Virus record (IMG/VR): IMGVR_UViG_3300025732_000155
Location: 1 to 33,039 of that record
Origin: a virus
Strand: one strand, 5' to 3'
DNA length: 33,039 nucleotides
Shown in pieces: positions 1 through 33,039 of the stretch. A program made the translations under genes and the position numbers. The notes beneath the pieces were generated by a model. It searched no databases. It was not told where the DNA came from and was given only the letters and a program-made list of their open reading frames with translations. Positions within the stretch are counted from its first letter, which is position 1. The number at the start of each line of letters is the position of its first letter.

Positions 1-675
1 TATGGGAAGGTTTGCCGACTGTATATACGGGTATATGACCAAGTTGGCATGAAGGAACTCATGCGCGTACACCACCTGACCACCTATGTCAAATCCAACC
101 CTTACCCGTCCCACATACAAGGCTTGAAGATCTATGATGAGGATCTGAGTCTTGGTTATATCCAAGCTGATACCGCTTGCGCCAGTACCATCAAGTTTGT
201 CTATGTTCCAGTTTGTCTGGGTGACAGTTTCATTTCCAAGACTTGATGCGGAATAAACCTTGAATTGTTTTGTGGTCCCATCCAATTGGAACTCTATACC
301 ATTGACTCCGTCTGAATATCCTGCAAACTTCAACGTATTGGCGACAGCCGCGATCATGTTGAATGTAAGGAAGATAAGTTGGGACTTTCCTGGCTGATAA
401 GGCAGATATTCAAACGTCTGCATGTAACATTTCCCACCTGTAGGAGTGGAACTGAATGTCATGGTGGCCATTCTATTGGTGGTATCATGGGCTATCGAAG
501 CCCCCGTTCCACCTGTAATCTGTTCATACAGCAAAGGCGCCAAGTCATATGTGAACTGGGCGGCAAACAAGGCTGTAGCCTGACTGATCCTCAATCTTGA
601 GAATGCGTCCAAGTTAGCACTGTCCTTAATCGTGACAGCACTATCCATTATATTGTATCCTGCGTATCCTTGCAT
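1..675 (-). CDS. Virion structural protein, 3' end cut by window edge
   Basis: 225 codons are visible and no stop is reached before the left edge. The ATG at 675 is chosen because it shares its A with the stop of the upstream gene (TAATG). Near residue 23 it reads DAFSRLRIS and near residue 89 YQPGKSQ. As I recall, this pair of motifs (DAFxRLRxS, later a YQPGKS-like stretch) marks a virion protein family widespread in large marine tailed phages; its exact place in the particle is not settled. The rest is beta-rich with no signal peptide or membrane segment. It is the most downstream visible gene of a co-directional structural block. The virion role is inferred from family resemblance and position. 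Confidence 0.75.
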   Translation of the reverse strand, partial: MQGYAGYNIMDSAVTIKDSANLDAFSRLRISQATALFAAQFTYDLAPLLYEQITGGTGASIAHDTTNRMATMTFSSTPTGGKCYMQTFEYLPYQPGKSQLIFLTFNMIAAVANTLKFAGYSDGVNGIEFQLDGTTKQFKVYSASSLGNETVTQTNWNIDKLDGTGASGISLDITKTQILIIDLQALYVGRVRVGFDIGGQVVYAHEFLHANLVIYPYIQSANLPI

Positions 676-1004
676 TATGTTATTTCTGATCCAAATAATT
701 GGAATGTTAAATCAGCTGATGAGGCGTAAGCCCTGACTACGTCATTTGTATCCATTGTCACACCTATCGTAGCTATGAACGTATCATATCCTGCAAGAGG
801 AAGTTCATAGTAAAGATAATGTCTTGGACCTGTAACACCGCCTCCCTGTACCACCGCTACTCTGAATGTGGCCACAGTTGAGCCACGATTGGTTATTGTG
901 ACGCTACTTGCCACTGTTTGTGTAGCAGCAGGAACCGTGTAAAGATCCACCTCAGTTGTGGCAATTGGAGCGTCTTGTCCTAGTATCTTGTATGTTATTG
1001 CCAT
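675..1004 (-). CDS. Small virion-associated beta-sheet protein
   Basis: A 109-aa protein opening MAITYKILGQ and closing LFGSEIT. It alternates short hydrophobic strands with Thr/Ala/Gly-rich turns, as in a small beta-sandwich. I recognise this start and end (MAITYKxLGQ, ..FGSEI.) from a small protein that recurs beside structural genes in large marine phages, usually annotated hypothetical. It lies 1 nt from the upstream gene and overlaps the downstream one, so it is cotranslated with virion genes. No enzymatic motif is seen. A structural or decoration role is inferred from context. Confidence 0.65.
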   Translation of the reverse strand: MAITYKILGQDAPIATTEVDLYTVPAATQTVASSVTITNRGSTVATFRVAVVQGGGVTGPRHYLYYELPLAGYDTFIATIGVTMDTNDVVRAYASSADLTFQLFGSEIT

Positions 1005-1005
1005 A

Positions 1006-1359
1006 TTAACCTCCCATCAATAAGAACGGACTTAGTATGTCGACTGCCCCACCGCCTCCGCCTGCCGAGTAAAGTCCGTCTGGATTCAAAGTTATGGTAT
1101 TCCCAGGTGTGGCGCTGATGTTCACCTTGAAGTTGAGCAACCTGTTGACCGTATCAAGGGATATGTTCATACTGGCATCCGCGTAATTCAGATTACGCAG
1201 ACCAGCTATGTCATTGAACTTACCGTTGAATACGCCTATTCCACCAATGCCTACATTGGTTACGTTCTTCAGATCGCGACCGTTCGCATAGAAACAACTG
1301 GTTGATTCGTATGCGAGGTTCTGAGCTGGTGTTCCGCAGTTGTCATTGTTTACAAGCAT
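1006..1359 (-). CDS. Hypothetical protein in the structural block
   Basis: 117 aa, not recognised. It has two cysteines in the first 22 residues (NDNCGTP, STSCFYA), Asn/Gly-rich beta-type sequence, and a C-terminal glycine run (SAGGGGG) followed by a hydrophobic tail. The start at 1359 overlaps the 3' end of the preceding gene by 10 nt, so the two are probably translationally coupled. The Gly-rich linker and repeated short strands fit a small fibre or fibre-tip protein. This is inference from composition and from its place between putative tail proteins; no homologous family is claimed. Confidence 0.55.
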   Translation of the reverse strand: MLVNNDNCGTPAQNLAYESTSCFYANGRDLKNVTNVGIGGIGVFNGKFNDIAGLRNLNYADASMNISLDTVNRLLNFKVNISATPGNTITLNPDGLYSAGGGGGAVDILSPFLLMGG

Positions 1360-2090
1360 GGTACTTGATTAAGTGGCCACGAATTTCCATCATCCATGTA
1401 CACAGTTATTATTGCAGATGTACTGTATAGCCCATCAATCCTTATGTTGATATCACCTGGAAGAGGTCCACCAGTCACAGTCACAGTCATAGGAGGTGAA
1501 GGATAATATTGACCAAGGGCTGCCGTAAAATCTGTATCCACGGTAGGGCTAGTCAGATCAACTAAAATGCTGTAATCACTGGCGTTCAATTCCGCTGTGT
1601 TTATTCCAAATACAATAGGGCTTCCTGTTTTACCAAGGCTTACCGTACCTTGATAGCATTTCCTGTCGCATATACCCCCATTCATGAAATAAGTAATAGG
1701 AGTACCAAGTGAATCAAAGCCAGTCAACGCAGGAAGAGTCAATGTTGTGGAAGGGACAATAGTCCACATGTAATAACTGGAAAAATTGAAAGGTCCACAT
1801 ACAGTCAAAGGATCCGACATTAATACTCCGTTTCCAACAGTACCATAAGGAGGAGCAATCATCAGATTGTTCCAACCAACTGGAAAAGGCAAACCATTTA
1901 ACTCCCAATCCTGACTCTGGAAGCCAAATCCAATACAATAAGGATCATTAACCTGCACATACCAGTAACAGTCTCCTAGTGGAGGAGGTGGCGCAGGAGG
2001 AAGATCTGGTACGATGCCGCAACATTCCGCCGCCTCTTTTAACATGCGCAGCTGCCAATTGAAATTGCTATTGAAGTTTGCTAACGTCAT
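1350..2090 (-). CDS. Putative tail or receptor-binding protein with shared NWQ N-terminus
   Basis: 246 aa. The N-terminus contains SNFNWQLRML followed by two cysteines (ECC), the same motif found at the start of the next two upstream genes, so it probably docks to a common partner. A proline run (PPAPPPP, about residues 31-37) separates this anchor from a beta-rich body with many aromatic and Thr/Ser residues and several Cys. No known domain is recognised. The start overlaps the stop of the upstream gene by 4 nt. A fibre or adhesin architecture of conserved docking end, Pro-rich hinge and variable body is inferred. Confidence 0.55.
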   Translation of the reverse strand: MTLANFNSNFNWQLRMLKEAAECCGIVPDLPPAPPPPLGDCYWYVQVNDPYCIGFGFQSQDWELNGLPFPVGWNNLMIAPPYGTVGNGVLMSDPLTVCGPFNFSSYYMWTIVPSTTLTLPALTGFDSLGTPITYFMNGGICDRKCYQGTVSLGKTGSPIVFGINTAELNASDYSILVDLTSPTVDTDFTAALGQYYPSPPMTVTVTGGPLPGDINIRIDGLYSTSAIITVYMDDGNSWPLNQVPCL

Positions 2091-3364
2091 ACCCAGGTGA
2101 AGGTTACAGTATTGTTTGCATTAAGATAGGCAAGATTTGCTTCCAAAGGAGATTGATATACGGAACTGGCTGTAACAGCAATTGTACTTCCTATGACATT
2201 AATGAATACGTTGGTTCCTAAGGAAAGATCTGCCTCAGGTATGTAAAGGGTATTCAAAGAGACACAGCCGTCAAACGCATTATCAAATATAGTAGGTCCT
2301 AATTTCCTAAAATAAACATCTGTCAAAGAAGTATTACCAATACAAGCCTGACTACCTATCTGACTTGGTCTTAGCAAATCCAAAAGCAAAAGGGATGTAC
2401 AACCTGAAAATGCGAGATTCTCAACATTATTAACATAACCAGCTTGATCAATTATTGCTACGATATTAACATTGTTAGCCCAGTTAAACGAGCTGAAGTT
2501 ATAACCTATAGAACCATTCAGATAAACAGTGCTGCCTACTACAGAGACTGATGTAAAATTGAAACCACCACCAAAAAACCATGCGTTCCATTGGGAAACA
2601 TCATTTGGATCAGCAACAGGTACGTTTGCTATGTTGTCCCAATCAAGTATGAGATCACCAATGAAAACCCTTTTGGACGAGGAACACATGGGTGTAGACA
2701 CTCCATCTATAAGTCTGTATACGGTGACTGTGACATCATAAGTACCATAACACAAATCCGTCCATGAAAAAACCGTTCCAGGATCAACAGTGGTTGATGA
2801 ATAAGGTGATCTAGCTATAGTATAAGAATACTCCAAAGCGTTTGGATCAGGGTTTGTAACGGTGATTGTTATCTCACCATTGCTTTCCTGCCCAAGTGGA
2901 TTGAGTACATTAGGTACGCAAGGATCAGTAGGGCTTACGCTTACACTGCTGAACTCAGGAACATTTGTGACATATATATCCAAATACTGTTCCACCTTGC
3001 ATCCAAGATCGTTTGTGACTACGATCCAGAACGTTGTGGTTCCAAGAACCTGTTGTGGAACGGTGAACTCTATGCATGATGCACCCCCATAACTGTTGTA
3101 ATACAAAGGTCCGCCTGGACCACCCTCATACCATTCATATGAAGTGGTAGCGGCCTGACCAGGTTGCGTATTGAAAACGCAAACGGTCTGAGCGGTGGGG
3201 GAAACTGACGGCTTGCATATGTTGTTACCCGTAATTTGCAGCGTGGGACCAAACAGATTGCAATCAACAGGCTCGTTCAACTGACCGCAGTTGATGGCCT
3301 TCTTCTTAAGGATCCTACTCTGCCAGTTGAAGTTACTCTTGGGATTCTTTTTAGATATACCCAT
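2087..3364 (-). CDS. Adhesin-like tail protein: NWQ anchor, Ig/PKD-like region, BspA-type LRRs
   Basis: 425 aa, the largest protein of the structural block. After an N-terminal SNFNWQSRIL motif comes a region resembling the Ig/PKD-like modules of Bacteroidota surface proteins (for example FWIVVTNDLGC near residue 112, followed by more beta strands with paired cysteines). The C-terminal third has leucine-rich repeats of the BspA/LRR_5 type, seen as recurring AFxGCxSL-like units (FSGCTSLLLL; FDGCVSLNTL). Such modules bind proteins or glycans in other systems. With the shared docking motif this suggests a host-recognition protein. The domain calls are by eye and the receptor role is inferred. 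Confidence 0.6.
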   Translation of the reverse strand: MGISKKNPKSNFNWQSRILKKKAINCGQLNEPVDCNLFGPTLQITGNNICKPSVSPTAQTVCVFNTQPGQAATTSYEWYEGGPGGPLYYNSYGGASCIEFTVPQQVLGTTTFWIVVTNDLGCKVEQYLDIYVTNVPEFSSVSVSPTDPCVPNVLNPLGQESNGEITITVTNPDPNALEYSYTIARSPYSSTTVDPGTVFSWTDLCYGTYDVTVTVYRLIDGVSTPMCSSSKRVFIGDLILDWDNIANVPVADPNDVSQWNAWFFGGGFNFTSVSVVGSTVYLNGSIGYNFSSFNWANNVNIVAIIDQAGYVNNVENLAFSGCTSLLLLDLLRPSQIGSQACIGNTSLTDVYFRKLGPTIFDNAFDGCVSLNTLYIPEADLSLGTNVFINVIGSTIAVTASSVYQSPLEANLAYLNANNTVTFTWV

Positions 3365-3373
3365 CGTGTTTGT

Positions 3374-3601
3374 TTATGAAGTCTGAACCTGTACCCAGCC
3401 AGTTGATTTGTAAAGCCATAGACCTTCGCTTCCATCAGTCTGGTATACCAGCTTTCCTATGGGAGGATTGACAATGGCATTACGCTCCGCCTGGGTTACA
3501 ACGGGGGTGCAACATTTGGATGCCACCTGGAGCATGCGCAGTTGCCAGTTATAGTTCGACCCTTTACCGTCGTTGGGTCCTTTTACATCTCCTAATGACA
3601 T
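3374..3601 (-). CDS. Small tail-associated protein with NWQ motif
   Basis: 75 aa from the ATG at 3601 (MSLGDVKG). The reading frame stays open upstream to 3805, but that part lies opposite and inside the holin-like gene and reads as low-quality Arg/Ser-rich sequence, so the internal start is preferred. Residues 15-24 are SNYNWQLRML followed by KCC, the third copy of the block's shared N-terminal motif. The C-terminus (GLWLYKSTGWVQV) resembles the short tail-fibre endings that read GxWxxxxxGW in other phages. There are 9 nt to the next gene. Probably a minimal version of the fibre docking module. Confidence 0.6.
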   Translation of the reverse strand: MSLGDVKGPNDGKGSNYNWQLRMLQVASKCCTPVVTQAERNAIVNPPIGKLVYQTDGSEGLWLYKSTGWVQVQTS

Positions 3602-3644
3602 TTTCTTATAAGTGTTTGGTTTCGATAAAGATAATGACTTTTTC

Positions 3645-3923
3645 TCAATTTCCCTGATGTAGGAGAGGAGCGTTCGGATTCCCCTGCTGGAGATACTGAC
3701 CAGGACGGTTGTACAGGATCGTGATATCCTCACGCATGTTCTCCTGATCCTTCTCCAAACGATCGATGCGGTAGCTGCCAGTAGTCGAAAATTCATGTAC
3801 CTCATCGAGTTTGTTGGAGAAATTACTGAAGGTATAGCTAGCCAAATAGAATCCTACCGCGGAGATCACACCAAGAATCCACTTGATGGCCCCCCACATT
3901 TGATTGATTTGTTGATTGCTCAT
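3645..3923 (-). CDS. Holin-like membrane protein
   Basis: 92 aa. One transmembrane helix at about residues 10-32 (WGAIKWILGVISAVGFYLAS), then a charged helical stretch likely to form a coiled coil (RLEKDQENMREDI) and a polar Gln/Asn tail. Size, single N-terminal helix and charged C-terminal part fit small holins or lysis accessory proteins, which form holes in the inner membrane at the end of infection. It is the first gene of the minus-strand block, and a promoter candidate lies just upstream. A small structural membrane protein is the alternative; sequence alone does not decide. Confidence 0.5.
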   Translation of the reverse strand: MSNQQINQMWGAIKWILGVISAVGFYLASYTFSNFSNKLDEVHEFSTTGSYRIDRLEKDQENMREDITILYNRPGQYLQQGNPNAPLLHQGN

Positions 3924-3939
3924 AGTTTTTCACAGACAT

Positions 3940-3971
3940 ACAATGTATTACATATGGATAATATAGTCAAA
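3940..3971 (-). promoter_or_regulatory. Promoter candidate for the minus-strand structural block
   Basis: Read on the minus strand: TTTG (3971-3968), a 20-nt spacer, then TACATTGT (3947-3940). This matches 6 of 8 positions of the Bacteroidota -7 box TAnnTTTG with a proper -33 element and spacing. It lies 16 nt before the ATG of the holin-like gene. Prediction by eye; a phage-encoded sigma factor could use something else. Confidence 0.35.
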
Positions 3972-4325
3972 AAGTTTGATAAATCAAAAAGATTGTTTAT
4001 ATTGGTTATGAACACGATGGCCCAGACAACCAAAATAGACAAGGACCAATTCGTAAGAAAGCTCTACAAGTTGTTCAGGGAAAAGCCAAACATCTTCCAT
4101 GTAAAGAAGCTCAAGGCTGCAAGAGGTTACTGCCACTTGGAAACAGAACGAATAGAACTTGACTACAGGGACGAGATCATAAGCACCCTTCTCCATGAGG
4201 CGCTCCACTTCATATATCCAGAACTCAGTGAGGAACTGGTCCTGAAGAATGAGCATGATCTGATAAACAGCCTTTCCCCCAGGCAGGTACGCAACATCAT
4301 AAAGCGTTTCGGCGCAATCCTCTAA
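3954..4325 (+). CDS. Small zinc metallopeptidase-like protein (HEALH)
   Basis: 123 aa from the ATG at 3954; in-frame ATGs at 4008 and 4017 are equally possible starts, and a promoter-like sequence ends at 4005, which would favour a later one. The C-terminal half has TLLHEALHFIYPELSEE, an HExxH zinc-binding helix with a later Glu/His-rich segment that may give the third ligand. A preceding LETERIELDYRDE stretch resembles the strand before the helix in minimal zincins such as SprT/WLM-like proteins. No signal peptide, so probably cytoplasmic. The stop is 2 nt before the phosphoesterase gene. Substrate unknown; peptidase activity is inferred from the motif only. Confidence 0.6.
   Translation: MDNIVKKFDKSKRLFILVMNTMAQTTKIDKDQFVRKLYKLFREKPNIFHVKKLKAARGYCHLETERIELDYRDEIISTLLHEALHFIYPELSEELVLKNEHDLINSLSPRQVRNIIKRFGAIL
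3975..4005 (+). promoter_or_regulatory. Promoter candidate (Bacteroidota type)
   Basis: TTTG at 3975-3978, a 19-nt spacer, then TATATTGG at 3998-4005, matching 7 of 8 positions of TAnnTTTG. It points rightward to the peptidase-phosphoesterase genes and lies back to back with the minus-strand candidate. The box ends 2 nt before the ATG at 4008, so transcription would begin at or inside the gene start. Predicted by eye. Confidence 0.35.
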
Positions 4326-4327
4326 AG

Positions 4328-5440
4328 ATGGTAAGAAAGAAAAAAGGTCTGAAGGATCTGGTCCACGAGTTTGTAAAACAGAACGATGCGGCTGGAGTGA
4401 CCTCCAATGTCAACGCCTTCAAGATGGCGCAGCTATTCATAAAGACCTACCCCAATATAAAACACAGCGTATATACCGTTGAGAAATACGTGGTCCACAG
4501 CCGCGCGGGAAAGATAGAAGACTGGGAGGATGACAACCTGGATGAGATAGCAAGCATGGTGATCCAGAACACCGAGACCGCAAGGAACGCTTTCGTCGCT
4601 CCCAAAGTGTATCAGCTTGAACCTGACCTTACTGAAGGACCAGACTTTGAAGATCCTTTAGGAGAAGTCATCGACTTCCCACAGTCCTGGTCAGAGATCA
4701 ACGAACCATATACCATACAAGGTGTGACCAACCTGGGTATCTGCAACGACATCCATCTACCATACCACGACCGCTTCGCAGTCCAGGCATGCTTCGCTGA
4801 ATTCAAGCGTCGCAACGTCGACGGTATCTATCTAAACGGAGATGTCATGGACATGGAAAACGTCAGCCGCTTTGAACATGCCCCCAACGGCAGGTACCTG
4901 AAAGACGAGATTGATGTGGGTCGCGCCTTCCTCAAGTCCCTGCGCAAGATGTTCCCAAACATCCCGATATACTGGAAGGATGGGAACCACGAAAAGAGAT
5001 TGGAATCCTACATAGTAGGAAGATGCGAGGAGCTTGCCAACCTATACGGAATGGACATCCCAACCCTGATGCAACTCCAAGACCTGGACATAACCTACGT
5101 ACCAGAACAGAAGGTTGCCAAGTTCGGTAAACTATGGATCGCCCACGGACATGAACTAGGTCTGAGATCTGGAACAGTAAACATTGCCCGCCAGGTCCGC
5201 ATGCGTGTGGGAGTGAACATCATCTTTGGCCACTGGCATAAGAACCAGACAGATAGCTCACGCAACCTGGCTGACGAAATCCATTCAGCCTGGGCGGTGG
5301 GCAGCTTATGCTACCTCAAACCCAGATACACAGGAGTACTGAACCAGTGGACCCAAGGGGGCGCGACAGTACAACTCCATGAGGACAAGAAGTCCTTCAC
5401 AGTACATCCCTTCCAGATACAGGACGGGGTGGTGATCTAG
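4328..5440 (+). CDS. Calcineurin-like metallophosphoesterase
   Basis: 370 aa. The catalytic domain covers about residues 130-330 and carries all the signature motifs: DxH at 141-143 (CNDIHLPYHD), GDxxD at 171-175 (NGDVMD), GNHE at 219-222, HGH at 273-275 and GHWH at 301-304. These residues bind the two metal ions that hydrolyse phosphomono- or phosphodiesters. The N-terminal 120 residues are basic then acidic, possibly helix-turn-helix-like, and may set the target. The gene follows the peptidase gene by 2 nt and ends in a 4-nt overlap with a convergent small gene. Related phage enzymes include phosphatases and nucleases such as Mre11-like proteins; the substrate here is not known. Confidence 0.85.
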   Translation: MVRKKKGLKDLVHEFVKQNDAAGVTSNVNAFKMAQLFIKTYPNIKHSVYTVEKYVVHSRAGKIEDWEDDNLDEIASMVIQNTETARNAFVAPKVYQLEPDLTEGPDFEDPLGEVIDFPQSWSEINEPYTIQGVTNLGICNDIHLPYHDRFAVQACFAEFKRRNVDGIYLNGDVMDMENVSRFEHAPNGRYLKDEIDVGRAFLKSLRKMFPNIPIYWKDGNHEKRLESYIVGRCEELANLYGMDIPTLMQLQDLDITYVPEQKVAKFGKLWIAHGHELGLRSGTVNIARQVRMRVGVNIIFGHWHKNQTDSSRNLADEIHSAWAVGSLCYLKPRYTGVLNQWTQGGATVQLHEDKKSFTVHPFQIQDGVVI

Positions 5441-5562
5441 GAAAATAGGTTATACAAACCCATGATGACCGCCGCACCTATAACGCAGGCGGCAACCACA
5501 GCAAGGTCAAACCTTACAGCATCCCCTTTCTTCATACCTATTAGATATTTCAACGCTTTCAT
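5437..5562 (-). CDS. Small membrane peptide
   Basis: 41 aa starting MKALKYLIGMKKG, with one strong transmembrane helix in the last 22 residues (LAVVAACVIGAAVIMGLYNL). The frame is open upstream to 5772, but that extension is Arg/Pro/His-rich and unlike a protein, so the internal ATG at 5562 is chosen. Its stop overlaps the stop of the convergent phosphoesterase gene. The DNA before it is AT-rich (5568-5600), as for a promoter. Function unknown; small single-helix phage proteins often act in lysis timing or superinfection exclusion. Confidence 0.45.
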   Translation of the reverse strand: MKALKYLIGMKKGDAVRFDLAVVAACVIGAAVIMGLYNLFS

Positions 5563-5837
5563 GGGTGAAATATAAAAATTTTTTGGCCAAATTTTTTGAT
5601 ATCTACTTTTTTCTGGATAAATGAACCGCTTCATAGACCCCCTGCCTTGGCAAGGAACAACATGCGCAGTAGACAACCTATGCAGTAGAGGATGTGATGG
5701 GTCCCAATCGCAGCGGCCCCACGCTCGATGCCTGCGCGCCCCTACCCCCCATGTTCGGCGGAGAAGAAACATAGCTCTCTTGCAGACGTAGGTGCGGACA
5801 CCACAACGCCAAGTCCCAAGGTGTCCAGGGCAACATC
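5563..5837. other. Intergenic stretch with no convincing gene
   Basis: The left part has two copies of AAATTTTTTG separated by 3 nt (5576-5598). From about 5640 the sequence turns GC-rich, marking the start of the compositional island. A 56-codon frame runs from an ATG at 5621 to 5791 on the plus strand, but its product is Arg/Cys/Pro-rich with no recognisable features. No clear terminator or tRNA is seen here. Confidence 0.4.
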
Positions 5838-6332
5838 ATGGCTACATCACAGCCAACTACCTCTTGCTTGTACATCGTGTACAAGAACTTCGCAAACGGC
5901 TACCACTTCTTCACAGTCGTGGGAGACAGTAGTTTGATAGGAGACTATCAGGCGTCGCTTGCCAAACCGTTCTTCGACAAACTGGACGGGTCAAGCCTGT
6001 ACTGTACCAAAGACCCTGAGGCGGCGCTCATCCAAACGGGTCGTCTAGTCCAGTGGAAACGAGGCGACGGGTCCATCGGGTTCGTCCATGACTTGGACCA
6101 GTACAGGGCGCTGAGGGACCTCGCGGCGAAGCAACCCGCTTCACTCGTGGAGTTCTTCATGAAACAGGCCATCGCAACCGTCAACGTGGAGATACCAGCC
6201 AGGTACCTCGCGAAGACGCAGCCTGAGGCGCAGCAACCTGAGCCACAAGGTGAGGAACAGCCTGAGCCACAAGGTGAGACAGAGGGCGACGATGCCGCAG
6301 CCATGGACTTCCAACCCATGGACCAGCAGTGA
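5838..6332 (+). CDS. Hypothetical protein with acidic repeat tail
   Basis: 164 aa, not recognised. Residues 1-125 look globular, with mixed hydrophobic strands and helices (LYIVYKNFANGYHFF; VEFFMKQAIATVNVEIP). The tail is low complexity with a near-perfect tandem repeat of QPEPQGE, then acidic DDAAAMD. The start ATGGCT at 5838 is the first that gives a folded-looking N-terminus; an upstream ATG in another frame is ignored. Codon use is rich in CGC/GCG/ACG, unlike the replication genes. It is followed by a strong terminator at 6350-6380, so it is probably a single-gene transcript. Confidence 0.55.
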   Translation: MATSQPTTSCLYIVYKNFANGYHFFTVVGDSSLIGDYQASLAKPFFDKLDGSSLYCTKDPEAALIQTGRLVQWKRGDGSIGFVHDLDQYRALRDLAAKQPASLVEFFMKQAIATVNVEIPARYLAKTQPEAQQPEPQGEEQPEPQGETEGDDAAAMDFQPMDQQ

Positions 6333-6349
6333 CGTCCAGGCGACGCAAA

Positions 6350-6380
6350 GGGAGGGGCCGCAAGGTCCTTCCCTTTTTTT
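6350..6380 (+). terminator. Rho-independent terminator
   Basis: Ten-bp stem (6350-6359 with 6364-6373, including two G-U pairs) closed by a GCAA tetraloop of the GNRA class and followed by seven T. It ends the gene at 5838-6332. Confidence 0.85.
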
Positions 6381-6384
6381 CCCC

Positions 6385-6416
6385 GCAAATCCTGATAGCT
6401 CCTTCGTGACGCAAGT
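6385..6416 (+). repeat. 32-nt intergenic element, copy 1 of 3
   Basis: Begins GCAAATCCTGATAGCTCC and ends GTGACGCAAGT, 4 nt after the T-run of the terminator. It matches copies at 6500-6531 and 7063-7094 with only a few differences. No gene follows directly: the 83 nt up to copy 2 contain no ATG-started frame. Confidence 0.8.
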
Positions 6417-6499
6417 AAAGGCCAACGCTCAGCGCAAGACTCAAATTTTTGACGTAGGCATCAGTTGCTGAATAAATTACATACTCTCTTTTTTTGTCA

Positions 6500-6531
6500 G
6501 CAAATCCTAATAGCTCCTCTGTTACGCAAAC
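6500..6531 (+). repeat. 32-nt intergenic element, copy 2 of 3
   Basis: GCAAATCCTAATAGCTCC, then CTCTGTTACGCAAAC. It is preceded by seven T (6489-6495) and followed 26 nt later by the ATG at 6558. Its last bases overlap the leader motif AAACTCTTAACAA. Confidence 0.85.
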
Positions 6532-6540
6532 TCTTAACAA
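6528..6540 (+). promoter_or_regulatory. Leader motif AAACTCTTAACAA, copy 1 of 3
   Basis: Exact 13-mer in the untranslated leader, 17 nt before the ATG at 6558. Identical copies precede the genes at 9191 and 12813. Probably part of a phage promoter or translation leader; its role is inferred from repeated placement. Confidence 0.55.
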
Positions 6541-6557
6541 CTAAAACTAATACGAAA

Positions 6558-6971
6558 ATGGAAAACGTAAAAGTAATCGACCAAAAACTAATGGTTGAAG
6601 TCGCAGACAAGTACTCGGAGCCTTCGAAGCTGACGCTATCTATAGCGTTCGAAGCCACGATGCAGACGCACAACGCATTCGATAATATGAATCGCGTAAA
6701 CTTACTGCATCAAATCAGGTACCAAATTGAAGACCTGGTGAATGCGGAATTAAGGCGTATCGCGGAGCCAACGCAGACGGATGCGTTGGACGGGTGCGAA
6801 GTTGACGCATACGAAAAAGAACTACGTAAACTACATCCTTCATGGAGCAACGCTGATATCAGGGCGAAAGCTGTCAGAATGGTTCACCTAGGCGAATTGC
6901 TGGACGTACCACCAACGGAGGCTGATGCTTGGGACGGGGATGATACCCACCACATCAACCACGGATGCTAA
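6558..6971 (+). CDS. Hypothetical acidic protein
   Basis: 137 aa, not recognised. The start is the ATG at 6558 (MENVKVIDQK), which follows the AT-rich leader; the frame is open further upstream only through the repeat element. The protein is helical and acidic, with a central segment (NRVNLLHQIRYQIEDLVNAEL) that could form an amphipathic helix and an Asp/His-rich end (DGDDTHHINHG). Codon use is rich in ACG/GCG as in its two neighbours. A hairpin with a T-run follows at 7028-7052. No function is proposed. Confidence 0.6.
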   Translation: MENVKVIDQKLMVEVADKYSEPSKLTLSIAFEATMQTHNAFDNMNRVNLLHQIRYQIEDLVNAELRRIAEPTQTDALDGCEVDAYEKELRKLHPSWSNADIRAKAVRMVHLGELLDVPPTEADAWDGDDTHHINHGC

Positions 6972-7027
6972 CAACAGGAACGGGGCGTAACAGCCTCGTT
7001 CCCACCCTCGGGTAGCGATGGATGGCA

Positions 7028-7052
7028 GGCGTAGTTGCCTACTCCATTTTTT
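7028..7052 (+). terminator. Probable terminator
   Basis: Seven-bp stem with one C-T mismatch (7028-7034 with 7039-7045), loop TTGC, then A and six T. Flanking ATGGA/TCCAT could lengthen it. It lies between the 6558-6971 gene and repeat copy 3. Confidence 0.6.
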
Positions 7053-7062
7053 CCTTTTCGCG

Positions 7063-7094
7063 GCAAATCCTAATAGCTCCCTTGTGACGCAAAC
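7063..7094 (+). repeat. 32-nt intergenic element, copy 3 of 3
   Basis: GCAAATCCTAATAGCTCC, then CTTGTGACGCAAAC. As at the other copies it follows a T-run terminator. The next start codon, at 7138, is 43 nt downstream. Confidence 0.85.
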
Positions 7095-7137
7095 TTTAAT
7101 CTCACAATTCATTACTAACAATTCAAATCTCAAACCA

Positions 7138-7731
7138 ATGGCAAACACTGCTACAGCGCAGACGACGCTTCGTATCGTCGCACATCCTGACCGCGATCAA
7201 CGTACGTTCCTAACCACGGAGCCACGTTATAACGACGCAGGCGTACTCGTACGTCCAACGGGTACACGTATGTTCCGATATCTCGTAACGGGTACGCCCG
7301 ACGAAATCGCGAAATACAAAATCGCACGCGGACAATATTACATCGAAGACACGGATCCAACCTCGCCGTACTTCGGGACGCCACTGTACAATTCGCAGGA
7401 TATGTACGAACGTCCAATGCGTTTGGTCTTCACAAGGAGGGGTACCGTCGCTATCGCCGCAGACGAAGAGACAATCCGCTTGGAGCAGTCGCTGAAGCGG
7501 GCCAATAAGTTTGGCGCAGGCGTAACAGCCCACGTTGAACAGATGGTGGCGCAGATGATTATGGCGGACATACAGCGCAAGCCTGTAACGACGGAGACGG
7601 TTGCGCCACAGCCTCAGGCTAACAACCTTGCGTCTCTGATTCAGAACGGAATCCCGCAGGATGAGACAATGGCGCCTCATTACACAAATGACAGCGAAGA
7701 GGAGACAGCCAAGGACCTGGATCAGGACTAA
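7138..7731 (+). CDS. Hypothetical protein
   Basis: 197 aa from the ATG at 7138 (MANTATAQTT); the frame extends upstream to 7018 only through the terminator and repeat copy 3, so the later start is preferred. Residues 1-110 appear beta-rich and basic (ERPMRLVFTRRGTVAIA), followed by a helix with many Gln/Met (VEQMVAQMIMADI) and an acidic, disordered tail. Not recognised. Codons CGT, CGC, ACG and GCG dominate. The gene stands alone between repeat copy 3 and a very strong terminator, which suggests an individually controlled and possibly highly expressed product. Confidence 0.6.
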   Translation: MANTATAQTTLRIVAHPDRDQRTFLTTEPRYNDAGVLVRPTGTRMFRYLVTGTPDEIAKYKIARGQYYIEDTDPTSPYFGTPLYNSQDMYERPMRLVFTRRGTVAIAADEETIRLEQSLKRANKFGAGVTAHVEQMVAQMIMADIQRKPVTTETVAPQPQANNLASLIQNGIPQDETMAPHYTNDSEEETAKDLDQD

Positions 7732-7751
7732 CGCGCTGAACCACAGCAACA

Positions 7752-7790
7752 ACGGTGACGCTACGCCTTATGGTGTGGCGTTGCCGTTTT
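7752..7790 (+). terminator. Strong rho-independent terminator
   Basis: Sixteen-bp uninterrupted stem with G-U pairs (7752-7767 with 7772-7787), loop TTAT, then TTTT. It ends the 7138-7731 transcript and the compositional island. Confidence 0.9.
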
Positions 7791-8236
7791 GATTATCCCC
7801 CGCGACCTGTAGTACCCATCATTGCATACTCTTATTTGTACTATTCTAATAGGAGATGCCTAAAAAGCGGGGTTTTGGTACATCTTTCTTGTACTTTTCC
7901 CACAATGACAACCATCATTACCTACTCTACTTGAAGTAAAACTTCAAATAATATACGTAAGTGACTGAGAATGAATGGGGTTGTTCAACGTATCGTGATC
8001 TTATCAACATCAGTCGTTGTTGAAAATCAGGTATAGAGTGGGTCGCTGCAGAAGATGGCTATAAACCAGTCGGTTACAACAATTACTCTTATAAAATGGA
8101 AAAGTAGTCATGTACCAATGCCTGAAGGTATATGATGAAAACTCAACTGTCCCTCTATATGTAGGTTTGGGACGTTAATATCACCTAAGACGGCACTTTA
8201 TATTATTGTTCTAACCCTTTAAACGTATATTGTCCT
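7791..8236. other. Gene-poor region, possible decayed gene
   Basis: No frame over 60 codons on either strand. It holds a perfect inverted repeat (TTGAAGT, AAA, ACTTCAA at 7931-7947) without a T-run, which could be an operator. A short frame from the ATG at 8110 encodes YDENSTVPLYVGLGR before a stop; this faintly resembles the start of GIY-YIG nucleases, so the stretch may be the remains of a homing endonuclease. Also present is a 27-codon frame from 7856 behind AGGAG. Neither is called as a gene. Confidence 0.4.
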
Positions 8237-8500
8237 ATGATGAGGGATATTATTAAAGATGGAGTTGATATGGTTATTGACTCCAGTAAGGTTGAACAGT
8301 TCACCCCGCGCCACGAGCAGCTGACCAAATGGGTTACTCTGCGTAACATCTCCTGCCCCACGACTGTATTCTTCTATAAGGAGCAGGATGATGAAAGCGT
8401 TATCGGTAGGATGTTCATCCATCGTTACCAGGGCAAGCGGTACAAGGGTAGGTTGATTGTTGCGTTCAGACTCAAGGATGGAGTCATGAGCATATACTGA
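8237..8500 (+). CDS. Small hypothetical protein
   Basis: 87 aa, starting at tandem ATGs (8237, 8240) with a stop in frame 49 nt upstream. Mixed alpha/beta with a basic C-terminal half (IHRYQGKRYKGRLIVAFRL). Not recognised. It lies in a gene-poor region, so it may be either a lone small gene or the tail of a decayed longer one. A short inverted repeat (ATCAGG/CCTGAT, 8506-8522) follows without a T-run. From there to the tRNA-like gene at 8730 nothing convincing is seen. Confidence 0.4.
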   Translation: MMRDIIKDGVDMVIDSSKVEQFTPRHEQLTKWVTLRNISCPTTVFFYKEQDDESVIGRMFIHRYQGKRYKGRLIVAFRLKDGVMSIY

Positions 8501-8729
8501 TACGCATCAGGTCATTCCTGATTAGTGTGATCCCGCACGAAGAAGCAGTTCATTACTGCAGGGACGTGAGCCGATTCCTCGAAAGTAAGTCGGTTGGTTG
8601 ATGTACCAGTAACAGTAGTAAGTTGACACATCAGTCCTAACCTCTCGTATTTATTGTACAGTAATGCGAGTCGCCGCTGATCTACGGATATTCGGTATTT
8701 GGGACAGCCAGTAATGGTTGGACGAGGCA

Positions 8730-8803
8730 AGTCAAGTGGTTGTATATGGTAACACACGCCCTGCGTTTGGGGTAAATAGCAGGTTCGATTCCTGCCTTGG
8801 CTT
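8730..8803 (+). tRNA. tRNA-like gene 1, anticodon not resolved
   Basis: Acceptor strands pair over 7 bp (AGTCAAG at 8730-8736 with CTTGGCT at 8796-8802, one G-U). The T arm is perfect: GCAGG, TTCGATT, CCTGC at 8779-8795. A D arm (GTT with AAC, G19-G20 in the loop) fits, and the length of 74 nt is normal. The anticodon arm is irregular: the best stem has a bulged G, and its loop TGCGTTT lacks the usual U33. CCA is not encoded. It may be a functional odd tRNA, a decayed one, or a tRNA mimic. Confidence 0.45.
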
Positions 8804-8840
8804 CTAATTATTAATCTCTAACAATCTAAATTTTAAAACG

Positions 8841-9068
8841 ATGGGTAAAATAACCATTGACCGCGACGACCTAGTCGCGCTGCTTCAAACCTTCTACAAG
8901 CAGGGGTTTGATGACGCAGGTAATACACCTGCTCCTCTTGATATGACGGAGGATGCCGCTTCTCAAATTACCATTCTTGAGTTGCGGGAAGCTGAGCGTG
9001 ATTTAATCGAATGGGAAAAGAAAGAGGGTCTGTTCATGGATACTATCCCTGACCATCTGAAGGACTGA
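8841..9068 (+). CDS. Small hypothetical acidic protein
   Basis: 75 aa (MGKITIDRDD), mostly helical, with an amphipathic and charged second half (LREAERDLIEWEKKEG). Not recognised. The start follows an AT-rich leader containing TCTCTAACAA, a near match to the leader motif seen at other genes here. It lies between two tRNA-like genes, with about 37 nt to the first and 9 nt to the second, so all three may be on one transcript. Confidence 0.55.
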   Translation: MGKITIDRDDLVALLQTFYKQGFDDAGNTPAPLDMTEDAASQITILELREAERDLIEWEKKEGLFMDTIPDHLKD

Positions 9069-9077
9069 GTACACCGA

Positions 9078-9146
9078 AACGCGCCTATTGGTTGTGATGT
9101 AACCTATGGGACATGGATAATGGCGGTTCGAATCCGCCCGCGTTTC
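9078..9146 (+). tRNA. tRNA-like gene 2, anticodon not resolved
   Basis: Perfect 7-bp acceptor (AAACGCG at 9078-9084 with CGCGTTT at 9139-9145) and perfect T arm (GGCGG, TTCGAAT, CCGCC at 9122-9138). A D-like stem GGTT/AACC is present. The total is only 69 nt with the discriminator, and no regular 5-bp anticodon stem can be drawn; the best, with bulges, has loop TGGGACA. It is therefore either a degenerate tRNA or a tRNA-like RNA. Confidence 0.4.
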
Positions 9147-9176
9147 CAACAACAACAATTTAATTATTAACCTTTT

Positions 9177-9189
9177 AAACTCTTAACAA
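9177..9189 (+). promoter_or_regulatory. Leader motif AAACTCTTAACAA, copy 2 of 3
   Basis: Exact 13-mer ending 1 nt before the GTG start at 9191. It supports that GTG as the true start, since the copy at 12800-12812 directly abuts its ATG. Confidence 0.55.
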
Positions 9190-9190
9190 C

Positions 9191-9685
9191 GTGGAAATCA
9201 CAACCTACACCGTTTACCATCCCTATGGTGGGATCGTAAACCATGACTGCAAGCGCGGGGAGTACATGTACAACCTCGTAGCAATGATTAACGCCAAGTC
9301 TCTTGATGACTGTTTCTTCATGGCCCAGAATGATTGGCCTGAGTACGGTAGAATGGGACTTCGTAGTACCTCTGTCGGGGATATCATAGCCGTTGACGAC
9401 GGCGATATCTTTGGTAGGTACTACATGATTACTGGACGGGGATTCGTTGAAGTTCCCCATACCGTGGTATCTTATATTGATTGGGGGATAATCCATCAGG
9501 ATAGGAACCACCACGACGGCCCGAAGTACGACGTCTTTGTTTTGGACGAGGAAACCTATGAACATATAAGAGTTCATGAAAACCTTGACTTTGACAGCGC
9601 CGTACAAAAACGCTATCTGTTGCAGTCTGAAGGCCATGTGGCTACTATTCAAGACGCTACTGAACAGCTGGAGTACTGGTACTGA
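9191..9685 (+). CDS. Hypothetical protein, RSTSVGDII motif
   Basis: 164 aa starting with GTG, chosen because the conserved leader motif ends 1 nt before it and no ATG lies near. The protein has short beta strands (ITTYTVYHPYGG), a helix, then RSTSVGDIIAVDDG, which resembles the R-S-x-S-V-x-D-(I/V)-I segment of YodL-like and other small phage or plasmid accessory proteins; the function of those is unclear. The C-terminus is acidic. The gene is closed by a strong terminator at 9694-9725. Confidence 0.6.
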   Translation: MEITTYTVYHPYGGIVNHDCKRGEYMYNLVAMINAKSLDDCFFMAQNDWPEYGRMGLRSTSVGDIIAVDDGDIFGRYYMITGRGFVEVPHTVVSYIDWGIIHQDRNHHDGPKYDVFVLDEETYEHIRVHENLDFDSAVQKRYLLQSEGHVATIQDATEQLEYWY

Positions 9686-9693
9686 GTACCACT

Positions 9694-9725
9694 GGAAGGC
9701 GGGGAGTAATCCCTGCTTTCCTTTT
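9694..9725 (+). terminator. Rho-independent terminator
   Basis: Twelve-bp stem with two G-U pairs (9694-9705 with 9710-9721), GTAA loop of the GNRA class, then TTTT. It follows the stop at 9685 by 8 nt. Confidence 0.85.
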
Positions 9726-9768
9726 ACATTGACAGACAACTTATTACTTACTCTTAATTTAAAAGACC

Positions 9769-9879
9769 ATGAGAAAACCTGGTTATATTGTAGACGCGGT
9801 ATTCAAACTGACGCTGGGTGCGTTGGTTACAACCCTGGTTATTGTAATAGTTTTAGTTCTAAGCGGCGTTACGCCTTGA
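9769..9879 (+). CDS. Small membrane peptide
   Basis: 36 aa starting MRKPGYIVDAVFK, with a single long hydrophobic helix (LGALVTTLVIVIVLVLSGV) that would cross the inner membrane. It follows a terminator and a leader containing ACTCTTAA, a partial copy of the recurrent leader motif, so it probably opens a new transcript that runs through at least 11.1 kb. Longer frames over the same DNA (9576-9968) start inside the previous gene and look unnatural. Function unknown. Confidence 0.5.
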   Translation: MRKPGYIVDAVFKLTLGALVTTLVIVIVLVLSGVTP

Positions 9880-9906
9880 CTCATTTGAAACCAAAATCTA
9901 AGAAAG

Positions 9907-10065
9907 ATGAAGAGACTGAAAAGATTCTTTGCGATCCTATGTATGAGGATTCTGGATTGGTTGCTTGACGTGGAACGGGATAAACCTGTATATTTGGTCT
10001 TCCTGGGTGAAGCTCAGGTACAGATACAGGAAACAAACAAACCATTAAAAACAATCCAGCTATAA
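9907..10065 (+). CDS. Small hypothetical protein
   Basis: 52 aa (MKRLKRFFAILCMRILDWLL), with a basic amphipathic N-terminal helix that could lie on or insert into the membrane, then a polar tail. The stop shares its A with the next start (TAATG at 10063-10067), which argues that it is translated. Not recognised. Confidence 0.5.
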   Translation: MKRLKRFFAILCMRILDWLLDVERDKPVYLVFLGEAQVQIQETNKPLKTIQL

Positions 10066-10250
10066 TGAGTAACAAGCAGAAATTCTGGATCGTGGGTACC
10101 TTGCTCACGATTCTTACTCTGCCTGCCTATGTGGCGGGCATAGTATGGCGGTTGTACACCTCCGACTTCAGGTCAGGGATGCTTAAGGCAAAACGTTTCG
10201 AGCGTTGGCTCAATGTCTTATATAAAAAATCCTATCCAGACTATGATTGA
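10065..10250 (+). CDS. Small membrane protein
   Basis: 61 aa with one transmembrane helix at about residues 8-27 (WIVGTLLTILTLPAYVAGIV) and a basic, aromatic C-terminal part (RFERWLNVLYKKSYPDYD) predicted to face the cytoplasm. Starts in a TAATG overlap. Function unknown. It is one of many small envelope proteins in this region. Confidence 0.6.
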   Translation: MSNKQKFWIVGTLLTILTLPAYVAGIVWRLYTSDFRSGMLKAKRFERWLNVLYKKSYPDYD

Positions 10251-10374
10251 AATGTATTATTACTTCCGCGGCGGCGTCCAAGTATGGACGTCAAACGAAG
10301 TCCTCGCAATCAGCAGGGCCCGTATCCTTGACAGTGACGTATTTAAAGTTGAAATCCCTTCAAACAACAAATGA
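10243..10374 (+). CDS. Small hypothetical protein
   Basis: 43 aa starting MIEMYYYFRGG; an in-frame ATG at 10252 would give 40 aa and avoid the 8-nt overlap with the gene before. It reads as a compact beta-type peptide (GVQVWTSNEVLAISRARIL). The stop overlaps the start of the next gene (ATGA at 10371), typical of real genes in this window. A competing frame (10247-10450, TTG start) is low complexity and is rejected. Not recognised. Confidence 0.5.
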   Translation: MIEMYYYFRGGVQVWTSNEVLAISRARILDSDVFKVEIPSNNK

Positions 10375-10748
10375 AAAAAGTCTTAATCGTATTAGCAATG
10401 GTCTTGTCTTACAAGGCCAACGCCCAGAATGTTGCATATACAGACTCTAGTCTGCAACTACTCAATAAAGGTCAACTTGTGGATATCTATATCCAACAGG
10501 TAAACCAGGTCATTGAGAAGATTCCCTACACGGTATGGGGCCTCATGGCTCAGGATACCAAGTTGGATGTACCAAACAGCAGGTATATCGGCCGCAAGCG
10601 TAAAGGCATAGCCAATGACGCATCCAATTATCAGGATACCAACTCTTCCCTGATGTATGAGGTTGTATATTACGCTGACAAACCTGCGTTAATCAACGCT
10701 GTGCTGTATCTTCAACTGTTGAACACCAACATAATCAACGTACGATGA
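10371..10748 (+). CDS. Secreted hypothetical protein
   Basis: 125 aa with a clear Sec signal peptide (MKKVLIVLAMVLSYKANAQ, cleavage probably after ANA). The mature part is about 106 aa, mixed alpha/beta, with a Gln/Ile-rich helix near its start and a hydrophobic Leu-rich C-terminal helix (INAVLYLQLLNTNIINV). Exported to the periplasm. It overlaps both neighbours by 4 nt. Not recognised; an envelope role such as lysis or exclusion is possible but unproven. Confidence 0.6.
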   Translation: MKKVLIVLAMVLSYKANAQNVAYTDSSLQLLNKGQLVDIYIQQVNQVIEKIPYTVWGLMAQDTKLDVPNSRYIGRKRKGIANDASNYQDTNSSLMYEVVYYADKPALINAVLYLQLLNTNIINVR

Positions 10749-10951
10749 CTACGGATGAATGGGAACTAATGGCTGCTGAATTCGACCGCCTTCTCAAAGA
10801 GGCTGGCGAAAACGGTATGACCTATCATGAATTCCAGGAACGCATGACTAGACTCAGTTGGGAAATGGAACAATTGAAGGAAATTGAAGAACAAATCCGT
10901 AAAAGCCTAGATAATGGCACAGAAAAAAACCCTTCTTCAACGGCTGACTGA
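10745..10951 (+). CDS. Small charged helical protein
   Basis: 68 aa, rich in Glu and Lys, with heptad-like spacing that suggests a coiled coil (EMEQLKEIEEQIRKSL). Starts in an ATGA overlap with the secreted protein gene and overlaps the next gene by 38 nt in another frame. Not recognised. Confidence 0.55.
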   Translation: MTTDEWELMAAEFDRLLKEAGENGMTYHEFQERMTRLSWEMEQLKEIEEQIRKSLDNGTEKNPSSTAD

Positions 10952-11099
10952 AACGCTGTTGGAAATCGACGAGAAAATGGATCTGAAGAAAACGGATCCT
11001 CACATGCATAAACGCATAATGGCCCTGTTGGATGAAGCATCCGAAGATGAGGGTCGTGATGAACTCGACGATGAATGGTTTTACGATAACGGATACTGA
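10914..11099 (+). CDS. Small acidic hypothetical protein
   Basis: 61 aa (MAQKKTLLQRLTETLLEIDEK) with a helical N-terminal half and a very acidic C-terminal half (ASEDEGRDELDDEWF). The start lies inside the preceding gene; the 38-nt overlap is unusual but both frames look protein-like. A terminator follows at 11146-11175. Not recognised. Confidence 0.5.
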   Translation: MAQKKTLLQRLTETLLEIDEKMDLKKTDPHMHKRIMALLDEASEDEGRDELDDEWFYDNGY

Positions 11100-11145
11100 T
11101 CCATGGGTTGCGGCCTACCAAACCGCTGTTGTTAAGAGAGGCATT

Positions 11146-11175
11146 AAGGCTGGGATGGAAACGTCCTAGCTTTTT
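11146..11175 (+). terminator. Rho-independent terminator
   Basis: Twelve-bp stem with G-U pairs (11146-11157 with 11162-11173), GAAA tetraloop, T-run 11171-11175. It ends the transcript of small genes starting near 9769. Confidence 0.85.
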
Positions 11176-11205
11176 GCTTTATGTAAACTTCTAAAAACGA
11201 ATACC

Positions 11206-11433
11206 TTGAAAAAAATCTTGTTATTGACCTCCGTGGTTATCTCTTTGACCTGTGTGGTCATCATTGCCTGCACCAAACCTGCTCCTAAGATATTGAAGCA
11301 TAACGTTGATGAACGTGGCTACCATAGCGTATCGTGGTATGAGAACGGCGAAAGTTACGCTCTTGATTTCATAAGCAAGGAAGAATGCGAATCAGTACAT
11401 GAATCATTAAATAAAACTCATCCAAAACAATGA
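11206..11433 (+). CDS. Putative lipoprotein
   Basis: 75 aa beginning with TTG at 11206; no ATG is available and the signal sequence starts right there (MKKILLLTSVVISL..). The hydrophobic stretch ends in VIIAC, an acceptable lipobox, so the mature protein would be lipidated on Cys and held in the envelope. The mature part is about 53 aa, polar, with one more Cys. It overlaps the next gene by 4 nt. Its role is not known; small lipoproteins of phages include outer spanins and exclusion proteins, but no partner is adjacent. Confidence 0.55.
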   Translation: MKKILLLTSVVISLTCVVIIACTKPAPKILKHNVDERGYHSVSWYENGESYALDFISKEECESVHESLNKTHPKQ

Positions 11434-11837
11434 CCAAAGAAAAAGCTATGGAGGCGCTGTTGTGCGCTAATAGCAACATCCCCGCTGAGGTTATCAATTT
11501 TATCGGAGCTAACCTCCCCGATACCAATGTAAATTACATACCCTTCAACCATGATGAGGATCATGTGTTCGAAGCCTGCGGCATACAGGAGAATGATTGT
11601 CGCGAAATGACTGAGGTCCTGAACAATTACATGAATACCCTTCCTAAAAACGAGCGTCAACAGTCCAAGGCTGTGGAGTATATCCTCAACAGCGGTAATG
11701 CCAGGTTCTTACGGATTGCGGTAATCGCAGGTTTGCAGAAAGTACGCGATAAAGAGGAGGAGACCTCAGGTGCTGACCTTAATGCTCTGCTTATCAATGC
11801 ACTTCTTAAAAGACTGAGAGATAAAGATGAGGACTAA
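11430..11837 (+). CDS. Hypothetical protein
   Basis: 135 aa, acidic and helical, without membrane segment or signal. Several Cys and Asn-rich motifs are in the first half (LLCANSNIPAEVINFIG), and the C-terminus is a charged helix (NALLKRLRDKDED). Overlaps 4 nt with the lipoprotein gene and 11 nt with the next gene, so it is part of a tight operon. Not recognised. Confidence 0.6.
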   Translation: MTKEKAMEALLCANSNIPAEVINFIGANLPDTNVNYIPFNHDEDHVFEACGIQENDCREMTEVLNNYMNTLPKNERQQSKAVEYILNSGNARFLRIAVIAGLQKVRDKEEETSGADLNALLINALLKRLRDKDED

Positions 11838-12246
11838 GGATTATAAAATATCGATTTCTCAGGAAATGTTGACTAGGATGATGAAAGCCATGCTCAATCA
11901 CGAGCATGGCCACATCATTGCTGACGTCATTGTAAATCATTTAGATGACTTTGGTGTGGAACAGTTGTATAGCGCCATTCATGGCATATCTCCTGAAGTT
12001 CCTTTCCACCAGGGTCAGCAATGTCTTGTATCCGCCAATCGTTTATGCGGTTATCGCTATTCAGCCACTGACCAGAACGAACTGATTGTACAGGGTAAGT
12101 ATATGGTTGCAACAATAATCGAAGTCGATCCTTACAAACGGGACTGCATCAAAGTCGAGTATACCGTTCGCGATTCAAAAGGCGAACTTACTGTTGATGC
12201 CACACGCCTGTATGCGGATGACATAATCATTGAACGCTATGACTGA
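11827..12246 (+). CDS. Hypothetical protein, small beta-barrel-like C-terminus
   Basis: 139 aa. The N-terminal half is helical with a His-rich segment (LNHEHGHIIADVIVNHL). The C-terminal half has alternating strands (GKYMVATIIEVDPYKRDCIKVEY) as in small OB or SH3-like folds. Not recognised as a family; the His cluster is not a clear HExxH motif. It overlaps the preceding and following genes, indicating cotranslation. Confidence 0.6.
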   Translation: MRTKDYKISISQEMLTRMMKAMLNHEHGHIIADVIVNHLDDFGVEQLYSAIHGISPEVPFHQGQQCLVSANRLCGYRYSATDQNELIVQGKYMVATIIEVDPYKRDCIKVEYTVRDSKGELTVDATRLYADDIIIERYD

Positions 12247-12409
12247 GCCTAACAAAAAAAGGTATGTCTATCTAGACAAATACCTGGATTACCAGAATCA
12301 AGTGAGTAAGAAACTATCCAAAATAAACACGAAGATTGACCTGTTGACCTACGGATTTCTTGGTATGATCGTTGCCGTGAGTTTGGCCTTATACAAAATA
12401 TTTGGTTAA
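12239..12409 (+). CDS. Small tail-anchored membrane protein, XhlA-like layout
   Basis: 56 aa (MTEPNKKRYVYLDKYLDYQN) with a polar coiled-coil-like helix (VSKKLSKINTKIDLL) followed by a single C-terminal transmembrane helix (FLGMIVAVSLALYKIFG). This layout resembles XhlA-type haemolysin/holin accessory proteins, in which a short coiled coil sits before one membrane helix. Its start overlaps the upstream stop by 8 nt. A lysis role is only one option. Confidence 0.5.
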   Translation: MTEPNKKRYVYLDKYLDYQNQVSKKLSKINTKIDLLTYGFLGMIVAVSLALYKIFG

Positions 12410-12419
12410 ACTGGTAACA

Positions 12420-12438
12420 TAAACATATAATATGTTTA
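12420..12438. repeat. Perfect inverted repeat, possible operator
   Basis: TAAACATA, TAA, TATGTTTA: 8-bp arms around 3 nt, just after the membrane protein gene and about 27 nt before the TTG start at 12465. There is no T-run, so it is unlikely to be a terminator. Confidence 0.4.
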
Positions 12439-12464
12439 GATTTGCCTAAGATGTTTGTTTTCAA

Positions 12465-12731
12465 TTGGTCATATATCAACTCCCCAATGGCAAGGTCGTA
12501 TATCTTACGATCGAGGAGCTGCTTGAACTCAGCGATGAGGACATAGCGTATCTCCTTAGTATAGATTACGGTGAATCAGCCAATAATCCTTGGCTTGGAT
12601 CTGTTTTGCCTAATAACAGCAAGAACTCAAGGTTCGAAGCATCGGATGATGAATCCGACATGAATGGCTTGGAACTTCCACCCGAGGATTTTGACATGGG
12701 TTTTGACATCCCTGATATTGATCTGGACTAG
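12465..12731 (+). CDS. Small acidic hypothetical protein
   Basis: 88 aa starting with TTG at 12465, the only usable start after an in-frame TAA at 12447. It opens with short strands (VIYQLPNGKVVYLTIEELLE), then a helix, then a disordered acidic tail (PEDFDMGFDIPDIDLD). Such tails resemble SSB-type or protein-binding tails, but no fold is recognised. A strong terminator follows at 12754. Confidence 0.5.
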   Translation: MVIYQLPNGKVVYLTIEELLELSDEDIAYLLSIDYGESANNPWLGSVLPNNSKNSRFEASDDESDMNGLELPPEDFDMGFDIPDIDLD

Positions 12732-12753
12732 TGACTTTCTTATCGTATTTAAC

Positions 12754-12783
12754 AAAGGCCTTGGATTCGTCCAGGGCCTTTTT
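12754..12783 (+). terminator. Rho-independent terminator
   Basis: Twelve-bp stem (12754-12765 with 12770-12781) capped by a very stable TTCG (UUCG) tetraloop, T-run to 12783. It separates the operon starting near 11206 from the HNH/AAA+/VWA operon. Confidence 0.9.
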
Positions 12784-12799
12784 CATTGCAAATAACCAA

Positions 12800-12812
12800 A
12801 AACTCTTAACAA
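12800..12812 (+). promoter_or_regulatory. Leader motif AAACTCTTAACAA, copy 3 of 3
   Basis: Exact 13-mer directly adjoining the ATG at 12813, behind a terminator. With the copies at 6528 and 9177 it marks the leaders of first genes in transcripts. Confidence 0.55.
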
Positions 12813-13262
12813 ATGGTAAAGACCAAAAAAATGGAGCGTGTCTCCGAAAACAGCAGATTTGAAAGGGATGCGTTCAACGCTACGCAGAACTTTCTCTACA
12901 AAAGGGCAATGTTTGGACTGAGTGTCTATTCTCCCGAGGAAGTCGAAAAGATGAACTTCGACAAGAAAAAGCGTATTATCAAAGTACACAAGCGCTGCCA
13001 AGGCATCCTTAACATCTGGAAGCAACGCTTATGCAACGAGTATACCAACAGGATATTCGAAACGTTCTTCCCTAATACGGAGATGGGCAAATTCTTTTAT
13101 GTTACACACTGTGACACTGTAGATCCTTCATTCATGAATACCTTGAACTTCAAGGACATGGGTATAAGCAAGCAGGTCATCGTTGAGAAACTGATAATCG
13201 AAGGTATATTGCCAAAGAACTTTCATTCATTGACGGATGCTCACAAAGAAGAAAAAGTGTAG
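12813..13262 (+). CDS. Hypothetical basic protein
   Basis: 149 aa, Lys/Arg-rich and helical, with no signal peptide. The N-terminal half has a basic run (DKKKRIIKVHKRCQGIL) that could bind nucleic acid. The C-terminal half ends in a segment that resembles a small helix-turn-helix (GISKQVIVEKLIIEGILPKNF). Not recognised. It is the first gene of the operon, preceded by a terminator and leader motif, and overlaps the HNH gene by 26 nt. Confidence 0.6.
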   Translation: MVKTKKMERVSENSRFERDAFNATQNFLYKRAMFGLSVYSPEEVEKMNFDKKKRIIKVHKRCQGILNIWKQRLCNEYTNRIFETFFPNTEMGKFFYVTHCDTVDPSFMNTLNFKDMGISKQVIVEKLIIEGILPKNFHSLTDAHKEEKV

Positions 13263-13671
13263 TCGCTGCGGCGAAACCACTGTTATTTGGAAAAGCGAAG
13301 GGCGGGAGAAGTACTGCAAACAATGCTGGAGTTGCCAAAAGACCAGCGGAGTTAGACAAACATCTGCCAAGACACGCAGTACGGCTCTCAGCCCCCGCTC
13401 TCCAAAACAACGTAGGATTGAAGCCGCCTACAGTGTAATACGTAAGGCTTATCTGGAAACGCACTCTATGTGTGAAGCGCACCTGGCTGGTTGTGCCACC
13501 TACGCCACTGATATACATCATAAGGCTGGGAGAGGGACGCTAACGTTGGACAGCACGACATTTCTTGCTGTATGTAGATCCTGTCATATGTGGATCGAGA
13601 CTCATCCCAAGGAGTCTAAAGACTTGGGTTTCAGTATTGAACGTTTAAAAAACAATGATCATGAAGATTGA
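13237..13671 (+). CDS. HNH endonuclease-like protein with zinc ribbon
   Basis: 144 aa. The N-terminus has CxxC pairs (Cys 8, 11 and Cys 27, 30) forming a probable zinc ribbon. The C-terminal half is an HNH fold: Cys 79 and 86, the TDIHHKAGRG segment with catalytic His 94-95, then CRSCHMWI (Cys 113, 116, His 117) giving a beta-beta-alpha metal site. HNH proteins cut DNA, with one divalent metal per site; phage members serve in packaging, recombination or as free-standing homing enzymes. The start overlaps the upstream gene by 26 nt and the stop overlaps the ATPase gene. Its target is not evident. Confidence 0.75.
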   Translation: MLTKKKKCSRCGETTVIWKSEGREKYCKQCWSCQKTSGVRQTSAKTRSTALSPRSPKQRRIEAAYSVIRKAYLETHSMCEAHLAGCATYATDIHHKAGRGTLTLDSTTFLAVCRSCHMWIETHPKESKDLGFSIERLKNNDHED

Positions 13672-14641
13672 TTCAAAAGCATTAGCCGAAATTCTAGCAG
13701 ATAAACTCATCAAGGGTGAGTTAGCGGACTTGAAAGACTTGTCTGTAGAAAGTTTGATTGACTCTTCTGTTGAAGAGGCTCCTAAAGAAGAAGAGGAGAT
13801 TGTAAAGCCTAAACTTGAAATGGATCCTTCCCTGTATATGGAGATTGGTGACTGTTTCATGGTCCAGCAGGCAATCCACAAGTTGCTGGTACGTAACGTA
13901 AAGGCTGGCGTAAATACCATGTTGTTGGGTCCCACTGGCGTGGGCAAAACGGAGTTGGTTGCCAACATCGCCCGCGAGACAGACATGCCATTAACGATAT
14001 TCGATATGGGTACCATGACGGACCCTATCATGTCCTTGGTAGGTACTCACGCAATCGAGGTTAAGGATGGTATCACCACTTCAACATTCAAGCGTTCCAG
14101 GTTTTCTGAGGTTATCCAGAAACCAGGCATTGTCCTTTTGGACGAGATATCGCGTGCAAGCGCAGCAGCCAATAATCTGCTGTTCCCATGCCTTGACTTC
14201 CGTAGGACTCTTGCCATGGAGTATGATTTCACAGACAATACTCCTGTGGAGATACATCCTGATTGCGTATTCATCAGTACCGCGAATCTTGGTTCCCAGT
14301 ATACTGGTACCCACAAGCTTGACCGCGCATTGGTTGATCGCTTCATGACCATCGAGATTGATCCTCTGGGAACAGACAGCATCAAAAAGATCGTGAAGCA
14401 CAACTATCCTGAGATCAAAGCGCCTCAGCGTAACAGCATTGTAAAATGCTATGACGCGATCAACGCTGCGCATGACGAGTATAAGATCTCGTTCAATTTG
14501 TCGTTGCGTCACCTCAAGATTATCTGCGGCATGGTCGTGGATGGATTCACCATCTACGATTCATTCTACATGGTATGCAAGGGCGTAGGCAACAAGGATG
14601 GTGTCAAAGCCATCGAAACTATTCTAAACGATATCAAATGA
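13655..14641 (+). CDS. MoxR/CobS-type AAA+ ATPase 1
   Basis: 328 aa. Walker A GPTGVGKT at 92-99, Walker B IVLLDE at 159-164, sensor 1 FISTAN at 205-210 and a DRALVDRF arginine-finger segment. The acidic N-terminal 55 residues are variable. MoxR ATPases form rings that remodel proteins together with a VWA-domain partner. That partner is the next gene, overlapping by 4 nt. Phage copies are often annotated cobS because of similarity to a cobaltochelatase subunit, but no cobalamin genes are present here, so a chaperone role in virion or host takeover is more likely. ATG at 13655 or 13661. Confidence 0.85.
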   Translation: MIMKIDSKALAEILADKLIKGELADLKDLSVESLIDSSVEEAPKEEEEIVKPKLEMDPSLYMEIGDCFMVQQAIHKLLVRNVKAGVNTMLLGPTGVGKTELVANIARETDMPLTIFDMGTMTDPIMSLVGTHAIEVKDGITTSTFKRSRFSEVIQKPGIVLLDEISRASAAANNLLFPCLDFRRTLAMEYDFTDNTPVEIHPDCVFISTANLGSQYTGTHKLDRALVDRFMTIEIDPLGTDSIKKIVKHNYPEIKAPQRNSIVKCYDAINAAHDEYKISFNLSLRHLKIICGMVVDGFTIYDSFYMVCKGVGNKDGVKAIETILNDIK

Positions 14642-15954
14642 TAGGGTTTGGTTCTCATGGCTGGTCTTCCACGGGTTGGGAGACCAGCTTTTATGGCGGT
14701 TATGAACGTACATTGTATGACATGGCTGATGTCAAGGTTAATTATGACGTCAGGGTCTATACGAATACAAAATCCAGCATGTCATTCTATACTGGTCAGA
14801 AGCTTCTCAAGATGTTTCTGTTGAGGGTTAAAACCCTTAATCTTACTAGTCATTTGATGCATAAGTCCACGGTAGGTACAGCCAAATCCTGGGCTACATT
14901 TGGTAAGGAGAAGAAGGTCATCATCATCTCCCGCGAAGGCATCCAGAAGGCTTTGGATAGGGTCATCGAGAACGAGACGGAATTGAAGAATCTTTTTGAA
15001 CATTACAGGAAAGACATTCTTGACTCTGAGATCGAGTTCACCCTGAAGGACAAAAAGGATGATCCTGGAAAAAGCGATGCATCTATGGTTCTTGATATGA
15101 TTGAGGATACCAAAATAATGAAGCCATACAAGTCTTATGGTAGCATTTCTGGCGACAGCGATGTTCCAGATCCTCAATTCATCATCGAAGCCCATCGTAG
15201 TTCTGAATCCATTCTTAATTCCAAACAGGCTTTGTATGCCAAGCAGATAGTCGAGAAGCTTGACATCACCTTTGATCCAGACCGCGATGAGATCCATAGT
15301 CTGAAGCAAGGCAAATTGGATACTCGTAAACTTGCGGAAGCAGTGGCTCACAATGACCACATCTACTTCCGTACTGAAGAGGACCAGAAGACCAAGCCTT
15401 TCAGCGTAGTCATACTATGCGATGAGTCAGGTTCGATGCGTCATGATGGAAGGATGGAGAAGCAATATGAGCTTGTCAAGATCCTATATGCCGCATTCAG
15501 TGAGATCATGCCTCAGGACCGTATATCCATATATGGTCACAGCGGTGATGAGACTCCTGAGATCTATGTATATCAGGACAAATACAATCCTGGATTCACC
15601 AAGACCATAGATTGGATGACCAGACGTGACATGCGTGAGAACTATGATGGTCCAGTCGTTGAGACTCTTCATGAGCGTATCCGTTCCCAGACCAGCGACA
15701 ACATCCTGATGCTCATCATCAGCGATGGTCAGCCCGCTGGTGATCATAACTATGGTGGTCCAGAAGCGATGGCGGATTTGAAGCGTATCATTGAGAAATG
15801 CAAGCGCGACAACTTCGTGACCATGGGCATTGGCTTTGGTTTCTCTGGAGTTAAAGAGATCTATTCCTACAATACCGTCATAGATGATATGAAGGACGTT
15901 GTGGAGAAGACCACCACTCTGTTGAACAAGGTCGTGAAGACTGAATTCCAATAA
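14638..15954 (+). CDS. VWA-domain protein, CobT-like partner of ATPase 1
   Basis: 438 aa from the ATG at 14638 that overlaps the ATPase stop (ATGA). The N-terminal half is lysine-rich and helical. The C-terminal third is a von Willebrand A domain with the MIDAS metal site CDESGSM (residues 261-267) and the later LIISDGQPAG segment. In MoxR/VWA and CobS/CobT pairs this protein brings the substrate or metal ligand to the AAA+ ring. Coupled translation supports a complex. The operon is closed by a terminator at 15953-15989. Frames opening upstream (14575) are within the ATPase gene and are not used. Confidence 0.8.
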   Translation: MIGFGSHGWSSTGWETSFYGGYERTLYDMADVKVNYDVRVYTNTKSSMSFYTGQKLLKMFLLRVKTLNLTSHLMHKSTVGTAKSWATFGKEKKVIIISREGIQKALDRVIENETELKNLFEHYRKDILDSEIEFTLKDKKDDPGKSDASMVLDMIEDTKIMKPYKSYGSISGDSDVPDPQFIIEAHRSSESILNSKQALYAKQIVEKLDITFDPDRDEIHSLKQGKLDTRKLAEAVAHNDHIYFRTEEDQKTKPFSVVILCDESGSMRHDGRMEKQYELVKILYAAFSEIMPQDRISIYGHSGDETPEIYVYQDKYNPGFTKTIDWMTRRDMRENYDGPVVETLHERIRSQTSDNILMLIISDGQPAGDHNYGGPEAMADLKRIIEKCKRDNFVTMGIGFGFSGVKEIYSYNTVIDDMKDVVEKTTTLLNKVVKTEFQ

Positions 15955-15989
15955 GGGAAAGGGAGGGTTTTGCGCCCTCCCACCCTTTT
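15953..15989 (+). terminator. Terminator of the AAA+/VWA operon
   Basis: Inner 7-bp stem GGGAGGG/CCCTCCC (15961-15967 with 15975-15981), loop TTTTGCG, outer AAGGG/CCCTT pairing and a TTTT end. The loop contains the TTTG of the next promoter candidate. Confidence 0.85.
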
Positions 15990-15999
15990 ATTACATTTA
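15969..15999 (+). promoter_or_regulatory. Promoter candidate overlapping a terminator
   Basis: TTTG at 15969-15972 in the terminator loop, a 19-nt spacer, then TACATTTA at 15992-15999 (7 of 8 matches to TAnnTTTG). The ATG at 16004 follows after only 4 nt. Confidence 0.45.
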
Positions 16000-16003
16000 C
16001 CTC

Positions 16004-16336
16004 ATGGAAGATAAAACACCATTCTTTACCAAATCAAAGGAGAAGTTCGAAACCAGTACCATTGAGGCGTGGGGCATGCTACGCAGGCATTACATAGGAC
16101 TGAAAGGTCTTGGCGCCCGCGATATGCCTGACCGCAAGTACAAGAAACTCTGGGACTACGAACAGTACCTTGTCAGAACCCTAAAAAGGTTGGAGGAAAT
16201 ACCTGCTCTTATGATTATTGCTGAAGAGGAAAAAAAAGTATCTTTGGTTGATAAACCTTGTAATCCAGTCCAATACCTCGGACCATGCGAAGCGATAATC
16301 AAGACGATAAAGGACCCTACTGGGTATGGTTCCTGA
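16004..16336 (+). CDS. Hypothetical protein
   Basis: 110 aa, basic and helical (AWGMLRRHYIGLKGLG; LWDYEQYLVRTLKRLEEIP), cytoplasmic, not recognised. It appears to be the first gene of a long run of small genes reaching past 21 kb. The ATG stands 4 nt after a strong -7 box match, so its mRNA may be leaderless. Its 3' end overlaps the following small membrane gene by 52 nt in another frame. Confidence 0.6.
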   Translation: MEDKTPFFTKSKEKFETSTIEAWGMLRRHYIGLKGLGARDMPDRKYKKLWDYEQYLVRTLKRLEEIPALMIIAEEEKKVSLVDKPCNPVQYLGPCEAIIKTIKDPTGYGS

Positions 16337-16392
16337 TAGTTCTGTTTGTAATAGTATTTTGGACTACCATTCTTTGGCTGATCTTTAAATGA
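16285..16392 (+). CDS. Small membrane peptide
   Basis: 35 aa (MRSDNQDDKGPYW) with one very hydrophobic, Trp/Phe-rich transmembrane helix (FLIVLFVIVFWTTILWLIF) and acidic N-terminus. Its stop overlaps the next start (ATGATG at 16389). The gene is nested in the 3' end of the upstream frame; the clean membrane profile and the stop/start overlap argue that it is real. Confidence 0.5.
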   Translation: MRSDNQDDKGPYWVWFLIVLFVIVFWTTILWLIFK

Positions 16393-16601
16393 TGCTTGAA
16401 TTCAAACAACCCATACCCGTTATTCTTCCTGATGGTAAGGAAGGATACGCGATTTACGTGACCAACAGCGGCATGTACGAGAATGATGTATGGACCGTTG
16501 TCCACTGTGATAACGGTATAGTCAGACATTACGCCACGGATCAAATCAAGATCCATAGAAACGCCACATTCGGTATTAGGAAGGAAACCAAAATCTATTG
16601 A
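16389..16601 (+). CDS. Small hypothetical beta-type protein
   Basis: 70 aa (MMLEFKQPIPVILPDGKEG), compact, with alternating strands (GYAIYVTNSGMYEND; WTVVHCDNGIVRHYA) as in small SH3-like barrels. Starts at tandem ATGs overlapping the stop of the membrane peptide. Not recognised. Confidence 0.55.
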   Translation: MMLEFKQPIPVILPDGKEGYAIYVTNSGMYENDVWTVVHCDNGIVRHYATDQIKIHRNATFGIRKETKIY

Positions 16602-16602
16602 G

Positions 16603-16782
16603 ATGAAGAACGAAATACTTTATGATTACATGTTCCACTTCAACCCGCATGATCAGTTATGGTATGCGTTCAGAAGGGAAGACGCCACTGCATACTGGAG
16701 CGACAGAAACTCTGTCAAATCCTTACTCAAAGCAAAGGATGTCAAGACCATCCTGGGATTTCTTAAAAAAGAAGACAAATGA
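16603..16782 (+). CDS. Small hypothetical protein
   Basis: 59 aa (MKNEILYDYMFHFNPHDQLW). It reads like a short two-part helix protein with a Trp/Tyr-rich centre (YAFRREDATAYWSDRNS) and a basic helix at the end. One nt separates it from the preceding stop and it overlaps the next start by 4 nt (ATGA at 16779). Not recognised. Confidence 0.6.
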   Translation: MKNEILYDYMFHFNPHDQLWYAFRREDATAYWSDRNSVKSLLKAKDVKTILGFLKKEDK

Positions 16783-17180
16783 AAAAGATCCTACTCTTTT
16801 TACTGTTACTATTACCTGGGTTGTCAATGTCGCAACCCTTGTTTGGATACACTCCCTCTCAGGTAAGGGAGAAATGGCCCAACTTTGATTGGGAATACCT
16901 TAAATGGGGAGAGCGCAAGGACAAGATGATGATGTCTTTTGTCGAAGATGATATCAGAGTGATATACTTCTTTGATGAGAATGACGAATCTGTCTTTACA
17001 AGCGTATGTCCATTGACGCAAGGAGAACTGCAGAGGATGGTTGAAATGTACAACAACAGGTATGTCATCATAGACAATACAACCTGGAAGTTCTACAACG
17101 ATGGAATGGTTTTCCTATGCACCCTTGAACAGACTGCTGATACCAAGAAATACTATTTTCTTTGGAAGCTGCAAAAATGA
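16779..17180 (+). CDS. Secreted hypothetical protein
   Basis: 133 aa with a Leu-rich Sec signal peptide (MKKILLFLLLLLPGLSMSQ). The mature part is beta-rich and aromatic, with repeated Tyr/Phe/Trp (YVIIDNTTWKFYNDGM) and two Cys that could pair in the periplasm. The pattern resembles small lipocalin- or BLIP-like domains but no family is claimed. Overlaps the upstream gene by 4 nt; a tRNA-like gene follows 7 nt after the stop. Confidence 0.6.
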   Translation: MKKILLFLLLLLPGLSMSQPLFGYTPSQVREKWPNFDWEYLKWGERKDKMMMSFVEDDIRVIYFFDENDESVFTSVCPLTQGELQRMVEMYNNRYVIIDNTTWKFYNDGMVFLCTLEQTADTKKYYFLWKLQK

Positions 17181-17187
17181 GAATACA

Positions 17188-17275
17188 GACCGATTGTCGT
17201 AAGCGGGAATGAATACCGCCTTGGGTAACGAAACTGCTAGGCAGTGTGATGGGGGTTCGAATCCCCCATCGGTCA
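17188..17275 (+). tRNA. tRNA-like gene 3, class II size, anticodon not resolved
   Basis: Perfect 7-bp acceptor (GACCGAT at 17188-17194 with ATCGGTC at 17268-17274), discriminator A, perfect T arm (GGGGG, TTCGAAT, CCCCC). A long variable arm (ACTGC, TAG, GCAGT) gives 88 nt, the size of Leu, Ser or Tyr tRNAs. The D-loop region includes AAGCGGG with a plausible G18-G19. The anticodon arm cannot be drawn normally: the best hairpin in that place is TACC, GCCTTG, GGTA with a 6-nt loop. CCA is not encoded. Confidence 0.55.
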
Positions 17276-17290
17276 CTTAAACAATACGTC

Positions 17291-17485
17291 ATGGCAGACA
17301 TAACTAAATGCATGGGCAGGAATTGCCCCCGTAAGAAAGACTGTTATAGATACACAGCTACTGAAAATCCTTTCAGACAATCCTACTTTACGGAGACTCC
17401 GTATAAGGATGGTAAATGTGATAAGTTCATGGAGATAGTTAAAGAGTCAAAGAAGAAATCACCTAAAAAACCTAATAAATCATGA
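17291..17485 (+). CDS. Small cysteine-rich protein
   Basis: 64 aa from the ATG at 17291 (MADITKCMGRNCP); an ATG upstream lies in the tRNA-like gene and is rejected. Four Cys in the pattern C-x4-C-x5-C and a later GKCDKF suggest a small zinc-binding fold. The tail is very basic (KESKKKSPKKPNKS), so nucleic-acid binding is possible. It overlaps the spanin-like gene by 4 nt. Not recognised. Confidence 0.55.
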   Translation: MADITKCMGRNCPRKKDCYRYTATENPFRQSYFTETPYKDGKCDKFMEIVKESKKKSPKKPNKS

Positions 17486-17832
17486 AGTACAAAATCCTAT
17501 CTTTGATACTAGGGATCATCTGCATCGTCCTGGGTATCAACTTCTACAGATTGCAGAAATTCAATAACGCGGTTGGTAAACCTGCTCCTTGTGCTGAGAC
17601 CGCGGAACTTGAGAAACTAAGGATGGAAAAACTATCCTGGATTGAAAGGGAAGAGGAATTCCTTAAGGAGAATGGTGCGCTCGTCACCGAGAACAACGAG
17701 TTGAAAATGCAAATCAACAGTAAAAAAACTCTAATCGTCTACAAAAATGTACAAAAACAGAAAATCGATGATGTTGCTAGCGAGTCTTACACTAGCGTTC
17801 TCCTCAAGCGCTATGGCGCAGCAAACCAGTGA
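17482..17832 (+). CDS. Inner spanin-like protein, pair A
   Basis: 116 aa. One N-terminal transmembrane helix (about residues 5-22, ILSLILGIICIVLGINFY) and a long charged coiled-coil region (EKLRMEKLSWIEREEEFLKE), ending IVYKNVQKQK and a polar tail. This N-in/C-out layout is that of Rz-type inner spanins, which span the periplasm to fuse inner and outer membranes at lysis. Its last 86 nt overlap the start of the next gene in another frame, as in Rz/Rz1 arrangements. A very similar gene pair lies on the minus strand at 22767-23436. Function is inferred from architecture. Confidence 0.55.
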   Translation: MKYKILSLILGIICIVLGINFYRLQKFNNAVGKPAPCAETAELEKLRMEKLSWIEREEEFLKENGALVTENNELKMQINSKKTLIVYKNVQKQKIDDVASESYTSVLLKRYGAANQ

Positions 17833-18184
17833 TACCTTGGTATACGTACCAGAGTATCTGATGGAGTCACTGATGTCTGACCTCAACCAATGCGATCTTG
17901 AACGTATGGAACTCAAGAAGGCAAAGGCTGAATTGGCTATCCTTTATGTGGACATGGCCAGAAAGGAAGCGGCGTTGAACAGTCTCAAGCGCGACCTGCA
18001 GAGCACACGTGAGTACAACGATACCTTGGCTGCGCAGAACATGCAGCTTGCGTTGGACAACGGTAAAGCCATGAAGAACATGAAACATAAACGCAGTTTC
18101 TGGCGTGTTTCAACGTTCGCTGCAATCCTTGGTGCGTTTGGAGTACATTACAATTGGAAGGAATCATGGATAAAGTTCGATTGA
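17747..18184 (+). CDS. Spanin partner-like envelope protein, pair A
   Basis: 145 aa. Signal peptide at residues 1-25 (MMLLASLTLAFSSSAMAQQ), then a heptad-rich coiled coil with many Lys/Glu/Leu, then a C-terminal hydrophobic helix (WRVSTFAAILGAFGVHY). There is no lipobox, unlike classical outer spanins. The gene starts inside the inner-spanin-like gene with an 86-nt overlap. It shares order of features and local wording (AQ..DT near the mature N-terminus) with the partner of pair B, so the two are probably paralogous. Lysis is the likely job; a two-membrane exclusion device is an alternative. Confidence 0.5.
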   Translation: MYKNRKSMMLLASLTLAFSSSAMAQQTSDTLVYVPEYLMESLMSDLNQCDLERMELKKAKAELAILYVDMARKEAALNSLKRDLQSTREYNDTLAAQNMQLALDNGKAMKNMKHKRSFWRVSTFAAILGAFGVHYNWKESWIKFD

Positions 18185-18408
18185 CGTTGTCCTTGATCAT
18201 TGTTGGACTGGTGGTTTACATATTCGTGAACCACCGCTCCATCAACAAGATCGAGAGATACAATGAATTGCTTTCAGATTATACCTATGTATACGGAGGC
18301 CAACTCAAGTTTGGCTATTCCATACCGTTAGAGGTTGATTACATCCAGAATGACACCCTCTATTTGATAACCAGTGAAACAAAACAATCAAACCAAATTA
18401 TCAAATGA
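18166..18408 (+). CDS. Small membrane-anchored protein
   Basis: 80 aa from the ATG at 18166; the frame opens with TTG at 18154 but ATG is preferred. An N-terminal transmembrane helix (LTLSLIIVGLVVYIFVNH) is followed by a polar periplasmic domain of about 55 aa with beta-type segments (QLKFGYSIPLEVDYI). It overlaps both neighbours. Not recognised. Confidence 0.55.
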   Translation: MDKVRLTLSLIIVGLVVYIFVNHRSINKIERYNELLSDYTYVYGGQLKFGYSIPLEVDYIQNDTLYLITSETKQSNQIIK

Positions 18409-18782
18409 AGACAGTGCTTTACATTTTCCTTGGTCTGTTTTGCCTTTACCTAATAGGTAAATGCAACTCACCATCTGCAGAATCTCAAGAAGAGAAAAAA
18501 GATGAGAGAGTCGAGCTCACCGCTGAACAGTCAAACCTTTTGACTGACACGGAACTTGATGGAAACATCGATGTAAAGGAGTTTGACAACGAAGTATGGG
18601 TCAAACCCTTGTTATGGAACATGTGTAACTTTCAGGCTAAAAGCAATCTTGCTTATCTATCCGCCATCAAATGCGGCAACGCACAAGGTAGTACTGATTA
18701 CTCTTGTACGGTTTACGACATGATGACTGGCAAGAAGCTGGCCAAATGGGATGAACTATGGGGATTTGAAATGGAAGACTAA
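18405..18782 (+). CDS. Exported hypothetical protein
   Basis: 125 aa with a short hydrophobic N-terminal segment (VLYIFLGLFCLYLIG) just before Cys 20. The residues before that Cys (IGKC) do not make a good lipobox, so it may be a membrane anchor rather than a lipoprotein. The rest is acidic, then a compact C-terminal part with three further Cys and several Trp (ELWGFEMED). Overlaps the upstream gene by 4 nt. Not recognised. Confidence 0.55.
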   Translation: MKTVLYIFLGLFCLYLIGKCNSPSAESQEEKKDERVELTAEQSNLLTDTELDGNIDVKEFDNEVWVKPLLWNMCNFQAKSNLAYLSAIKCGNAQGSTDYSCTVYDMMTGKKLAKWDELWGFEMED

Positions 18783-18793
18783 AACTCAAGAAG

Positions 18794-19312
18794 ATGGAAG
18801 AAAACACAACTCCTCCTGTACAACAGGAAAAACCCTGGGTGGGTTACCTCATTCTGGCAATCGTACTTGTATTGCTGTTCCAGATGTTCTCTTACTGTAC
18901 AAAACATGATGACTCCGTTGCAAATGAGAAAGAGGCTTTCAAGTCCTCTTCTGGAATAGGATACAGGTTCTTGAAGAAGAACAGCAGCTATGGAAAGTAT
19001 GATACTCCATGGAAGAATTATCTTTACAGAAGTTACGCCTATGAGATAACCAACTTTGACAAGAACAATCCTCAATGCTGGCAGGATCTTTATGACCTGG
19101 GAGAGTCAGTCTCAACCAAGACAGACAAGAACTCCAAGCTGATGACCACAATGGTTTATTTTTTCCTTCCTTCGGATTCTCTGAGGTTGCAGGATGAAGA
19201 CAATTGGAACATGACTTGGGATGAGTCACAAGACAGTCTATGGATTGGTAACTATCTATGGCTTTCTGGCAATGGACATAAAGAACTTATAAAAGGTGTG
19301 AATTACAGATGA
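18794..19312 (+). CDS. Membrane-anchored hypothetical protein
   Basis: 172 aa. After a polar, Pro-rich N-terminus one transmembrane helix (VGYLILAIVLVLLFQMFSYC, about residues 16-35) anchors a periplasmic domain of about 135 aa rich in Tyr, Trp and Asp (NPQCWQDLYDLGESV; WIGNYLWLSGNG). Not recognised. Overlaps the next gene by 4 nt. It is the largest of the envelope proteins in this run. Confidence 0.6.
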   Translation: MEENTTPPVQQEKPWVGYLILAIVLVLLFQMFSYCTKHDDSVANEKEAFKSSSGIGYRFLKKNSSYGKYDTPWKNYLYRSYAYEITNFDKNNPQCWQDLYDLGESVSTKTDKNSKLMTTMVYFFLPSDSLRLQDEDNWNMTWDESQDSLWIGNYLWLSGNGHKELIKGVNYR

Positions 19313-19548
19313 CACCACAAGAGACCGCTGAAAGAATCGTCCTGGACCACCTGAAACAATTAGGTGGTGCGGGCGGTCTCATCCCTAAACTAGGGAACAT
19401 GGCGCTTGCCAAACAGATCGCTCATTATACGGTGTTCAAGATAATCGATGAACTCAGGGTTCACTTCCAGAACTGTTATGAAGGGATTGAAAGACTCGAG
19501 TATTGGAAAGAAGTAAAAAGAAACATAGATGACGCCTTTGAAAACTAA
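19309..19548 (+). CDS. Small helical protein
   Basis: 79 aa (MTPQETAERIVLDHLKQLGG), helical throughout, with no signal or membrane segment. It overlaps the helicase gene by 20 nt, so it could be a translationally coupled partner of the helicase. Not recognised. Confidence 0.55.
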   Translation: MTPQETAERIVLDHLKQLGGAGGLIPKLGNMALAKQIAHYTVFKIIDELRVHFQNCYEGIERLEYWKEVKRNIDDAFEN

Positions 19549-20617
19549 GGATGATGTACAGGAACAAGCCCTAGAGGCCATTGCAAATAAAGAAAGATGC
19601 AGCGTAGGCATATCGATGGGCGTAGGTAAGACCCTGATAGGCCTGAAACACATGGCGAGGAACTATACTGATTATTCAAGGTTCCTTGTAGTAGCTCCCA
19701 AGAAAAGCATATTCCAGTCCTGGAAGGATGATGCGGTCAAATTCGGTTATTCCTACCTTCTGGACCATGTAACCTTCACAACCTATCTCAGTTTATCAAA
19801 GCAGGATGGGGAATACGATGTGGTATACCTTGACGAATGTCATAGTCTACTGTACAGCCACGCTGACTGGCTGGCCGCTCATAAGGGAAAGATACTGGGA
19901 CTGACTGGTACTCCTCCCAAGATGACCAAAAGCGAGAAGGGCGAGATGATGGAAAGATTCTGCCCTGTCATTTACAAGTATGTTGTAGACTCCGCCATCG
20001 ATGACAAGATCTTGAACGATTACACAATCGTGATGCATCCTGTGAGATTGGACATACGGAAGAACGTAAAGGTCTCCAAGAACGGGAAGACCTGGTATAC
20101 AAGCGAAGAGGACTCATACGAGTTCTGGACCAACAGGCTTGATTCATGTAAAACCCAAAAGCAGACCCATATAACAAGGATCATGCGCATGCGTGCCCTT
20201 ATGGACTTTGCAAGCAAGGAAGCCTATGCGGCGGAACTGTTCAGAAGCACCGATGACAAATGCATACTGTTCGCTAATACGCAAGATCAGGCTGACAGGT
20301 TATGTCCTTATAGTTATCATAGTGGTAATCCTGATTCCGAGGATAACCTTGAGAAGTTTAAATCTGGACAGATAAACAAATTAAGTGCAGTACTCCAATT
20401 GAACGAGGGTGTCAACATACCTGACCTCAAAGAAGGTATCATCATGCACGCCTATGGAAACGAGCGTAAGTCAAGCCAGAGAATAGGTCGACTCTTGCGT
20501 CTCAACCCTGATGAGAAAGCCATAGTTCATATACTTTATTACAAGTATACCATTGACGAACACTGGGTTAGACAAGCGTTGGAAGATTTTGACGTGGATA
20601 AGATCATCTGGAAATAA
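19529..20617 (+). CDS. Superfamily 2 DNA/RNA helicase
   Basis: 362 aa. Motif I SMGVGKT at 29-35, motif II DECH at 102-105, motif III LTGTPP at 125-130, and motif VI QRIGRLLR at 317-324; a Q-like QEQALEAI lies at the N-terminus. These are the two RecA-like lobes of an SF2 enzyme, of the short kind seen in T4 UvsW-like and other phage recombination helicases. It would use ATP to unwind branched DNA or R-loops, or to move along duplex DNA. At 362 aa it has no large extra domain. Starts 20 nt inside the small upstream gene. Confidence 0.85.
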   Translation: MTPLKTKDDVQEQALEAIANKERCSVGISMGVGKTLIGLKHMARNYTDYSRFLVVAPKKSIFQSWKDDAVKFGYSYLLDHVTFTTYLSLSKQDGEYDVVYLDECHSLLYSHADWLAAHKGKILGLTGTPPKMTKSEKGEMMERFCPVIYKYVVDSAIDDKILNDYTIVMHPVRLDIRKNVKVSKNGKTWYTSEEDSYEFWTNRLDSCKTQKQTHITRIMRMRALMDFASKEAYAAELFRSTDDKCILFANTQDQADRLCPYSYHSGNPDSEDNLEKFKSGQINKLSAVLQLNEGVNIPDLKEGIIMHAYGNERKSSQRIGRLLRLNPDEKAIVHILYYKYTIDEHWVRQALEDFDVDKIIWK

Positions 20618-20644
20618 CATTTATATTAGCAAAAAATCTCTCGC

Positions 20645-20944
20645 ATGCCAGCAACAACTTTATGGATTACGGACTCTGAAAAGGAGGCCAGAATCATGTT
20701 TATAACCACTACATATGATGAAGGTGGTTTCACATTGAATATTTACGGTTGTGATGAAGACTTCATCCCCAAGGGCGAACCTGTAACCAGGGAGCTCACG
20801 GGAGACGAAGCTGATTACCATCGCAACTTGCGCAAAGACGCTTCTGAAAAAGGACATTTTGTATCAGGACACAGTACTAATCCTGAATGGAATCCTGGTT
20901 ATGTAGCTCCAGAAAACCAGACAGGAGGACACTATGGCTGTTAA
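20645..20944 (+). CDS. Hypothetical protein
   Basis: 99 aa from the ATG at 20645, or 82 aa from the ATG at 20696, which has AAGGAGG 11 nt before it; this is the only strong Shine-Dalgarno-like sequence noticed in the window. Beta-type start (MFITTTYDEGGFTLNIYG), acidic and His-containing second half, ending GGHYGC. Not recognised. It overlaps the next gene by 11 nt. Confidence 0.5.
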   Translation: MPATTLWITDSEKEARIMFITTTYDEGGFTLNIYGCDEDFIPKGEPVTRELTGDEADYHRNLRKDASEKGHFVSGHSTNPEWNPGYVAPENQTGGHYGC

Positions 20945-21056
20945 TACAATCATAGTCATACTACTCATGTTCATGGCGGTAATGGTTGTAGCAGCCTGGT
21001 TCTTTGATAAATGGCGTAATCAAGATGATGATGACGATTGGGAGCCCTACGGATGA
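20934..21056 (+). CDS. Small membrane peptide
   Basis: 40 aa: MAVNTIIVILLMFMAVMVVA gives one transmembrane helix, followed by WFFDKW and a strongly acidic tail (QDDDDDWEPYG). Overlaps both neighbours by stop/start sharing (ATGA at 21053). Holin-like in size, but no family can be named. Confidence 0.55.
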   Translation: MAVNTIIVILLMFMAVMVVAAWFFDKWRNQDDDDDWEPYG

Positions 21057-21346
21057 AACTACCATTTAAAGTCATATGCATCCACGATCAGGACAGACCC
21101 AACGACATACCTACATCAAGGTGGGTTGTCAAGGGTAAGGAGTACACTGTCATAACCGTGGAACGAATGAACATGCATAACGGAATGATCGCCTATGAAC
21201 TTGATGAGATTGATCTTCAAGAATGTTGTTTTCCGTATACTCGTTTTGCTGCTTGGAGGTTTGCAATTCCTCTTTCACAGTTTACCCAGGAGCATAAGGA
21301 GGATACGGTCCCAGCTGAAGAAGAATTAGAACTTGTTGAATTATGA
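21053..21346 (+). CDS. Small hypothetical beta-barrel-like protein
   Basis: 97 aa from the ATG at 21053, which overlaps the preceding stop; the frame opens upstream with TTG at 21038. Alternating strands (PFKVICIHDQD; WVVKGKEYTVITVERM; GMIAYELDEIDL) suggest a small SH3/OB-type barrel, and the tail is acidic (PAEEELELVEL). Not recognised. Confidence 0.55.
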   Translation: MKLPFKVICIHDQDRPNDIPTSRWVVKGKEYTVITVERMNMHNGMIAYELDEIDLQECCFPYTRFAAWRFAIPLSQFTQEHKEDTVPAEEELELVEL

Positions 21347-21768
21347 AAAAACAAAAAAGTAACGTGGCTTACCTTCAATACAAGGTGGTCGAACGTGTAG
21401 ACGAATGGGGTACACCCTATAAGGAACTGCGTCCATTGGACCTAAAGAAACATGACGATTTCCTGAATGAACTTGTAGAAGGTCAGATAGTCGATGGATT
21501 TTATGATGCCAACAAAGATGACGGTACGCTTGCACAGCTTGCCAAGATCCACGCCTGCATAAGGCAGATAGCAATTGATACTGGAGATAATTTCGAAGAC
21601 CTGAAGTTCGAGGTCAAGAAGATGTCGGGACTTTGCGTTGCGAAAGAAATCAACGGCGAAAAGTTCCTTGTTTGCAAATCATTCAGCAAATGCAGTAAGG
21701 AAGAACTGGGATTGGTTATTGAAACGATAGTCCAAATCGGAGACACCGTTGGAATCAATTTTCGCTGA
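21343..21768 (+). CDS. NinB-like or related phage recombination protein (tentative)
   Basis: 141 aa. After a basic N-terminus the C-terminal half reads as helices around FEDLKFEVKKMSGLC and SFSKCSKEELGLVIETIVQ, then GINF. This resembles the end of NinB-type proteins of the lambda nin region, where a similar K-S-x-S-x-x-x-KEE segment precedes a final helix. NinB binds ssDNA and helps recombination. The match is weak and by memory only. The 3' end overlaps the convergent minus-strand gene by 14 nt. Confidence 0.45.
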   Translation: MKKQKSNVAYLQYKVVERVDEWGTPYKELRPLDLKKHDDFLNELVEGQIVDGFYDANKDDGTLAQLAKIHACIRQIAIDTGDNFEDLKFEVKKMSGLCVAKEINGEKFLVCKSFSKCSKEELGLVIETIVQIGDTVGINFR

Positions 21769-22051
21769 TTCCGTTTTCAAGATCCTCTTTGCTCAATTCC
21801 TTTATCAGACCAAGTTCCTCAGCCTTCATTTCGAATTCAGTCAGGAAACTGCTTACGGTTATAAGATGCTCTTCGAGCTCTGTTGACGGTGCGCCGTTCT
21901 GGTCGATCATCTTCTTTGCAAACTCTACAAACTTATCGCGTCCATACTGCTCAACAAGGTACTGGACAAGATTTTGAACCCTTGCCATATATGCGGATGA
22001 TACTTTCATATCAACAACCGCATCGTTTGGAATTACTTTAAACTTATCCAT
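21755..22051 (-). CDS. Hypothetical helical protein
   Basis: 98 aa (MDKFKVIPNDAVVDMKVSS), mostly helical, acidic at the end (ELSKEDLENGISEN), no signal or membrane part. It is on the minus strand amid plus-strand genes, converging with the gene before and diverging from the uracil-DNA glycosylase gene with only 12 nt between start codons, so any promoter must lie inside the glycosylase gene. Not recognised. Confidence 0.6.
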   Translation of the reverse strand: MDKFKVIPNDAVVDMKVSSAYMARVQNLVQYLVEQYGRDKFVEFAKKMIDQNGAPSTELEEHLITVSSFLTEFEMKAEELGLIKELSKEDLENGISEN

Positions 22052-22063
22052 AATCTATTGTTT

Positions 22064-22777
22064 ATGAGCGTAAATATAGAAGAAATAAAGCACAAACTAT
22101 ACGAAAAACTCAAACCTTCAGGCTGGGGTGACAGATTCAAAACATTCATACTCAGCGAAGACTTTGACAAAATCATACAAAAGCTTGAAAGCGAAGCCCT
22201 TGAGGGTAAACGATTTGTTCCACAGATGAAGTATGCCTTCTCAGCGTTTGAGAAATGCCCTTATGATAAATTGAGGGTAGTCATTGTAGGACAGGATCCC
22301 TATCCTTATTTAAACGTACCAGACGGTATGGCTTTCAGCTGTAGTCTAAGAGGTAAACCAGAGGCCAGCCTCAGGTATATGTTCCAAGCCATAAAAGACA
22401 CTGTATATAAAGACGACCCTGAATCCTACATAGAGGAACCCGACCTCACAAGATGGTCTGAACAGGGCGTATTGCTGTTGAATTCAGCTTTGACTGTCAC
22501 AATAGGCAAACCCAATTCGCATCAGATGATGTGGCGTCCTTTCATGGCATTCCTTTATGATATCCTAGGTTGGTATAATCCAGGTCTCATATATGTATTC
22601 CTTGGTAAGACCGCTGCGCAATGGGCGGATGGTATTCCTGACAATTGTCATAAGCTGTTTGCGACGCATCCAGCGTCCGCCGCACACAACAACATGGAGA
22701 AATGGGATTGTAAAGACGTATTCTGCGAAGTCAACAGACTTCTTGAAAAGATGAACGGAGAAAGGATTATCTGGTGA
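22064..22777 (+). CDS. ung: Uracil-DNA glycosylase, family 1
   Basis: 237 aa from the ATG at 22064 (a TTG at 22058 is also in frame). The water-activating loop is GQDPY at 76-80 with catalytic Asp 78; the LLLNS segment at 137-141 and the HPASAAH motif with His 202 complete the family signature. The enzyme cuts uracil from DNA, starting base-excision repair of deaminated cytosine or misincorporated dUMP. Its presence implies that the phage genome does not itself contain uracil in place of thymine. The stop overlaps a convergent minus-strand gene by 11 nt. Confidence 0.9.
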   Translation: MSVNIEEIKHKLYEKLKPSGWGDRFKTFILSEDFDKIIQKLESEALEGKRFVPQMKYAFSAFEKCPYDKLRVVIVGQDPYPYLNVPDGMAFSCSLRGKPEASLRYMFQAIKDTVYKDDPESYIEEPDLTRWSEQGVLLLNSALTVTIGKPNSHQMMWRPFMAFLYDILGWYNPGLIYVFLGKTAAQWADGIPDNCHKLFATHPASAAHNNMEKWDCKDVFCEVNRLLEKMNGERIIW

Positions 22778-23171
22778 TCAGAGTCAGAGCGATAATACTG
22801 GCTGCGATATAAAGATAGAATTTGATCTTTGTAGCCCTATGATGCTTGGCTTCATTCTTGAGTTCCTCCTCATAGTTCTTAGCCAATTGGTCGCTGTCCT
22901 CCAACATAGTCTTGCCAAGTTTAATCTCAGAATCTTTTGCGGAGATTATATCCTCTTGTGCGGACATTACTGAATCTCTGACTGCGATCTCCTCCTGTAA
23001 AATGGAGACTATCGTATCGCATTCGGTTCCTTCTATCACCTTCATCGCTATCGCACGCATTTCGCTGCGGTCATAGCAATGAACGGTATCAGAATCCAAT
23101 CGTAGTGTTTGCGCGGATGATGCTGTCCAACTGATGGATATTAGCATCAGAAACAAATTTTTTCTGATCAC
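22767..23171 (-). CDS. Spanin partner-like envelope protein, pair B
   Basis: 134 aa. Signal peptide (MIRKNLFLMLISISWTASSA), a long charged coiled coil (residues about 45-110, with EEELKNEAKHHRATK) and a C-terminal transmembrane helix (FYLYIAASIIALTLI). There is no lipobox Cys, so it is not a classical outer spanin. Its start lies 83 nt inside the preceding inner-spanin-like gene, in a different frame. The architecture matches the plus-strand gene at 17747-18184. Converges on the uracil-DNA glycosylase gene with overlapping stops. Confidence 0.5.
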   Translation of the reverse strand: MIRKNLFLMLISISWTASSAQTLRLDSDTVHCYDRSEMRAIAMKVIEGTECDTIVSILQEEIAVRDSVMSAQEDIISAKDSEIKLGKTMLEDSDQLAKNYEEELKNEAKHHRATKIKFYLYIAASIIALTLITR

Positions 23172-23436
23172 GGTATTTAATTATGACTTTAGACTTATAT
23201 TTGGACAAAGCCTCCAGGCTGTCTTTGTAAACGGCAATGGACTGTAACAGAGAATCGTTTGTGTGATTCAAGACAACGATACTGTCCATTGCAGCCTTCC
23301 TATCCTTGGCGATTTTGTCTATTGCCTGTTGGGTCTTCACCAAAGTGGTGTCCGCCTCACGGAGTAGATAGATCGACCCTAATAAGATCAATACTATGGC
23401 TATGAAGCCGACCCATTTGTAAGTTGACTGTTGCAT
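23089..23436 (-). CDS. Inner spanin-like protein, pair B
   Basis: 115 aa. N-terminal transmembrane helix (WVGFIAIVLILLGSIYLL, about residues 8-25), then an extended coiled coil (KTQQAIDKIAKDRKAAMD), then KVIIKYRDQKKF and a polar end. This equals the layout of pair A's first gene, including the I/V-Y/K-K..QK segment near the same place. As an Rz-like protein it would sit in the inner membrane with its coiled coil in the periplasm. It has a good promoter candidate immediately upstream. Lysis function inferred. Confidence 0.55.
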   Translation of the reverse strand: MQQSTYKWVGFIAIVLILLGSIYLLREADTTLVKTQQAIDKIAKDRKAAMDSIVVLNHTNDSLLQSIAVYKDSLEALSKYKSKVIIKYRDQKKFVSDANIHQLDSIIRANTTIGF

Positions 23437-23440
23437 AAGA

Positions 23441-23472
23441 CAAATCTATGACAAATTAAACAAACATCCAAA
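23441..23472 (-). promoter_or_regulatory. Promoter of spanin-like pair B (Bacteroidota type)
   Basis: On the minus strand: TTTG (23472-23469), 20-nt spacer, TAGATTTG (23448-23441), a perfect match to TAnnTTTG. Only 4 nt (TCTT) separate the box from the ATG at 23436, so the transcript would start at or next to the start codon. The -33 element overlaps the start codon of the divergent gene. Confidence 0.6.
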
Positions 23473-23954
23473 TGATTGAAAATGAACATTACAGGATAAG
23501 TCTCACCAAGTCGCCCATCACGGACAAGATGAGGGAGGATGTTGAATCCTTCAAACGCAAATTTGAACTGAAATACAGGGTAACTCCTTATGTTTCAGTC
23601 AATACCAGAAGAAGTTACATAGGAGAACTGAGCATGGCTGACCTTCTTAACTTGGTGAACAAGAAAATGACACAGCATTACGAAAGAAAGACAGCAAGCA
23701 TACTCGACATGACCAGGAAAAGACCTGTTATAACCTACAGACAAATCTTCTGCAAGCTGGCGATGAGTCTTGGATACGGGCCTACTTCGATAAGCAAGTT
23801 CATAAACAGGAACCATGCGACTGTCATACATTCCGTACACCTTATCGACAATCTCATAGAGACTGGACATAAGGACATAATACACGCCGTTCAAGAGATG
23901 TATGCTGAAATAGAAAAGTATTTATCAGAAAAGGAATATGAAAAACTTATTTGA
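23472..23954 (+). CDS. DnaA domain IV-like DNA-binding protein
   Basis: 160 aa with no ATPase domain. Residues 81-130 match the C-terminal duplex DNA-binding domain of DnaA: a basic TRKRPVITYRQIFCKLA helix, then SISKFINRNHATVIHS, which corresponds to the DnaA signature ending DHTTVLHA. The N-terminal 80 residues are unlike DnaA. Bacterial DnaA binds origin boxes; a free-standing domain IV could mark the phage origin, recruit the helicase loader, or compete with host DnaA. It is the first gene of the replication block, divergent from spanin-like pair B by 35 nt, and overlaps the next gene by 17 nt. Confidence 0.7.
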   Translation: MIENEHYRISLTKSPITDKMREDVESFKRKFELKYRVTPYVSVNTRRSYIGELSMADLLNLVNKKMTQHYERKTASILDMTRKRPVITYRQIFCKLAMSLGYGPTSISKFINRNHATVIHSVHLIDNLIETGHKDIIHAVQEMYAEIEKYLSEKEYEKLI

Positions 23955-24513
23955 CAAGATATCTGAGAAGGGATTGAATCCCAACCAGCTCTATCTGCTG
24001 TACTGCATAAAGGAATGCTACGAACCCCAGAACATCAATGTCTACGTTGATGCCAGGGCGTTGAAGTCCATGGGATACATAGACAAAGAACTGTTCCTTA
24101 CGGATTCAGGCAAGGCTTTGTTGGAAGAGATAGGATCCCTCATCAAATCAAAACCTGTGAAGAAAAGCATAGTTGTTGATGAGGACCTTGTCACAGCATA
24201 TCTTGAACTATGGCCCAAGATCAAACTGCCTAGCGGCAAGTATGCGAGGTCTGACAAGAAGAACATCACCAATAACCTCAAATGGTTCATGGAGAACTAT
24301 TCTTACGGACCTGAAACCATTCTCAAGGCCACCGCTGCATACATTGATGAATACGCCGCGGAGAATTACAAGTTCATGCGTACGAGCCAGTATTTCATAC
24401 GCAAGACAGACAACGACAAGAACGTATCCTCAGAGCTTGCCAATTACTGCGACATTCTGGAAAATGGTTCCTATGAACCACCTACTAATGATTTTGAAGA
24501 CAAGGTAGTATGA
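23938..24513 (+). CDS. Replication protein, possible helicase loader
   Basis: 191 aa. The N-terminal 65 residues look like a winged helix (LNPNQLYLLYCIKECYEPQ, then ELFLTDSGKALLEEI). The C-terminal part (AAYIDEYAAENYKFMRTSQY) resembles the end of phage replisome organiser proteins that precede the replicative helicase gene. It lies between the DnaA domain IV-like gene and the helicase gene, overlapping both. Function is inferred from place and from weak resemblance; no ATPase motif is seen. Confidence 0.45.
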   Translation: MKNLFDKISEKGLNPNQLYLLYCIKECYEPQNINVYVDARALKSMGYIDKELFLTDSGKALLEEIGSLIKSKPVKKSIVVDEDLVTAYLELWPKIKLPSGKYARSDKKNITNNLKWFMENYSYGPETILKATAAYIDEYAAENYKFMRTSQYFIRKTDNDKNVSSELANYCDILENGSYEPPTNDFEDKVV

Positions 24514-25529
24514 GTCTAAAAAAACAGAAATGGAAGAGCCAGAAGGAAGGTTTCCAAGAGGCTTTGTATTACATGAAAGGAAGACAGGATGGCATCATAA
24601 CGTCGTTCAAGACTCCTTGGAAAAGAATGAATGACGCTACCACAGATGGTCTCGAATGGGGATCAGTAACTGTCATAGGCGGTCGTCCTGGTACTGGTAA
24701 GACCTTGATCAAAGATCAGATCATACGCGAAGGCATCAAACTTAACTGCAGTCTTGACGAATACGAACAAGCCAAGTTCCCCTTCAGGGTATTGGAGTTC
24801 CAGTTTGAGATGGTCAACAAGGTTACCGCCATGCGTGAGTTCTCCAGTATTCTTGGCAAACCCTACAAGTATATCTGCTCCGCTGGAGAAAAGATATCAG
24901 ACGGCGACATGCATCTATGTCTTGAATACGCAAAGAAACGCGTCAACTATCCTATAGATGTTGTCGATGAACCCTGCACCGTGACAGAGTTCAAAGCGAC
25001 TGTCGCTGAGTACATGCGTTTCCATGGTGAGAAAGACAAGGATGACAACCTTATAGCCTATAAGAACACCATAGTCACTCTTGATCACAGTTTATTACTT
25101 AAAAAATCAAATACGGAAAAAGACAAGTACGACACATTGTATAATTTTGGAGAGGCTGTTACGGAACTAAAGAGAAAATATCCGATTTGTTTTGTAATTT
25201 TAAGCCAGCTCAACCGCAACGTCGACAGCCCAGAACGCAACGAGAACGGTAAATACGGTAACTACATTCTCGATTCAGACATATTCGGAGCTGACGCTTT
25301 GTTGCAACATGCAGATACGTTGATAGGTCTGAACAGACCTGGCCAGAAGAGAATAAAGGAATACGGTCCTGACAGATACATTATAGACAACGATAGAATC
25401 CTTGCTATGCATTTTCTAAAATGTCGTAATGGGGATACAAGACTCAGTTTCTTCAAGGCGGAATACGAAAAGATGAAAATATCGGAGATACCCCCTCCTC
25501 CGAAAGCAGAAAAAAAACTAAAATTCTAA
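24510..25529 (+). CDS. DnaB-type replicative helicase (C-terminal domain form)
   Basis: 339 aa. A RecA-like helicase domain with Walker A GGRPGTGKT at 57-65, Walker B IVTLDHS at 188-194, and the SQLNR segment at 231-236 followed by the typical GADALLQHADTLIGL stretch. The N-terminal primase-interacting domain of bacterial DnaB is missing; only about 45 residues precede the core. It would form a hexamer that moves along the lagging strand template. The start overlaps the preceding gene by 4 nt. Codon use is the same as for the rest of the replication block. Confidence 0.85.
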   Translation: MSLKKQKWKSQKEGFQEALYYMKGRQDGIITSFKTPWKRMNDATTDGLEWGSVTVIGGRPGTGKTLIKDQIIREGIKLNCSLDEYEQAKFPFRVLEFQFEMVNKVTAMREFSSILGKPYKYICSAGEKISDGDMHLCLEYAKKRVNYPIDVVDEPCTVTEFKATVAEYMRFHGEKDKDDNLIAYKNTIVTLDHSLLLKKSNTEKDKYDTLYNFGEAVTELKRKYPICFVILSQLNRNVDSPERNENGKYGNYILDSDIFGADALLQHADTLIGLNRPGQKRIKEYGPDRYIIDNDRILAMHFLKCRNGDTRLSFFKAEYEKMKISEIPPPPKAEKKLKF

Positions 25530-25535
25530 TAAACA

Positions 25536-26099
25536 ATGGCTATTACGACAGGTAAAAAGATGATCAGTCCTGAAGAAAGGAAACGGATCATCGCAGAGAT
25601 GCGTGAATACCATATGCCTTATCTAAGTAAATTGGAGGACGGCACATGGCGCTTCATCGCGAAAATGAGGTATGGCTTTCCTCCTGACCGCAGCAAGTTC
25701 TTCGAGAACGAGATTGACGGCAGCAGGGAGCTCTACGTTGAATGGGTGAGCAGGTTCTATCAACCTGAGGACGACAGACGATTGTACAGATACAAGTTCA
25801 ATCCAGACTATTTGAGCGAATATCCAAAAGAGACCACTCCTGAAGGATATGAATGGTTCGTTGTACCAGCGGACAGATTTGAACTCGTGAAGGAAGGTGA
25901 AGTACATAAGGAACTTGTTCCAGAGAAGAAAGAGGTCTTTCAAGAAAGCCTTGATCTTGATTTCGATATCATCAATCCTGATGAGGATTGCCCCATGGAT
26001 AACATAACATTAAGGGATTGGGCCGCTATCCTATTGAAAGCGCCCGTATCAAGAAAAGAATGGTTGAATAAGCTAATCAAAGAATCATGTCAGAAATAA
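25536..26099 (+). CDS. Hypothetical protein in replication block
   Basis: 187 aa, charged, with no membrane segment. A central part rich in Arg/Tyr/Phe (FYQPEDDRRLYRYKFNPDYL) and an acidic C-terminal part with DLDFDIINPDEDC. Between the helicase and the Sak4-like ATPase, with a 13-nt overlap to the latter, so it is probably involved in replication or recombination. Not recognised. Confidence 0.6.
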   Translation: MAITTGKKMISPEERKRIIAEMREYHMPYLSKLEDGTWRFIAKMRYGFPPDRSKFFENEIDGSRELYVEWVSRFYQPEDDRRLYRYKFNPDYLSEYPKETTPEGYEWFVVPADRFELVKEGEVHKELVPEKKEVFQESLDLDFDIINPDEDCPMDNITLRDWAAILLKAPVSRKEWLNKLIKESCQK

Positions 26100-26839
26100 C
26101 ATTGCCCAAGCAAAAATCAGCAGCTGTACACAAAAGCCCTAAGAACCTGATAATCTTCTCCAAGCCAAAGGTCGGTAAGACTAGTCTATTGGCTGAGTTG
26201 GAAGATTGTCTCATCCTTGATTTGGAGAAAGGTTCTGATTACGTAGACGCCATGAAGATTGATGTATCCTCTGTAGAGGAGATCAAAGCCATCGGCGAAC
26301 AGATTAAGAAAGAAGGTTATCCATACAAGTATATCGCTTTGGATACCATAACAGCATTAGAAGAGATGTGCGTTCCATATGCGGAGCAGATCTACAGCAG
26401 GACAAGCATGGGTAAGAACTGGTTCACAGAGAAGACTGGTGGCAAAGCCGTTTACGGTTCTATCCTTAATCTTCCAAATGGCGCTGGTTATCCTTATCTG
26501 CGCGAAGCCTTTACAAAGGTTGTGGAGTATGTGAAGACGTTGGCGCCACGTGTTATCCTAGTGGGTCACATCAAGGACATCCTTCTGGAGAAAGCAGGTT
26601 CTGACTTCACGGCTTTGGATCTTGATCTGACAGGTAAACTGAAACGTATCACCACTTCACAGTCTGATGCTATAGGTTATCTCTATCGTAAAGGCAATAA
26701 GAACATACTCTCTTTCAAGACCACGGATGAAGTATCCTGCGGAGCGCGACCAGAACATCTGCGTAACGAGGAGATCGTCATCTCTGAGATTGTAGATGGT
26801 AAAATCATCACCAACTGGGATAAAGTTTATATCGATTAA
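26087..26839 (+). CDS. Sak4-like RecA-family ATPase
   Basis: 250 aa. Walker A SKPKVGKTS at 25-33 close to the N-terminus, Walker B-like YIALDTITAL, and VILVGHIKD, the typical layout of the short phage RecA/AAA_24 proteins called Sak4. These bind ssDNA and promote annealing together with a phage SSB, whose candidate gene comes next. The domain stands alone without RecA's N- or C-terminal extensions. Cotranscribed with the helicase and the SSB-like gene. Confidence 0.8.
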   Translation: MSEITLPKQKSAAVHKSPKNLIIFSKPKVGKTSLLAELEDCLILDLEKGSDYVDAMKIDVSSVEEIKAIGEQIKKEGYPYKYIALDTITALEEMCVPYAEQIYSRTSMGKNWFTEKTGGKAVYGSILNLPNGAGYPYLREAFTKVVEYVKTLAPRVILVGHIKDILLEKAGSDFTALDLDLTGKLKRITTSQSDAIGYLYRKGNKNILSFKTTDEVSCGARPEHLRNEEIVISEIVDGKIITNWDKVYID

Positions 26840-26864
26840 CAACTAACAACAAAAAAAGAAAAAA

Positions 26865-27557
26865 ATGCTAAGTACTAAAAACGTAAACATCGGAGGATCG
26901 GGTTCATTACCAAAGACATTGAGCCCTGGAAACGTAAAAGCAAAAATCAATTCAGTAATCCTGGAGGACCATCGCTTTAAAGAAGGCGGCAAACAGTTGA
27001 TACTGCATGTCGAGACTGAAGAGATCGGTAACGGTTTCGAAGGTTTCCTGATTGACAAGGACAACCCTGAGGCTGGAAGATACAAAGGTCAGATCGGCCG
27101 CGTAAGGACCAGCGAGTATCCTTATGTAACCGAGGAGACCAGATTCGGTCACGTAGACAGGGATGCTGAGATACTCAAGGCTGTAAAAAGCCTATGTACC
27201 GCGATCGGAGCAACCAAATGGTTCGACGACCAGGATGAGAAACATGAGACCATTGATGCGTTCATCGCAGCGTTCAACTCTGATGCGCCTTTCAAAGGCA
27301 AGATGCTTCACTTCTGTCTAGGCGGCAGGGAGTATACCAACGAAGGCGGTTATACCAACTATGACCTATTCCTTCCAAAGTTCAAGAAAGGCATGGTTCC
27401 TTATGAGGCTGTAGGAACCAAAGACAGCAAACTCATCCAGTTCGACGAGAGCGTCCATATCAAGAAGAAGGAGGCGAAAGTCGTTGAAAGCTTTGGCGAA
27501 GAGCCCGTTGTGGAGGCGCCAAAGAAGAAGTCCATAGCCAAGGACTTCGAACTCTAA
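26865..27557 (+). CDS. Single-stranded DNA-binding protein-like
   Basis: 230 aa. A beta-rich core (about residues 20-180) of the OB-like phage SSB type, followed by a flexible charged linker and the ending KSIAKDFEL, which has the acidic-hydrophobic form of SSB C-terminal tails that bind partner proteins. It directly follows the Sak4-like gene, as is common in phages. Its own A-rich leader (26840-26864) and the terminator after it suggest high expression. The SSB call rests on context, size and tail rather than on a diagnostic motif. Confidence 0.6.
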   Translation: MLSTKNVNIGGSGSLPKTLSPGNVKAKINSVILEDHRFKEGGKQLILHVETEEIGNGFEGFLIDKDNPEAGRYKGQIGRVRTSEYPYVTEETRFGHVDRDAEILKAVKSLCTAIGATKWFDDQDEKHETIDAFIAAFNSDAPFKGKMLHFCLGGREYTNEGGYTNYDLFLPKFKKGMVPYEAVGTKDSKLIQFDESVHIKKKEAKVVESFGEEPVVEAPKKKSIAKDFEL

Positions 27558-27573
27558 TAAGTTAAAAAAACAT

Positions 27574-27608
27574 GGGGAGGGTATGGACAACGTATCCTCC
27601 CCTTTTTT
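27574..27608 (+). terminator. Rho-independent terminator
   Basis: Ten-bp stem with one G-U (27574-27583 with 27593-27602), 9-nt loop, six T (27603-27608). It follows the SSB-like gene by 16 nt. Confidence 0.85.
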
Positions 27609-27615
27609 ATCTTTC
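27608..27615 (+). promoter_or_regulatory. -7 box candidate for the primase gene
   Basis: TATCTTTC, 7 of 8 matches to TAnnTTTG, starting in the T-run of the terminator and ending 4 nt before the ATG at 27620. The -33 position falls in the terminator loop but matches TTTG poorly. Confidence 0.35.
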
Positions 27616-27619
27616 GCGG

Positions 27620-28624
27620 ATGATAAGCACAAAGAAAATCGTACTTGATAATGTAAACGACATCCCATCCACATGGATATTTGAACATTACCTGTCGTTA
27701 TCCACGCCTTTGTATGGACAGGAGATAAAGATAAAATCAGTATTCAATCCTACAGAAAGGACGCCTAGCATGTCCATATACCCAAGCAAAAGTGGCGGCA
27801 AGTATGTCTTCATGGATTTCAGCAGCGGTACCAAGGGTGACGGATATGATCTTGTCAAGGCCATTTATAACATAAGTCCCCGCGAGGCTGTCATAAAGGT
27901 CATTACTGATTACAAAGCCTATGTCAAGAACAACAAGGTCTGCAAGGATGAGATAGTAGCGGTAAGCAAGTTCGCGGTTGTTGATTATGAATCACGCAAC
28001 TGGAACAGCGACGATGCGAAGTTCTGGACCAAGTTCGGAATAGGCTCCAAGAGTCTGGAACAATACAACGTCATGCCGCTTAAGAGTTTCGACATGGCCA
28101 GGGAAAGCGAAAAGATAACCGTCGCAAACGCTTTCCTGTATGGATATTTCAGGGATGACGGAAAACTGTACAAGGTATACCAACCAAAAAACCATGACCA
28201 TAAGTTCATAAAGGTCCTGCGTCACATCCAGGGTATCGATCAGCTCACCTATGAGAAACCCAATCTTGTAATAGCAAGCTCCCTTAAGGATTTGTTATCG
28301 TTCAACGGTCTTGGCTTCAAGACAATAGAATGCGTAGCTCCTGATTCGGAGAACACGCTGATACCAGAGGACACGATGTGGAAACTTAAAGACAAGTATG
28401 AGACGATCACCACGCTCTTCGACAACGATGAGGCGGGGAAGAAAGCATTAGAGCGTTATAAGACAAAGTATGGAGTGGACGGCTTCACATTGGATCTGGA
28501 GAAAGATGTATCGGATTCGATAGCCAAATACGGAAAGGAACACGTGAAGGATAATTTGATACCTTTACTGACTGAAAGTATCTACACCTGCAGGAGATGC
28601 AACGGGACTTCAACATTGGCATAG
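27620..28624 (+). CDS. DnaG-like primase lacking zinc ligands
   Basis: 334 aa from the ATG at 27620; the frame is open to 27572, but that part lies in the terminator. Residues 39-80 align with the CHC2 zinc-finger region of DnaG (FNPTERTPSMSIYP, later GTKGDGYDLV), yet the Cys and His ligands are replaced. Residues 214-280 are a Toprim domain: NLVIASSLKDLLSF takes the place of the usual Glu-Gly motif, as I recall for some phage primases, and LFDNDEAGKKA holds the metal-binding DxD. It would make RNA primers for the phage fork. The C-terminus has a lone CRRC pair. It overlaps the resolvase gene by 28 nt. Confidence 0.75.
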   Translation: MISTKKIVLDNVNDIPSTWIFEHYLSLSTPLYGQEIKIKSVFNPTERTPSMSIYPSKSGGKYVFMDFSSGTKGDGYDLVKAIYNISPREAVIKVITDYKAYVKNNKVCKDEIVAVSKFAVVDYESRNWNSDDAKFWTKFGIGSKSLEQYNVMPLKSFDMARESEKITVANAFLYGYFRDDGKLYKVYQPKNHDHKFIKVLRHIQGIDQLTYEKPNLVIASSLKDLLSFNGLGFKTIECVAPDSENTLIPEDTMWKLKDKYETITTLFDNDEAGKKALERYKTKYGVDGFTLDLEKDVSDSIAKYGKEHVKDNLIPLLTESIYTCRRCNGTSTLA

Positions 28625-29106
28625 ACATAGGTAAGAAAGGAGCGATCGTAGTCCTGGCCAAACAGCCATGGACAAACGTCATCGATCCGCTTGTCATGCC
28701 TTTGATAGGAGACCAGGTTGATTATCATACTCTGTATGGTATACTTCATAGATATAAGAATACCGATTGCCATGTGATATTCGAGAAATTAGGTGTCATT
28801 TTTGGTACGGGCAAGTCAACAGCGTTTTCAATGGGCTACCAAGCGGGAGCCGTAGAGATGGCGTGCATAGCGTTGAACCTGCCTTATACCAAGGTACCTG
28901 CTAAACAATGGCAAAAGGAAATGTTTCAGGGCGTAGAAGAAATTACCAAGCCAGGTAAATCATCAAGGGATACAAAGGCGATGGCTCTTATCGCAGCCAA
29001 GCGCTTGTTCCCTGATTACAAATTGACCATCGGACGAGCCACTACTCCGCACGACGGGGTAGTGGACGCCCTGCTGATGGCAGACTATTGTAAAAGAAAA
29101 ATTTAA
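28597..29106 (+). CDS. RuvC-like Holliday junction resolvase
   Basis: 169 aa with an RNase H fold: IGIDIGKKGAI carries the first catalytic Asp (residue 10), VIFEKLG the Glu (residue 63), and HDGVVDALLMADY the final acids (Asp 153, 157). This is the RuvC/YqgF-like pattern of phage resolvases, which cut four-way junctions made by recombination and clear branched DNA before packaging. It starts within the primase gene (28-nt overlap) and abuts the next gene. Confidence 0.8.
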   Translation: MQRDFNIGIDIGKKGAIVVLAKQPWTNVIDPLVMPLIGDQVDYHTLYGILHRYKNTDCHVIFEKLGVIFGTGKSTAFSMGYQAGAVEMACIALNLPYTKVPAKQWQKEMFQGVEEITKPGKSSRDTKAMALIAAKRLFPDYKLTIGRATTPHDGVVDALLMADYCKRKI

Positions 29107-29480
29107 TGAATCTAGATCCCGAGACAACCGAGCGGTTGATTGGGATGGTCAGTAGCAAAGACAAGGGGGACCGTACCCTTGCTTATGGAATACTCCATGA
29201 GTATTTCACGCATATCATGTTCTCATTCAAAAGGAACATAGGTTATCTGCTGCTCATCCACAAGAACGTACCTGGTTGGGATGATGATGATGACAATCAA
29301 GTCAAGTTCTCAAGGATGATGCAGAGTCATGCGCCCAGTAACAGCGGTTTTTATAGTTATAGTGACATAATAAACATAACTGACTTTGCTGTGAAGCAAT
29401 CTGACCAGGATCAACGCCGTATGGTTTATGAATACGCATGTAAAAGCATGCGGGAAACACTTAAGATAAATGAAAAATGA
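29106..29480 (+). CDS. Hypothetical protein
   Basis: 124 aa, helical, with an acidic run (WDDDDDN) and a Lys/Arg-rich C-terminus. Not recognised. Start shares a base with the resolvase stop (TAATG), and the stop overlaps the next start (ATGA), so it belongs to the primase-resolvase operon. Confidence 0.6.
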   Translation: MNLDPETTERLIGMVSSKDKGDRTLAYGILHEYFTHIMFSFKRNIGYLLLIHKNVPGWDDDDDNQVKFSRMMQSHAPSNSGFYSYSDIINITDFAVKQSDQDQRRMVYEYACKSMRETLKINEK

Positions 29481-29644
29481 AAAAGCTGACGATCATCACA
29501 GATAACGCTTTTGACAAAGCATGGAAAAAACCTTGCCCTCATTGTGAAAACATGATATTGTTTTATAAAAAGCAATGTCACGAATGTAAACTTAAAGCGG
29601 ATAAAGACGCAGAACAGTACTATAATCAAACCTATGGAAAATAA
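29477..29644 (+). CDS. Small zinc-ribbon protein
   Basis: 55 aa with CPHC (residues 20-23) and CHEC (34-37), two knuckles of a zinc ribbon, flanked by Lys-rich sequence. Probably binds nucleic acid or a protein partner. Starts in an ATGA overlap. It ends TYGK, and its final codons form the first copy of a short direct repeat that also carries the next start codon. Confidence 0.6.
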   Translation: MKKLTIITDNAFDKAWKKPCPHCENMILFYKKQCHECKLKADKDAEQYYNQTYGK

Positions 29645-29645
29645 A
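29628..29645 (+). repeat. Gene-junction direct repeat, copy 1
   Basis: AAACCTATGGAAAATAAA; the second copy at 29902-29919 differs at one base. Each copy holds the stop of one gene (TYGK end) and the start of the next (MENK). Confidence 0.65.
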
Positions 29646-29918
29646 GAATTCATTCCTTACATTATCAAAATAAATAACTATCTACTATTAGTAGATGATT
29701 CAGAGATTAAAGATGCTTGTTATGTATACAAAGATCATGAACAAGAAATAGGAAAAGGTATATTTTATATTCCTAATGATATTGATTTTAAAGCTTTTAA
29801 TGCAGAAAAAAGTAATACCTATATTATAAAAGCACACCTGCCACTAAATAACTCACCAATACTTGAAGGTGTAGATTTATTACCACCACAATACTACAAC
29901 AAAACATATGGAAAATAA
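29634..29918 (+). CDS. Small AT-rich hypothetical protein
   Basis: 94 aa (MENKEFIPYIIKINNYLLLV), Asn/Ile/Lys-rich with beta-type strands, cytoplasmic. The gene is much richer in A and T than the replication genes and prefers A/T-ending codons, a sign of separate origin. It sits exactly between two copies of an 18-nt repeat, so it could have been inserted or copied as a cassette. Not recognised. Confidence 0.6.
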   Translation: MENKEFIPYIIKINNYLLLVDDSEIKDACYVYKDHEQEIGKGIFYIPNDIDFKAFNAEKSNTYIIKAHLPLNNSPILEGVDLLPPQYYNKTYGK

Positions 29919-29919
29919 A
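29902..29919 (+). repeat. Gene-junction direct repeat, copy 2
   Basis: AAACATATGGAAAATAAA, 274 nt after copy 1, holding the stop of the 29634 gene and the start of the 29908 gene. Confidence 0.65.
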
Positions 29920-30159
29920 TATACAATAAGATTAAGTAAAGTTGAAATAGAGTATTTCAGAGCATCTGTTGATGAAAATTTTGTAAGTGCTTTTGAGAAA
30001 GATAAACTTTTAAAAACAATAGTATCTGTTGCTCAAGAAGATTATAACAGAGCTGCAACAATAGCACATATACCTTTTAAACCATTATCTGTAAATCACT
30101 TATTAATATTTTTAGATACAGGTGATCCTTATGTTGATAAATACGTAACAAATGAATAG
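29908..30159 (+). CDS. Small AT-rich hypothetical protein
   Basis: 83 aa, also starting MENK. Helical and acidic (VEIEYFRASVDENFVSAFEK), with no membrane segment. Strongly AT-rich like its neighbour, in contrast to the following VWA gene. It overlaps that gene by 8 nt. Not recognised. Confidence 0.6.
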   Translation: MENKYTIRLSKVEIEYFRASVDENFVSAFEKDKLLKTIVSVAQEDYNRAATIAHIPFKPLSVNHLLIFLDTGDPYVDKYVTNE

Positions 30160-31297
30160 ACATGAAAACCTGGCAAAGGTCTCAAAGGATCTTATGCTGA
30201 AGGAACCGTTCTACGGACTGTTCCTGATCATGCTGAACAAGGTGTGGACTGACAATGTTCCCACCGCGGGAGTTGGGCGTAATGGCATCAACTACCAATT
30301 GTATATCAACCCAGCGTTCTGGGATAGTCTGACTGACATTCAGAAGATGGGTCTGTTGAAGCATGAACTGCTCCATATGGGTTTCATGCACGTAACGGAG
30401 TTTGACCATCTTACTGACAAGGAACTCCGCAACGTTGCCATGGACATTGAAATCAATCAGTATATCGATGATTCCTGGTTACCAGAAGGCGGTTGTACCA
30501 TCAAGTCCATAGAGGCAAGTCTTGGTATCAAACTCAAGACCAAGATGGGTACCAAGTATTATTATGATGAGCTGATGAAAGTCAAGTCTCAGATCAGTAA
30601 TGAAGTAATGAAAGCCATAGGCGACAGTCACGCCACCTGGGAGGAGTTTGATGACATGGATGAAGCAACCCAGAAGCTCATAGTCAAACAGACTGAACAC
30701 ATCCTTACGGAGCTTGCAGAGAATGTCAAGAAGAGTACTGGCAACATACCTGGCGAGTTTGAAGGTATCCTTAGAAGGATAATGTCCAAGGAACCTCCCA
30801 AGTTTGACTGGCGTGGTTATCTCAGAAGGTTTGCTGGATCCAGTATGGAGATTTATACCAAGAAGCTCCGCCGCAAACCAAACAAAAGATTCGAAGACAA
30901 TCCTGGTCTGAAGATCAAGAAGCGCAGGCATATCCTTGTCGCCGTGGATACATCAGGTTCTGTGAACAATGATGAACTCAAGGAATTCTTCCACGAGATA
31001 GATCACATGCATAAGACTGGTTGCGAAGTAACGGTGATGCAATGCGATACAGTGATACGTCACAAGCAATCCTATAAGAAGAACATGGATATCAAAATCT
31101 ATGGCAGGGGAGGCACAAGCTTTTACCCTGTGATAGAGTATTACAACGCCAGTAATGGCAAGTACAGTTGCCTTGTATATCTAACTGATGGTGAAGCATC
31201 CGCTCCGCCTAAAACAAAAGGACGAATGCTTTGGGTATTGAGTTCACAATCCAAGCGCAACCCTGAATTAATTGGACCACAAATAGTATTAAACTGA
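30152..31297 (+). CDS. Metallopeptidase-like/VWA protein (DUF2201 type), partner of ATPase 2
   Basis: 381 aa in two parts. The N-terminal part has KHELLHMGFMH with HELLH at 71-75, a zinc-binding helix. The C-terminal part is a VWA-like domain with the MIDAS motif VAVDTSGSV (Asp 266 to Ser 270) and YLTDGEAS. This fits the putative metallopeptidase plus VWA-like proteins that accompany MoxR-type ATPases. The ATPase gene starts at the stop of this one (TGATG at 31295-31299). Whether the peptidase site is active is not known. It is unrelated in order and N-terminus to the first VWA protein of this window. Confidence 0.8.
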   Translation: MNRHENLAKVSKDLMLKEPFYGLFLIMLNKVWTDNVPTAGVGRNGINYQLYINPAFWDSLTDIQKMGLLKHELLHMGFMHVTEFDHLTDKELRNVAMDIEINQYIDDSWLPEGGCTIKSIEASLGIKLKTKMGTKYYYDELMKVKSQISNEVMKAIGDSHATWEEFDDMDEATQKLIVKQTEHILTELAENVKKSTGNIPGEFEGILRRIMSKEPPKFDWRGYLRRFAGSSMEIYTKKLRRKPNKRFEDNPGLKIKKRRHILVAVDTSGSVNNDELKEFFHEIDHMHKTGCEVTVMQCDTVIRHKQSYKKNMDIKIYGRGGTSFYPVIEYYNASNGKYSCLVYLTDGEASAPPKTKGRMLWVLSSQSKRNPELIGPQIVLN

Positions 31298-31427
31298 TGT
31301 CACAGCAAGTAAACCTCACAAGTGAGGAATTAAAAGGATTTATCAAACACATTGTAGACAACAATAGATTCCTGCAGCAGCAGGGTAAGAAGCCCGTAGC
31401 GATCAACGTAGAGGGCGAAGCTGGGAT
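31297..31427 (+). CDS. MoxR-type AAA+ ATPase 2, exon 1
   Basis: 43 codons plus 2 bases, from the ATG overlapping the VWA stop to the intron. It ends PVAINVEGEAG, the start of the Walker A P-loop. Read on into the intron, the frame stops after INSK, giving a useless 47-aa peptide; joined to exon 2 it restores GEAGIGKT. The exact 5' splice site after T31427 is set by pairing of CTGGGAT (31421-31427) with the intron guide GTCCCAG, with the required U-G pair at the cut. Confidence 0.8.
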
Positions 31428-31444
31428 TAATTCAAAATAATTTG

Positions 31445-31452
31445 TATTTTTG
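31445..31452 (+). promoter_or_regulatory. -7 box candidate before the intron ORF
   Basis: TATTTTTG, a perfect match to TAnnTTTG, 5 nt before the ATG of the endonuclease. No good -33 TTTG is found at the right distance. It could allow expression of the endonuclease separately from the unspliced message. Confidence 0.3.
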
Positions 31453-31457
31453 TAGGT

Positions 31458-32219
31458 ATGAAACTTCTATTTGAAAACTGCCTACATAAAGACCTAAGTA
31501 AAAAATCTGGCATATACATGCTTATCTGTAATAATCATACTTACATAGGAAGTAGTGTAAATATATATTACAGGTTAAAAAGACATTCTAGTGATCTTTT
31601 AAGAAAAAAACATTCTAATAAGTTCATACAGAACGTTTTTGATAAACATGGTAAAGACAAGTTCTTATTCAAAATCGTAGAATTTTGTGATAAAAACGTT
31701 CTTTTACAAAGAGAAAGTTTTTATATAGACATGTTAAGCCCAGACCTTAATCTAGATTTAAATCCTGTGAAGAGAGAATTTTCTGCGAAATCAAAGCAGT
31801 TGATTTCTAATACTTTAAGACAAGGATTTCAATCAGGACGAATCAAAAATGGAAACTCAAAACCTGTATATAGATATACTGTGGAAGGTATATTTATAGA
31901 TAGTTTTGAATCATGTTCTACAGCGGCAAAAGCTGTAAATGGTAAGTTTAAAGGCGTATCTAAAGCTGCGTCTGGAAAATCTAATTCAGCATATGGTTTT
32001 ATTTGGTCATATGATAAAAAAGATGTTCTTATCAAAAGAGTTGAACAAAACAAAAAAGTACAAGCTGTTGATATTCAAGGTAATATAATAAAAACTTGGA
32101 TTAGTATTAAAGCTTTAGCTAAAAGTTTGTCAATTTCTCCATCATCATGTTCCATTAGGATTAAAAAAGGAAACTTTTACAAAGGTTTAAAATATGAATT
32201 TTGCCAAGTCCCAGGGTAA
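31458..32219 (+). CDS. GIY-YIG homing endonuclease of the group I intron
   Basis: 253 aa. The catalytic domain is at residues 14-95: SGIYMLICNNHTYIGSS with GIY 18-20 and YIG 29-31, the conserved Arg (RLKRH) and metal-binding Glu 86 (QRESFYIDML). Two NUMOD1-like DNA-binding repeats follow (about residues 144-195 and 207-245; for example FESCSTAAKAVNG). Such enzymes cut intronless alleles and spread the intron by repair. AT-rich compared with the exons. The last codons (FCQVPG and stop) contain the P10 and guide sequences of the intron, so protein and ribozyme share these bases. Confidence 0.9.
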   Translation: MKLLFENCLHKDLSKKSGIYMLICNNHTYIGSSVNIYYRLKRHSSDLLRKKHSNKFIQNVFDKHGKDKFLFKIVEFCDKNVLLQRESFYIDMLSPDLNLDLNPVKREFSAKSKQLISNTLRQGFQSGRIKNGNSKPVYRYTVEGIFIDSFESCSTAAKAVNGKFKGVSKAASGKSNSAYGFIWSYDKKDVLIKRVEQNKKVQAVDIQGNIIKTWISIKALAKSLSISPSSCSIRIKKGNFYKGLKYEFCQVPG

Positions 32220-32438
32220 AAATTCCGTGAATTCAGGGAAACTCCACTGGCGTGGACAATCCTGAGCCAAGCCTTATAGGGATATAAGGAAGGTGCAACG
32301 ACTAGGGTATGGAGTCTAGAACAGACAGTAAAACCCCACGAGCGCGGAACATCAGAAATGATGATGATATAGTCTGAACTGCATGTATAAATAAAGATGC
32401 AGAAGTATAGGATAAAGAGCCTATACGATAACAAATTG

Positions 32439-33039
32439 AGGCAAAACCAGCACCATACTACAGCTTGCAGATGAACTAGGTCTCAAATGCGTAAAGCTAA
32501 GCTTATCGCAGATCGAGGAGATCGGTGACCTTGTGGGTTATCCGCATAAGGAATTCGAAGTATGCAAGGATGAAGGTCCATGCAAATGGGTTCCTGAATC
32601 CATGCTGCAGACTTATATCGAATACAAGTACAAGCCTACTGGCAACAAGCGTATGACCCACGCAGCACCTGAATGGGTGAACGATCTTCAAGAAGGTGGT
32701 ATCCTTATCCTTGACGACTATACCCGTGCAGACAGCAGATTCATGCAGGCTGCCATGGAAATCATAGACCGTCAGGAGTATATCTCTTGGAAGCTTCCTA
32801 AAGATTGGCATGTGATCCTGACCAGTAATCCTGACTCAGGTGATTATCATGTATCCAGTCTGGATCCTGCACAGAAGACTAGGTTTGTAACAGTCAATCT
32901 TAAGTTTGATGCGGACTGCTGGGCTCGTTGGGCAGAGGAGAATGGTATCGATGGCCGTTGTATCAACTTCTTGTTGATGCATCCAGAACTTGTAAGCCAG
33001 ACCACCAATGCACGTAGCATCACCACGTTCTTCAACTGT
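32439..33039 (+). CDS. MoxR-type AAA+ ATPase 2, exon 2 (runs off window)
   Basis: Begins with A32439, which completes codon 44 (ATA, Ile), then GGC AAA ACC (GKT). 200 further codons are visible and remain open at the right edge. Walker B is GGILILDDYTRAD, sensor 1 LTSNPDSGD, and the arginine finger region LDPAQKTRF. Only about 20% of the wording resembles ATPase 1 by eye, so the two are different branches rather than a recent duplicate. The VWA/peptidase partner gene is immediately upstream of exon 1. Likely a ring ATPase that remodels proteins with that partner. Confidence 0.85.

Follow-up and report, generated by a model that had tools for sequence, protein, structure and literature searches.

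The td intron of phage T4 is a group I intron whose endonuclease, I-TevI, is located in P6. Targeting of codons for critical residues is a known strategy of such introns (PMC2988022, PMC3984707), and phage genes with several introns are also known, i.e., a single Twort gene with three introns and the DNA polymerase and TerL genes of Bastillevirinae (PMC11878797). According to the available text of PMC10643990, inteins occupy several nearby sites of one ATPase gene, e.g., haloarchaeal MCM, and the available text of PMC7824862 describes a pair of MoxR and metallopeptidase-vWA genes in group 2.2 jumbo phages with a proposed role in virion assembly and processing. Here, we analyse a 33,039-nt stretch of viral DNA (the window; IMG/VR record IMGVR_UViG_3300025732_000155, positions 1 to 33,039), in which a MoxR ATPase gene is very probably interrupted by a mobile IA-like group I intron between bases 2 and 3 of the Walker A Ile codon. 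The intron would be excised by its ribozyme, would spread by endonuclease homing and would belong to a family that has settled in several motifs of the MoxR gene.

The split MoxR gene and its predicted splice junction

All features of the locus lie on the plus strand. The partner gene (30152..31297) encodes a DUF2201 putative metallopeptidase (HELLH) with a VWA-like domain (Pfam DUF2201_N, 3e-17; DUF2201, 3.9e-16); it is intact in the window and split by other introns in relatives. The MoxR identity of the interrupted gene, proposed as part of a MoxR/VWA pair in an earlier reading of the sequence alone, is borne out by its Walker A (GEAGIGKT) and Walker B (ILILDD) motifs, by PHROG 1297 and by the DUF2201/VWA gene directly upstream. 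Exon 1 (31297..31427; 43 codons plus 2 nt) is colinear with intronless homologues and ends in GEAG-AT, and exon 2 (32439..33039) begins with the A that completes ATA, followed by GKT. Exon 2 alone matches the PHROG 1297 ATPase at 5.7e-27 and Pfam AAA_5 at 5.8e-4, the latter with a score slightly under the cut-off. It reaches the window end incomplete; a further 219 nt are present in a second contig, L003.

Several lines of evidence support the intron and its boundaries. First, the Rfam group I covariance model RF00028, suggested as a check in the sequence-only reading, matches positions 32165-32396 (+) over its full length (model 1-253) with 81.6 bits (E 1.8e-19) against a cut-off of 50 bits. 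Second, the search for related phages with an intronless allele, likewise suggested there, returned 79 intronless homologues in IMG/VR, all of which read across the junction as GEAG-I-GKT or a near variant of it, have exactly one residue, Ile or Leu, at the junction and neither gain nor lose a residue relative to the predicted joined exons, GEAG-ATA(Ile)-GKT. Comparison with these colinear homologues places the 1011-nt intron at 31428..32438, with the omega G as its last base (32438..32438), so that the splice sites (31427/32439) and the restored ATA codon are those originally read from the sequence. Third, the split falls at the same base in 22/22 sequences with an intron at this position (site A; duplicates counted), and all of these introns start with TAATTC and end with G. 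Fourth, a U.G pair at the 5' splice site and a terminal omega G occur in all 99 rows of the wider comparison (duplicates counted), although some of the boundaries there were first placed by pattern, with a reading-frame check afterwards. As a virus contig from a metagenome, the window might join unrelated DNA through faulty assembly, but this is extremely improbable, as the same intron sits at the same base in the second contig (L003/L086), and 20 more contigs from many metagenomes share the split base.

Between 26440 and 32450, and also past 32508, the window and L003 do not differ. The 58 bp in between (32451-32508), shortly after the end of the intron, have eight differences, all synonymous, and resemble a tract of recombination or co-conversion. 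No intronless allele more than 75% identical to the exon 2 protein of the window was found and, therefore, no near-identical empty site. A blastn search of the exons against named phages gave only short matches, inside the intron core, and tblastn of the spliced ATPase identified seven distant phages at ∼26% identity, so that neither search gave a close cultured relative. Five further, distant relatives came from scanning bacterial genomes; their metagenome bins are assigned to different phyla. Elsewhere in the window, a second AAA+/VWA pair (13655-15954; PHROG 249 and a CobT-like VWA gene) has an intact Walker A motif, and ARAGORN reports one tRNA-like gene with an ambiguous anticodon (17188-17276).

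Predicted ribozyme fold and the endonuclease in the P1 loop

In the predicted fold, exon 1 would pair with the guide sequence to form P1, and exon 2 with neighbouring intron bases to form P10. The exon strand of P1, CTGGGAT (31421..31427), faces the guide GTCCCAG (32208..32214) with the U.G pair at T31427, and its third codon base is G in 13/13 distinct intron alleles; P10 pairs TTTTGCC (32199..32205) with GGCAAAA (32440..32446). Both helices thus have the 7 bp originally proposed, and among 20,000 random choices of exon, 23 gave pairing equal to their combined 14 bp. P1 and P10 lie at a near-fixed distance before the core across insertion sites, and the guide changes with the exon, i.e., CUGGGAU/GUCCCAG, UGCGGAU/GUCCGCA, CGUGCU/GGCACG, ACGCGU/GCGCGU and UCGGAU/GUCCGA. 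We regard this tracking of the exon by the guide from site to site as the strongest evidence for the predicted P1. In introns at site C3 (see below), P10 is often unusually long, at 11-12 bp, and reaches 16 bp in one contig (L251).

The group I core from P3 to P9 is present, including the guanosine site in P7. P3 pairs 32223..32229 with 32343..32349 and shows compensatory changes in 44 cores, P4 (32233-32238/32260-32265) and P5 span 32233..32265, and P9 (32379-32384/32397-32402) and the covarying P9.1 (32405-32411/32420-32426) span 32379..32426. P7 was read by eye directly from the sequence, as GACTA (32300..32304) pairing with TAGTC (32370-32374). In the consensus fold of the 44 distinct related cores, 97.9% of cells are paired, with double changes in 22 of 32 pairs. 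The RF00028 alignment places a ∼36-nt insertion between P7 and the 3' strand of P3, where P7.1/P7.2 lie in subgroup IA, and it is from this insertion, and not from a subgroup model, that we infer the IA-like assignment. As the sequence and the covariation suggest, the intron RNA would excise itself and ligate GEAGI to GKT.

A feature that the sequence-only reading did not include is an endonuclease in the P1 loop, with a frame that contains the guide sequence. It is a 253-aa GIY-YIG and NUMOD1 protein (31458..32219; Pfam GIY-YIG, 3.8e-10; NUMOD1, 1.5e-8), in which G18, Y20, Y29, G31, R39, E75 and N98, among them the catalytic Arg, Glu and Asn, are invariant across seven sequences. The frame extends 12 nt past the first guide base and, therefore, guide and P10 bases double as codons; at site C3, most endonuclease frames end just short of the guide. 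Values of dN/dS of ∼0.1-0.4 between relatives suggest that the endonuclease is under purifying selection. Five nucleotides before its start lies TATTTTTG (31445..31452), a TAnnTTTG box found in 41/58 related introns against 3.3 expected, albeit in rows that are not independent, and usually 4 nt before the start codon. It resembles the −7 element of Bacteroidota promoters and is a possible promoter element. Family membership, purifying selection and the discordance between introns and exons described below all point to homing, in which the endonuclease would cleave intronless alleles and repair would then copy the intron in.

Unspliced translation stops at 31438-31440, just within the intron, as would be expected if splicing had been lost and the ATPase were a pseudogene. 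We consider such a dead intron very improbable, because the core, P1, P10, the endonuclease and both exons show no damage and are conserved among site-A relatives, and because all eight exon 2 differences between the two phages are synonymous.

Insertion sites in the MoxR/metallopeptidase-VWA module

MoxR had been noted as an unusual host gene for group I introns, which understates the case, as it is the main host among the nearest relatives of this intron family and not an isolated one. Among the best 80 of 270 relatives found in IMG/VR by endonuclease similarity, and leaving aside the second copy of the window phage, 77/79 are located inside or next to the same MoxR gene, ∼71 of them with both MoxR exons on the contig. 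Within the same best 80 of 270, two contigs (L195 and L200) have the Walker A motif of another MoxR-like ATPase split, at GEPG/TGKT. A scan from a free-standing endonuclease relative returned many other GIY-YIG genes, mostly matched in the nuclease domain only, and we therefore claim confinement to MoxR for the nearest endonuclease relatives only.

Introns occupy five positions in three motifs of MoxR, i.e., site A in Walker A, site B at D/LVG, and sites C1 (R/A), C2 (A/D) and C3 (D/S) just after Walker B (DDYTRAD). Three more sites lie in the partner gene, i.e., D (HEL/LH), E (MD/xEIN) and F (GG/T), the last of which falls where the VWA domain probably binds metal. The two-gene module thus has eight insertion positions, nearly all in catalytic or otherwise conserved motif codons. 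The introns at D, E and F encode LAGLIDADG endonucleases (E versus F, 44% identical; D versus E, 34%), except that the D intron of three contigs (L159, L160 and L241) is 303 nt long and has no long reading frame. Several phages have introns at two sites, e.g., A and C3, B and C2, or C3 and D. One intron, in L055, gave no Rfam match in the local scan and 34.6 bits in the whole-record scan, and is supported by its split exons, endonuclease and P1. We left splits at MoxR residues 88-104 in five contigs (L175, L204, L285, L290 and L295) uncounted, as these are 205-334 nt long and an intron was not demonstrated. In L159 (4820-4840), one base is missing compared to L160 a little upstream of the splice site, which is either a frameshift or a sequencing error.

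Across 74 records, each 20 kb or longer (4.34 Mb in total) and chosen by their module genes and not by introns, 10/11 group I introns fall inside the module, which makes up ∼4% of the DNA; since lineages repeat, counting lineages gives 5/6 (p ∼8e-7). The one intron outside the module (L161, G054:22004-22299; 102 bits) lies in a helicase gene and apparently splits a QRxGR motif. Two further loci were observed. A strong group I match (L470:1818-2043; 118.5 bits) follows a motif like ILEDAQYLMA in a P-loop gene and is accompanied by a short related endonuclease. In L373 (2971-3693), a free-standing GIY-YIG/NUMOD1 endonuclease gene sits precisely between a VWA gene and a MoxR gene, neither of which has an intron, and is a possible partner in collaborative homing.

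Probable horizontal spread, prevalence and comparison with known systems

Three observations argue for horizontal homing of the introns. First, the endonucleases from sites A, B and C3 group in their tree into one clade per site. Second, nine changes of the site-A intron are required on the MoxR tree, at least six of them forced, and 16 are required for C. Third, L176 and L190 are 92% identical in their introns versus 67% in exon 2. The nearest MoxR relatives of the window, its own second copy aside, have no intron, and its nearest introns sit in distant MoxR backgrounds. The homing strategy in conserved codons that had been proposed for this intron is supported. The insertions would persist because many phages share the conserved target codons and nothing short of an exact deletion gives the enzyme back. 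Codons that match the guide at the 5' splice site are close to fixed in intron alleles compared to intronless ones (GGG, 13/13 versus ∼4/166; GCG-GAT, 32/35 versus 4/137; xxG-GAT, 4/4 versus 1/163), as would be expected from co-conversion in the course of homing or from selection for P1. Exon 1 ends in GGAU at site A, the window's own, and at B and C3. It is possible, though on balance doubtful, that the family moved between nearby catalytic motifs of MoxR with rewriting of the guide, and that the LAGLIDADG family did likewise in the partner gene. If so, these introns would document in nature how group I introns reach new sites, whether through reverse splicing or through retargeting of the endonuclease.

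The sequence-only reading also raised the idea of regulated splicing. In a scheme of this kind, the ATPase and, in relatives, its partner would be made only when the ribozyme folds, e.g., late or at high GTP. The presence of introns in both genes of one module and the "molecular switch" role proposed for phage introns (PMC11878797) speak for this idea. However, any intron is present in only ∼13 of some 220 contigs found via MoxR or partner-gene exons, and at differing positions (∼6%, possibly an underestimate because split genes may rank lower in exon-directed searches), and no regulatory element was identified. That the intron is optional speaks against a switch that is required, and the proposal is thus unsupported and, in our estimate, improbable. 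An optional selfish element fits the patchy and varied placement better than a control device, although splicing may be regulated in particular phages.

Altogether, the module appears to be a new phage host for group I introns. It offers related introns at nearby sites together with rewritten guides and intronless alleles to compare, and with this series one can test how introns come to colonise new sites. In practical terms, annotations of environmental phages may present MoxR and metallopeptidase-VWA genes as broken or truncated. The repeated invasion suggests that the module is important to these phages. A literature search, which covered few subscription journals, found no description of a group I intron in MoxR. 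The pair in group 2.2 jumbo phages has the same architecture as the window module, and the available text mentions no introns there (PMC7824862). Haloarchaeal MCM inteins likewise occupy several nearby sites in one ATPase, as far as the available text describes them, with protein splicing there and RNA splicing here.

The kind of intron is known, and its host module and the density of sites in it appear undescribed. Like td of T4, which has I-TevI, and further phage group I introns with GIY-YIG endonucleases, the window intron combines a group I ribozyme, a U.G pair at the 5' splice site and an omega G with a GIY-YIG endonuclease that has separate DNA-binding parts and with insertion in codons for critical residues (PMC2988022, PMC3984707). 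Unlike in td, the host is MoxR and not td/nrd, and the endonuclease lies in the P1 loop, in a frame containing the guide. As in Twort and Bastillevirinae, several group I introns share one conserved phage gene; by contrast, the host genes here encode a chaperone-type ATPase and, as its partner, a metallopeptidase; together they have eight positions, and the endonuclease family differs between the two.
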